Shown here: positions 1 through 46,115 of the stretch, one piece after another
Layout of the letters: each line of letters starts with the position of its first letter
Position numbering within the stretch: position 1 is the first letter of the stretch
Assembly: GCA_017535785.1 (NCBI GenBank)
Contig: JAFXTN010000018.1
Span: 1-46,115, forward strand
Direction of reading: 5' to 3'
Length of the DNA: 46,115 bases
From: Butyrivibrio sp.
Lineage (GTDB): Bacteria > Bacillota > Clostridia > Lachnospirales > Lachnospiraceae
The notes under the pieces: model-generated
The model's input: the letters and a program-made list of their open reading frames with translations, nothing else
Told to the model about the DNA's origin: nothing
Database searches by the model: none
Translations under genes and position numbers: made by a program

Positions 1-85
1 ATGAGTAATAAAAGAAAAGCTGCTGGAACATCTGAGAAAATGTAGGTTTTCTGATGGTGAAAAAATGCAAATGACTGACCGTGGC

Positions 86-147
86 GGCCCACATGGGCCT
101 TGCTCAGACAACGCGCCGTAAGAAGAAGTTAAGGAGCGCAGTCTGAG
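86..147 (+). other. Possible structured RNA leader (hairpins)
   Basis: A short hairpin (GGCCC 86-90 with GGGCC 95-99) is followed by a longer one. In the longer one, CTCAGAC 103-109 pairs with GTCTGAG 141-147, and GCGCC 113-117 pairs with GGAGCGC 133-139 around one bulged A. No convincing reading frame covers this stretch. It lies about 220 bases upstream of the first gene and could be a leader or the end of an upstream RNA. It matches no riboswitch class that I recognise. Confidence 0.3.
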
Positions 148-200
148 GCTCATGAATTTGGCAGCTCCCTCATAGACGAGCATTTATGTTTTAATTACTG

Positions 201-275
201 CTTGCGGGACGCGGCGAAGGGGTGGGGCGCCGGGGGTGGGTGGCATGTGGCGCGGGGATGCGAATGGGGAGGTTT
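201..275 (+). other. GC-rich, G-skewed tract with G-quadruplex motif
   Basis: A roughly 75-base tract is far more GC-rich than its surroundings and strongly G-skewed. Within it, 219-240 contains four G runs (4, 4, 5 and 3 Gs) separated by 1-, 4- and 1-base loops, which meets the usual G-quadruplex pattern on the + strand. It sits upstream of the AT-rich leader of the 99-aa gene. Its function is unknown. Together with 1-200 it fills a 365-base stretch with no convincing gene. Confidence 0.5.
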
Positions 276-365
276 GTGAAAAAGTAGCATATTTTGATAA
301 AATGTATTATCATTAAATTGTATAAATGTATATTGTTTTTTGTAGTTAAGTTGGAGGGTGACATC

Positions 366-665
366 ATGTATATAGCGATGCAATGTAGTGACAGTAACGG
401 TGCTCTCAACACGGAAGTGTGTACTTTCTACGGGATCAGATATGATTCCAGATACAGGTCGGCGGTGATATCGACAGAGCATTTAAACCATGATTACGTG
501 GTGCCCATGGATCCAAGTGATTATGAGAATGCCGTAAAGCAGATAATGGAAGCCATGAAAGGACAGGTAGAGCTGATCAATATCGAGCAGGGAGTTGTCT
601 ACCGCGGAAGAAAAGGCGAATCCAGACATGTCGATCCACAGAAACTTGTTATCAAACCTGTTTAA
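366..665 (+). CDS. Hypothetical protein, 99 aa
   Basis: I do not recognise this small soluble protein. The start at 366 is chosen because TTGGAGGGTG (351-360) lies just upstream. An upstream in-frame ATG at 294 has no ribosome site and would add hydrophobic residues coded by an AT-rich leader. There is no signal peptide or membrane segment. Two cysteines lie in the first 20 residues, and the C-terminal third is basic (YRGRKGESRHVDPQK). The flavodoxin gene starts 24 bases downstream, so the two are probably cotranscribed. The long leader and G-quadruplex tract upstream suggest some regulation, but this is inference only. Confidence 0.6.
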   Translation: MYIAMQCSDSNGALNTEVCTFYGIRYDSRYRSAVISTEHLNHDYVVPMDPSDYENAVKQIMEAMKGQVELINIEQGVVYRGRKGESRHVDPQKLVIKPV

Positions 666-689
666 ATAATAAAGCATGAGGGGGCCCGA

Positions 690-1172
690 ATGAGCAAAAA
701 AGCATTGGTTGCGTATTTTTCAGCAAGCGGAGTAACTGCCAGCATAGCTAATCAGTTGGCAGCTGAGATTGGTGCGGATATCTATGAGATAATCCCTAAG
801 AACAGATACACATCTGAGGATCTCAATTGGCAGAATGAGTTTTCAAGAAGCAGTATTGAGATGAAGGATATAACTTCACGCCCGGAGCTTGGCGGAACCC
901 CTGCCAATGTCGAAGGTGTGGATGTTGTGTTCATAGGCTTCCCCATTTGGTGGTACACGGCACCTCATATCATCAACTCTTTCATTGAAGAATACGAGTT
1001 TTCCGGAAAGCATGTGGTTCTTTTCGCCACATCCGGAGGAACGGATATAGACAAGAGTGTAAAAGACCTTCAGAACACCTACACTCGCATACATTTTGAC
1101 GGTGGTAAGAAATTCAATGTGGGTATATCCCGCGATGAGCTTAAAGCTTGGGCAAGTAAGTATATCCAATAA
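690..1172 (+). CDS. Flavodoxin-family protein
   Basis: A 160-aa flavodoxin-like protein that should bind FMN and act as a low-potential electron carrier or small NAD(P)H-type oxidoreductase in the cytoplasm. The N-terminal beta strand KALVAYFSASGVTASIA matches the phosphate-binding loop of the flavodoxin_4 group. Residues near 85-95 (IGFPIWWYTAPH) form the second FMN loop, and FATSGG near 113 forms the third. The length is typical. The ribosome site GAGGGGG ends about 7 bases before the ATG. It lies 24 bases after the 99-aa gene and is followed by a terminator at 1219-1250. The physiological partner is not evident. Confidence 0.85.
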   Translation: MSKKALVAYFSASGVTASIANQLAAEIGADIYEIIPKNRYTSEDLNWQNEFSRSSIEMKDITSRPELGGTPANVEGVDVVFIGFPIWWYTAPHIINSFIEEYEFSGKHVVLFATSGGTDIDKSVKDLQNTYTRIHFDGGKKFNVGISRDELKAWASKYIQ

Positions 1173-1218
1173 ACACCGTTGTTTACATCAAACCACAATG
1201 TGCAATATAGCATGTCAA

Positions 1219-1250
1219 AAGAGCTGTCGGAAAAATGACGGCTCTTTTTC
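1219..1250 (+). terminator. Rho-independent terminator after flavodoxin gene
   Basis: AGAGCTGTC (1220-1228) pairs with GACGGCTCT (1237-1245) with one G-U pair and an 8-base loop. A T-rich tail follows. Confidence 0.85.
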
Positions 1251-1270
1251 TTATTAAATGTATTTCTTGT

Positions 1271-1298
1271 TTGACAAGAACACCGCGTGTGGTAAAAT
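1271..1298 (+). promoter_or_regulatory. Sigma-A promoter of leuS
   Basis: A perfect -35 TTGACA (1271-1276), a 16-base spacer and -10 TAAAAT (1293-1298) stand 38 bases before the leuS ATG. The short leader leaves no room for a T-box, so tRNA-dependent attenuation of leuS is not supported here. Confidence 0.8.
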
Positions 1299-1335
1299 TT
1301 GTAAGTAATAAAATTTGGAGGAGAAAAAGTATCTC

Positions 1336-3765
1336 ATGTCAGAAGTATACAATCATCACGCAATAGAAAGTAAATGGCAGAAATATTGGGAAGAGAACCA
1401 AACCTTTAAGACAGATGTCTGGGATTTTTCAAAGCCCAAGTATTATGCCCTTGATATGTTCCCTTATCCGTCAGGTGTAGGTCTTCATGCAGGCCATCCC
1501 GAAGGATATACGGCTACAGATATAATGTCACGTATGAAGAGAATGCAGGGATATAACGTATTGCATCCCATGGGATACGATTCATTCGGTCTTCCTGCCG
1601 AGCAGTATGCAGTTACAACAGGTAACCATCCTGCAGGATTTACAGAGAAGAATATAGAGACTTTTTCCAAGCAGCTTAAAGAGCTTGGATTTGACTATGA
1701 CTGGTCCAAGATGGTAGCCACAAGTGATCCCAAGTTCTACAAGTGGACACAGTGGATCTTCAAGAAGTTATATGAGGCAGGATATGCCAAGCATATCGAT
1801 ATGCCTGTTAACTGGTGTGAGGAGCTCGGAACAGTTCTTTCAAACGATGAGGTCATCGACGGAAAGTCTGAGCGTGGCGGATACCCTGTTGTTAAGAAGA
1901 TGATGAAGCAGTGGGTTATCGACCAGCAGGCATTTGCCGAGGAGCTTCTTGACGGCCTCAATGAGATCGACTGGCCTGAGTCAACTAAAGAGATCCAGCG
2001 TAACTGGATCGGTAAGTCAACAGGTGTAGAGGTTGATTTCAAGATCGTTGGCGGTGGAGAGTTCTCTATCTTCACAACATGTATCGAGACTATCTACGGT
2101 ATTACCTTTATGGTACTTGCTCCCGACGGAGATATCGTTAAGGGCCTTATGGACCGCGTTGAGAATCCTGAAGAAGTTCAGGCATATATAAATGAAACAC
2201 TTAAGAAGAACGACCTTGATCGTACAGACCTTAACAAGACCAAGTCAGGATGCCCTCTTGAGGGTGTTTATGCGATCAACCCCGTAAACGGCAAGGAAGT
2301 GCCTTTGTTTATCGGTGACTTCGTACTTGCAAGCTACGGTACCGGTGCTGTTATGGCCGTACCTACTCATGATCAGAGAGACTTTGAGTACGCTGAGGTT
2401 CACAAGCTTCCTCTTATTCAGGTTATCAACAACGCTGAGGGAACAGTTGATGTTACCCAGCATGCTTTCGAGAAGCAGGATTACCTTGGCAAGGGATGCG
2501 TTCTTATGAATTCCGCAGAATTCGACGGAATGACTGTAGAAGAAGCTAAGAAAGCCATCACCAAGAAGCTTGTTGATATGGGCGTTGCAAGAGAGAAGGT
2601 CAACTATCACTTCCGTGAGTGGATCTTCGCAAGACAGCGTTATTGGGGCGAGCCCGTTCCCTGCGTATACAAAGAGGACGGAAGCATTGTATTCCTTGAT
2701 GACAGCGAGCTTCCCGTTGTACTTCCCGAGCTTGAGGATTACAAGGGACGCGGCGGCAAGGCACCTCTTGAGAATGCAACAGAGTGGAAAGCTTACGACA
2801 AGAACGGACTTAAGGGAACAAGAGAGACATCAACGATGCCCGGTTCCGCAGGTTCATCTTGGTATTACTTCAGATATATCGATCCCGATAATGATAATGA
2901 GTTCGCTAATCAGGAGCTCCTTAAGCACTGGATGCCGGTTGACCTTTACATCGGCGGTCCCGAGCATGCTGTAGGACACCTTATGTACTCACGTATCTGG
3001 AATCGCTTCCTTTACAACAACGGACTTTCTCCTGTAAAAGAGCCCTTCAAGAAGCTCGTACATCAGGGAATGATCCTTGGCGAGAACGGTATCAAGATGG
3101 GTAAGCGTTTCCCTGAGTTCGTAGTTAATCCCAGTGATATTGTCAGCGAGTACGGCGCAGATACACTTCGTCTCTATGAGATGTTCATGGGACCTTTGGA
3201 AGTATCCAAGCCTTGGAATTCAGCAGCAGTTACCGGAGCCAGAAAGTTCATCAACCGTGTATTTACTTTCTTTACAGAGCCCGGCAATATCACAGATGAT
3301 AACAACGGCAATCTTGAGAAGGTTTATCATCAGACAGTTAAGAAGGTCACAGGCGACTTCGAGGCACTTGGCTTCAACACAGCTATCGCTCAGATGATGA
3401 TCTTTGTAAATGCTGTATATAAGGAAGGAACATGCCCCAGAGAGTATGCCGAGAACTTCATCAAGATGTTCTCATGCATCTGCCCTCACGTTGGCGAAGA
3501 GATCTGGCAGAGCCTCGGACACGACAACACCATTGCATTTGAGGCATGGCCTACATATGATGAATCAAAGTGTGTAGAAGATACAGTGGAGATCGCTGTT
3601 CAGATCAACGGTAAGGTTAAAGCTACACTTGCTATCGGCAAGGAAGATCCCAAGGACGAAGTAATCGCCAAGGGTAAAGAGCTTATCGCTGATAAACTTG
3701 AGGGAAAGACAGTAGTTAAAGAGATCTACGTTCCCGGAAGGATCGTAAATATCGTAGTTAAGTGA
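1336..3765 (+). CDS. leuS: Leucyl-tRNA synthetase
   Basis: Class I aminoacyl-tRNA synthetase charging tRNA-Leu with leucine, 809 aa. The start at 1336 follows TTGGAGGAG (1315-1323); an in-frame TTG at 1315 lies inside that ribosome site and is rejected. The HIGH motif is seen as HAGH (PYPSGVGLHAGH). The KMSKS loop appears as KMGKR (GENGIKMGKRFPE). The inserted CP1 editing domain keeps GTGAVMAVPTHDQRD with its conserved aspartate. The threonine-rich editing motif, usually TTRPDT, is TTCIET here. The C-terminal anticodon-binding domain is complete. The gene is monocistronic, with its own promoter and terminator. The variants may be usual for Lachnospiraceae. Confidence 0.97.
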   Translation: MSEVYNHHAIESKWQKYWEENQTFKTDVWDFSKPKYYALDMFPYPSGVGLHAGHPEGYTATDIMSRMKRMQGYNVLHPMGYDSFGLPAEQYAVTTGNHPAGFTEKNIETFSKQLKELGFDYDWSKMVATSDPKFYKWTQWIFKKLYEAGYAKHIDMPVNWCEELGTVLSNDEVIDGKSERGGYPVVKKMMKQWVIDQQAFAEELLDGLNEIDWPESTKEIQRNWIGKSTGVEVDFKIVGGGEFSIFTTCIETIYGITFMVLAPDGDIVKGLMDRVENPEEVQAYINETLKKNDLDRTDLNKTKSGCPLEGVYAINPVNGKEVPLFIGDFVLASYGTGAVMAVPTHDQRDFEYAEVHKLPLIQVINNAEGTVDVTQHAFEKQDYLGKGCVLMNSAEFDGMTVEEAKKAITKKLVDMGVAREKVNYHFREWIFARQRYWGEPVPCVYKEDGSIVFLDDSELPVVLPELEDYKGRGGKAPLENATEWKAYDKNGLKGTRETSTMPGSAGSSWYYFRYIDPDNDNEFANQELLKHWMPVDLYIGGPEHAVGHLMYSRIWNRFLYNNGLSPVKEPFKKLVHQGMILGENGIKMGKRFPEFVVNPSDIVSEYGADTLRLYEMFMGPLEVSKPWNSAAVTGARKFINRVFTFFTEPGNITDDNNGNLEKVYHQTVKKVTGDFEALGFNTAIAQMMIFVNAVYKEGTCPREYAENFIKMFSCICPHVGEEIWQSLGHDNTIAFEAWPTYDESKCVEDTVEIAVQINGKVKATLAIGKEDPKDEVIAKGKELIADKLEGKTVVKEIYVPGRIVNIVVK

Positions 3766-3818
3766 TCAAGTGATCACTTATCGAGGTGTTTTCGAGCCTA
3801 CTCTATATTAAATATTCT

Positions 3819-3860
3819 AGGAAGCTATACACTGTTACGGTGCATGGCTTCCTTTTTTTT
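3819..3860 (+). terminator. Rho-independent terminator of leuS
   Basis: AGGAAGC-T-AT-A-CAC pairs with GTGCATGGCTTCCT around TGTTAC, giving a stem of about 14 pairs followed by eight Ts. Confidence 0.93.
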
Positions 3861-3864
3861 GCTA

Positions 3865-3873
3865 TGCTATAAT
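3865..3873 (+). promoter_or_regulatory. Extended -10 promoter for CHASE-GGDEF gene
   Basis: TGCTATAAT forms an extended -10 element immediately after the leuS terminator T run. Any -35 element would fall inside the terminator stem, so the promoter probably relies on the extended -10. Confidence 0.55.
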
Positions 3874-3914
3874 GTTAGTAAGTATTGCCAAATTTCAATA
3901 ACCTGAGGATGAAT

Positions 3915-5309
3915 ATGGGAAAAAGAAAGATCAAAACGATAGGTATTGTCACGTTTGTCGTGACGCTTATCATAACAACCTTCATATCATTCTTTTATCT
4001 GACAAATGCAGCCGCTACGAGGAGAGAAAAGGCCCAGTTCCTGGCCAATTCGATCAGTGAGAGGATAGAGGCTGAGATAGAATCAAGAGAATATATTACA
4101 AGGATACTTGAGATCGAGATAGCAAACGAAGACGGCGATCTCACACAGCAAGAGTTTCAGACAATGGGAGAAGCTCTTTTTAATGATTATATTGACGTAA
4201 TAAGTGTTTCACTGGCTCCGAACGGAGTCATCAGTTACATATATCCATTGGATAACGGTATCGCAGAGAGGAAGAATCTTTTTGAGGATTCCGTAGAAAA
4301 CGTATATGCGGAGAATAGCATGAGAACAGGGCTTTCTTCGATACTTGCGCCCGTTACCCTGGCCGACGGAAGTTATGGCGTGATAATAAGACGTCCTGTG
4401 TTTCTTGGGGAAAAGAACGCAGACAATTTCTGGGGCTTTGCATCGATAACATTAGGCCTGTCCGACTTTTTGTCCGAGGTAAACATCAAGGCACTTGCGG
4501 ATGAGGGCTATGAATACAAGCTTATCGGCAACAACATGCTTACAGGCGATGACCGCATAATCATGGAATATTCGGAAAAAGAGCTTGGTGCTCCGATCTC
4601 ATCGATGATAAGCACGGTCGGAGGCGACTATTGGACGCTGATGATCTCGCCGATCGGAAACTGGATGGACCTTCATGAGATAGTGATCGTATTTTTGATA
4701 GGCCTATTGTTCAGCGTACTTACTTCGGTCGCAATCTCATCATACATGTCGGTTAAGGAGAACGCAGGAGAGCTTGCGGTTTTGTCGTACACAGACTCAC
4801 TCACCAATCTTCATAACCCCAGAAGCTACAAGGAACACACGGATGATCTTATAAGTAAAAAGAGCCCGTTCGGAATCATCTATATCGATCTTAATGATTT
4901 CAAGGCGGTCAACGATACCTACGGTCACGAAGTCGGAGACGGACTCCTTAACGTAGTAGCTAAGAGGCTTCTTAACAGTATCAGGGAAAAAGATATTGCT
5001 TTCAGAATGGGCGGTGATGAATTTGTCGTTGTCATCCACGGAAAGCATGACAGATTTTTCTATGAAGATGTTATTACCAGGATAAGGGCCAATGTCGCAA
5101 GGGATGTGACTGTCGGGGATGTCACACTGAAGGTTATGATGAGCGCGGGCTTTGCAAGATTTCCGGATGACGGTGTCAATTTGGAAGATGTTGTCAAAAA
5201 AGCCGACGATGCAATGTACTCAAACAAGAGACTCATTAAGGCAAGACGCTTCGTAAGAGGCGATAAGTCTGTAAGCTTTGGAAGAGACGACGGATATACA
5301 AGAAGATAA
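3915..5309 (+). CDS. Membrane-bound CHASE-GGDEF diguanylate cyclase
   Basis: Predicted to make cyclic di-GMP from two GTP in response to an extracytoplasmic signal. It has 464 aa from the ATG at 3915, chosen because GAGG lies 6 bases upstream; a TTG at 3885 and an ATG at 3909 are alternatives. TM1 spans about residues 9-30. A CHASE-like sensor covers about 70-190 (LAPNGVISYIYPL, then RRPVF and FWGF). TM2 covers about 253-275, and the GGDEF domain about 290-440. GGDEF is intact at 366-370 (RMGGDEF), and the RxxD inhibitory site (REKD, 357-360) is present, so product inhibition is expected. The PAS-GGDEF-EAL gene follows after 38 bases. Confidence 0.9.
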   Translation: MGKRKIKTIGIVTFVVTLIITTFISFFYLTNAAATRREKAQFLANSISERIEAEIESREYITRILEIEIANEDGDLTQQEFQTMGEALFNDYIDVISVSLAPNGVISYIYPLDNGIAERKNLFEDSVENVYAENSMRTGLSSILAPVTLADGSYGVIIRRPVFLGEKNADNFWGFASITLGLSDFLSEVNIKALADEGYEYKLIGNNMLTGDDRIIMEYSEKELGAPISSMISTVGGDYWTLMISPIGNWMDLHEIVIVFLIGLLFSVLTSVAISSYMSVKENAGELAVLSYTDSLTNLHNPRSYKEHTDDLISKKSPFGIIYIDLNDFKAVNDTYGHEVGDGLLNVVAKRLLNSIREKDIAFRMGGDEFVVVIHGKHDRFFYEDVITRIRANVARDVTVGDVTLKVMMSAGFARFPDDGVNLEDVVKKADDAMYSNKRLIKARRFVRGDKSVSFGRDDGYTRR

Positions 5310-5347
5310 TAAACTTAGAAAACGCAAATAAAGAGGAATGACAAAAT

Positions 5348-6991
5348 ATGGCGGGAGGAACTTACGATTTAATCAATAGGATTTTCGATACCTTTGCGGT
5401 AACATCGAGAAGCCGTTACGTCTATGTCTATGACATGGAAAAAAATATTTCAAGATGGTCGCTCAACGCGGTGGACTATTTCGGACTGACCGGAGAATAT
5501 ATCTATAATGCGGCTTCGGTCTGGGAGATGCGCATTCATCCCGATGACAGGGATAAGTATTCGGAATACATCCAGCGCGTATATGAGGGTGATAAGCTTG
5601 ATCCCAACTTTGAATACAGAGCCAAGAATAAGAATGGGGAATATGTCGTTTGCTCATGTAGAGGAGTTGTGATAAAAGACTACTCGGACAAACCTGTTTT
5701 TTACGCTTGTTCAATAATCAATAAGGGTATCGTGGACAACAACGATCCGATAACTCTTTTGCCCAATCAGTTTGAGATGCTTAACTATATGAGAAGCCTC
5801 AAGGCGGAGGGAAAAGAGTATTCGATACTCATGATCAATATAATCGACTTTAGCGAGATCAACAGGCGCTACGGTTATATGGCGGGAAACACTATCCTCA
5901 AGGCTGTGGCAGAGAAGCTTCAAAAAGAGGGAGAGCCCGACGGAAAAGCCTACAGAGGCGAGGGCACGACGATTGCTCTTATAACGCCGAGCATGAGCCT
6001 TGATGATATAAAAAAGCTCTACGGAAGGATGAGAACGTTCACCAGAGAAGGGCTTGTTATAGAAGGCAAGACCGTCAAAGCTGAGATCGGAGGAGGACTT
6101 ATCGTAGCTACCGATCTTAATGTTGATGAGCATTCGATATATACAAGTGCCAAGTATGCTCTGGATTATTCCAAGCACCAGAAGCACGGAAACCTGATCA
6201 TCTTCCATAACGAGCATTCCGAGATCGGAAACAGCAGCATTGAGCTTGTTAATGAGGTAAGAAACAGCGTCCTCAACGGCTTTGATGGTTTCCATCTTGA
6301 GTATCAGCCTATCTTTTCGGCTGCAAACGGAAATCTTGTCGGAATGGAAGTATTTGTAAGATGGGAAAAAGAGCCTTATGGAGATGTATCTCCGTCGGAG
6401 TTCATTCCTTGGCTTGAGCAAGATCCGGTTTTTTATTCGCTCGGCAACTGGATCCTTGAAACGGCGCTTATCGACGCTTTGCCTATAAGACAGGAGCGAA
6501 GGGATTTTTATCTCAGCGTAAACCTTGCTTTTATGCAGCTTGAGAAATCGGAGTTTAGAACAACTCTTTTGGAGATAATGAGAAAGACCGGCTATCCCGC
6601 AACAGCACTTTGCTTACAGCTAACGCAGAGCTGCAGACAGCTTCAGGTCGAGCATCTAAAGAGCCAGGTTGAGTTCCTTAAATCATGCGGACTTAAGATA
6701 GGACTTGATGTTTCTGATTTTGCGGCACTTGATCTTGTAAGTCATTTGCCGATTGATTTCATCAGCCTTGTTCCGTCGCTGACGGGCGCAATGGAAGATA
6801 ATGTGACCAACAAATACATGGTTGAATCCATTACCGCTTTTGCCCACAGATTGGGGATCAGGACGTGCTTTACAGGTGTAGAGGACGCCGGAACGGCAGA
6901 GCTTGCAAGGCAGTATCCGATATCGGATCTCATGGGATTTTATTACGGACATCCCTGCAGGATAGAAGATTTTAAGAAAAAATACCTCTAA
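5348..6991 (+). CDS. PAS-GGDEF-EAL protein with degenerate catalytic motifs
   Basis: A soluble 547-aa protein. A PAS fold at about 20-125 (WEMRIHPDDRDKY) is followed by a GGDEF-like domain at about 135-285 and an EAL-like domain at about 300-547. The cyclase signature reads RGEGTT (about 203-208) instead of GGDEF. EAL is EVF (334-336), and most metal or catalytic positions are changed: LTE to LTQ, DDFG to DVSDF, KxD to SLVP, AEGVE to FTGVE, and QGY to MGF. Neither activity is expected, so it may be a c-di-GMP receptor or regulatory partner (inference). The ribosome site is AGAGGA. The next gene starts 9 bases downstream, implying cotranscription. Confidence 0.85.
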   Translation: MAGGTYDLINRIFDTFAVTSRSRYVYVYDMEKNISRWSLNAVDYFGLTGEYIYNAASVWEMRIHPDDRDKYSEYIQRVYEGDKLDPNFEYRAKNKNGEYVVCSCRGVVIKDYSDKPVFYACSIINKGIVDNNDPITLLPNQFEMLNYMRSLKAEGKEYSILMINIIDFSEINRRYGYMAGNTILKAVAEKLQKEGEPDGKAYRGEGTTIALITPSMSLDDIKKLYGRMRTFTREGLVIEGKTVKAEIGGGLIVATDLNVDEHSIYTSAKYALDYSKHQKHGNLIIFHNEHSEIGNSSIELVNEVRNSVLNGFDGFHLEYQPIFSAANGNLVGMEVFVRWEKEPYGDVSPSEFIPWLEQDPVFYSLGNWILETALIDALPIRQERRDFYLSVNLAFMQLEKSEFRTTLLEIMRKTGYPATALCLQLTQSCRQLQVEHLKSQVEFLKSCGLKIGLDVSDFAALDLVSHLPIDFISLVPSLTGAMEDNVTNKYMVESITAFAHRLGIRTCFTGVEDAGTAELARQYPISDLMGFYYGHPCRIEDFKKKYL

Positions 6992-7000
6992 GGGGGCAGT

Positions 7001-7732
7001 ATGAGCAGAACCTTTCGTTACATTCAAAATGACGATGTTCTGAGGTCTTTTATGGAGTTTAGAGATGTTATCCGCAAAAGACCTGTTGTTATTGCGCGCC
7101 ACGGAGACTATGTTTTGAATCTAAGCTGCCTCTCGGGAGATTCTCTTGGACTGTCTATAGAAAATCTTGAGAAGAAAAAGATCGTATACAGTAGGACGTA
7201 CGATATAAACAATACCACACAGGCGCTTGTTTCCAGAGGAACAAGACACGCTGTCCAGAAGATGTCTGAGCTTAATGATGAGGACGTCAACAGAAAGCGG
7301 CTTCAGATCTGGAAGTGGTACATAATGGAGTGGCAAAAGAACAACCCCGCAAGTGAAGAACTCATAAGTAAGGAACTTGAGTGGGATGACAGTAAAGAGA
7401 CCGAGAAAGATGACATCCTTGATATGGAATCTTTTTTGCACGGAGCCTATCTTAATCTAGGAAGCACCATAAATCTGATAAACACCTATCTCAAGAACGA
7501 GAAACATAAGGATATGTTCAGGCGCTTTGCGATAAACGACATAATGGAGCTTACCGGTGAAGATACCAAGGACAGATCTATAACCGAAGCGGAGGAGAAG
7601 CGTGCGACGGAAGGAGAAGTCAACCACACTTACCGCTTCACGGTCAGTGTCGAAGCTACCGATAAAGAACACGCCCGCCAGGCGCTTCTTAATTATCTTG
7701 CCGGAGATGAGCGCATAAAGGTGCAGAAGTAA
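7001..7732 (+). CDS. Hypothetical protein linked to c-di-GMP genes, 243 aa
   Basis: I recognise no family. The protein is soluble, highly charged, and has no signal peptide or membrane segment. Residues about 25-60 look like a beta-rich region (PVVIARHGDYVLNLSCL). The middle is helical and acidic (ELEWDDSKETEKDD). The last 35 residues (RFTVSVEATDKEHARQALLNYL) resemble a small alpha/beta domain with a beta-alpha-beta pattern. It begins 9 bases after the degenerate PAS-GGDEF-EAL gene, with GGGGG as ribosome site, so the two are very likely cotranscribed and possibly partners. That link is inference from position. Confidence 0.75.
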   Translation: MSRTFRYIQNDDVLRSFMEFRDVIRKRPVVIARHGDYVLNLSCLSGDSLGLSIENLEKKKIVYSRTYDINNTTQALVSRGTRHAVQKMSELNDEDVNRKRLQIWKWYIMEWQKNNPASEELISKELEWDDSKETEKDDILDMESFLHGAYLNLGSTINLINTYLKNEKHKDMFRRFAINDIMELTGEDTKDRSITEAEEKRATEGEVNHTYRFTVSVEATDKEHARQALLNYLAGDERIKVQK

Positions 7733-7775
7733 TAAATTTTGATTTGAATATTAAATGACATATTAAGAGGACTAT

Positions 7776-8516
7776 ATGACTCAGAAGATTTATAAGACCC
7801 GAAGGAAAAAAACACTTGTATCTGAAAACACGAACTTATTTTGTGCGCTGTTCACTTTTATCATGATTGGCTTGATGTTTCTGGTAATGTTTACAACAGG
7901 AATGAATCCTGTTATTGCGGTTTTTCTGTTTATAATTCTCATTGCTTGGATAATGCTTATCGTAGCTAAAAAGTTTAATTGGTCTGCGTCGACATGTTTG
8001 ATCGGACGGGATAATAAGCTGTATGTAATAAGACTGTTTGGAACCGGGAAAATGGTGGATAAAAAAGGCGATATACCACCGATATATGCCCCAGCAGGTT
8101 CAGCTGAGCAAGCACTTACACTGGGACATAATATAAACGTTGCTATGAGAGAGAACAGTTATCGCAAGCAATTGAACGCTATGCGACGTGATGACAAAAA
8201 TTATATTGATGGATTGGATAGTGTGCTTGAATATTTGGAAACGCATTCAAGAGCATATAAGGTAAAACCAAATAATAAAAGGACATTATCGGAAAGAATC
8301 CTTTTTTATGAAAGTGAGAATGAAGGATTTGAGAGAATCAGAACAGAGCTGGGAGAATATGGATTTTTAAAGCTTAACAATCCGGAGATAGCAGAAAACA
8401 AATTCGGAGCACTAAAGATCAAGTTTTATAACGAACAGAAGAAAGAATGCACAGTTAAAATATCAGACTGCTATGACGGCTTAAAAGAAGATATCAGAGC
8501 CGGATTATATTCATAA
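7776..8516 (+). CDS. Two-TM membrane protein, unknown function, 246 aa
   Basis: Residues about 20-42 and 46-66 form two hydrophobic helices (LFCALFTFIMIGLMFLVMF; AVFLFIILIAWIMLIV) after a basic N-terminus (KTRRKKT). A soluble region of about 180 residues follows and is predicted to be cytoplasmic by the positive-inside rule. No catalytic motif is visible. AAGAGGA stands before the ATG. The base composition is more AT-rich than the GGDEF genes upstream. The gene lies 43 bases after the 243-aa gene and could be the last gene of that transcript. A terminator follows at 8545-8583. Confidence 0.7.
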   Translation: MTQKIYKTRRKKTLVSENTNLFCALFTFIMIGLMFLVMFTTGMNPVIAVFLFIILIAWIMLIVAKKFNWSASTCLIGRDNKLYVIRLFGTGKMVDKKGDIPPIYAPAGSAEQALTLGHNINVAMRENSYRKQLNAMRRDDKNYIDGLDSVLEYLETHSRAYKVKPNNKRTLSERILFYESENEGFERIRTELGEYGFLKLNNPEIAENKFGALKIKFYNEQKKECTVKISDCYDGLKEDIRAGLYS

Positions 8517-8544
8517 AGCCGCCGGTATCGGTGGTTGTGGAGAC

Positions 8545-8583
8545 AAAAAAATCCCCGGAGGTTTTACTCCGAGGATTTTTTTC
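8545..8583. terminator. Bidirectional terminator between convergent genes
   Basis: An A-rich 5' flank, AATCCCCGGAG, a GTTTTA loop and CTCCGAGGATT with a T tail form an 11-bp stem with one mismatch. Runs of A and T on both sides let it serve the + gene at 7776 and the - gene at 8625. Confidence 0.85.
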
Positions 8584-8624
8584 CCTATTTAGTTTTTATA
8601 TATAAACCTTCTCTTTATATATTC

Positions 8625-8870
8625 TTATCTGATCTTGACGAAAGCAACGGCCTTTTTGTCGGATGTGTGCTCCGTCCTGCGAACAAGGTCTTGTGTATGA
8701 ACCGAATATTCCGATTCGTAAGACTCCTCTTGAAGTGCTACATTACCCATCATCTCAAGCGCTTTAAGCTTGCCGTACGACAGGTTCTGCTCCTTGGCCT
8801 TGATAGCATCAGCCATGATCTCAATACAGCTCTGGCTCATGCCTGTCTTGATCTTTGTAGATCTTCTCAT
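8625..8870 (-). CDS. Small hypothetical protein, 81 aa
   Basis: An isolated minus-strand gene between two plus-strand genes. The start at 8870 is supported by TGGAGGA ending 8 bases upstream on that strand; an in-frame ATG at 8891 lies upstream of this site and is rejected. The protein is charged and helical, with no membrane segment or signal. It starts MRRSTKIKTGMSQS and ends DKKAVAFVKIR. I do not recognise a family. A TATAAT-like box on the minus strand at 8978-8983 could be its -10 element, but no clear -35 is seen. Confidence 0.6.
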   Translation of the reverse strand: MRRSTKIKTGMSQSCIEIMADAIKAKEQNLSYGKLKALEMMGNVALQEESYESEYSVHTQDLVRRTEHTSDKKAVAFVKIR

Positions 8871-9196
8871 TATGCAATTCCTCCATCTCATAAGAAATTA
8901 TTAAACGAAGTGGCTTGTAAAACTCTAGGCCCCTCAACCTATTGTGGTTTCACAACAAAATTTCATTTAATGTATACATTATATACTAAGAACCGATAAA
9001 ATCATAGTAGTTTTGTAATACTTTGAATCGCTAAATCATTAAATTTTTATAAACAAAATTTTCTGCTAAAATCCTTAAATTTATGTAAATTGACGTACAT
9101 TGGTACAAAATTGATGTAATATTAAATTGAGTTATTTTCTATACCAAATAGTGACAATTGTTTCTTCGTTCAAAGTGAGCGTAAGGAGAAACTATT
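8871..9196. other. AT-rich divergent intergenic region
   Basis: This stretch of about 325 bases separates the divergent 81-aa gene and the 7TM-EAL gene. It is very AT-rich and holds a possible minus-strand -10 (TATAAT, complement of 8978-8983). Weak plus-strand boxes are also present (TTGACG at 9090-9095 and TTGATG at 9111-9116, neither with a well-spaced -10). The ribosome site AAGGAGA lies just before 9197. No strong hairpin or reading frame was found. Confidence 0.5.
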
Positions 9197-11101
9197 ATGT
9201 GGAATTATAGTTTTGCAGTCCCAAGTCTTTTGGTAGTCTTATTATATGCGGTCTATTATTTCTTTCTTCCGCGCATACCGATCAAGATGAATCGCACCTT
9301 CCTGCGTCTTCTTGTGTTGCAGTGCGCAGTTACTGTGCTCGATATAGTAGCCAGTTGTGCAGATACCAATTATACGCATTTCCACATAGCGATCCTGTAT
9401 ATTCTTAACATCACTTATTTTGTGGTGTTCGTCTTAAGGTCTCTCCATTTTTACTTCTTTACGCTCAATGTCTTTAAGATTGACTATACCGAATTCAGGA
9501 AAAAATCTCTTATCGTCAGGATACCGATCTTTTTAACGTTCGCTATCATACTGACAACCCCTTTTACTCATGCGCTTTTTTACATCGATGAGAGCGGCTA
9601 TCACAACGGATATTTTTATAATTTTATCTATCTTATAATGTGGTTCCTGATACTGGGTTCTTATGTTGTTCTCTTTGTATTTAAAGATGTTCCGAAGCGC
9701 AGGAGAGATATAAGAGGCGTGTTCTTTTATAACACGGTCCTTCTTGCGGGTTCGATCGTAAGACTGATGTATCCGGATTATCTTTTGATGGATACCTTCT
9801 GTCTGATAGCTATCACCACAATTTATCTCACCTATGAGAATCCTGACTTTTATCTTGAATCAAGAAGCTATGCGTTTAACAGCAGAGCGCTCAGAGAGTA
9901 CCTTGATGAGATAAACGGAAAGAAGAAATATAAGATCATGGCTTTCATAATCCACAACTATGGCGAGGTGCGCGAGATATACGGCGGAAGGCAGATGGAT
10001 AGCGGTATTTCACTTATAGGAACTTATCTCTACCGCACATTCAGAAGATACAAGGTCTTTTATTTCAGAAGCGGACGTTTTGTTATCGTCGGCGACGACA
10101 AGATGGATGTTGAGAAGATCCATAAGATCCTCGTAAAGAGATTCATGAGCCCTTGGAAGTCAAGTGATACAGAGCTATATCTTGAGGCGGGTTATGCTGT
10201 CATATCGTCCGACAATATGAGAAGCTCTGATACCATACTGAATATGCTTATCACGACGCTTGAAGTTGTGGAGAAGAACGAAGACGGTTCGATCAACTAT
10301 ATCGATACCAAGATCGTAGAAGCGGCAACTAAGGGAACAGAGGTAAAAAAATCTCTCGAATATGCGGTTGATAACAATAAAGTCGAAGTGTTCCTTCAGC
10401 CTGTTATGGACGCGCTTACGGGTAAGCTTGTCGGTGCGGAGGCGCTTGCAAGGATACGGGACAACGACGGAAAACTTGTTCCGCCCGGTCTTTTTATCCC
10501 GATCGCCGAAAAGAACGGAAAGATCAATCAGCTGGGCGAGCAGGTATTTGCTAAGACATGCCGCTTTGTAAAAGAGAATGATATAAAAAAGATGGGAATG
10601 AAGTGGATCAACGTAAACCTTTCGCCGGTTCAGTTTATGAGGACCGACCTGGATCAGAGACTTCTTACCATACTGAAAAAATATGATATCCCACCGGAGG
10701 TCATCCACCTTGAGGTCACAGAGGATGCGATGGGTGAAGAAGGAATAATGGAAAAGCAGATCGGAAACATAAAAGATAAAGGCTTTTCATTTGTCCTTGA
10801 TGACTTCGGAAAAGGTTATTCCAATATATCAAGACTTAAGAAGTATCCGTTCATCAACATAAAGCTCGACCTCAGTATAGTATGGGATTATTGCAAAGAA
10901 CCCGATGTTATACTCCCGAATCTTGTCGACACCTTCGAGAGAATGGGCTTTAGTGTAACGGCGGAAGGAATAGAGGATGAGAAGATGGCGGAAGCCATGA
11001 CGGATATAGGATGCGATTATCTTCAGGGATATTACTATTCGATGCCCTTGCCTATGGATGAGTTTGTTGCCAAGTACGGAGATGGGGCTTCGGCCGGATA
11101 A
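9197..11101 (+). CDS. 7TM-GGDEF(degenerate)-EAL cyclic-di-GMP phosphodiesterase
   Basis: Predicted to hydrolyse cyclic di-GMP to pGpG at the membrane. It has 634 aa. Seven hydrophobic helices fill residues about 3-213. A GGDEF-like domain follows, with its signature eroded to SGRF near 291, so it has no cyclase activity. The EAL domain is intact: EAL at 415-417, then NLSPVQF, LEVTED, LDDFGKGYSN, IKLD, AEGIED and LQGYYYSMP. All metal-binding and catalytic positions are therefore conserved. The ribosome site AAGGAGA precedes the ATG. The gene is followed by a strong terminator and appears monocistronic. It could oppose the cyclase encoded at 3915. Confidence 0.92.
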   Translation: MWNYSFAVPSLLVVLLYAVYYFFLPRIPIKMNRTFLRLLVLQCAVTVLDIVASCADTNYTHFHIAILYILNITYFVVFVLRSLHFYFFTLNVFKIDYTEFRKKSLIVRIPIFLTFAIILTTPFTHALFYIDESGYHNGYFYNFIYLIMWFLILGSYVVLFVFKDVPKRRRDIRGVFFYNTVLLAGSIVRLMYPDYLLMDTFCLIAITTIYLTYENPDFYLESRSYAFNSRALREYLDEINGKKKYKIMAFIIHNYGEVREIYGGRQMDSGISLIGTYLYRTFRRYKVFYFRSGRFVIVGDDKMDVEKIHKILVKRFMSPWKSSDTELYLEAGYAVISSDNMRSSDTILNMLITTLEVVEKNEDGSINYIDTKIVEAATKGTEVKKSLEYAVDNNKVEVFLQPVMDALTGKLVGAEALARIRDNDGKLVPPGLFIPIAEKNGKINQLGEQVFAKTCRFVKENDIKKMGMKWINVNLSPVQFMRTDLDQRLLTILKKYDIPPEVIHLEVTEDAMGEEGIMEKQIGNIKDKGFSFVLDDFGKGYSNISRLKKYPFINIKLDLSIVWDYCKEPDVILPNLVDTFERMGFSVTAEGIEDEKMAEAMTDIGCDYLQGYYYSMPLPMDEFVAKYGDGASAG

Positions 11102-11118
11102 AAGATATGAATTGGCAG

Positions 11119-11166
11119 ATGCACCGCCGCTAAAGGAGATTTTTCTTTATAGGCGGTGCATTTTTT
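11119..11166 (+). terminator. Rho-independent terminator of EAL gene
   Basis: ATGCACCGCC (11119-11128) pairs perfectly with GGCGGTGCAT (11152-11161) and is followed by TTTTTT. Confidence 0.93.
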
Positions 11167-11207
11167 ATGTAATAGGAAATTGCGTCCTCTCACAGCACAA
11201 AAAAGAT

Positions 11208-11236
11208 TTTGCACAATTTATTCATGGTGGTATAAT
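11208..11236 (+). promoter_or_regulatory. Promoter of DUF3737-patatin-ABC-F operon
   Basis: A TTTGCA -35-like element (11208-11213), a 17-base spacer and a consensus TATAAT (11231-11236) lie 31 bases before the DUF3737 start codon. Confidence 0.7.
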
Positions 11237-11267
11237 GTTCTGGATTTAGTATATGAGGTAATCTGAT

Positions 11268-12110
11268 ATGAAGAATTTAGTTGAAAACAAACAGCTTGAT
11301 GAGGAAAGAGCATTATATAATCTAACGGACGCTGAGGTTAAAGGCTGCGTATTCGACGGGCCGGCCGACGGTGAGTCCGCACTTAAGGAAGCAAGAGATA
11401 TAAAGGTGAGCGATTGTAAGTTTTCACTTCGCTATCCGCTCTGGCATGTGACAGATTTCGAGATCGAGAACTCAAGCATGAACGAGCTTACAAGAGCTGC
11501 GCTCTGGTATGACAAAAACGGCTATATCCATGACAGCAAGCTTGGCGGAATTAAGGCGCTCAGAGAATGCATAGACATAAAGCTCCAAAAGTGTGATATA
11601 GTATCAGAGGAGTTTGGCTGGAAGTGCGACAATATTTCTCTTCTTGATTCGAGCATTGAGTCGATGTATCTTTTCCTCGACAGCAAGAACATAAAGCTTG
11701 ATAACGTCAACATGAAGGGCAAATACTCCTTCCAATATGTTGAGAACATGGAGATCACAAACAGTAACCTTGATACCAAGGATGCTTTCTGGCATACCAA
11801 GAACGTTACTGTCAGAGACAGCATTGTTAAAGGCGAGTATCTCGCGTGGTATTCCGAGAATCTCACACTTATCAACTGCAAGATAATAGGAACACAGCCT
11901 CTTTGCTACTGCAAGGGACTTAAGCTCATTAATTGCACGATGGAAGGCTGCGATCTTTCTTTTGAATATTCAGAGGTGGAAGCCGATGTCAAAGGACACA
12001 TCGATTCCGTCAAGAATCCCAAGTCGGGTAAGATCGTCGCAGACAGCATAGGAGAGATAATACAAGAAGCTGCAGTCATGGACTGCACAGGGGAGATCAT
12101 AACAAGATGA
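11268..12110 (+). CDS. DUF3737 family protein (beta-helix-like)
   Basis: A 280-aa cytoplasmic protein of the DUF3737 family, of unknown function. Repeating strands such as IKVSDCKF, ISLLDSSIES, IKLDNVNM, MEITNSNL, VTVRDSIV and LTLINCKI suggest a right-handed beta helix. The conserved stretch YLAWYSENLTLINC followed by GTQPLCYCKGL is characteristic of the family. The ATG follows TGAGGT. Its stop codon overlaps the patatin start (ATGA), so the two are translationally coupled, and an ABC-F gene follows. This co-occurrence is the only functional hint. Confidence 0.88.
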   Translation: MKNLVENKQLDEERALYNLTDAEVKGCVFDGPADGESALKEARDIKVSDCKFSLRYPLWHVTDFEIENSSMNELTRAALWYDKNGYIHDSKLGGIKALRECIDIKLQKCDIVSEEFGWKCDNISLLDSSIESMYLFLDSKNIKLDNVNMKGKYSFQYVENMEITNSNLDTKDAFWHTKNVTVRDSIVKGEYLAWYSENLTLINCKIIGTQPLCYCKGLKLINCTMEGCDLSFEYSEVEADVKGHIDSVKNPKSGKIVADSIGEIIQEAAVMDCTGEIITR

Positions 12111-12943
12111 AAACGGGACTTGTAATGGAAGGCGGCGCAATGCGTGGTATGTTTACCTGCGGCATTTTGGACGTGTTTATGGAAAGAGGCATTACCTTTG
12201 ACGGTGCGGTCGGAGTATCGGCGGGTGCAACCTTCGGATGCAATATAAAGTCGCATCAGCACGGAAGGGCATTCAGATACAACAAGAAATACTGCACGGA
12301 CAAAAGATATCACAGCATATCTTCACTTATTTTCTCAGGTGATATCTACAACGCCAAGTTTTGCTATGACGAGCTTCCTTACAAGCTTGATGTTTGGGAT
12401 ATAGATACTTTCCAAAAGGATCCGATGGAGTTCTACTGCGTTGCGACAGATCTTTTGACAGGAAAGCCTGTTTATCATAAACTTACAACCGGCGGAAAAG
12501 AAGATATCGAGTGGATCAGGGCATCCGCTTCAATGCCGCTTGTTTCAAGGCCTGTGCATATAGACGGCGGAGTTTATCTCGACGGAGGTATCTCCGATTC
12601 GATCCCGCTTAAGTTTATGGAAGAGCTAGGCTATGATAAGATCCTTGTTATCGAGACACAGCCCAAGGACTACGTAAAGGGTGAGCAGAAGCTCATGCCG
12701 CTTGCAAAGCTTTTACTGCGCAAGTATCCCAATATGATAAAGTGCATGGCTGATCGCCATATCATGTACAATGATGAAAAGAGATATATAAGAGAAAAAG
12801 AGGCCAGGGGCGAGGTTATGGTTATCAGGCCCGATGCGCCTTTAAATGTAAGTCCCATTGAGAAAGATGAAAAAGAGCTTGAGAGAGTTTATCAGCACGG
12901 AAGGGCTAAAGCGATCGAGTTTCTGAGTATGGGACAGTGGTGA
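12107..12943 (+). CDS. Patatin-like phospholipase
   Basis: Predicted lipid acyl hydrolase with a Ser-Asp dyad, 278 aa. The oxyanion loop is GGAMRG (residues 9-14), the nucleophile elbow is GVSAG with Ser38, and the catalytic Asp is in LDGGISD near residue 160. A preceding HIDGG is a near duplicate of the Asp motif. There is no signal peptide or membrane segment, so it probably acts in the cytoplasm or at the inner membrane face. It resembles the YjjU/RssA-like bacterial patatins. The start overlaps the DUF3737 stop by 4 bases, and the ABC-F gene begins 6 bases after its stop. Confidence 0.92.
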   Translation: MKTGLVMEGGAMRGMFTCGILDVFMERGITFDGAVGVSAGATFGCNIKSHQHGRAFRYNKKYCTDKRYHSISSLIFSGDIYNAKFCYDELPYKLDVWDIDTFQKDPMEFYCVATDLLTGKPVYHKLTTGGKEDIEWIRASASMPLVSRPVHIDGGVYLDGGISDSIPLKFMEELGYDKILVIETQPKDYVKGEQKLMPLAKLLLRKYPNMIKCMADRHIMYNDEKRYIREKEARGEVMVIRPDAPLNVSPIEKDEKELERVYQHGRAKAIEFLSMGQW

Positions 12944-12949
12944 GGTTTT

Positions 12950-14509
12950 ATGAGTATTTTAAATGTTGAACATTTGACACATGGCTTTGGAGACAGAGCC
13001 ATTTTTGATGATGTGTCATTCAGACTTCTTAAGGGAGAACACATTGGACTTGTGGGAGCCAACGGCGAAGGCAAGTCCACTTTTATGAACATAATCATCG
13101 GAAAGCTCATGCCTGATGCGGGCAATATCGAGTGGGCCAAGAATGTAAACGTAGGTTATCTTGATCAGCACGCTGTACTTAAGAGTGGCATGACTATAAG
13201 AGACGTTCTTGCTTCCGCGTATGAGCCTTTGTATGCGATGGAGCAGAGGATGAACGAGATCTGCGACGCCATGGGTGAAGCGGGCGAAGAAGAGCTTGAA
13301 AAGCTGATGGAAGAGCTCGGCACGATACAGGATCTTTTGACCAACAGAGATTTCTATCTGATCGATTCCAAGATAGAAGAGGTTTCGAGAGCACTTGGAT
13401 TCCTTGAGCTTGGACTCGACAGAGACGTAACGGAGCTTTCGGGAGGACAGAGAACAAAGATCCTTCTTGCTAAGCTTTTATTAGAGAAGCCGGATATTCT
13501 TTTGCTGGACGAGCCCACCAACTATCTCGATGCGGAGCACATCGTCTGGCTCACAAGATATCTGCAGGAGTACGACAACGCTTTTATCCTGATATCACAT
13601 GATATCCCGTTCCTTAACAGCGTCGTGAACATCATCTATCACATGGACGGACAGACGCATTCGCTCGACAGATATGTCGGTGACTACGACAAGTTCATGG
13701 AAGTCTATGAGATGAAAAAAGCCCAGAGAGAGGCCGCGTACAACAGGCAGCAGCAGGAGATCGCTGACCTTAAGGACTTTGTTGCGAGGAACAAGGCAAG
13801 AGTTGCAACCAGAAACATGGCTATGGCTCGTCAAAAGAAGCTTGATAACATGGATCTTATCGAGAAGGTCCAGGAAAAGCCAAAGCCTGAGTTCAACTTT
13901 AAAACAGCAAGGACTCCCGGCAAGATCGTATTTGAGACAAAAGACCTTGTGATAGGCTATGACGAACCTCTTTCATCTCCGCTTAATATCACGATGGAGA
14001 GAAATACCAAGATTGTACTTACGGGAGCAAACGGAATCGGTAAGACGACTCTTTTAAAGAGTATCCTGGGACTTATCCCTGCTATAAGCGGATCTGCCGA
14101 GCTTGGAGAGAACGTGGAAGTAGGCTACTTCGAGCAGGAGATGTCACCCGACATAGAGACGACCTGTATGGAAGAGATCTGGAAAGAGTTTCCCGGTTTT
14201 TCCCAGTACGAGGTAAGATCGGCTCTTGCTAAGTGCGGACTTACAACTAAGCACATCGAGAGTAAGTGCAAGGTTTTATCGGGTGGAGAGCAGGCTAAGG
14301 TAAGACTTTGCAAGCTCATCAACCGCGAATCCAATCTGCTTGTACTCGACGAGCCTACCAATCACCTGGATGTCGATGCTAAGGACGAACTCAAGAGAGC
14401 GCTCAAGGAATATAAGGGAAGCATCATCATGGTATGCCATGAGCCTGATTTTTATGAGGACATGGGAGCGCAGGTGATCGACTGTACAAAGTGGACAACA
14501 AGACTTTGA
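12950..14509 (+). CDS. ABC-F family ATPase
   Basis: A 519-aa protein with two nucleotide-binding domains and no membrane segments, as expected of ABC-F ribosome-associated factors. Domain 1 has GANGEGKST (about 36-44), LSGGQ and DEPTNYLD. The charged linker at about 240-310 carries the region typical of the P-site tRNA interaction motif. Domain 2 has GANGIGKTT, LSGGE and DEPTNHLD. Its end carries CHEP with the switch histidine. It most resembles YbiT/YkpA-type housekeeping members rather than a known antibiotic-protection factor, though resistance cannot be excluded. It is the last gene of the three-gene operon and is followed by a terminator. Confidence 0.92.
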   Translation: MSILNVEHLTHGFGDRAIFDDVSFRLLKGEHIGLVGANGEGKSTFMNIIIGKLMPDAGNIEWAKNVNVGYLDQHAVLKSGMTIRDVLASAYEPLYAMEQRMNEICDAMGEAGEEELEKLMEELGTIQDLLTNRDFYLIDSKIEEVSRALGFLELGLDRDVTELSGGQRTKILLAKLLLEKPDILLLDEPTNYLDAEHIVWLTRYLQEYDNAFILISHDIPFLNSVVNIIYHMDGQTHSLDRYVGDYDKFMEVYEMKKAQREAAYNRQQQEIADLKDFVARNKARVATRNMAMARQKKLDNMDLIEKVQEKPKPEFNFKTARTPGKIVFETKDLVIGYDEPLSSPLNITMERNTKIVLTGANGIGKTTLLKSILGLIPAISGSAELGENVEVGYFEQEMSPDIETTCMEEIWKEFPGFSQYEVRSALAKCGLTTKHIESKCKVLSGGEQAKVRLCKLINRESNLLVLDEPTNHLDVDAKDELKRALKEYKGSIIMVCHEPDFYEDMGAQVIDCTKWTTRL

Positions 14510-14525
14510 TATAAAGAAAAATATT

Positions 14526-14568
14526 AACCAAGCGGAACGCAAACATTGTTTTGCATTCGCTTGGTTTT
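14526..14568 (+). terminator. Terminator of ABC-F operon
   Basis: AACCAAGCG (14526-14534) pairs with CGCTTGGTT (14558-14566), and GCAAA pairs with TTTGC inside the stem. A T-rich tail follows. Confidence 0.85.
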
Positions 14569-14578
14569 CGTTTATAAT
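14550..14578 (+). promoter_or_regulatory. Promoter of amino-acid ABC operon, overlapping a terminator
   Basis: A -35-like TTTGCA (14550-14555), a 17-base spacer and TATAAT (14573-14578). The -35 lies in the 3' arm of the preceding terminator. The same TTTGCA-17-TATAAT arrangement occurs at 11208-11236. Confidence 0.6.
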
Positions 14579-14625
14579 ATTAAACAATATAAGTCAGTAC
14601 ATTAGCGTAGTAAAGGAGAATGGGA

Positions 14626-15417
14626 ATGAAAAAAAAGGTTTTGGCATTATTCATGACTGCGGCTATGGCAGTACTTGCTGTGGCTTGCGGAAATACACAG
14701 AGCGCATCTACCGGTGATAATGCGGGGGCATCAGACGGTAAGGTGTGGGTCATCGCGACAGATACAGTTTTTAAGCCTTTTGAATACACGGATGATAAGG
14801 GCAATTTCGTAGGAATCGACGTAGATATCCTTGCAGCGGTTGCTGAGGATCAGGGATTTAAATATGAGCTTAAGTCTCTCGGTTGGGATGCTTCGATCGC
14901 AGCTTGCCAGGCAGGACAGGCAGACGGAATGATCGCAGGCGCTTCCATAACTGATGAGCGTAAGGCTTCAGGTTGGATCTTCTCAAACGGATATTATGAT
15001 GCTAACCAGAGCATGGCTGTGGCAGCAGATTCCAATATCACAGGATTTGAGGATCTTTCAGGTGCATCTGTAGCTGTTAAGACAGGTTCTATGTCAGCTT
15101 CATATGCAGAGGAGCTTTCTAAGCAGTATAACTTTACAGTTACATACTTTGAGGATTCACCGACTGTTTATCAGGCAGTTACTGGCGGACAGGTTGCAGC
15201 TTGCTTTGATGATACACCGATCATGGCAGCTACCATCAAGGATTCAGGCATCGCTATGAAGCTTGTTGACGGAACAGGTAATGAGCCCGCAGAGTACGGT
15301 TTTGCTGTATTTACCAAGGATAGCCAGGAACTTATCGACAAGTTCAACGCAGGACTTGCAAACATCAAAGCAAACGGCAAGTATGATCAGATTCTTGCCA
15401 AATATCTCGGAGATTGA
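14626..15417 (+). CDS. Polar amino-acid ABC transporter substrate-binding lipoprotein
   Basis: Extracytoplasmic receptor of a polar amino-acid importer, 263 aa. The start at 14626 has AAAGGAG 7 bases upstream; the in-frame ATG at 14620 is too close to that site. The signal sequence MKKKVLALFMTAAMAV ends in lipobox LAVAC, with lipidated Cys21. A Ser/Gly/Asp-rich linker follows, then the SBP_bac_3 fold with FKPFEYTDDKGNFVGIDVDI, the usual ligand-pocket segment, and VAVKTGSM. The ligand cannot be read from sequence; cystine, glutamine or a related amino acid is likely. It is first in an operon with permease and ATPase genes. Confidence 0.95.
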   Translation: MKKKVLALFMTAAMAVLAVACGNTQSASTGDNAGASDGKVWVIATDTVFKPFEYTDDKGNFVGIDVDILAAVAEDQGFKYELKSLGWDASIAACQAGQADGMIAGASITDERKASGWIFSNGYYDANQSMAVAADSNITGFEDLSGASVAVKTGSMSASYAEELSKQYNFTVTYFEDSPTVYQAVTGGQVAACFDDTPIMAATIKDSGIAMKLVDGTGNEPAEYGFAVFTKDSQELIDKFNAGLANIKANGKYDQILAKYLGD

Positions 15418-15420
15418 TCT

Positions 15421-16092
15421 ATGTTTAGAATTATTACTGTTTATGGCGGTATGTTATTGGCAGCGCTCGGAAGAACGCTGCTTCTGGCATTATTAGGCCT
15501 GTTTTTTGCTTGTATCATCGGACTTATCTTCGGAATCATGGGCGTTATCAAGAACAGAGTGTGCAACGTCATCGCTCAGATATTTGTTGATGTCATAAGA
15601 GGTGTTCCGATGATCGTATTGGCGTTCTTTGTTTACTTTGGAATGCCGTACTTTTTCAATACGATAATCGGTGGCTTCAATGTTTCGCTTCCGGCGCTCC
15701 AGGCGGGAACTATCTGTCTTGCGCTTAACTGCGGAGCTTACATGGCTGAGATCATAAGAGCGGGTATCCTTTCCGTTGATCCCGGTCAGATGGAGGCTGC
15801 AAGATCACTTGGTCTTTCCTATTCTCAGGCTATGAGAAAGGTTGTGCTTCCTCAGGCAATCAAGACCATGATCCCTACCTTTATCAACCAGTTCATAATC
15901 ACTTTGAAAGATACTTCGATCCTTTCTGTTATAGGATTCCCGGAGCTTGTTAACACAGCCAAGAACGTGCAGGCCAATACCTTCATGTCTTTCCAGACAT
16001 GGGCGATCGTCGGCATCATGTATCTTATCGTGATCACTATCCTTTCAAGAAGTGCGAAGGTTGTAGAAAGGAGATTGAACGTTGGCCGCTAA
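15421..16092 (+). CDS. Polar amino-acid ABC transporter permease
   Basis: HisM/GlnP-type membrane subunit, 223 aa, with about five transmembrane helices. The cytoplasmic EAA loop is clear: [20 protein letters not shown] at about 125-144, which contacts the ATPase. RGVPMIV near residue 60 is another family signature. It starts 3 bases after the binding-protein stop and overlaps the ATPase start by 11 bases. A single permease gene implies a homodimer. Confidence 0.95.
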
Positions 16093-16828
16093 TAAAGAAA
16101 TTACTATGATAAATGTGGAGCACTTAAAGAAGTGCTTCGGAAGTCTTGAAGTGTTAAAAGACATTTCTACAGAAGTTTACAAGGGCGAAGTTGTTGTAGT
16201 CATCGGCCCTTCGGGCTCAGGTAAATCTACATTCCTAAGATGCCTTAATAAGCTTGAGACCGTGACAGACGGTAAGATCGTTATCGATGATAAAGAGATC
16301 ACAGCTAAGAAGGTTGATATCAACAAGGTTAGAGAGAATATCGGAATGGTATTCCAGCACTTCAATCTTTTTAACAACATGAACATCATCGATAATCTCA
16401 TGCTCGCACCCGTAATGCTCGGAAAATGCAGCAAGGAAGAAGCATTAAAAAGAGCTAAGGACATGCTAAACAAGGTCGGCCTTGCCGATAAGGAAAAGAG
16501 CTATCCCAGCCAGCTTTCAGGCGGACAGAAGCAGAGAGTTGCTATCGCAAGAGCTCTTTGCATGAATCCTGATATCATGCTTTTTGACGAGCCCACATCT
16601 GCTCTCGATCCCGAGATGGTCGGAGAAGTTCTTGCAGTTATGAAAGAACTTGCGGCCGAGGGTATGACTATGGTCATTGTTACCCACGAGATGGGATTTG
16701 CAAGAGAAGTTGCCGACAGAGTTATTTTTATGGACGGCGGGTATATAATAGAAGAGGGAACACCACAGGAAGTACTTCTTAATCCCAAGGAAGCACGTAC
16801 AATAGATTTTCTTAATAAGGTTCTTTAA
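16082..16828 (+). CDS. Polar amino-acid ABC transporter ATP-binding protein
   Basis: Energy-coupling subunit of the importer, 248 aa. A TTG start at 16082 is preferred because AAAGGAG (16067-16073) stands 8 bases upstream. The ATG at 16106 lacks a ribosome site and would give a 240-aa protein. Walker A is GPSGSGKST, the Q-loop is VFQHFNLF, the signature is LSGGQKQR, Walker B is [14 protein letters not shown], and the H-loop is VTHEMGFA. The length is normal for the GlnQ/HisP family. The cytidylate-kinase-like gene follows 26 bases downstream. Confidence 0.95.
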
Positions 16829-16854
16829 TAAGGTTTTACAGTGGAGGTAGTGCC

Positions 16855-17439
16855 ATGAAAAACATTATTACGATCAGCAGAGAATTCGGTTCTTGCGGCG
16901 GAACGATCGGAAGAGCGGTCGCCGACAGACTTGGATTGTACTATTTTGACAAGGACCTTATTCTTAGCGCAGCTAGGGAATCGGGTTCTCTTTCACCGGA
17001 AGAGATCAGAAAGTTTGATGAAAAAGTTCCGAGGGAATTCGGCTTTGGACAGAGTCTTTTTGATTTCTATAACAAGCCTCTAAATGAGAAGCTTTTCGCA
17101 GCGCAGAAGGAAGCGATAAAGAAGGTTGCAGAGAAAGGAAACTGTGTCATTGTCGGCCGTAATGCCAACATTGTCCTTCAGGAGTTCGACAAGACTCTTC
17201 ATGTTTTCATCTCCGCAACGGAGTATTTCAAGCTTCAGCACATGAAGGAGAAGATGCCGGATTACACAGATGAGCAGATCCTTGAGAAGATGAAAGAGGT
17301 AGACAGAACAAGGCGCAAGTACTGCACGTACTACACAAACACCGAGTTCGGTCACGCCGACTACTACGATCTGTGCCTTAAGAGTTCGACACTCGGCGTT
17401 GAGAAGTGTATCGACATCATCTGTGAAGCCGCTAAATGA
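16855..17439 (+). CDS. Cytidylate kinase-like family protein
   Basis: A 194-aa P-loop protein of the cytidylate_kin2 group. The N-terminus ITISREFGSCGGTIGR is the family's modified Walker A, and NCVIVGRNAN near residue 97 is the second conserved segment. RTRRKYCTYYT near 150 resembles the LID arginines. Members are annotated as nucleoside monophosphate kinases, but the substrate of this subgroup is not firmly established. GGAGG precedes the ATG. It is probably cotranscribed with the amino-acid transporter, though a functional link is not obvious. The stop codon lies 1 base before the large palindrome at 17441. Confidence 0.88.
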   Translation: MKNIITISREFGSCGGTIGRAVADRLGLYYFDKDLILSAARESGSLSPEEIRKFDEKVPREFGFGQSLFDFYNKPLNEKLFAAQKEAIKKVAEKGNCVIVGRNANIVLQEFDKTLHVFISATEYFKLQHMKEKMPDYTDEQILEKMKEVDRTRRKYCTYYTNTEFGHADYYDLCLKSSTLGVEKCIDIICEAAK

Positions 17440-17440
17440 T

Positions 17441-17670
17441 AGAACCTGCGATTACTGCGGCGGAGCTTATTATGTGTTTTCCCAAAATATTTGTTTTCTC
17501 CTCGCAGTGATTTTCATAATCTCAAAAACCCGGGAATGCTTCCTTTCGACGTTGCTCATGGAAGTCAGCATTCCCGGGTTTTATTCGATTTGAAAATCAT
17601 ATTTCTCGTGCGAGAACTGCATATTTTGGAAAATCACACAAATCGCTCCGCCGCAGTAATAGCAGGTTCT
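17441..17670. repeat. 230-bp near-complete palindrome (long-hairpin element)
   Basis: The terminal inverted repeats are 26 bases long with one mismatch (17441-17466 against 17645-17670; they begin AGAACCTGC and end GCGGCGGAGC). The interior arms also pair in blocks: TGTG/TTTTCC, AAAATAT, TTCTC and TGATTTTCA. A perfect 15-bp central stem, AAAACCCGGGAATGC (17525-17539), pairs with 17568-17582. The whole element can fold as one interrupted hairpin. It begins 2 bases after the kinase-like gene's stop. It carries no protein and could be a MITE-like element, an elaborate terminator or a structured RNA. Confidence 0.85.
17524..17583. terminator. Central hairpin of palindrome, bidirectional terminator
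   Basis: A run of A, then ACCCGGGAATGC and TTCC, pairs with GGAA and GCATTCCCGGGT followed by TTTT. A and T flanks on both sides allow termination in either direction, serving the kinase-like gene at 16855 and possibly the lipoprotein gene at 17836. Confidence 0.75.
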
Positions 17671-17724
17671 GCGCAATTAGCGTGCGCACTTTGATTCTAA
17701 ATAGAGCGTGATGTCTCTAATTAA

Positions 17725-17835
17725 TAGTGTGGGATGACTCATAATCCTTTTTATGTGGAAATAGGTCAACTGCTTGGGACCATAGTGATGACTGCAAATC
17801 CAATATTTGCGAAATGAGTCAATCCCAAGCACTAT
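17725..17835. repeat. Second inverted-repeat element, about 111 bp
   Basis: The ends ATAGTG-TGGGA-TGACTCAT (17725-17743) and ATGAGTCAATCCCAAGCACTAT (17814-17835) are inverted repeats that match throughout except for two gaps. A competing perfect 9-bp pair, TGCTTGGGA (17771-17779) with TCCCAAGCA (17823-17831), encloses GCAAAT/ATTTGC. The element ends directly at the stop codon of the minus-strand lipoprotein gene, where it would form the 3' end of that transcript. Confidence 0.6.
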
Positions 17836-18537
17836 TTATGAGAAAATATCAAATGAAACAACAACGCCGTTTTCAATCTTAATTCCAAGTCCCAATCCGG
17901 AACCGATAATTTGGGGGAATTTGCTTGCGAAGTCTTCCTTGCTCATATGCTGGGCAGCTTCCTCACCACCACTTGAAAGGTACTGTGTGTTTGCATCGAT
18001 CGGAAGTGTGTATGTATTGGTTCCAAAATCTATCGTATTCCAATTATCGTCGTACTGGTACACATCACCTTCAATTATGACCGCATTATCGGTAACTGAG
18101 ACACTTTTTACATAACCCGGGGAATATGGGAATGGCTCGGAAACAAGATTTGTTGTATAGGTTCCGTCTTTTAGATTTGCAGTTGCTTGTTTAGATTCTT
18201 CTTTTGCATTATCCTGAGCGGGCTGCTCTGCAGCAGCCTCTTTTGACGCTTGCTCTGTAGCGGCAGTTTCTTTCGATGCCTGTTCTGTGGCAGAAGCTAC
18301 TTCAGATGTCTGAGCAGTGGCAGCTGCGTCCTCCGATGTCTGCTCTGTAGCAGAAGCATCTTCTGAAGTCTGTTCAGTGGCGGCAGCATCCTCCGATGTC
18401 TGTTCAGCAGCGGCAGCCTCTACCGATGACTGTTCTGCAGCGGATGCTTGCTCGTTTACATTGTCAGTATTTGCGTTTTCCCCACATCCTGTTACCATAA
18501 TGGCTACTATAGCCATTGCCAATAATCTTTTTTTCAT
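17836..18537 (-). CDS. Lipoprotein with Ala/Glu/Thr decapeptide repeats
   Basis: A 233-aa surface lipoprotein of unknown function. The start at 18537 has AAAGGAGA 9-10 bases upstream; an upstream in-frame ATG at 18597 overlaps the promoter and is rejected. The signal sequence MKKRLLAMAIVAIMVTGC has its lipidated cysteine at 18. Residues 31-100 are seven 10-residue repeats of the type AATEQTSEDA, a low-complexity spacer. The C-terminal domain of about 120 residues starts LKDGTYTTNLV, contains SVSVTDNAVIIEGDVY, and looks beta-rich and compact. I infer a surface-tethered domain lifted through the wall by the repeat stalk. It is monocistronic with a near-consensus promoter. Confidence 0.85.
   Translation of the reverse strand: MKKRLLAMAIVAIMVTGCGENANTDNVNEQASAAEQSSVEAAAAEQTSEDAAATEQTSEDASATEQTSEDAAATAQTSEVASATEQASKETAATEQASKEAAAEQPAQDNAKEESKQATANLKDGTYTTNLVSEPFPYSPGYVKSVSVTDNAVIIEGDVYQYDDNWNTIDFGTNTYTLPIDANTQYLSSGGEEAAQHMSKEDFASKFPQIIGSGLGLGIKIENGVVVSFDIFS
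18238..18447 (-). repeat. 30-bp tandem repeats in lipoprotein gene
   Basis: Seven degenerate 30-bp units encode the decapeptide (A/S)-A-T-E-Q-(T/A)-S-(E/K)-(D/E)-A. Gln recurs every 10 residues from residue 36 to 96. Copy-number change by slippage is plausible. Confidence 0.85.
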
Positions 18538-18596
18538 TTTATTATGTTCTCCTTTAGATGTTTTGTCGGCGCAGTATCCTGCGACAACAACTACCA

Positions 18597-18624
18597 ATTA
18601 TAAGCCTTTCGAGGACAATGTCAA
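18597..18624 (-). promoter_or_regulatory. Sigma-A promoter of repeat lipoprotein
   Basis: On the minus strand: TTGACA (complement of 18619-18624), 16 bases, then TATAAT (complement of 18597-18602). Both hexamers are consensus. The leader can form a small TTGTCG...CGACAA hairpin at about 18563-18588. Confidence 0.8.
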
Positions 18625-18768
18625 AAGAAACTCATATATTCCCATTTATCCGTAAGATTACTAACGTACTTTTTTCTGCATTTCACCCACCTTTTTTCGC
18701 CACTTACCGCAAATCCAAAGACAGGAATCATATGCTGTTGTATGATGGAATCATGAAAGGGGAAGCGT

Positions 18769-19203
18769 ATGAAAGTAAACGTAATAATATCACCTGAAGT
18801 TCATGAAGCATATGCGGAAATCCATACAGATAAGATGACGGAGGAGATCGGCAGAATAGTTGATATGCTTAGCACAGAGGCGGTACCCGTGACGGCGCGC
18901 GCAGGGGAAGAGCTTGTTGTACTTAGACCCGAAGATATCTATATGGTTCGTGTCGAGAACGGAGATACCGTTATTTACGGTGAAAAGAGATCATTCCGTT
19001 CAGCAAAAAGATTGTATGAACTAGCAAGCCAGCTGGGAAATAAGTTCATGCAGATCTCGAAGTCCACGCTTATAAACCTTTCATACATGGACAGTATTGA
19101 ACCGGGCTTTAGCGGAACTCTTTTGCTAAAACTTAAGAACGGATCAAAGGATTATGTTTCAAGAAAGTATTTACCACAGTTTAAGAGATATCTGGGACTC
19201 TGA
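18769..19203 (+). CDS. LytTR-family DNA-binding regulator
   Basis: A 144-aa single-domain transcription regulator. Residues about 45-140 form the LytTR beta-rich DNA-binding domain (LRPEDIYMVRVENGDTVIYG, then FMQISKSTLINLSYMDSI and VSRKYLPQFKRYL). There is no receiver domain. The ribosome site AAAGGGGAAG precedes the ATG. A DUF3021 membrane protein starts 20 bases downstream. LytTR-DUF3021 pairs (as in streptococcal HdrRM/BrsRM-type systems) typically have the membrane protein restrain the regulator. I infer the same here. Confidence 0.92.
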   Translation: MKVNVIISPEVHEAYAEIHTDKMTEEIGRIVDMLSTEAVPVTARAGEELVVLRPEDIYMVRVENGDTVIYGEKRSFRSAKRLYELASQLGNKFMQISKSTLINLSYMDSIEPGFSGTLLLKLKNGSKDYVSRKYLPQFKRYLGL

Positions 19204-19223
19204 TCTATATAAGGAGAAGCGCT

Positions 19224-19658
19224 ATGAAAGATATGATAAGAGAAATGATAAGAAATACACTGATCGCAGTAGGAATGTCATTTACTATATTTTCCCTTAC
19301 AGCAGCGGGATTTGATATCGGTAACGGCGGAGACTTCGTGCTTCGCGAGTATTCTTTTACAAAGATGGTCATAGGAGCATTGATCATCGGGATCGGCTTT
19401 GGTCTGCCAACTGTAGTCTACTCATCCGAAAAGCTTCCGATGCCTATGAAAGTCCTGATCCACATGGGGATCGGCCTCATAATATACTTCATCGTTGCAA
19501 GTAATGAAGGATGGATGGGAGATGGCAGTTCACCGGTTTTGACAGCCTGCATCGTGATCTGCCAGCTCTTTGTAACGTTCCTTATCTGGCTTATATTCAT
19601 GCTCCATTATCGCAGAGAAGCAAAAAGGATGAATGAGAAGATCCGTGAGCTCAAATAA
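19224..19658 (+). CDS. DUF3021 four-TM membrane protein
   Basis: A 144-aa DUF3021 protein with four hydrophobic helices at about 12-30, 45-66, 73-92 and 104-127 and a charged C-terminal tail (HYRREAKRMNEKIRELK). It probably inhibits or senses for the LytTR regulator encoded 20 bases upstream; this is a family-level expectation and not shown by sequence. AAGGAGA precedes the ATG. No terminator follows clearly, only an A-rich stretch. Confidence 0.9.
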   Translation: MKDMIREMIRNTLIAVGMSFTIFSLTAAGFDIGNGGDFVLREYSFTKMVIGALIIGIGFGLPTVVYSSEKLPMPMKVLIHMGIGLIIYFIVASNEGWMGDGSSPVLTACIVICQLFVTFLIWLIFMLHYRREAKRMNEKIRELK

Positions 19659-19759
19659 ACTGCCACAAAAAATGAAATAAGCAAAACAAAAAATGAAATG
19701 AAAAAGATATGTCTTCTGCCTTATACTGTAAAAAGAGAAAATGATAAAGGGGTACAATT

Positions 19760-20650
19760 ATGGCAGAGAACGCAGGAAATTCAAATGTAATAACCAGAAA
19801 ATACTTGGATTCGCTTCTTATACAGACAAGGTTCATGAACTCGGATTATCCCGATCCGTCTTTTGAACTCTACGGAAAAGAGTTTTCATCTCCGATCATG
19901 ACGGCAGCTCTTTCGCATCTCGATCATTTCATGTTTGAGGGCGCGGCAAAAGAGTATGCTCAGGGCGCAGCAGATTCGGGCCTTCTTACATGGTACGGAA
20001 TGGCGGATGAAAAAGAGATAGAGATGATCCTTTCATGCGGAGCGACTCTTATTGAAGTGATAAAGCCCTATTCTGACAGAGATCTTATTTATAAAAAGAT
20101 CGAGCATGCAAAAGAAAACGGTGTGCTCGCTGTAGGCATTGATATCGATCACGCTTTTTCTCCCGAGGGAGGTCCCGATGAAGTTAGCGGATATACGATG
20201 GCGCCTCTTACAACAGGGGAACTAACGGATATCTGCAGCAGCACCGATCTTCCCGTTATAGTAAAAGGCGTGCTCAGTCTCTACGATACAGAGGAAGCAC
20301 TTAAGGCCGGCGCAAGAGGTATTGTGATATCACATCACAATAACCGCATAGAGTACGCGGTTCCTCCGCTTAAGATCCTTTCGGAGATTGCAAAAGAGAT
20401 TGATAATACGATCCCTATTTTCGTAGACTGCGAGATCAAAACCGGAATGGATGCTTTCAAAGCTATCGCTCTCGGAGCAGACGCTGTCTGTATCGGAAGA
20501 CCTCTTATGACTGCGATAAAAGATAACGGAGCAAAGGGCGTATGCGATTATCTTAAAAAAGCAGAAGCAGAGCTTAAAAAGACAATGGCGTTCACAGGGT
20601 GCAAGTCCATTGCGGATATCAAGAACTACAAGCTGATCACAACGATTTGA
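19760..20650 (+). CDS. FMN-dependent alpha-hydroxy-acid dehydrogenase-like protein
   Basis: A 296-aa protein of the FMN_dh/lactate oxidase superfamily. The TIM-barrel signs are clear: SSPIMTAALSHLDH near the N-terminus, PVIVKGVLS with the FMN-contacting lysine, and ISHHNNR at the position of the usual SNHGGRQ, keeping the catalytic His and Arg. VDCEIKTGMDAFKAIALGADAVCIGRPL is the phosphate-binding end. It is shorter than the usual 350-380 aa at the N-terminus, and the changed active-site loop suggests an unusual substrate. The ribosome site is AAAGGGG. The 74-nt hairpin array lies immediately downstream. Confidence 0.85.
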   Translation: MAENAGNSNVITRKYLDSLLIQTRFMNSDYPDPSFELYGKEFSSPIMTAALSHLDHFMFEGAAKEYAQGAADSGLLTWYGMADEKEIEMILSCGATLIEVIKPYSDRDLIYKKIEHAKENGVLAVGIDIDHAFSPEGGPDEVSGYTMAPLTTGELTDICSSTDLPVIVKGVLSLYDTEEALKAGARGIVISHHNNRIEYAVPPLKILSEIAKEIDNTIPIFVDCEIKTGMDAFKAIALGADAVCIGRPLMTAIKDNGAKGVCDYLKKAEAELKKTMAFTGCKSIADIKNYKLITTI

Positions 20651-20657
20651 GTAAAGC

Positions 20658-20846
20658 CACAGATAAGAACTATGCGATGATGGTTCTTATCTGTGTTTTA
20701 TTGCGATAATACCCAAAAGCCGGTAAAAAAACACAGATAACTGAAGCAGAAGAGGCATTGTTATCTGTGTTTTATTGTAATAATATCTGAAATTCGGTTG
20801 GAAATCACAGATAAATAATTGATAAGGGCTGAATTTATCTGTGATT
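20658..20846. repeat. Three hairpins in exact 74-nt register
   Basis: CACAGATAA begins at 20658, 20732 and 20806, exactly 74 bases apart, and each copy pairs with a TTATCTGTG copy. The stems are: hairpin 1, 13 bp (CACAGATAAGAAC/GTTCTTATCTGTG); hairpin 2, 12 bp (AACACAGATAAC/GTTATCTGTGTT); hairpin 3, 14 bp (AATCACAGATAAAT/ATTTATCTGTGATT). Stem flanks differ between copies but stay paired. Units 1 and 2 are followed by TTTTATTG and ATAATA. The array fills the gap between two convergent genes. The first unit could act as a weak terminator for the dehydrogenase gene. Confidence 0.9.
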
Positions 20847-20890
20847 GAGCACATCCTTTGCATGGAGAGTGCAGTGCCGGAAAAGGAAAT

Positions 20891-21112
20891 TCATTCATTT
20901 TCTCCTTCCGGATCGTATTTAAGTATGTCACCCGGCTCGCATTCAAGCGCTTCGCAGATACCTGCAAGAGTTCCGAAGCGGATCGCATTTACTTTATTAT
21001 TTTTTATCTTGGACAGATTAACGTTGGCAATTCCGACCTTGTCCGCAAGGTCATTAAGAGATACGTGACGTCTTGCCATCATTACATCAAGCTCAAGTAC
21101 GATCTTTCCCAT
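20891..21112 (-). CDS. XRE-family HTH regulator (YozG-like)
   Basis: A 73-aa Cro/CI-type helix-turn-helix protein: ARRHVSLNDLADKVGIANVNLSKIKNNK with recognition helix near 27-38, followed by FGTLAGICEALECEPGDIL. It is single-domain, as usual for the HTH_26 group paired with DUF2975. AGGAGGA precedes the ATG on the minus strand. It follows the DUF2975 gene by 15 bases and shares its promoter. It probably represses that promoter through the AT-rich palindrome at 21788-21816 (inference). Confidence 0.93.
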   Translation of the reverse strand: MGKIVLELDVMMARRHVSLNDLADKVGIANVNLSKIKNNKVNAIRFGTLAGICEALECEPGDILKYDPEGENE

Positions 21113-21127
21113 ATAGCATTCCTCCTT

Positions 21128-21676
21128 TTAAAGTAATCCTTCTACATCCTTCTCAAGCTCTGCACCGTATGCAAAGTACTGAGAAAGACTAAGAGCAACT
21201 AAACCAAATAGGAATTCGCTTGCACTTATATCAATGAAAGCAGATACTCCAAATAGCATTCCGATAACTGTAATAATGATCTTTGCGATAGGAAGAGTAA
21301 TTGCAAGGAATCCGATAGTTCTAACTCTCTTAATGTTCTCGGGAGAGAAAGGTGATCCTGAATCAAGAGCAAAGATCCTATAGATGTTGTGGAAGATCGA
21401 TCCGGAGAGAATAGCAAATATTATCATCATGATACCGAAAACAAATAGTCCCGGAATATTGAACTGCCCGTCTTTAAATAATGCCTGACCTCCTTGATAT
21501 TGAAGCTGAACATTGGTAAATACATTTGAAAAAGTATGAGTAGTGAGCTGCCCTTTAGAAATCATTATAGCAAGTGCAATAAGTGAAATGGCTATAAATC
21601 CTGCTATGGCGAATGAGATTACCTCAATGATATTTGCGAGTGCTGAAGTTACTTTACTTATTGATGTTTTTTTCAT
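21128..21676 (-). CDS. DUF2975 membrane protein
   Basis: A 182-aa protein with four predicted transmembrane helices (about 15-40, 72-94, 118-138, 148-168) and the DUF2975 signature IYRIFALDSGSPFSPENIKRVRTIG between helices 2 and 3, split here as IYRIFALDSGSPF and ENIKRVRTIG. It is the first gene of a two-gene unit with the XRE regulator, an arrangement typical of Firmicutes. GGAGGATAT precedes the ATG. Its function is unknown; a membrane sensor partner for the regulator is the usual guess. Confidence 0.92.
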   Translation of the reverse strand: MKKTSISKVTSALANIIEVISFAIAGFIAISLIALAIMISKGQLTTHTFSNVFTNVQLQYQGGQALFKDGQFNIPGLFVFGIMMIIFAILSGSIFHNIYRIFALDSGSPFSPENIKRVRTIGFLAITLPIAKIIITVIGMLFGVSAFIDISASEFLFGLVALSLSQYFAYGAELEKDVEGLL

Positions 21677-21787
21677 GTTGATATCCTCCCATGTGTGTTA
21701 ATGTAATGTTGTTAGATTGATTTTTCATCTTTCTTGGATGAAGATTTTTGATAAATGTTTTTCGTTGTTTTTTAATTTGTTTTCATT

Positions 21788-21816
21788 AAATATTTAATGT
21801 TTATCGTTAAATATTT
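21788..21816. promoter_or_regulatory. Candidate operator palindrome for XRE regulator
   Basis: AAATATTTAA (21788-21797) and TTAAATATTT (21807-21816) are perfect inverted repeats with a 9-base centre. They touch the -10 element and cover the expected transcription start of the DUF2975-XRE unit, which is a repressor-like position. Confidence 0.5.
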
Positions 21817-21844
21817 TATATCACACGTTCTAAATGTGTGTCAA
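21815..21844 (-). promoter_or_regulatory. Promoter of DUF2975-XRE unit
   Basis: On the minus strand: TTGACA (complement of 21839-21844), an 18-base spacer and TATAAA (complement of 21815-21820). The long AT-rich leader reaches the DUF2975 start at 21676. Confidence 0.7.
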
Positions 21845-21937
21845 CACTTTTTTCAAAAAAATTTTTTTATATAAATAAGCGCACATTTTACGGACCTTGA
21901 TCGTCTATCATTACGAAGGGAGAAAAAGGGGTTATCC

Positions 21938-22390
21938 ATGGATATAGAAAAGTACTATGACAAGATTTACCGCTACTGCTACTACAAAGTAAACAGCAAA
22001 ACCCTGGCGGAAGACCTCACCCAGGAAACTTTCCTTCGTTATATTGGCAGTTTACAGGAGGCAAAAGAGCCGGAGAGATATCTTTATACCATTGCAAGGA
22101 ATCTCTGTATTGATGAGTATAAGAAGAGAAAAGAGACAGAGCTTCCGGATGAAGATATAGACGACGGTTCGGACTTCGAGAACAAGGCAGTTGAGAGGCT
22201 AAGACTTGAAGAGGCGATGAAAAGACTAAGCGATGACGAGAGTGAGATAGTGCAGCTGCGTCTTTTGAATGAGGAGCCTTATTCCGAGATCTGCAAGATC
22301 ATGGGTATATCGAGGTTTGCGGCACACAGGAAACTTGAAACCGCCAAGAAGAAACTAAAAAGTTATCTAGAGAAAGGGGAAATTGTATGA
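21938..22390 (+). CDS. ECF-type RNA polymerase sigma factor
   Basis: A 150-aa sigma-70-family factor. Region 2 covers about 3-70 (YRYCYYKVNSKTLAEDLTQETFLR, shown in parts: KTLAEDLTQETFLR; YLYTIARNLCIDEYKKR). Region 4 covers about 90-145 (VQLRLLNEEPYSEICKIMGISRFAAHRKLE). The linker is acidic. The start follows an AGGGG-type site. CGTCTAT at 21902-21908 resembles an ECF -10 element, but no matching -35 was seen, so autoregulation is only possible. The stop overlaps the next gene by 4 bases (ATGA). The operon continues into an ABC exporter, which it may control. Confidence 0.93.
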   Translation: MDIEKYYDKIYRYCYYKVNSKTLAEDLTQETFLRYIGSLQEAKEPERYLYTIARNLCIDEYKKRKETELPDEDIDDGSDFENKAVERLRLEEAMKRLSDDESEIVQLRLLNEEPYSEICKIMGISRFAAHRKLETAKKKLKSYLEKGEIV

Positions 22391-23142
22391 GAGATAAAGA
22401 ACTTAAAAAGCTGCTCCAAGACAATGTTACGCCCCCGGACTATCTAAAGAAGGATGCTTTTATAAGACAGCACAGATCAAAAGAAATACCGCATGTGAGT
22501 GCATCAAGGCTACTCTTGCAGCAGGCGGGATTCATAAGGAAAAGAGTGTGGATCGCTTCGCTAATTGTGTTGGCATTTATAGCTTTAGATATCATGCTGA
22601 AGATGAGAGATATGTTAAATGTGGGATACACTGCAGATGAACGAGCTTTAAGCGTACTTACTACTGTTTCTTTTTTCATGCCGTTTATCTCTGCTCTTGG
22701 CATGATCGAAGCCTTTAAGGCACAGTTTCACGGAGTCTATGAGCTTGAGCTGGTTACGGTCATTTCCGGTAAAAGAGCTCTTTTTGCAAGATTGGCAGCT
22801 GTGGGAATAATTAATTTCCCGCCAATGATGTTTATAGCAGTGCTGATGAAAGTGACTGTAGGTGTTGAAATTGTTAGAGGAGCGCTGGTGATTCTTATAC
22901 CTTATCTTTTGACCATGATCCTTTGCATGGAGATTGAGCGATTTGAATGGGCCAGAAGAAGTACTTTTTCATTTTTGATACCGGTCTTGCTTGTCACAAT
23001 ACTGGTGAACTTTGAAGTTGGCGATGTGAGCTTTTTGACGCTGAGTGTGAGAGCTCTTTTGATCATATTTGTAGCACTTGTTGCGGTACAGGCTTTTGAA
23101 TTAAAGAAATTTAGCAATATGGAGGATTATGCATGGAACTAA
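22387..23142 (+). CDS. Integral membrane protein, possible anti-sigma or transporter partner
   Basis: A 251-aa protein with a soluble, charged N-terminus of about 50 residues (KELKKLLQDNVTPPDYLKKD) and about six transmembrane helices from residue 57 on. Its position directly after an ECF sigma gene, translationally coupled to it, is where anti-sigma factors usually lie. No zinc-binding HxxxCxxC motif is present. It also overlaps the downstream ABC ATPase by 10 bases, so it could instead be an ABC-2 permease-like subunit. I cannot decide between these. Confidence 0.75.
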   Translation: MRDKELKKLLQDNVTPPDYLKKDAFIRQHRSKEIPHVSASRLLLQQAGFIRKRVWIASLIVLAFIALDIMLKMRDMLNVGYTADERALSVLTTVSFFMPFISALGMIEAFKAQFHGVYELELVTVISGKRALFARLAAVGIINFPPMMFIAVLMKVTVGVEIVRGALVILIPYLLTMILCMEIERFEWARRSTFSFLIPVLLVTILVNFEVGDVSFLTLSVRALLIIFVALVAVQAFELKKFSNMEDYAWN

Positions 23143-23825
23143 AAGTAGATAGGCTGACTAAGCAGTTCAAGAACAAGATCGCTGTGGACAGACTTGATTT
23201 CAAATTGGAAAAAGGCGTAACGGGGCTTCTTGGTGAGAACGGCGCAGGAAAGACCACGCTTATGAGGATGATATGTGGTATCTTAGCGCCCACAAGCGGA
23301 GAGGTGCGCTACGATAACGCTTCTGTTAACTCCGAAGAATACAGGAATATCCTTGGATATCTTCCTCAGGAGTTCGGCTATTATCCCGAGTTTACAGGAA
23401 GAGAGTTCCTTATGTACTTCTGCGCCCTTAAGGGCCTTGATAAGAAGGCTGCCAAGGCTAGGACCGAGGAGCTTCTTGATGTTGTAGGACTCAAAGAAGA
23501 TGCAAAAAAGAAGATCGGAAAGTACTCCGGCGGAATGAAAAGACGTCTCGGCATTGCCCAGGCTCTTATCAACAGACCTGAGCTTCTTGTATTGGATGAG
23601 CCAACAGTGGGGCTTGATCCCAAAGAGAGAGTGCGTTTTAGGAAGCTTATTGAGGAACTTGGAAAGACCACAGTTGTGCTTCTTTCAACCCACATTGTTT
23701 CAGATGTGGAGGATATCGCCGACAGGATTCTCATTATGAAGTCGGGACAGATCATCTGGCAGGGAGACGGTAAAGGTATGGATGGCAAACTCGAAGATTT
23801 TTATCTTGAGAAGATAGAGGAGTAG
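23133..23825 (+). CDS. ABC transporter ATP-binding protein
   Basis: A 230-aa ABC-2-type exporter ATPase. Walker A is GENGAGKTT (about 34-42), the Q-loop is LGYLPQEFG, the signature is YSGGMKRRL, Walker B is LLVLDEPTVGLDP, and the H-loop is LLSTHIVSD. The length is somewhat short but complete. It overlaps the preceding membrane protein by 10 bases and precedes two paralogous permeases, forming a likely three-component exporter. The substrate is unknown; drug, peptide or lipid export is typical. Confidence 0.94.
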   Translation: MELKVDRLTKQFKNKIAVDRLDFKLEKGVTGLLGENGAGKTTLMRMICGILAPTSGEVRYDNASVNSEEYRNILGYLPQEFGYYPEFTGREFLMYFCALKGLDKKAAKARTEELLDVVGLKEDAKKKIGKYSGGMKRRLGIAQALINRPELLVLDEPTVGLDPKERVRFRKLIEELGKTTVVLLSTHIVSDVEDIADRILIMKSGQIIWQGDGKGMDGKLEDFYLEKIEE

Positions 23826-23834
23826 GAGAAGGAT

Positions 23835-24950
23835 ATGAAAAATAAATGTTTTGGGACCTTGTATCTTTTTGAATTAAAGAAAATACTAAAATCCAAAGTT
23901 GCAGTGATCACGTTTTTTATCCTGCTCATAGTGGGCTTTATCAATGTCGAAAGCGAGATGGGGGATAATGCGGATATATATGCTCAGAATGAACTGGGTA
24001 AGATAGAAGGCAGAACAATAGATGATGCTCTTATAAAGGAAATGGTGGATGATCCGGAAGGCGAAAATGAATCGCCGCATACATACAGGAATCTGAACCG
24101 GTGGGTTGCTTGGATCTGGGGAACTGTTATTCCCGAAGATCTGACCGTTTACAAACTTTCACAGGTCAGAGATTCAGTGATAGAGCAATATATGCTTGAT
24201 GAAAAGCTTTCTGAAGGAGAGCTTCAATACTGGAAAGAAAAAAGCGACGTTGATTTTCCCGGGGTGTGGCACGATAACATGGATGCCAAAGGATATATTC
24301 ATGCAACGAGCAATTTGTTTTTATTCGCCATTCTTTTTCTGCTCCCAATGGGCGTTGCGGTTGTATTTGCCATGGAGTATCAGCATAAAACCGATCCTTT
24401 GATAAGGGCAAGTAAGTTCGGCGATAAGAGAACTTATTATGCCAAGATGCTCGCAGGAATAACATACGCAGTAGTTAGCATGTCACTTGTGATCGGTATC
24501 GCATTGACTTATATGGCTATCAGATACGGAACAGATTGTCTTGGTATATCGGCACTATTGGTGGATTCCTTTTTACTTATCGATATGACAGCAAAAGAAC
24601 TGCTTATAAGGATGGTTATGATCATGATCGCATCCTGCGTTATGTTATCGACAATGACTATGTTTTTATCTCAGACATTTAAAAATGCATTTGCTGTACT
24701 GGGCGCGATGTTTGGTTTTTGGTTTTTGTGTGCTCTTCTTAATGTAGTAGTTAAGTTCCGTCCCTTATCGCAGTTTATAAGCTCGTTGCCCTACATGGTA
24801 GTCGCTACCGATATTGGAAAAGAATACCGTTTGGTCAATATCTTTGGAAGATATTTTACAATATTTGATTATGCACCTGTCATGTACATTTTACTGGGGA
24901 TATTGTTTTTAACGCTTGGAAGAATTGTTTATGGAAGGCAAGAGAGATAA
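23835..24950 (+). CDS. ABC-2-type permease, copy 1
   Basis: A 371-aa membrane protein. TM1 spans about 20-36, followed by an extracytoplasmic segment of about 120 residues and then five more helices (about 155-178, 205-227, 255-279, 290-310, 345-362). The N-terminus GTLYLFELKKILKSKVAVITF is nearly repeated in the next gene (shared core GTLYLFELKKILK), as are KADPL-like AEYQHKTDPLIRASK and the C-terminal GRYFT. These are therefore tandem paralogues that probably form a heterodimer. GGAGAAGG precedes the ATG. Confidence 0.88.
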   Translation: MKNKCFGTLYLFELKKILKSKVAVITFFILLIVGFINVESEMGDNADIYAQNELGKIEGRTIDDALIKEMVDDPEGENESPHTYRNLNRWVAWIWGTVIPEDLTVYKLSQVRDSVIEQYMLDEKLSEGELQYWKEKSDVDFPGVWHDNMDAKGYIHATSNLFLFAILFLLPMGVAVVFAMEYQHKTDPLIRASKFGDKRTYYAKMLAGITYAVVSMSLVIGIALTYMAIRYGTDCLGISALLVDSFLLIDMTAKELLIRMVMIMIASCVMLSTMTMFLSQTFKNAFAVLGAMFGFWFLCALLNVVVKFRPLSQFISSLPYMVVATDIGKEYRLVNIFGRYFTIFDYAPVMYILLGILFLTLGRIVYGRQER

Positions 24951-24953
24951 ATT

Positions 24954-26078
24954 ATGAGAAACAACTATCTTGGAACGTTGTATCTTTTTGAGTTAAAAAA
25001 GATACTTAAGAATAAAATCGCCATGATCACCTTTTTGATAATGGTGATAGCAGCTATTATTGTTGGCGAGGGCGAAATCTCAGGAAATGCTAATGCTGAA
25101 GAAAGAGAGCAGTTTAAGACGATCGAAGGAAGAACGATCGATGACAGTCTACTTGAAGAGGTAAAAGAAAATATAAACGAATATGGAGAGTGGGATAAGG
25201 TCGATCCAACCTATGAGAACATTGTTTCCTGGGCTCGAAGTAAAGGGGATATTCATAATCTTACTGTGGATGCTCTGGAAAAAGACAGAAATGACAGCAT
25301 ACAGGAAGCAAAAGAAATGAGTCTACTATCTCCCGGGGAATATGAATACTGGGAGAAAAGGCAGGATAATATAGACTATCCGGGAACATGGTACGACCCG
25401 CTCTATTCATTCGGAATAACTTTGGGACTTTGCGATTTAAGGATCGTTATACTTCTTTTCCTGATCCCCATGGGACTTGCGGCTGTATTTGCTGCCGAGC
25501 ATCAAAACAAAACCGATTCTATTATAAGAGCTAGTAAGAACGGCGATAAGAGGACGTATTACGCCAAAGTACTTGCGGGTATGAGCTTTGCGATCGTTGG
25601 AACGGCGGTGATAGTAGCTTCATTTTTGGGCTATTTCTTTATCAGATGGGGCACATACTATCTTGATCTTCCCGTAAATTATAATTACGCATATACATCT
25701 GTCAGTCTTACGTTAAAAGAGCATTTGTGGATGCTGACCAAACTTATTATGACGGGAAGTGTTCTGATAGCTGCATTTACACTCTTTTTGTCACAGACAT
25801 TAAAAAATGCATTGGCGGTAATGGGAGTATCCCTTGGAGTGTGGTTTGTTAATGTGATCCTTGCATCAACGCTTCCGTTTAAAATGAGAGCAGCACAACA
25901 ATTTATTCAATGGCTCCCACATACGCTGATTGATGATAGAATAGTATACGAATACAGATTGGTGAAGCTGTTTGGAAGATATTTTACAGCTTGGGATTTT
26001 GCACCGTTTATGTATATCCTATTTGCCATCATCTTTATAGCGGCGGGAAGATTCATTTATGACAGACAAGAGAGATAG
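24954..26078 (+). CDS. ABC-2-type permease, copy 2
   Basis: A 374-aa paralogue of the preceding permease, starting 3 bases after it. The same layout is seen: TM1 at about 20-36 after GTLYLFELKKILK, an extracytoplasmic stretch to about 150 with EGRTIDDSLLEEV and SLLSPGEYEYWEK, then five helices and a C-terminal GRYFTAWDF. The shared EGRTIDD and YWxK segments in the outer loop show it arose by duplication. Its last 20 bases overlap the GntR/AraR gene. Confidence 0.88.
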   Translation: MRNNYLGTLYLFELKKILKNKIAMITFLIMVIAAIIVGEGEISGNANAEEREQFKTIEGRTIDDSLLEEVKENINEYGEWDKVDPTYENIVSWARSKGDIHNLTVDALEKDRNDSIQEAKEMSLLSPGEYEYWEKRQDNIDYPGTWYDPLYSFGITLGLCDLRIVILLFLIPMGLAAVFAAEHQNKTDSIIRASKNGDKRTYYAKVLAGMSFAIVGTAVIVASFLGYFFIRWGTYYLDLPVNYNYAYTSVSLTLKEHLWMLTKLIMTGSVLIAAFTLFLSQTLKNALAVMGVSLGVWFVNVILASTLPFKMRAAQQFIQWLPHTLIDDRIVYEYRLVKLFGRYFTAWDFAPFMYILFAIIFIAAGRFIYDRQER

Positions 26079-27156
26079 ATCAGGGTCACTTAAATATAAT
26101 CAGATAGAAGAAGAGCTTAAGGCACTTATCCTTGAGGAGAAGATAAAGCCCGGGGAAAAGATGCCTTCCGAGAATGTACTTTCCAAGCAGTATGGCGTAA
26201 GTCGTCAGACTGTCAGGAAGGCTATTTCGGATCTTGTAAATGAGGGCTTTGTCTATGCGGTTCAGGGCAGCGGAACGTACTGCTCAGACGCATCGAGGTT
26301 TAAGAAGGATTCCAAGGACATCGCGGTTGTGATGACCTATCTTTCGGATTATATTTTTCCAAAGGTAATAAGCGGGATCGACTCGGTACTTTCGGAGAAC
26401 GGCTACAGCATAGTGCTTAAGAACACCAACAACTCCAGGACCCGCGAGATCAAGTGTCTTGAGGAGCTTATTGAGAAGAACATTGACGGGATCATAGTTG
26501 AGCCAAGTAAGAGCAATGTCTTTTGCAAGCATAAATATCTCTATGACAAGCTTGATAAATACGGCATTCCTTATATCTTTATTCAGGGCGCGTATTCGGT
26601 GATGGAGGATAAGCCTCACGTTATCATGGATGACGAAAAGGGTGCATATCTTTTGACGGGATATCTTATAAGCCAAGGGCACAAGAATATCATCGGCGTT
26701 TTCAAGAGCGATGATACGCAGGGGCAGAACAGGCACAAGGGCTACGCCAAGGCGCTTGCCAAGGCCGGACTTACCTACGACCCCGAGAATGTCATCTGGT
26801 TCTATACCGAGGACCGCGCGGTTCATCCCTACACGAATCTTCAGAAGATGATAAAGAGTGGAAAAAAGGTTGATGCGATCGTCGCGTACAACGACCAGAT
26901 AGCGTTTCATCTGATAAAGGCGATCCGTGAGCTGGGCCTAAAGGTCCCGCAGGATATTTCAATAACGGGATACGATAATTCACAGCCTGCCGCCAACACA
27001 GACATAACGCTAACCACGATCGTTCATCCGCAGCAGGAGCTTGGCAAGATCGCCGCTCAGATGCTGCTTAAGATGATCCGAGGTGAAGAAGTGGAAAAAA
27101 GAATTGTCGTCGAGCCCGAGCTTGTGATCGGCAATTCATGTATAAAAAGAAAGTGA
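26059..27156 (+). CDS. araR: GntR-LacI chimeric repressor, arabinose-type
   Basis: A 365-aa regulator. The winged-helix GntR domain covers about 12-75 (KMPSENVLSKQYGVSRQTVRKAISDL), fused to a LacI-type periplasmic-binding fold at about 88-350 (DIAVVMTYLSDYIFPKVISG; ITGYDNSQPA). This is the architecture of Bacillus AraR, which binds L-arabinose. An AraR-like palindrome and araA follow immediately, supporting the assignment. Its start overlaps the permease gene by 20 bases, so it may be transcribed with the sigma/ABC operon or from an unseen internal promoter. The terminator stem covers its stop codon. Confidence 0.85.
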   Translation: MTDKRDRSGSLKYNQIEEELKALILEEKIKPGEKMPSENVLSKQYGVSRQTVRKAISDLVNEGFVYAVQGSGTYCSDASRFKKDSKDIAVVMTYLSDYIFPKVISGIDSVLSENGYSIVLKNTNNSRTREIKCLEELIEKNIDGIIVEPSKSNVFCKHKYLYDKLDKYGIPYIFIQGAYSVMEDKPHVIMDDEKGAYLLTGYLISQGHKNIIGVFKSDDTQGQNRHKGYAKALAKAGLTYDPENVIWFYTEDRAVHPYTNLQKMIKSGKKVDAIVAYNDQIAFHLIKAIRELGLKVPQDISITGYDNSQPAANTDITLTTIVHPQQELGKIAAQMLLKMIRGEEVEKRIVVEPELVIGNSCIKRK

Positions 27157-27178
27157 CTTTCGGGTCACTTCTTTTTTT
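27151..27178 (+). terminator. Terminator overlapping the araR stop codon
   Basis: AAGTGAC (27151-27157, containing the TGA stop) pairs with GTCACTT (27164-27170) and is followed by seven Ts. Confidence 0.85.
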
Positions 27179-27225
27179 GTCCGAATAACATTTGAGCGTG
27201 GGATTTTAAGTTTATTACCTACAAC

Positions 27226-27255
27226 TTGACCACTCGTACGTACAAGTTTGAAAAT
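27226..27255 (+). promoter_or_regulatory. araA promoter
   Basis: TTGACC (27226-27231) is a good -35 element. The -10 is weak (TGAAAA 27249-27254 or GAAAAT 27250-27255). The AraR-like operator occupies the spacer. An 83-base leader precedes araA. Confidence 0.5.
27232..27247. promoter_or_regulatory. AraR operator
   Basis: ACTCGTACGTACAAGT is a near-perfect 16-bp palindrome centred on GTACGTAC. It matches the known B. subtilis AraR operator form (ATTTGTACGTACAAAT) at the core. It lies between the -35 and -10 of araA, where a bound repressor would block RNA polymerase. Confidence 0.85.
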
Positions 27256-27338
27256 GAAAGCATGTAAATGTATCGGCTTTTTTAGAGAAGGGAAAATAGC
27301 GATACATGGGGTATTAATGTTTTAAGGAGGGTTATAGA

Positions 27339-28835
27339 ATGATTCAGACAAAAGCGTACAAGTTTTGGTTTTGTACAGGCTCTCAGGACCTGTATGGGGA
27401 TGAGGTTTTAAAGCACGTTGCAGAGCACTCTAAGGAGATCGTGGACGAGCTCAACAAATCGGGAATTCTCCCTTACGAAGTTGTATGGAAACCTGTACTT
27501 ATCACCAATCAGCTGATAAGACAGACCTTTAACGAGGCCAATGCAGATGAGACCTGCGCGGGTGTCATCACATGGATGCACACATTTTCACCTGCAAAGT
27601 CCTGGATACTCGGACTTCAGGAGTTCAGAAAACCTCTTTTGCACCTGCACACGCAGTACAATGAGGAAATTCCTTACGATACGATCGACATGGATTTCAT
27701 GAACGAGAACCAGGCTGCTCACGGCGACAGAGAGTACGGACACATCGTAAGCCGCATGAGAATTGAGCGCAAAGTCATCGCAGGATATTGGAAGGATAAC
27801 GAAGTACGAGAGAGAATCGCTTCCTGGATGAGAACAGCCGTAGGTATCATGGAGTCAAGCCACATCAGAGTTATGAGAGTTGCCGACAACATGAGAAACG
27901 TTGCGGTTACAGAGGGCGATAAGGTTGAGGCTCAGATCAAGTTCGGTTGGGAAGTTGATACTTATCCCGTTAACGAGATCGCAGACAGCGTAGCAGCAGT
28001 AAGCGCTTCAGACGTGAACGCACTTCTCGACGAGTACTATGACAAATATCAGATCGTTCTCGACGGAAGAGATCCCGAAGAGTTCAAGAAACACGTTGCG
28101 GTTCAGGCGCAGATTGAGCTTGGCTTTGAGAGATTTCTTGAGGAAAAGAACTATCAGGCAATCGTTACTCACTTTGGAGACCTCGGCGCACTCGGCCAGC
28201 TTCCCGGTCTTGCTATTCAGAGACTTATGGAGAAGGGCTACGGTTTCGGCGCAGAGGGTGACTGGAAGGTTGCTGCCATGGTTCGCCTTATGAAGATTAT
28301 GACTGCAGGCATGAAGAACGCCAAGGGTACTTCAATGCTTGAGGATTATACATACAACCTTGTAAGAGGAAAAGAGGGTATTCTCGAAGCACACATGCTT
28401 GAGATCTGCCCGACTATCGCAGAAGGACCTATCAGCATCAGAGTTAAACCTCTTTCAATGGGCGACAGAGAAGATCCCGCAAGACTTGTATTTACATCCA
28501 AGGAAGGAAAGGGTGTTGCCACATCACTTATCGATCTTGGCAACAGATTCCGTCTCATAATCAACGAGGTTGAGTGTAAAAAGACAGAGAAGGCTATGCC
28601 TAATCTTCCCGTAGCAACCAACTTCTGGACACCTTATCCGGATCTTTATACCGGAGCTGAGGCTTGGATCCTTGCAGGCGGAGCTCATCACACTGCTTTC
28701 TCATATGACCTTACGGTTGAGCAGATGGCAGACTGGGCTGAGATGATGGACATCGAAGCAGTTATCATCGACAAGAATACGACTATCCCCGCATTCAAGA
28801 AAGACCTTAAGCTCGGAGAAGTATTCTACAGATAA
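27339..28835 (+). CDS. araA: L-arabinose isomerase
   Basis: Converts L-arabinose to L-ribulose, the first step of arabinose use, with a divalent metal. The 498-aa length is normal. The metal ligands known from the E. coli enzyme can be placed: Glu in FGAEGDWK, Glu in SMLEDYTY, His in EAHMLEICP and His in GGAHHTAF. AAGGAGG precedes the ATG by 8 bases. It is followed by its own terminator; araB and araD are not in this window, so they must lie elsewhere. Repression by the neighbouring AraR with release by arabinose is expected. Confidence 0.98.
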   Translation: MIQTKAYKFWFCTGSQDLYGDEVLKHVAEHSKEIVDELNKSGILPYEVVWKPVLITNQLIRQTFNEANADETCAGVITWMHTFSPAKSWILGLQEFRKPLLHLHTQYNEEIPYDTIDMDFMNENQAAHGDREYGHIVSRMRIERKVIAGYWKDNEVRERIASWMRTAVGIMESSHIRVMRVADNMRNVAVTEGDKVEAQIKFGWEVDTYPVNEIADSVAAVSASDVNALLDEYYDKYQIVLDGRDPEEFKKHVAVQAQIELGFERFLEEKNYQAIVTHFGDLGALGQLPGLAIQRLMEKGYGFGAEGDWKVAAMVRLMKIMTAGMKNAKGTSMLEDYTYNLVRGKEGILEAHMLEICPTIAEGPISIRVKPLSMGDREDPARLVFTSKEGKGVATSLIDLGNRFRLIINEVECKKTEKAMPNLPVATNFWTPYPDLYTGAEAWILAGGAHHTAFSYDLTVEQMADWAEMMDIEAVIIDKNTTIPAFKKDLKLGEVFYR

Positions 28836-28890
28836 AAAATACAGCTAATGACATTCTCTTTTATATCCACATAAAAGCATTTTTTCCTAG

Positions 28891-28922
28891 GGGGCCGCTG
28901 AGTAATATCAGCGGCCTTTTTT
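28891..28922 (+). terminator. Terminator of araA
   Basis: GGCCGCTGA (28893-28901) pairs perfectly with TCAGCGGCC (28908-28916), then a T run. Confidence 0.95.
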
Positions 28923-28989
28923 GTGGATCCCAATAGAAGAAAGAGGATGTTCTAATTTTGACAGTATCCGGTGCGAAATATAATAAGTG

Positions 28990-29018
28990 TCGACAGTTTT
29001 TAGATGGTAAAATATAAT
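28990..29018 (+). promoter_or_regulatory. Promoter of first aldo/keto reductase gene
   Basis: TCGACA (28990-28995), 17 bases, TATAAT (29013-29018). A second candidate lies just upstream: TTGACA (28958-28963) and TATAAT (28979-28984), but with a short 15-base spacer. Confidence 0.55.
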
Positions 29019-29061
29019 TGATTTTTGCGAACGAATCTCATTTTGATCAGGAGGTAAAAAT

Positions 29062-29925
29062 ATGAAGAACCAAAATGATGTATATAAGCTTTCAAACGGT
29101 GTCGGTGTTCCTTGCATTGGCTTCGGAACATGGCAGACTCCCGAGGGAGACGTAGCTGTAAGCAGCGTAGAGCATGCCATAAAAGCCGGCTATCGTCACA
29201 TTGATACGGCGCAGGTTTACGGAAATGAAGAAGGTGTCGGAAAAGGCATCAGAATGGGAATTATAGATAACGGGCTTAAAAGAGAAGATATATTTGTAAC
29301 TACCAAGATCTGGAATGATAAGCACAGCTATGATCTTTGCAAGAGCTCTTTTGAAGAATCATTACAAAAGCTCGGCCTTGATTATGTTGATATGCTTCTC
29401 ATCCATTGGCCCAATCCAGCAGCATTCAGAGATCACTGGGAATCAGCCAATGCAGAAACCTGGAAAGCGATGGAAGAACTTTATGAGGCAGGAAAAGTGC
29501 GCTCTATCGGTATCTCAAACTTCCGTCAGCACCACATAGAAGCTCTTTTAAAGACAGCCAAGATCAAACCTATGGTCAATCAGATAAGACTTTGCCCCGG
29601 CGCAACACAGGATGAACTTGTTGCATATTGCAGAGAGCAGGGAATGATCCTTGAAGCATACAGTCCTCTCGGAACAGGTCAGATCTTTGATGTTCCTGAG
29701 ATGAAGAAGCTTGCTGATAAGTACGGAAAGAGCATCGCTCAGATCTGTGTTCGTTTCAGCCTTCAGATGGGATTCCTTCCTCTTCCCAAGTCAGTTCATG
29801 CCGACAGGATCGAAGAGAATCTCAAGGTATTTGATTTTGAACTTGAGGAGAGCGACGTTAAGCTTATCGCAGATCTTAAGGGCTGCGTAGGATATGAGAG
29901 CGATCCCGACACAAGACCGTTCTGA
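29062..29925 (+). CDS. Aldo/keto reductase (AKR5-like)
   Basis: An NAD(P)H-dependent carbonyl reductase of the 2,5-diketo-gluconate reductase type, 287 aa. The tetrad is visible: Asp in YRHIDTAQ, Tyr in AQVYGNEE, Lys in VTTKIWND and His in LLIHWPNP. The C-terminal LPKSVHADRIEEN binds the NADPH phosphate. The substrate is not predictable. AGGAGGT precedes the ATG. A second aldo/keto reductase of a different subgroup lies 70 bases downstream, probably on the same transcript. Confidence 0.93.
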   Translation: MKNQNDVYKLSNGVGVPCIGFGTWQTPEGDVAVSSVEHAIKAGYRHIDTAQVYGNEEGVGKGIRMGIIDNGLKREDIFVTTKIWNDKHSYDLCKSSFEESLQKLGLDYVDMLLIHWPNPAAFRDHWESANAETWKAMEELYEAGKVRSIGISNFRQHHIEALLKTAKIKPMVNQIRLCPGATQDELVAYCREQGMILEAYSPLGTGQIFDVPEMKKLADKYGKSIAQICVRFSLQMGFLPLPKSVHADRIEENLKVFDFELEESDVKLIADLKGCVGYESDPDTRPF

Positions 29926-29995
29926 TGTCGCGGCGGACGAAAGCCACAGACTTTATCATCACGACATAGCATAATGATCACACCGGAGGAATTAC

Positions 29996-30922
29996 ATGAA
30001 ATATATCGACATCGTAAACGGACCGCAGAAAGCGTCCGCTATCATACAGGGCTGCATGAGAATGCCTTCTCTTTCAAAAGAGGAAGCTGCTAAGGTTATT
30101 AAGACAGCTTATGAGTGTGGCATAAACTTTTTTGACCATGCAACATGCTACGGGGCGGGAGAAGCGGAAGTGCGTTTTGCGCAGGCCCTCCCTTTGACGG
30201 GGCTTAAGAGAGAAGATATCTACATTCAGAGTAAGACCGGGATCTATCCCGACAGACAGGAATTTGACTGGACAAAAGAGGCTATTCTTTCTGCCGTTGA
30301 CGGAATCCTTGATAGATTAAAGGTTGAATATCTCGATACACTTCTTTTGCACAGACCGGATCTTTTGTTTGATCCCGAGGAGGTTGCACAGGCTTTTGAC
30401 AAGCTTGAAAGTGAAGGTAAAGTGCGCCATTTCGGTGTCAGTAACCTCATTCCCATGCAGATCGAGCTGTTAAAAAAATGTGTGAAACAGCCTCTTGTCA
30501 TCAATCAGGTACAGCTTTCACTCGAGCAGTCACAGCTCATTGATCAAGAGCTTTACATGAACAACAAGACAACGGATATGTCTTTTATGAGAGACGGAAG
30601 TGCGCTTGATTACTGCAGATTAAAAGATATCACGATCCAGGCTTGGTCACCTTTGCAGGTTGGAATGTTCAAGGGAACCTTTATCGACAATTCCGAGTTC
30701 CCTGCGCTCAACAAAGCACTTGAAGAGCTGGCTGATCGCGAGGGCGTATCAAAAACAGCTATCGCAATTGCTTGGATCCTTCGCCATCCTGCCAAGATGC
30801 AGGCTATAATCGGCACTATGAATCCCGAGCATATCAAGGATGTTTGCGATGCGACTAAGGTCGAATTATCGCATCACGATTGGTATGCATTGTATCTTGC
30901 ATCCGGAAAATTCTTGCCATAA
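29996..30922 (+). CDS. Aldo/keto reductase (YdhF-like)
   Basis: A 308-aa oxidoreductase of the YdhF-like aldo/keto reductase group. The active-site residues are Asp in NFFDHATCYG, Tyr in the same segment, Lys in QSKTGIYPD and His in LLLHRPDLL. IIGTMNPEHI near 280 is the cofactor-binding signature. It differs clearly from the upstream reductase, so this is not a recent duplication. CCGGAGG precedes the ATG. A terminator follows at 30944-30992. Confidence 0.93.
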   Translation: MKYIDIVNGPQKASAIIQGCMRMPSLSKEEAAKVIKTAYECGINFFDHATCYGAGEAEVRFAQALPLTGLKREDIYIQSKTGIYPDRQEFDWTKEAILSAVDGILDRLKVEYLDTLLLHRPDLLFDPEEVAQAFDKLESEGKVRHFGVSNLIPMQIELLKKCVKQPLVINQVQLSLEQSQLIDQELYMNNKTTDMSFMRDGSALDYCRLKDITIQAWSPLQVGMFKGTFIDNSEFPALNKALEELADREGVSKTAIAIAWILRHPAKMQAIIGTMNPEHIKDVCDATKVELSHHDWYALYLASGKFLP

Positions 30923-30943
30923 CCATGAGTTAAAGGATAAAAT

Positions 30944-30992
30944 AAATGAGGCGTTCCCATGATCGTTTGTATTTATGGGAGCCTCATTTTTT
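30944..30992 (+). terminator. Terminator of aldo/keto reductase pair
   Basis: AAATGAGGC and TCCCAT (30944-30960) pair with ATGGGA and GCCTCATTT (30975-30989), with a 2-base bulge and a T run. Confidence 0.9.
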
Positions 30993-31015
30993 GAATGATA
31001 AGAGAGGTTATGAGT

Positions 31016-31396
31016 ATGATAGTTAGGGTGAATTATAAGACAATAAGCAGGGAAGTTATCAATGCTCTTTCAGCAGGTGCTATGGAGCTTGAGCATGTTA
31101 AAGCACTTCGAAAAAATGTTGAAGAATATGCAGTGCCCAAAAAGAAGGGATTTATCACAGCGGTTATCGTGATGGTTGTTATATTTGCATTTATGTTTGG
31201 CTCTATGATAATGCTTATGAGTCAGAACGGACCGATCGATTATAGTTTATTGATGTTCATCATGGTACCGTTAATAGTTGTGATCGCTATAGGTTTGTTA
31301 TTTGGCGGATGGCTTAGTTTCGGAAGAATCAAATCTCAATATAACACTTCACTCAAGAAGGGGTATCCCCAGATGTATGAGGAACTTAAGTTATGA
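31016..31396 (+). CDS. Small two-TM membrane protein, 126 aa
   Basis: No known family recognised. The start at 31016 is preferred because AGAGAGG (31001-31007) lies 8 bases upstream; ATGs at 30995 and 31010 are alternatives. A soluble N-terminus of about 45 residues precedes helices at about 48-68 (FITAVIVMVVIFAFMFGSMI) and 77-98 (LLMFIMVPLIVVIAIGLLFGG). The short C-terminus ends QMYEELKL. The stop overlaps the MazG start (ATGA), so the two are translationally coupled. Confidence 0.7.
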   Translation: MIVRVNYKTISREVINALSAGAMELEHVKALRKNVEEYAVPKKKGFITAVIVMVVIFAFMFGSMIMLMSQNGPIDYSLLMFIMVPLIVVIAIGLLFGGWLSFGRIKSQYNTSLKKGYPQMYEELKL

Positions 31397-31866
31397 GCGA
31401 GATCGATAGACTCAAAAAAATAGTTCAGGAGCTTCGAAGTGAGAACGGCTGTCCGTGGGACAAGGAACAGACGCATATGAGCTTGAAGCCCGGATGTATC
31501 GAAGAGGCAGCAGAGGTTATCGGTGGTATCAATATTCTCAATGAGACCGGTGATCCCGACAATCTCAAAGAGGAGCTTGGAGATCTTTTGCTTCAGGTGA
31601 TGTTCCATTCCGTGATGGCGGAGGAAGAGGGACTCTTTACATTCGATGATGTTGTAAAGACGATCTCCGATAAGATGGAAAGAAGACATCCTCATGTTTT
31701 CAGCGATGTGAAATTTGATTCCGAAGAGGAACTTCATGCTGCATGGGCTGAGATCAAGAAGCAGGAAAAAGAGGGCAAGGAGTGGTATGCAGACTATCTG
31801 CCCGGAGCCTTTAACGAGGCACACAAATTCATTGATAAAGCGCAAGAAAGAAAAGGCTTTAAATAA
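31393..31866 (+). CDS. MazG-family nucleoside triphosphate pyrophosphohydrolase
   Basis: Hydrolyses (d)NTPs to NMP and pyrophosphate, a house-cleaning role. It has 157 aa, one MazG domain rather than the two of E. coli MazG. Metal-binding acids are visible in IEEAAEVIGG (E35-E36 region) and KEELGDLLLQV, and the family opening ENGCPWDKEQTHMSL is present. The C-terminus is a charged helix. It overlaps the upstream membrane protein by 4 bases. Confidence 0.92.
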   Translation: MSEIDRLKKIVQELRSENGCPWDKEQTHMSLKPGCIEEAAEVIGGINILNETGDPDNLKEELGDLLLQVMFHSVMAEEEGLFTFDDVVKTISDKMERRHPHVFSDVKFDSEEELHAAWAEIKKQEKEGKEWYADYLPGAFNEAHKFIDKAQERKGFK

Positions 31867-31889
31867 AAAACAAAAAGGGGGATATAAAA

Positions 31890-32108
31890 ATGGGAAACGA
31901 TAGCAACAATAACAACAATAATAAGGACGATATTGGATTTTTAGGATTAAAGAAAAGCATGACCGGAATGGGACTTGGTCTCATTTTTGGAGTGGCGGTC
32001 GGATTGATAACCGGAGATTTCGCTATTTGGCTTTGCATAGGAATTGCACTTGGCCCTGCGATCGGAACGTTGTTCGGTTTAAAAGATAGAAACGGCGAGG
32101 ATAAATAA
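31890..32108 (+). CDS. Small glycine-rich membrane protein, 72 aa
   Basis: An Asn-rich hydrophilic head (about residues 3-13) is followed by two glycine-rich hydrophobic helices (about 26-42, GMGLGLIFGVAVGLITG; about 47-64, IWLCIGIALGPAIGTLFGL) and a charged tail. The GxxxG spacing suggests helix packing. Function unknown. The ribosome site AAGGGGG lies before the ATG. It probably shares a transcript with MazG (23 bases upstream) and the GNAT gene (14 bases downstream). Confidence 0.75.
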   Translation: MGNDSNNNNNNKDDIGFLGLKKSMTGMGLGLIFGVAVGLITGDFAIWLCIGIALGPAIGTLFGLKDRNGEDK

Positions 32109-32122
32109 TTACAGGGGTTGCC

Positions 32123-32524
32123 ATGGATTATAGAATAGTTGAAGACTTAAGCGAGATGAAGCTTGATGACATCGTGCGACTTCTTAGGATGACTTATTGG
32201 GCGGACAAGCGTCCTGTTGAGAAGATCGAGAAGTCGATAAAGAATTCAAAGTGCTACGGACTGTATGTATCCGGAGTCGAGAACTTAGTGGGATTTGCAA
32301 GGATCATAAGTGATTATGCAACAAATTATTATCTCTGTGATGTCATAATTGATGAAGAGTACAGACACAAGGGCCTTGGAAATGCACTCGTATCGCATAT
32401 CGTCTCGGCACCTGAGCTTGAGGGCTTTAGAGGGATCCTTGTGACCAAGGATGCACAGACTCTTTATTCCAAATACGGCTTTGAAGTTGTAAATGACAGA
32501 GCAATGTTCAAGGCAGCAAACTAA
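32123..32524 (+). CDS. GNAT-family N-acetyltransferase
   Basis: A 133-aa acetyl-CoA-dependent acyltransferase. Motif A is DVIIDEEYRHKGLGNALVSHI, given here as VIIDEEYRHKGLGNAL, with the pyrophosphate-binding R/Q-x-x-G-x-G/A pattern. The C-terminal LYSKYGFEVV is the usual motif B end. The size fits a minimal GNAT. The substrate is unknown. The AEC transporter gene follows 27 bases downstream. Confidence 0.9.
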   Translation: MDYRIVEDLSEMKLDDIVRLLRMTYWADKRPVEKIEKSIKNSKCYGLYVSGVENLVGFARIISDYATNYYLCDVIIDEEYRHKGLGNALVSHIVSAPELEGFRGILVTKDAQTLYSKYGFEVVNDRAMFKAAN

Positions 32525-32551
32525 GCTTTTTATTCAAGGAGTTTTACTGAA

Positions 32552-33475
32552 ATGATCTTATTACAGCAGATGATCGTTCTTTTTATTTTGATGATCGCGG
32601 GAGCAATCTGCAGATCAGCCGGGCTTATGGACGACAAGATCTCGAAAGGGATGTCGGGGCTCGTGATCAATCTGGCAAGTCCGTGTTTTATCGTGACAGC
32701 GGGAATGAACAAGGGAGAGATCGTATCAAACGATCAGCTTATAACCTGTGTCATCTCTGTAATATGCGTATACACTGCGATGATCCTTATCGCAATGGGA
32801 CTTCCTTATGTGCTTAGACTTGAAAAGAGACAGTTTGGTACCTACCGTGCAATGACACTTTTTTCAAATATCGGATTCATGGGATTTCCCATCATATCCG
32901 CGACATACGGAAGCGTAGGACTTTTGTATGCTGCATTTTTTAACTTCGGATTCAATATGCTTTTCTATACATACGGGATCCAGATTGCCAAAAGCGGCTC
33001 GGATGAAAAGGGAGAGCCATATAAGTTTTCTTTTAAGAGTCTTATAAATCCCGGGATCGTGGCCGTTGTTGTGGCACTTACTCTTTATCTTTCACATGTT
33101 CATGTTCCCGAGCCTGTAGCCAATGCGGTTACGTATCTCGGTAATCTTACGGTGCCTCTCAGCATGATGGTCATCGGATATTCACTTGGAGGAACGCAGT
33201 GGAAGACTCTTTTGAAGGAGTATAAGCTTCTTATCTTCACGATCATCAAGCTTATTGTGATCCCTTTGATCGGAATCCCCATCGCCAAATTGTTTATAAG
33301 CGATAGCATTCTTATCGGAGTGATCCAGATCATGATTGCAACTCCCGTAGCCAGCATGTGCGCTATGCTCGCGCAGTACTACGGAGGAGATGAAGAGACC
33401 GCGACCCGTACGATCGCGCTCACAACGCTTCTTTCCGTTGTAACGATCCCGCTGGTGGGCTGGATAGTTCTTTGA
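32552..33475 (+). CDS. AEC family transporter (auxin efflux carrier-like)
   Basis: A 307-aa membrane protein with about ten helices in two five-helix repeats. Family features are the N-terminal MIAGAICRSAGLMDDKISKGMSGLVINLASPC region (MDDKISKGMSGLVINLA), NIGFMGFPI in helix 4 and LAQYYGGDEETA near the C-terminus. Members carry organic anions such as malate or malonate; the substrate here is not known. AAGGAG precedes the ATG. No clear terminator follows. Confidence 0.92.
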   Translation: MILLQQMIVLFILMIAGAICRSAGLMDDKISKGMSGLVINLASPCFIVTAGMNKGEIVSNDQLITCVISVICVYTAMILIAMGLPYVLRLEKRQFGTYRAMTLFSNIGFMGFPIISATYGSVGLLYAAFFNFGFNMLFYTYGIQIAKSGSDEKGEPYKFSFKSLINPGIVAVVVALTLYLSHVHVPEPVANAVTYLGNLTVPLSMMVIGYSLGGTQWKTLLKEYKLLIFTIIKLIVIPLIGIPIAKLFISDSILIGVIQIMIATPVASMCAMLAQYYGGDEETATRTIALTTLLSVVTIPLVGWIVL

Positions 33476-33591
33476 TGTAAAAGATTATCAAAAAAGTTTC
33501 CTATGCTCAACGTTTCGTTGATGGAGACATGTAATATAGTGCCTTAAAATTATAATTAACAGTAGACTGTATAAAGGTATGGAGGTTAATT

Positions 33592-35586
33592 ATGAAGTAT
33601 AAGGCACTTTTCGAGCCCGTCAAGATCGGCAAGCTCGAGATCAAGAACCGCTATGCAATGGCTCCCATGGGACCTCTGGGTCTTGGAGACTGCGAAGGCG
33701 GATGGAATGACAGAGGTATCGACTACTATACCAGAAGAGCAAAAGGTGGTATCGGCCTCATTATCACGGGTGTAACTTTTTCTGATACGGAAGTAGAGAA
33801 GCCTTCTTTCCCCAATACACCCAATTCAACTTACAATCCGGTTCAGTTCGTCAGAACGAGCCGTCAGATGACCGAGCGTGTTCACGCTTACGGTTCCAAG
33901 ATTTTCCTGCAGATGAGCGGTGGTTTCGGACGTGTTACGATCCCTACCAACCTCGGAGAATTCCCTCCTGTTTCTGCATCTGCAATTCCACACAGATGGC
34001 TTGATAAAACATGCAGACCTCTCACGGTAGAAGAGATCCACGGCATAGTCGAGAGCTTTGGTAAGGGCGCTTACAACGCTAAGCGTGCGGGCTTTGACGG
34101 AGTCGAGATCCACGCCGTTCACGAGGGCTATCTTATAGATCAGTTCGCTATCTCATTCTTTAATCACAGAACAGATGAGTACGGCGGATCACTTGAGAAC
34201 AGATTAAGATTTGCAAAAGAGATCCGTGAAGAGATCGCAAAGACCTGCGGTCCCGATTTCCCCGTTGCGCTCAGATTCTCTCTTAAGAGCATGGTAAAAG
34301 ACTTCAGAGAGGGCGCACTTCCCGGAGAAGAATTTGTAGAAAAAGGCCGTGATATCGAAGAAGGTATCGAGGCTGCAAAGCTTCTTGAAAAATATGGTTA
34401 CGACGCACTCGACGTTGACGCCGGAACCTACGATGCATGGTGGTGGAATCATCCCCCGATGTATATGGAAAAGGCTCCCTACAAGGAGTTTGCAAGGATC
34501 ACCAAGGAGAACGTAAACATCCCCGTTATCATGGCAGGCCGTGTCGACAATCCCGATACAGCACTTGAGTGCCTTGAGGGCGGAATCTGCGACATGATCT
34601 CACTTGGTCGCCCCACTCTTGCAGATCCCGACATCGTAAACAAGATAAGAAGAGAAGAGCTTAAGCAGATCCGTCCTTGCATCAGTTGTCAGGAAGGCTG
34701 CATGGGTCGTATCCAGGCATATTCACTTATCAACTGCGCGGTCAATGCTCAGGCAGGAAAAGAGAGACTTAATAAATACAATCCTATAGTTAAGAAGAAA
34801 AAAGTGCTCATAGTCGGCGGCGGTGTAGCAGGCTGCGAGGCTGCGAGAGTACTTGCTGAGCGTGGTCATGAGCCCGTACTTTACGAGGCAACAGGTCGCC
34901 TTGGCGGTAACCTTATCCCCGGCGGAGCTCCTTCCTTCAAGGAAGACGATCTTGCACTTGCTAAGTGGTTTGAGGATGAGCTTAACAGACTTAACGTTGA
35001 AGTACATCTTAATACCAAGGCTTCGGAAAAAGAGATCCTGGATTCTCAGTTTGATGCGGTTATCCTTGCAACAGGCTCTCGTCCCAAGATGTTCTCACTC
35101 GGAGATGATGATAAGGTTTACTCCGCAGAACAGGTACTTCTCGGACAGAAGGATCCCGGAAAAGAAGTTGTCGTTGTAGGTGGCGGTCTTGTAGGATGCG
35201 AGCTTGCACTTGACCTTGCTATGAAGGGCAAGAAAGTTACCATCGTTGAAGCGCTTGATAAGCTCATGGCTATAAACGGACCTCTCTGCTCAGCCAATAA
35301 AGAGATGCTTGAAAAGCTTATCCCTTATAACGGGATCGATGTTGTTACAAGTGCCAAGGTTACTGAGTATAAGAACGGTGTTCTCAAAGCAGATGTCGGA
35401 GCTGAGACCAAAGAGATCAGCGCAGACAGCGTAGTTCTCTGCGTTGGATATTCAAGTGAGAATACTTTATACAATGCTCACAAGAACGATGTTGACGAGA
35501 TCTATCTTCTCGGCGATGCAAGACAGGTTTCAAACATCATGTACGCAATATGGGATGCATTTGAAGTAGCTAATCATATAGATTAA
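33592..35586 (+). CDS. NADH:flavin oxidoreductase / 2,4-dienoyl-CoA reductase family
   Basis: A 664-aa flavo-iron-sulfur enzyme that reduces activated C=C bonds. An Old Yellow Enzyme TIM barrel with FMN covers about 1-360 (KNRYAMAPMGPLG; HEGYLIDQFA; RTDEYGGSLENR). It is followed by a 4Fe-4S motif, Cx2Cx3Cx11C, starting at CISCQEGC near 364. The FAD/NAD domain covers about 400-664 with GGGVAGCEAA and GGGLVGCELAL. It resembles BaiCD and dienoyl-CoA reductases; the substrate is unknown. GGAGG precedes the ATG. The LysR gene starts 1 base after the stop and may control it. Confidence 0.94.
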   Translation: MKYKALFEPVKIGKLEIKNRYAMAPMGPLGLGDCEGGWNDRGIDYYTRRAKGGIGLIITGVTFSDTEVEKPSFPNTPNSTYNPVQFVRTSRQMTERVHAYGSKIFLQMSGGFGRVTIPTNLGEFPPVSASAIPHRWLDKTCRPLTVEEIHGIVESFGKGAYNAKRAGFDGVEIHAVHEGYLIDQFAISFFNHRTDEYGGSLENRLRFAKEIREEIAKTCGPDFPVALRFSLKSMVKDFREGALPGEEFVEKGRDIEEGIEAAKLLEKYGYDALDVDAGTYDAWWWNHPPMYMEKAPYKEFARITKENVNIPVIMAGRVDNPDTALECLEGGICDMISLGRPTLADPDIVNKIRREELKQIRPCISCQEGCMGRIQAYSLINCAVNAQAGKERLNKYNPIVKKKKVLIVGGGVAGCEAARVLAERGHEPVLYEATGRLGGNLIPGGAPSFKEDDLALAKWFEDELNRLNVEVHLNTKASEKEILDSQFDAVILATGSRPKMFSLGDDDKVYSAEQVLLGQKDPGKEVVVVGGGLVGCELALDLAMKGKKVTIVEALDKLMAINGPLCSANKEMLEKLIPYNGIDVVTSAKVTEYKNGVLKADVGAETKEISADSVVLCVGYSSENTLYNAHKNDVDEIYLLGDARQVSNIMYAIWDAFEVANHID

Positions 35587-35587
35587 A

Positions 35588-36451
35588 ATGTATCTTATGA
35601 ACACGAGAAATTTTAAATGCTTTCAAACCGTATATGAGGAGAGGAATCTCCAACTGGCAGCCAGCAAGCTCTTTTTATCACCTCAGGGACTAAGTAAGAT
35701 CATAAAGAGCATGGAAGAGGAGTGCGGGACACCTTTGTTTGTACGTACCAAGGAAGGCTTTATCCCCACGGAATGCGGAAAGCTCTTTTACGAAAAGTCC
35801 AAATGTATCATGCGGGACATCAATGATCTGTTTACTTCCATTGAAGCCGTCAGCGATAAGGAAATGCGATTCAAAGTCGGATTTGCTGCGGGAACGATCA
35901 GAGCGATCGATATTCCCAAGGTAAAAAAGTTCATGGAAACCAACACCGAGATCCTCGCAAGCTGGTACGAGCAGGAGAATAAGGCTGTTTTAAAGCAACT
36001 CTTAAATGATGAGATAAGCTTTGCTTTTCTTGTCGGAGCGCCGAATGCGGGCAATGTTGTCGCTGAGCCTGTAAAGTCCGTCGATATGGTCATCTACGTC
36101 CACAAGGATCACAGATTCTGGGACAAAAAAGAAGTCGATATCGGTGACATTAAAGAAGAGCCCATCATATCCATGAATGAGAAGCATCACATATATCACG
36201 ATGTGATAGGTGCATGTCGTATGAATGGATTTATGCCCAATATCGTTGCGAAAGTTGGAGAGGGTGAATCGATCTATCAGCTTGTTAAGAACAGGATCGG
36301 GATAGGTATTTCGCCCAGATTTTTCCCGGACACCAAGGATGTGAGAGCGGTATCGATAAAGGATGCCTACACCTGGGATGTCTACGGAGTGTACAGAACG
36401 GATTCCGCTGACGCGGCTTTGGCAAAAAGATTTCTCGAATACGTTAAATGA
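35588..36451 (+). CDS. LysR-family transcriptional regulator
   Basis: A 287-aa regulator. The winged HTH is at about 5-65 (FKCFQTVYEERNLQLAASKLFLSPQGLSKIIKSMEEE, with LAASKLFLSPQGLSK as the recognition part), and the effector domain follows from about 90 to the end. The start lies 1 base after the oxidoreductase stop, with a second in-frame ATG at 35597. It is in the same orientation as its likely target, not divergent as LysR genes usually are. The effector is unknown. Confidence 0.92.
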   Translation: MYLMNTRNFKCFQTVYEERNLQLAASKLFLSPQGLSKIIKSMEEECGTPLFVRTKEGFIPTECGKLFYEKSKCIMRDINDLFTSIEAVSDKEMRFKVGFAAGTIRAIDIPKVKKFMETNTEILASWYEQENKAVLKQLLNDEISFAFLVGAPNAGNVVAEPVKSVDMVIYVHKDHRFWDKKEVDIGDIKEEPIISMNEKHHIYHDVIGACRMNGFMPNIVAKVGEGESIYQLVKNRIGIGISPRFFPDTKDVRAVSIKDAYTWDVYGVYRTDSADAALAKRFLEYVK

Positions 36452-36469
36452 TAATTGAATTAAGAATAT

Positions 36470-36514
36470 AAAAAGACAGAACCCACCTCCCTAAGCGTAA
36501 GGAAGTGGGTTCTG
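36470..36514 (-). terminator. Terminator of FadR-type gene (minus strand)
   Basis: CAGAACCCACCTCC (36477-36490) pairs with GGAAGTGGGTTCTG (36501-36514) with one mismatch. The run of A at 36470-36473 gives a T tail on the minus strand. Confidence 0.75.
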
Positions 36515-36574
36515 TTCGTGTGACGTGGGGACATCACACGAGGTGGGGGTATAAGGAAATAACATGTTGCCATG

Positions 36575-37264
36575 CTATTTTTCAAAATAACTGTAGTTCT
36601 GTCTGATATGCTCGTGCATGAGCTGCTCAGCCAGATCTGCATCCTTTGCCTTCATGGCATCTATGATACGGCGATGGAATTTAAGAGCCGGATCATATTT
36701 CATCTTCTCTATTACAGAATTCATGGACTCTGTAAGTACGTTCAAAAGTATCTCATAAGCCTTGATGATCATCGGGTTGCCTGTCATATTTACGAGCTTC
36801 ATATGGAACTTAAGATCGTAATTGGAAAAAGCTTCCTTGTCGTCATCCTTGGCTGCCTTTTTCATCTTGGTCAAAATATCTTCAAGCAGCTCAATACTCT
36901 TATCGTCTGCAAGAGTAGTAGCGAGTCTTACGCTCTCAGAATCTATCATCTCACGAAACTGAAATACATGATTGTAAGAAGGACTTCCGATGTACATGAG
37001 CGGAATAAGCTCATTGAGTGAATCCTCCGGGCTGAACTCTCTTACGTAAGAGCCGGATCCCGTACGTGTCTCTATAAGTCCCAGAGCTTTAAGCTTCTGC
37101 ATCGACTGACGGATAGTCATGCGGCTAACTCCGAAAGCTGTCGATAACTCGTTCTCGGAAGGTAGCTTGTCGCCGGGACGCCAAGTTCCCTCGATAAGGA
37201 GATTCTGCATCTGCTCAAAGACCTGCTCGACGGCATTTATCTTCTGAATAGGATTAATGTTCAT
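36575..37264 (-). CDS. FadR/GntR-family transcriptional repressor
   Basis: A 229-aa regulator with an N-terminal winged helix (about 10-75; GDKLPSENELSTAFGVSRMTIRQSMQKL, core SENELSTAFGVSRMTIRQSM) and a C-terminal all-helical FCD domain (about 90-225) with Asp/His metal-ligand candidates (FHMKLVNMTGNP; FHRRIIDAMKAKDAD). The ATG at 37264 is used; an in-frame GTG at 37270 is possible. It is divergent from the transketolase/glycerate operon. Identical-core operators lie at both promoters, so autoregulation and control of that operon are well supported by sequence. The ligand is probably a sugar acid or similar (inference). Confidence 0.93.
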   Translation of the reverse strand: MNINPIQKINAVEQVFEQMQNLLIEGTWRPGDKLPSENELSTAFGVSRMTIRQSMQKLKALGLIETRTGSGSYVREFSPEDSLNELIPLMYIGSPSYNHVFQFREMIDSESVRLATTLADDKSIELLEDILTKMKKAAKDDDKEAFSNYDLKFHMKLVNMTGNPMIIKAYEILLNVLTESMNSVIEKMKYDPALKFHRRIIDAMKAKDADLAEQLMHEHIRQNYSYFEK

Positions 37265-37308
37265 AGGCACCTTTCCTCTTTATGGAAAATAAGCGATTTG
37301 TAAATCAG

Positions 37309-37327
37309 ATAGTTGTATAACAACTAT
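37309..37327. promoter_or_regulatory. FadR-type operator at the repressor's own promoter
   Basis: ATAGTTGT-ATA-ACAACTAT is a perfect 19-bp palindrome with the FadR-family pattern TxGTxxxACxA. It lies just downstream of the minus-strand -10, over the start of transcription. Confidence 0.85.
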
Positions 37328-37337
37328 ATTGTTTTTT

Positions 37338-37366
37338 ATTATAGTCACCTCTTTTTATTCTGTCAA
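37338..37366 (-). promoter_or_regulatory. Consensus promoter of FadR-type gene
   Basis: On the minus strand: TTGACA (complement of 37361-37366), exactly 17 bases, TATAAT (complement of 37338-37343). A fully consensus sigma-A promoter, as expected for a strongly repressed regulator. Confidence 0.9.
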
Positions 37367-37430
37367 AGGGATTTTGGGATTTGTTGATACTGCACAAAAT
37401 AGCGGATAAAAGCAAGTGCATTTTGATCAC

Positions 37431-37460
37431 TTGACTATTTTGAGGTTGGAAAGTTATAAT
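37431..37460 (+). promoter_or_regulatory. Promoter of transketolase-glycerate operon
   Basis: TTGACT (37431-37436), 18 bases, TATAAT (37455-37460). The start of transcription should fall within or next to the operator at 37470-37480. Confidence 0.85.
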
Positions 37461-37469
37461 GCAGTTAAC

Positions 37470-37480
37470 CTGTTATACAG
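37470..37480. promoter_or_regulatory. Second FadR-type operator, operon side
   Basis: CTGTTATACAG. Its core TGTTATACA is the exact reverse complement of TGTATAACA in the 37309-37327 site. It sits about 10 bases after the -10, a blocking position. Confidence 0.8.
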
Positions 37481-37553
37481 CTTACAGATTTTAAAACGAG
37501 CTCTTTTAACAGGGAAAGTATTAACTGCCTAGAATTATTGGAGGATAAAAGAA

Positions 37554-38375
37554 ATGGCTCATAGTGAAGAACTTATTCAATCACTTAAAGAAAAAGGGCA
37601 ACAGCTCAGACGCGACTGTATCAAGTGTATCGGCGTTGGTGTAGCCGGACACGTTGGCGGAAGCTGCTCAAGTGCAGACCTTGTATCGGCACTTTATTTC
37701 CACAAGATGAAAGTGGATCCCAAGAATCCCGATTGGGATGAAAGAGATTATTTCCTTCTTTCAAAGGGACATGTAGCGATCCTGCAGTACGCAGCGCTTG
37801 CGGAGAAAGGTTTTTTCCCCGTTGAGGATCTGCCTCGTTGCAAGGAGATCGGATTCTATCTTCAGGGACATCCGCACCTTGGTATTCCCGGAATTGAAGC
37901 AGGAACAGGATCACTCGGACAGGGACTTTCACTCGGATCAGGTATCGCATTGGGACTTAAGCTTGATAGAAAGCCCAACAGAGTATACGTACTAGTTGGC
38001 GACGGTGAGACCGATGAGGGTCAGATCTGGGAAGCAGCAATGTCATCAAGTGCCAAGAATCTCGGAAATCTTTGCGCGATCATAGATAACAACGGGCTTC
38101 AGGCAACAGGCGCGATCAAGGACAGACTTCCCAATGAGCCTATAGCAGATAAGTGGAGAGCATTCGGCTGGAATGTAATTGAGATAGACGGACATGACTA
38201 TGAAGAGATACTTACAGCTCTTGATGATGCAGAGAAGTGTGCTGACAAGCCCACAGCTATCGTTGCACACACTGTTAAGGGTAAGGGTATCAGCTTTGCT
38301 GAGAACCAGGCCGGATATCACAACAGAGCACTTACACAGGATGAATATGATATAGCAATGGAAGAGCTTGCTTAA
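37554..38375 (+). CDS. Transketolase, N-terminal subunit
   Basis: A 273-aa thiamine-diphosphate-binding half of a split transketolase. GHVGGSCSSADLVSALYF opens the family, LSKGHVAILQYAAL contains the conserved His, and GDGETDEGQIWEA ... DNNGLQ is the TPP/metal-binding motif. It moves a two-carbon ketol unit between sugars with the C-terminal subunit encoded 23 bases downstream. The ribosome site is TTGGAGG. It is the first gene of the FadR-controlled operon, so it is probably a dedicated catabolic enzyme rather than the housekeeping transketolase. Confidence 0.95.
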   Translation: MAHSEELIQSLKEKGQQLRRDCIKCIGVGVAGHVGGSCSSADLVSALYFHKMKVDPKNPDWDERDYFLLSKGHVAILQYAALAEKGFFPVEDLPRCKEIGFYLQGHPHLGIPGIEAGTGSLGQGLSLGSGIALGLKLDRKPNRVYVLVGDGETDEGQIWEAAMSSSAKNLGNLCAIIDNNGLQATGAIKDRLPNEPIADKWRAFGWNVIEIDGHDYEEILTALDDAEKCADKPTAIVAHTVKGKGISFAENQAGYHNRALTQDEYDIAMEELA

Positions 38376-38398
38376 GATTGATAAAGGAGAAAAGTATC

Positions 38399-39337
38399 AT
38401 GGCTGAAACAAATCAGAGAACCGCTTATGGCCAGACGCTTGTTGAGCTCTGCCATAAAAATAAAGACATAGTAGTACTTGATGCAGATCTTGGCGCATCA
38501 ACAATGGGTAAGATGGTTGAAATGGACCCTGAGATCGCCGAGCAGCATATAGAGATGGGTATCGCGGAAGCGAATATGATCTCAACCGCAGGTGGACTTG
38601 CAAGAGCAGGAAAAATCCCTTTCTGCAGCTCATTTGCAGTATTTGCGGGAGGAAGAGCTTTCGATCAGATAAGACAGTCAATTGCGATCGGTAAACTCAA
38701 TGTAAAGATCTGCGGATCAAGCGCAGGATGTTCGGATTTCGGCGACGGTGCAACACACCAGTCTGTCGATGACATCGCATACATGCGTGTTATCCCCAAC
38801 ATGAACGTATTCGTTCCCGCAGATGCAAACGAGACTGTAGCTGTAGTTAAGTACATGGCTGAGCATGAAGGTCCCATGTATCTTCGTGTAAACCGTAATC
38901 CTTACGACAACGTGACCGAAGAGAACGCAAAGTTCGTACCCGGTGAGCCTGTCGTATTAAAGGAAGGTACCGACGTTGCTGTATTTGCATGCGGCGTTAT
39001 GGTAACAAAGGCTTTAGAAGCTGCAAAGGCTCTCGAAGGCAAGATCTCTGTAAAGGTAGTAAATGTTTGCTCTATCAAGCCTCTTTACAGAGAGAGCGTT
39101 GTGAAGATCGCAAACAGCGTAAAGGGTGTGGTCACAGCTGAGGAGCACAGCATCATCGGCGGACTCGGCGGTGCGATCGCTGAGGCACTTCGCCTTGAGA
39201 AGAAGCCGATCGAGTTTGTAGGAATCCGGGACAGATTCGGAGCTTCAGCTCACAACTATGATGATATCCTTGATTATCTCGGACTTACTACAGAAAGCAT
39301 CGTAAAGGCTGTAGAAGAGATCAATTCTAAGGCATAA
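38399..39337 (+). CDS. Transketolase, C-terminal subunit
   Basis: A 312-aa partner subunit with the pyrimidine-binding domain (about 5-170; GIAEANMISTAGGLARAGKIPF with the catalytic Glu of IEMGIAEAN) and the C-terminal domain (about 185-310; VTAEEHSIIGGLGGAIAEAL). The start at 38399 has AAAGGAG 8-9 bases upstream; a TTG at 38378 lies before that site and is rejected. Both halves together equal a full transketolase of about 585 aa, slightly shorter than the usual 650, as is normal for split forms. Confidence 0.95.
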   Translation: MAETNQRTAYGQTLVELCHKNKDIVVLDADLGASTMGKMVEMDPEIAEQHIEMGIAEANMISTAGGLARAGKIPFCSSFAVFAGGRAFDQIRQSIAIGKLNVKICGSSAGCSDFGDGATHQSVDDIAYMRVIPNMNVFVPADANETVAVVKYMAEHEGPMYLRVNRNPYDNVTEENAKFVPGEPVVLKEGTDVAVFACGVMVTKALEAAKALEGKISVKVVNVCSIKPLYRESVVKIANSVKGVVTAEEHSIIGGLGGAIAEALRLEKKPIEFVGIRDRFGASAHNYDDILDYLGLTTESIVKAVEEINSKA

Positions 39338-39412
39338 TTAAATTATAGGAATTAATAACAGAGAACATTTACCAACTAATACAATACATACAAACAGAAA
39401 GGAAGTTATAAT

Positions 39413-40309
39413 ATGAAAGTAGGATTTGTCGGACTTGGTATCATGGGACGCCCCATGTGTAAGAACCTTCTTAAGGCAGGATATGAAGTAACAGCATACG
39501 ACCCTTTTGCAAAGGAAGCGCTTGATGATGTCGTAGCATGCGGCGCAACAAGAGGAGAGAGCAATGCTGATGTTGCTTCTAAGAGTGATGTTGTTATCAC
39601 AATGGTTCCCAATTCACCTCATGTTAGAGAAGCTATCTTTGGTGAGGGAGGTATCGCAGAAGGCGCTAAGGCAGGTCTTGATATCATCGATATGAGTTCT
39701 ATCGCTCCGCTTCAGTCAAAAGATATTGCTGCAAAGTGTGCGGAAAAAGGCATCAATATGATGGATGCTCCTGTTTCAGGCGGAGAGCCCAAGGCTATCG
39801 ACGGAACACTTTCCATCATGTGCGGTGGCCCCAAGGCTATGTTTGATAAGTACACAGAGCTCCTCGGAGTAATGGGCGGTTCTGTAGTTCACTGCGGAGA
39901 TATCAACGGAGCGGGAAACACGACAAAGCTTGCAAACCAGGTCATAGTCGCTGTAAATATCGCTGCTTGCGCTGAGGCTTTCGAGCTTGCGACAATGGCA
40001 GGAGTAGATCCCGAGAAGGTATTTGCTGCAATAAGAGGCGGTCTTGCAGGCTCAACTGTAATGGATGCTAAGGTTCCCATGATGCTTGACGGTAACTTCA
40101 AGCCCGGCTTCAGGATCGACCTTCACATCAAGGATCTTAACAACGCACTTGATACAGGGCACGGTGTAGGAACACCTATGATCCTTACAAGCGCAGTTCA
40201 GGAGATGCTTCAGTGGCTTCACAACAATGATTGCGGAAGCGACGATCACAGTGCTATCCTTAAGTATTATGAGAAGATTTCCGGAACAGAGATGAGGAAA
40301 TTAAAATAA
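39413..40309 (+). CDS. Tartronate-semialdehyde reductase-like (beta-hydroxyacid dehydrogenase)
   Basis: A 298-aa NAD(P)-dependent beta-hydroxyacid dehydrogenase, best described as 2-hydroxy-3-oxopropionate reductase, which makes D-glycerate. The Rossmann start is GFVGLGIMGRPM, the substrate motif is DAPVSGGEPKAIDGTLSIM, and the catalytic Lys lies in GNTTKLANQ near residue 170. The C-terminal KDLNNALDTGH segment is typical of GarR/GlxR. The glycerate kinase gene downstream supports this substrate over 3-hydroxyisobutyrate. AGGAAG precedes the ATG. Confidence 0.9.
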   Translation: MKVGFVGLGIMGRPMCKNLLKAGYEVTAYDPFAKEALDDVVACGATRGESNADVASKSDVVITMVPNSPHVREAIFGEGGIAEGAKAGLDIIDMSSIAPLQSKDIAAKCAEKGINMMDAPVSGGEPKAIDGTLSIMCGGPKAMFDKYTELLGVMGGSVVHCGDINGAGNTTKLANQVIVAVNIAACAEAFELATMAGVDPEKVFAAIRGGLAGSTVMDAKVPMMLDGNFKPGFRIDLHIKDLNNALDTGHGVGTPMILTSAVQEMLQWLHNNDCGSDDHSAILKYYEKISGTEMRKLK

Positions 40310-40330
40310 GTATATTTGGAGAGTGTTCTT

Positions 40331-41485
40331 ATGAAGATATTATTTGCTTCGGACTCCTTCAAAGGAAGCTTGTCCAGTGAGCAGACAATAGGACTTCTTA
40401 CCAAGGCGGCATTCGAGGTTTTCGGAGAATGTGAAAGGATCGGAGTACCGGTTGCCGACGGCGGTGAAGGTACTGTAGATGCGGTTGTAAAAGCCGAGAA
40501 CGGAGAATTTATAAGCTGCACGGTTCAGGGACCTTTAATGCAAGAGGTGGAAGCGCGATACGGTATATTCGACGGTGACAGAGCTATCATTGAGATGTCT
40601 GCTGCTTCGGGTCTTACACTTGTACCCGAGAGAAGAAAGAATCCGATGAATACAACTACATTCGGAACCGGAGAACTTATCCTCGATGCGATAAACCGCG
40701 GCTACAGAAATCTTACGATAGCTATCGGAGGATCTGCCACAAACGATGGAGGAATGGGATGCTTACGAGCTCTCGGTGTTCGCTTTCTTGATAAGGCAGG
40801 ACATGAACTCAAAGGTTTTGGAAGAGACCTCGTTAACGTAAGAGACATTGATATATCGGCCATGGATCCGAGAGTCAAGGAATGCGACATCATGGTCATG
40901 TGCGACGTCAACAATCCGCTCTGCGGAAAAGACGGTGCGACTTGGACCTTCGGAGCGCAAAAGGGTGCGACACCGGAGATCCAAGAGCAGCTCGAAAAGG
41001 GTATGTGCAACTACCGCGATGTCATAAAGAGATGCTTTGGCGTTGACTGTGACACCATAAAGGGCGCGGGAGCTGCAGGCGGACTGGGCGCAGCACTCTC
41101 GGTATTCTTAAGAGGTAATATGAAGCCCGGAATAGAGGCCGTGCTTGATCTTATCAACTTTGACGAGAGACTTAAGGGTGTCGATTTTGTAGTCACCGGA
41201 GAAGGAAGGACCGACTGGCAGAGCTGCTTCGGAAAAGTAATGCAGGGTGTCGGACTCAGAGCCAAGGCCAAAGGAATTCCTGTATTCGGACTTTGCGGAT
41301 CACTTGGAAAAGATGCACTTGATATATGTGATTACGGAATAGCGTCTTTAATAACTACTGTAAATTCACCTATGGCGATCGAAGATGCCATGGGCAATGC
41401 AGAGGCATTATATTATGAAGGCGCGATCAGATTGTTCCGCTTTATAAAGGCGGGAATAGAAATCGGAAGAAAAACGTCCACTTGA
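40331..41485 (+). CDS. Glycerate kinase
   Basis: Phosphorylates glycerate, most likely to 2-phosphoglycerate as for the GarK/GlxK family (PF02595). It has 384 aa. The start at 40331 follows TTTGGAGAG; an in-frame TTG at 40316 overlaps that site and is rejected. Family motifs are FASDSFKGSLSS, VPVADGGEGTVDA, GGSATNDGGMG and VTGEGRTDWQS. It is the last gene of the FadR-controlled operon and feeds glycerate made by the preceding reductase into glycolysis. Its stop codon lies in the loop of the terminator hairpin. Confidence 0.95.
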   Translation: MKILFASDSFKGSLSSEQTIGLLTKAAFEVFGECERIGVPVADGGEGTVDAVVKAENGEFISCTVQGPLMQEVEARYGIFDGDRAIIEMSAASGLTLVPERRKNPMNTTTFGTGELILDAINRGYRNLTIAIGGSATNDGGMGCLRALGVRFLDKAGHELKGFGRDLVNVRDIDISAMDPRVKECDIMVMCDVNNPLCGKDGATWTFGAQKGATPEIQEQLEKGMCNYRDVIKRCFGVDCDTIKGAGAAGGLGAALSVFLRGNMKPGIEAVLDLINFDERLKGVDFVVTGEGRTDWQSCFGKVMQGVGLRAKAKGIPVFGLCGSLGKDALDICDYGIASLITTVNSPMAIEDAMGNAEALYYEGAIRLFRFIKAGIEIGRKTST

Positions 41486-41501
41486 TAGTGGGCGTTTTTT
41501 T
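41470..41501 (+). terminator. Terminator with glycerate kinase stop codon in the loop
   Basis: AAAAACG-T-CCACT (41470-41482) pairs with AGTGG-G-CG (41487-41494) followed by seven Ts. The 4-base loop contains the TGA stop (41483-41485). Confidence 0.9.
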
Positions 41502-41582
41502 ACATGAAAATCAAGTATAGCAAGACTATACAGGCGAAATGCGATACAATATGATAAATGGTCCATTTTACGGAGGTACGAT

Positions 41583-42059
41583 ATGTTCAGGAAAATGAGA
41601 CGTTTCAATCAGCAGATCACTGATGAGGAATGCATTGAAGTTCTTAAAAATACAAAGAGAGGCGTGTTATCTCTTATAGGCGACGACGGATATCCTTACG
41701 GAGTTCCGCTTATTCACTGGTACTGCGAAGAGGATGGCAAGATTTATTTCCACGGAGCAAAGAGCGGGCATAAGAACGATGCCATAAAGAATTGCGACAA
41801 AGCCTGCTATACGGTGCTTAACGACGGCTATCGCGAAGAGGGTGAGTGGGCGCTCAATTTCAAGAGCATCATAACCTTCGGCAGGATCAAATTTATTGAA
41901 GACCAGGAAAAGGCAAGGAAGATCTGCATCGCCATGGTAAAAAAATTCACCGATGACGAAGATTTTCTTGAAAAAGAGCTCAAGTTCCTTTTCCCTGCGG
42001 TCCAGTGCTTTGAATTTACACCCGAGCATATGACAGGAAAGAGAGTTAAAGAGGAGTGA
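41583..42059 (+). CDS. Pyridoxamine 5'-phosphate oxidase-like flavoprotein (NimA-like)
   Basis: A 158-aa split-barrel FMN-binding protein. The N-terminus RRFNQQITDEECIEVLKNTKRGVLSLIGDDGYPYGVPL (core RGVLSLIGDDGYPYGVPL) and KIYFHGAKSGHK are typical of the family containing 5-nitroimidazole reductases (NimA). No membrane segment. Whether it reduces nitro compounds cannot be said. CGGAGGT precedes the ATG. It is followed after 32 bases by a GNAT gene. Confidence 0.9.
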   Translation: MFRKMRRFNQQITDEECIEVLKNTKRGVLSLIGDDGYPYGVPLIHWYCEEDGKIYFHGAKSGHKNDAIKNCDKACYTVLNDGYREEGEWALNFKSIITFGRIKFIEDQEKARKICIAMVKKFTDDEDFLEKELKFLFPAVQCFEFTPEHMTGKRVKEE

Positions 42060-42091
42060 TGAGAGTTTGGCGCTAAGAGAGGTGTTTTGAC

Positions 42092-42544
42092 ATGGCTGTT
42101 ACCTACAGAAGATTAACCGAAAAAGACCTTGCTACATTTATTGAGATGCGTATAACGCAGCTTCGCGAAGAGGGGGCAAAAGAGGATATCGATCTTTACC
42201 CCGCGCTCAATGATTTCTATAAAAGACATATGGCGGACGGTACTTTTGTGTCGTGGCTTGCGCTTGACGGCGACAAGATCATAGGAACAAGCGGGATGTC
42301 TTTTGTCGAGAAGCCGCCGTACTTTGGCTGCCCGTCGGGTAAGATCGGGCTCCTTTCAAGTATGTACACCGATCCCGGATACAGACGGAAAGGTATTGCA
42401 AAAGATCTTTTGACCAAGGTCGTTGATGAGGCAAGAGAATACGGCTGCGGCGCGATACAGATCACTGCGTCCGACATGGGCGTGAAGCTCTACACTGCGT
42501 TTGGTTTTAAGCACAACGGAAACTTTATGCAGTATAAGCTGTGA
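42092..42544 (+). CDS. GNAT-family N-acetyltransferase
   Basis: A 150-aa acetyltransferase. Motif A is LLSSMYTDPGYRRKGIAKDLL, with core YRRKGIAKDLL for acetyl-CoA pyrophosphate, and motif B is KLYTAFGFKHNGNFM. The full length is normal. The substrate is unknown. GAGGTG precedes the ATG. It is unrelated in detail to the GNAT at 32123. Genes on either side are close, suggesting a loose operon from 41583 to about 44078. Confidence 0.9.
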   Translation: MAVTYRRLTEKDLATFIEMRITQLREEGAKEDIDLYPALNDFYKRHMADGTFVSWLALDGDKIIGTSGMSFVEKPPYFGCPSGKIGLLSSMYTDPGYRRKGIAKDLLTKVVDEAREYGCGAIQITASDMGVKLYTAFGFKHNGNFMQYKL

Positions 42545-42577
42545 TATATTTTTTGGAAAAAGAAAAGAGGAAAAGAA

Positions 42578-43258
42578 ATGGCTTTGCAGATGACTCACAT
42601 GGTTGTTGCTTATAAGCTTGCTGAGCATTTGAAGATAAAAGAGAATACACCGGAATTTATTTTAGGTTCCATAGCTCCCGATTCTGTCTGGTTTTCGGAT
42701 TCGTATATGGAGAAAAAGATTCATTCACACTGCTTTGAATGTTGTGGGCCGTGGGGCGAAACGCAGGATTATGTCAGATGGATAGAGAACATAAAAGAGT
42801 TTTGGAATAAGTATGTGACACAGGAAAAAGACAGCAGAACAAAAGCTTTTTTGATAGGGCTCTGTGTTCACAATCTGACGGATTACTGTTTTGATATTAT
42901 GATCTGGAGTGTGCTGAAAAAGAAACTGATCCCACCCATGACCTTTGATGAGTTTAAAGAGGTTTATTATCCGGAAGCACGTAGATTTGATGAATGGCTA
43001 TATCAAAATTGTGAATGTACAAAAGAGATTTTTGACCTGTTGGATGATTCAAAAGAGCTTGATTTTGAAGACTATGTTTTTGCAGAAAACCAGGTTACCA
43101 TGAAAAAACATTTTGCTAAGACGCAGTATAATATTCAAGAAAAGGTTGATGCTTCCGTGAATAAATACTTTACTTTTGATATGCATCAGTATTTTATCGA
43201 AGAGGCACCGAATAAGATTTGTGAGCTTATAAAAGGATTTTTATATAATGAAAAATAA
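42578..43258 (+). CDS. Zinc-dependent phospholipase C-like protein
   Basis: A 226-aa protein resembling the zinc-dependent phospholipase C/S1-P1 fold group. It shows a His at position 7 (MTHMVVAY), GSIAPDSVWF at about 30-40 with an Asp, HSH near 51-53, and CVHNLTDYCFD near 97, giving the scattered His/Asp ligands expected for a trinuclear zinc site. No signal peptide is present, so it is probably cytoplasmic and not a secreted toxin. GAGGAAAAG precedes the ATG. It overlaps the phosphoesterase gene by 11 bases. Confidence 0.75.
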   Translation: MALQMTHMVVAYKLAEHLKIKENTPEFILGSIAPDSVWFSDSYMEKKIHSHCFECCGPWGETQDYVRWIENIKEFWNKYVTQEKDSRTKAFLIGLCVHNLTDYCFDIMIWSVLKKKLIPPMTFDEFKEVYYPEARRFDEWLYQNCECTKEIFDLLDDSKELDFEDYVFAENQVTMKKHFAKTQYNIQEKVDASVNKYFTFDMHQYFIEEAPNKICELIKGFLYNEK

Positions 43259-44078
43259 ATCAAAGAAAAAAAGGAAGATTCTTTTGGTTATTCTTTTTCT
43301 AATAATTATTCTTACTGTTTGGTATGAAAAACCTGTTACAGAGATCATCAGCATAAGAGGCAAAGGGAAGATCGATACACCTGTCAGATTTGCGCTTGTT
43401 ACAGATCTTCATTCTTGTTACTACGGAAAAGATCAGAAACGACTTACGGATCTGATAGACAACGGCAAGGTTGACGGAGTTCTTTTGTCCGGAGATATTT
43501 TTGATGACAAGTTTAGTGATACGAATGCCAAGATTTTCATGGAAGCAATCTCGAAAAAGTATCCATGTTTTTATGTGACCGGCAATCACGAGTTCTGGAG
43601 CAAAAGAGAAAACGAAACAAAAGAGTATCTTAAATCCATGGGAGTTACCGTTCTTGAGGGAAATGCGAGCACAATAGAAATAAAAGGAAACAAGATAGAT
43701 ATTTGCGGAGTTGACGATCCGACCTACATGAAGAACGATGAGTGGAGATCACAGCTTACCAAAGCAAGTGAAAAGTCAGATCCGGAGCATTACAGAATTC
43801 TTTTGTCACATAGACCTGAAAAAGTGGATGTGTACAGAGAGTACGATTTTGACCTGGTGGTTTCCGGACATGCTCACGGCGGGCAGTGGACTATACCTTT
43901 TTTGCATAGAGGAATTGCGGCGCCTAATCAGGGTCTTTTGCCCAAATATGTCGACGGCCGGTATGATCTTGGAAACGGAACCGAGATGATAGTAAGTAGG
44001 GGACTTGCGAGGGAGAGGATGCCGTATCCCAGATTTTTCAATCATCCCGAGGTCGTGCTTATAGATATAGGAAAGTGA
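43248..44078 (+). CDS. Membrane-anchored metallophosphoesterase (YkuE-like)
   Basis: A 276-aa calcineurin-like phosphoesterase with a basic N-terminus and one anchor helix (about 10-26, ILLVILFLIIILTVWY), so the domain faces outside. Metal motifs: DLH (about 54-56), GDIFDD, GNHE, SHRPE, and GHAHGGQ. All are intact. YkuE-type enzymes are linked to cell-wall or lipid-headgroup metabolism; the substrate here is unknown. It overlaps the preceding gene by 11 bases. Confidence 0.93.
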   Translation: MKNKSKKKRKILLVILFLIIILTVWYEKPVTEIISIRGKGKIDTPVRFALVTDLHSCYYGKDQKRLTDLIDNGKVDGVLLSGDIFDDKFSDTNAKIFMEAISKKYPCFYVTGNHEFWSKRENETKEYLKSMGVTVLEGNASTIEIKGNKIDICGVDDPTYMKNDEWRSQLTKASEKSDPEHYRILLSHRPEKVDVYREYDFDLVVSGHAHGGQWTIPFLHRGIAAPNQGLLPKYVDGRYDLGNGTEMIVSRGLARERMPYPRFFNHPEVVLIDIGK

Positions 44079-44140
44079 AAAACGGATTTTGCAAAATATA
44101 AACATCATATATAATGATTAGGTTATTAGGAGGATTTTTT

Positions 44141-44392
44141 ATGCACTACACTTATAATCCGAAGGGAGTATGTTCAACTGAGATCAATTTTGATCTCGAT
44201 GAAAACGGCAAGATTTCAGGGCTTCGCTTTACAGGCGGATGCAACGGCAATCTGAAAGCTATTGGCAGGCTTTTGGAAGGTCAGGATGCTAAGCACGCTG
44301 CTGAGATCCTTAAAGGAAATGACTGTGGCGGAAGAGGAACATCTTGCGCGGATCAGCTTTCTAGAGCGCTTGAGCAGGCACTTAATGCATAA
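44141..44392 (+). CDS. TSCPD-domain protein (TIGR03905-like)
   Basis: An 83-aa small protein. The start at 44141 is preceded by TTAGGAGG; an in-frame ATG at 44114 lies upstream of that site. TSCADQLSRAL near the C-terminus matches the TSCPD motif, and GGCNGNLKAIGRLLEGQ, with two conserved cysteines in all (GGCNG and GNDCGG/TSCAD), fits the short stand-alone TSCPD family. The domain also ends some ribonucleotide reductases. Metal binding by the cysteines is plausible. Confidence 0.88.
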   Translation: MHYTYNPKGVCSTEINFDLDENGKISGLRFTGGCNGNLKAIGRLLEGQDAKHAAEILKGNDCGGRGTSCADQLSRALEQALNA

Positions 44393-44435
44393 GTTTTAAT
44401 GCATAAATTTTAGTGCGGTTAATGAGGTTTATAAA

Positions 44436-45050
44436 ATGAGATTTTATGTAGATTTTGATGATTGTCTCTGCGAAACTGCAAAGGCATTTACCGAGATTGC
44501 AACGAGGCTTTTCGGGAAAAATGTTCCTTATGAAGGAGTGCGATTTTTTAACCTGCAAGAGTCTTTTGATCTTACGGATGACGAGTACGAACAGCTTATG
44601 AGCGAGGGCCATCGCCCGGAAGTTCTTCTTTCTTATGAAGAGACACCGGGGGCGTCCAAGGTGCTCAATGAGCTGATAGACAGCGGACACGAAGTGTTTA
44701 TCATTACGGGCCGCCCTTCCAATTCATTTGATGCATCCAGAAAATGGCTCGATGAACACGGCTTAGAGCGCGCAACACTCTACTGCCTCAACAAATACGG
44801 AAGAGACTTTTTTTACAAAAAAGGCGAGTTCAATCTGGAACTTGAAGACTATTACAAGATGTCTTTTGACTATGCCATTGAGGATTCACCCATGGCATTT
44901 AAGTTCTTTGACCATTTGCCGGATCTAAAGGTTATGGTCATCGACAGGCCCTGGAACAGAGAACATGAGCTTCCGGGCAGCAATTATACAAGATGCTCCG
45001 GCTGGGAGCAGATCAAGGAAAAAATCATGCTTGACTCTCACATTATGTGA
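44436..45050 (+). CDS. HAD-family 5'(3')-deoxyribonucleotidase-like protein
   Basis: A 204-aa HAD phosphatase. Motif I DFDDCLCE (residues 6-13) has the nucleophile Asp6 and acid Asp8. Motif II ITGRPS is near 90, and motif III/IV is the basic region then AIEDSPMAF near 150. It fits the NT5C-type (PF06941) group that dephosphorylates pyrimidine deoxynucleotides. The start is preceded by AATGAGG. It lies 43 bases after the TSCPD gene. Confidence 0.88.
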   Translation: MRFYVDFDDCLCETAKAFTEIATRLFGKNVPYEGVRFFNLQESFDLTDDEYEQLMSEGHRPEVLLSYEETPGASKVLNELIDSGHEVFIITGRPSNSFDASRKWLDEHGLERATLYCLNKYGRDFFYKKGEFNLELEDYYKMSFDYAIEDSPMAFKFFDHLPDLKVMVIDRPWNREHELPGSNYTRCSGWEQIKEKIMLDSHIM

Positions 45051-45101
45051 GGGATTATCGTTGTAGTGAGCTCAGGAAAACATCCATGGAGGTAAGTACA
45101 A

Positions 45102-45905
45102 ATGCTTAAAATAGGAGATTTTTCAAAATTATCCAGAGTAAGTATCAGGATGCTGCGTCACTACGATGATATCGGACTTTTAAAACCGGCAGAAATTGAT
45201 GAGTTTTCGGGGTATAGGTATTATCATGAGGAACAGCTTTTTACCATCGGAAGGATCACGGCATTAAAAGATATGGGATTTTCCCTTGCAGATATTATCA
45301 AGATGCTTGATAACTATGATGATAAAGAAATGATGGACAATTTTTTTTCGGAAAGACAAAAGGAATTATCCAAGCTCTCCGAAGAAACGCAGTATAAGCT
45401 GATGCTTCTGGATTCAGCACGTAAGAGGCTGAGGAAGGAGCAAAACATGAGTTATGATGTAACTGTAAAGACTATACCGGAAAGATATGCGGCAACGGTT
45501 CATATGATAGTTCCTCGTTATGAGGATGAAGGCATGCTGTGGAGTACAATGAGGAGCGAGTGCAATAACTTGAATCCTTCAGATCCTTGTCTTGCGGCAG
45601 CTGAATTTCTTGATGACGAATACAAGGAAGAGAACGTTGAGATAATAGCATGGATGACGGTAAAAGGTACTTATACCGATACAGAGCATGTAAAGTTTAA
45701 GTCACTTCCCGCGGTTAAGGTCGCCAGCTGTATCCTCAAAGGCAGCTATGACCAAATGGGTGAAGTGTACGCCACGGTGGCGTCATGGATAAAAGAAAAC
45801 GGATACAAGATGAACGGACACATGTTTAATATATATCATGTGAGCCCGGCTCAGACACAAAATCCAGATGAGTATGTGACTGAGGTTTGTTTCCCGGTTG
45901 AATAA
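45102..45905 (+). CDS. MerR-family regulator with GyrI-like effector domain
   Basis: A 267-aa regulator. The N-terminal MerR winged helix (about 1-70; KIGDFSKLSRVSIRMLRHYDDIGLL, core VSIRMLRHYDDIGLL) and a coiled linker helix (about 75-110) are followed by a GyrI/AraC effector-binding domain (about 118-267). This is the BmrR/TipA-like architecture that senses hydrophobic drugs. GGAGGT precedes the ATG. No obvious target gene adjoins; it may regulate a distant exporter. Confidence 0.93.
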   Translation: MLKIGDFSKLSRVSIRMLRHYDDIGLLKPAEIDEFSGYRYYHEEQLFTIGRITALKDMGFSLADIIKMLDNYDDKEMMDNFFSERQKELSKLSEETQYKLMLLDSARKRLRKEQNMSYDVTVKTIPERYAATVHMIVPRYEDEGMLWSTMRSECNNLNPSDPCLAAAEFLDDEYKEENVEIIAWMTVKGTYTDTEHVKFKSLPAVKVASCILKGSYDQMGEVYATVASWIKENGYKMNGHMFNIYHVSPAQTQNPDEYVTEVCFPVE

Positions 45906-45914
45906 AGAATGATG

Positions 45915-45944
45915 AAAATGCCGGATCGAGAGATCCGGCATTTG
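45915..45944. terminator. Bidirectional terminator, MerR gene and coiled-coil gene
   Basis: AAATGCCGGATC (45916-45927) pairs perfectly with GATCCGGCATTT (45932-45943) around GAGA. It lies between convergent genes and has A/T flanks on both sides. Confidence 0.9.
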
Positions 45945-45949
45945 TGTTA

Positions 45950-46115
45950 TTAATTTTTTTGAGCCTTTTCAAGCTCGGCTATTTTTCTTTTTAATTCGGC
46001 ATTTTCGTTACGCAGTCCGCTATTTTCGTCACGAAGGTCTGTGTTTTCATCGCACAGCTCAGAAATTTTAGATTCTTTCTGCGCAAGCTCGGGCTCGTAT
46101 TTCTCTTCAGCATCA
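45950..46115 (-). CDS. Coiled-coil protein, 3' end only (partial)
   Basis: The C-terminal 54 residues and stop of a minus-strand gene cut by the window edge; the frame is open to 46115. The translation shows heptads DENTDLR, DENSGLR and NENAELK followed by RKIAELEKAQKN, a leucine-zipper-like parallel coiled coil with Asn at a core position. The DNA repeats in 21-bp units. The upstream domain is outside the window, so no function can be given. Confidence 0.7.
   Translation of the reverse strand, partial: DAEEKYEPELAQKESKISELCDENTDLRDENSGLRNENAELKRKIAELEKAQKN

Follow-up and report, generated by a model that had tools for sequence, protein, structure and literature searches.

The three tandem palindromes described here probably form one array of a superfamily, found in rumen Butyrivibrio, in which tandem palindromes are phased with the DNA helix, made up of putative half-sites for cooperative protein binding. 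They lie in a window of 46,115 nucleotides, which is the whole stretch of DNA analysed and corresponds to contig C33 of a 2.9-Mb Butyrivibrio sp. assembly (90.8% complete). The preliminary description of this DNA had reported three hairpins exactly 74 nt apart, and this is indeed what is observed: the exact pattern CACAGATAA-N(4-34)-TTATCTGTG matches the window three times and has no match in 100 dinucleotide shuffles. The matches are 38-nt palindromes with arms CACAGATAA and TTATCTGTG, spaced by 74 and again 74 nt. Unit 1 (20658-20695, arms 20658-20666 and 20687-20695) is followed by TTTTATT. A 36-nt spacer (20696-20731) separates it from unit 2 (20732-20769, arms 20732-20740 and 20761-20769), which has an A-run before it and TTTTATT after it, and a second 36-nt spacer (20770-20805) leads to unit 3 (20806-20843, arms 20806-20814 and 20835-20843), with no T-run after it. 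The last palindrome stops at 20843, three nucleotides short of the end first given to the feature (20846). The stem extensions that had been described are present (GAAC/GTTC in unit 1, C/G in unit 2 and AT/AT in unit 3), and the loops of the tandem units have diverged. On the + strand, the predicted RNA hairpins of units 1, 2 and 3 have energies of -23.1, -16.7 and -14.3 kcal/mol (z -7.3, -5.1 and -4.5), with unit 1 scored as terminator-like on that strand. No Rfam family matches anywhere in the window at its gathering score, in agreement with the earlier remark that the feature resembles no known riboswitch.

The array is located between two convergent genes. To its left, an FMN-dependent dehydrogenase-type gene (19760-20650, + strand; Pfam FMN_dh, E 4.2e-55) ends with its stop codon 7 nt from the array; to its right is a small XRE/Cro-type HTH gene (20891-21112, - strand; Pfam HTH_26, E 4.5e-21). 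The latter is adjoined at 21128-21676 by a gene for a 182-aa protein that appears membrane-like by eye and has no Pfam match at E <= 0.001. At 18769-19658, a DUF3021 gene follows a LytTR regulator gene.

A covariance model built from 17 units was used for genome searches. In the array's own genome it recovers these 17 units, in five arrays and with no singletons: four units on contig C4, three and three on C22, four on C29 and the three of the window on C33. A search of this kind had been proposed in the preliminary description, and homologous units were found in other genomes, including other Butyrivibrio. At E <= 0.01, 17 of 61 genomes have a match, with many matches in G000, G016, G026 and G035, six in G033 (three units, one pair and one single) and one to three weak matches in each of 12 further genomes. 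A family-wide search at E <= 1e-4 found the units in only one of 299 genomes, the own one, but this was a shallow first look, so that absence elsewhere is weak evidence. The exact tandem pattern was recovered in 35 stretches of the genome contig collection and in none of the viral contigs. Its carriers are Butyrivibrio hungatei XBD2006 and NK4A153, Butyrivibrio sp. LB2008 and RGIG8012, Lachnospiraceae RUI369 and UBA1729, Clostridiales Zod_Metabat.14, Candidatus Treponema equifaecale and an Azobacteroides contig, in which the unit finder recovers only one odd 41-nt unit. A 6.7-kb contig binned as Treponema carries an array of equal geometry (74, 95, 74; L083:372-652), which reflects either transfer between phyla or mis-binning.

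The resulting set comprises 218 units in 61 "arrays", six of which are single units; these units are not independent, because orthologous arrays occur among the two B. hungatei strains and LB2008. It was obtained with stricter seeds than a first pass and contains fewer duplicate loci; of 14 G026 loci, 8 keep an array in it, the other six falling out. Within this set, dimensions are tightly fixed. The palindromes span 36-39 nt in 217 of the 218 units and 41 nt in the remaining one; units of 37 nt number 59, and RUI369 alone supplies 54 of these. Counted with permitted spacings of 48-112, the 157 gaps between palindromes, which are not independent since arrays within a family share ancestry, fall at 24-26 nt (12), 34-37 nt (136), 46-47 nt (8) and 57 nt (1) and nowhere else, i.e. 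in classes that step by one helical turn. The looser first pass, in which some B. hungatei loci are counted twice, gave 187 spacings distributed over 61 (2), 64-65 (15), 71-76 (157), 84-86 (9) and 95 nt (1), plus one each at 140, 149 and 159 nt, the last three being accounted for by one spurious unit inside a window gene and two skipped weak units.

These distances are kept while the intervening sequence is not. Between different arrays of one genome, loops of equal length are 0.35 identical (0.27 when shuffled) and spacers 0.38 (0.28 when shuffled); within an array, identity rises to 0.54 for loops and 0.64 for spacers. Despite this divergence, loop length remains at 18-21 nt, with one loop of 23. 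Locus L108 of XBD2006 and locus L088 of NK4A153 have matching flanks (88% over 427 nt and 76% over 849 nt), and the arrays that these flanks enclose differ, with gaps of 25 and 36 in the former and of 47, 36 and 36 in the latter, both phased.

Quantised spacing is not confined to the CAGATAA arm. We scanned 1.6 Mb in 80 stretches from six Butyrivibrio genomes with an arm-blind detector, which accepts any tandemly repeated palindrome at periods of 40-130; some of the scanned contigs were known to carry CAGATAA arrays, and none was picked for other families. Ten arrays of at least three units were detected, belonging to seven arm families, and all ten have periods of 53-54, 63-65, 74-75 or 84 bp. 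The families are CAGATAA (three arrays, period 74-75), TATGCC (74), CATGACC (64-65), CGTAGAG (63-64), CTGCTAC (53), CTGTCTA/CTGTCCA (two arrays, 54) and CATGCAT (84). Five of the arrays are in XBD2006, two each in LB2008 and G024 (400 kb scanned in each of the three) and one in G000 (200 kb); in two of the six genomes, G019 and G084, the 100 kb sampled from each contained none. The same detector returned no array from 4.8 Mb of a second-order Markov null. Nor was any found in 50 kb of an E. coli K-12 control, which is too little DNA to judge BIMEs. The generic detector is strict: in 183 kb of RUI369 and Zod_Metabat.14 it reported no array, missing the L084 array (within L259) that the arm-based search detects in the same DNA. 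In four XBD2006 loci (L066, L073, L078 and L103), arrays of two arm families lie about 0.2-4.5 kb apart, whereas 400 kb of one XBD2006 contig holds just five arm-blind arrays.

Loci fetched for other reasons added the families CACGCGA (period 53), CACCGTA (52) and TATGACT (74, 74, 74 and 63), together with GCATGTA (107 and 106, or 53 in another frame) and TTCTACG (63), which is perhaps the CGTAGAG family in another frame. Among these loci the sole three-unit match off multiples of 10.5 is the irregular Azobacteroides one (43, 122). We then assessed phasing across families. When each family contributes a single period, the seven from the scanned stretches give R 0.948 at 10.5 bp (p 0.0001; best pitch 10.25). 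Twelve entries with at least three units, two of them (RUI369 and Treponema) having variant CAGATAA arms, give R 0.908, with none of 40000 draws as high and a best pitch of 10.35. Ten entries, left after the removal of three that may share the 74-bp period by descent, give R 0.935 (p 0.00015 for any pitch). The best pitch of 18 family modes is 10.50. The RUI369 entry, with periods of about 72.4 and 61, fits least well. When the two-unit matches of the generic scans (74, 54, 82, 79, 60 and 63) are added, R at 10.5 drops to 0.686 (p 0.0001; best pitch 10.15), and with the irregular Azobacteroides match also included it is 0.62 (p 0.00025; best pitch 9.90).

The placement of arrays among genes was examined for 69 arrays: 55 from the CAGATAA family with two or more units, plus another 14 entries that include a single CAGATAA one. 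Only one of the 69 overlaps a called gene by more than 30 nt, and the arrays are thus extragenic. For the 56 with both neighbours called, the flanking genes both point rightward in 28 cases and leftward in 20, converge in 5 and diverge in 3; these 56 placements, too, are related by descent within a family and so are not independent. A location between divergent genes is rarer for arrays (3/56) than for intergenic gaps of at least 200 nt in the scanned stretches (44/212; Fisher p 0.005), in a comparison that uses codon-score gene calls, by which short genes may be missed, and that counts orthologous arrays more than once. Among 25 proteins encoded at array loci or close to them, Pfam scans revealed no recurrent neighbour gene and no recombinase or transposase. 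The proteins represent varied chromosomal functions (metabolism, transport, Rho, repair-like), and four have no family at the thresholds used. By eye, no clear terminal repeats or target duplications were seen at array edges in selected loci. Separately, L078 contains at ~4490-4640 (query 890-1041) a dispersed repeat of ~147 bp whose ends are inverted; it is present in dozens of copies across the two B. hungatei strains and LB2008, and related copies flank several arrays. A second repeat is found at query 590-734.

Arrays are gained or lost at orthologous sites between sister species, as seen when four of the five own-genome arrays were compared with G071 and G024. At the site of the window array, both sisters have the XRE gene and no array; by eye, a terminator-like hairpin stands there instead. 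At C22:213691, the flanking matches in G071 are 37 bp apart and enclose no array, and G024 has a different one, with CACGCGA arms and a period of 53. The C4 array is absent in both sisters. The C29 region is rearranged; close to the same thioesterase gene, G024 and G071 carry arrays that belong to other families. Two G024 contigs, C18 (end of L153) and C17 (start of L155), end inside the array of 53-bp period at the C22:213691 site, and draft assemblies may therefore hide such arrays.

The changes in the stems had been read in the preliminary description as compensating, and hence as suggesting selection on structure. We asked whether this extends beyond three units. For the 17 own-genome units, pairing and covariation were assessed by five measures, and no measure stands above shuffles. 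Among 214 distinct units, covariation between the arms is likewise not beyond shuffles, the lowest of 36 p-values (18 positions by two kinds of shuffle) being 0.020. Pairing just inside the arms does not rise above the shuffled level either: it is 42% at position 10 (40-45% in shuffles) and 20% at position 11 (22-34%). Extra pairs are thus no commoner than expected, and a structured RNA under selection is not supported. The tandem units, their diverged loops, the lack of an Rfam match and the homologues elsewhere are all supported, whereas selection on stem pairing is not. What is conserved in the larger set is the sequence of the arms and the distances and, since these distances are quantised by the helical turn of DNA, they point to the duplex rather than to RNA.

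RNA could nevertheless be involved in another way, with the units acting as tandem bidirectional transcription terminators or as hairpins in 3'-UTRs. The predicted hairpins are stable, that of unit 1 is terminator-like on the + strand, the window array is flanked by convergent genes and occupies a site at which two sisters have a hairpin that looks terminator-like by eye, and arrays are rare between divergent genes. Against this, the arms do not covary, and runs of the expected kind accompany only half of the units: 57 of 218 have at least five T in the 8 nt after the palindrome, 64 have at least five A in the 8 nt before it, and 107 have either. No T-run follows unit 3 of the window or the three units of the C22:213691 array, and single-stranded spacers would offer no reason for quantisation at 10.5 nt. 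We consider such a role, as the full explanation, unlikely. A landing strip for a putative DNA-binding protein is a more probable reading of the arrays than an RNA element. The window array may also end transcription, because two of its units carry terminator-like T-runs and the sisters have a terminator-like hairpin there, and a terminator role for part of the units (the 107 above) is compatible with the half-site reading.

Slightly less probable still is a non-autonomous mobile repeat of the REP/BIME kind, which a transposase would spread by recognising its single-stranded DNA hairpin, phasing being a by-product. The arrays are extragenic, several per genome, and present or absent at orthologous sites, and REP placement is similar according to one study (PMC3733652). 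However, no Y1 transposase (Pfam PF01797) was found in the own genome. Among 11 further array-bearing genomes, five have a Y1 match and six (G024, G026, G033, Zod_Metabat.14, RUI369 and RGIG8012) gave none. The own genome holds only its 17 units, with no singletons, GTAG occurs within 8 nt outside the palindrome in none of the 218 units, and one geometry is common to arms of many sequences. That the arrays are functionless, chance palindromes having been tandemly duplicated, appears very improbable. Duplication does predict that units are more alike within arrays than between them, as the loop and spacer identities above show. On its own, though, it leaves unexplained why periods fall at multiples of 10.5 bp across arm families and why lengths stay fixed in sequences that have diverged to near random.

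Lengths constrained in helical-turn steps, arms that drift independently and a geometry shared by many arms instead suggest half-sites on one face of duplex DNA. Each palindrome would be a pair of inverted half-sites of 7-9 bp, ~26-31 bp apart in most families, and the palindromes repeat at whole numbers of helical turns (5, 6, 7, 8 and, once, 9), which would place every site on one side of the duplex. In the most probable mechanism, each arm family would have its own sequence-specific DNA-binding protein, which would fill the half-sites and, by binding cooperatively, build a nucleoprotein cluster along a single helical face at the ends of genes. Such a cluster could have an architectural, insulating or element-spreading role. 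More tentatively, and with somewhat less than even confidence, we propose a class of bacterial chromosomal element set by geometry and not by sequence: inverted half-sites phased at 10.5 bp, with arm families swapping at the same sites in sister species, each family perhaps with its own fast-changing putative DNA-binding protein. If this is true, genomes record in vivo helical phasing in many arm families, with duplex DNA and not RNA under constraint; phased protein-binding arrays could be found in any genome without a motif; and the protein acting at these gene ends becomes a testable question in Butyrivibrio hungatei. Among the literature matches listed (open-licence papers, as titles and the beginnings of abstracts), there were no helically phased palindrome arrays and no such Butyrivibrio repeats, which is weak evidence of novelty.

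Several known systems share features with these arrays. As described in three papers, REPs are extragenic palindromes of 20-50 nt that follow a tetranucleotide, most often GTAG, usually have more than 100 copies, form clusters with regular spacing, chiefly where the adjacent genes run in one direction or converge, and are linked to RAYT/TnpA-REP (PMC2817692, PMC3733652, PMC8266576). One of these papers (PMC3733652) gives spacers of 20 to 100 bp for most REP dimers, and the word "helical" does not appear in its main text. The Butyrivibrio arrays resemble REPs in being extragenic, in their regular spacing and in the orientation of most neighbouring genes. In contrast to REPs, their units have no foot tag (CGTC, like GTAG, was sought within 8 nt outside the palindrome and is present in 1 of 218), the own genome, 90.8% complete, has no Y1/RAYT match, there are 17 units of this arm family, in five arrays, rather than more than 100 copies, and the periods are locked to helical turns. 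Because the tag, the own-genome transposase and the copy number all fail, we do not file the array as a REP. CRISPR arrays, like the Butyrivibrio arrays, have tandem repeats that are palindromic at their ends and are separated by ~36-nt spacers. Here, however, spacers of one array resemble one another (mean identity 0.64) and the interior of the repeat is variable; the 25 array-neighbour proteins scanned include no Cas family. In resolvase res subsites, plasmid iterons and centromeres, multiple copies of an inverted or repeated site lie along one helical face, and the distance between the centres of res I and II is near 53 bp. Helically phased operator and recombinase sites of this kind are generally single loci beside their own gene, whereas Butyrivibrio has several arrays per genome, with unrelated neighbour genes and many arm families. 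By analogy, the array may work like a phased operator or iteron cluster.
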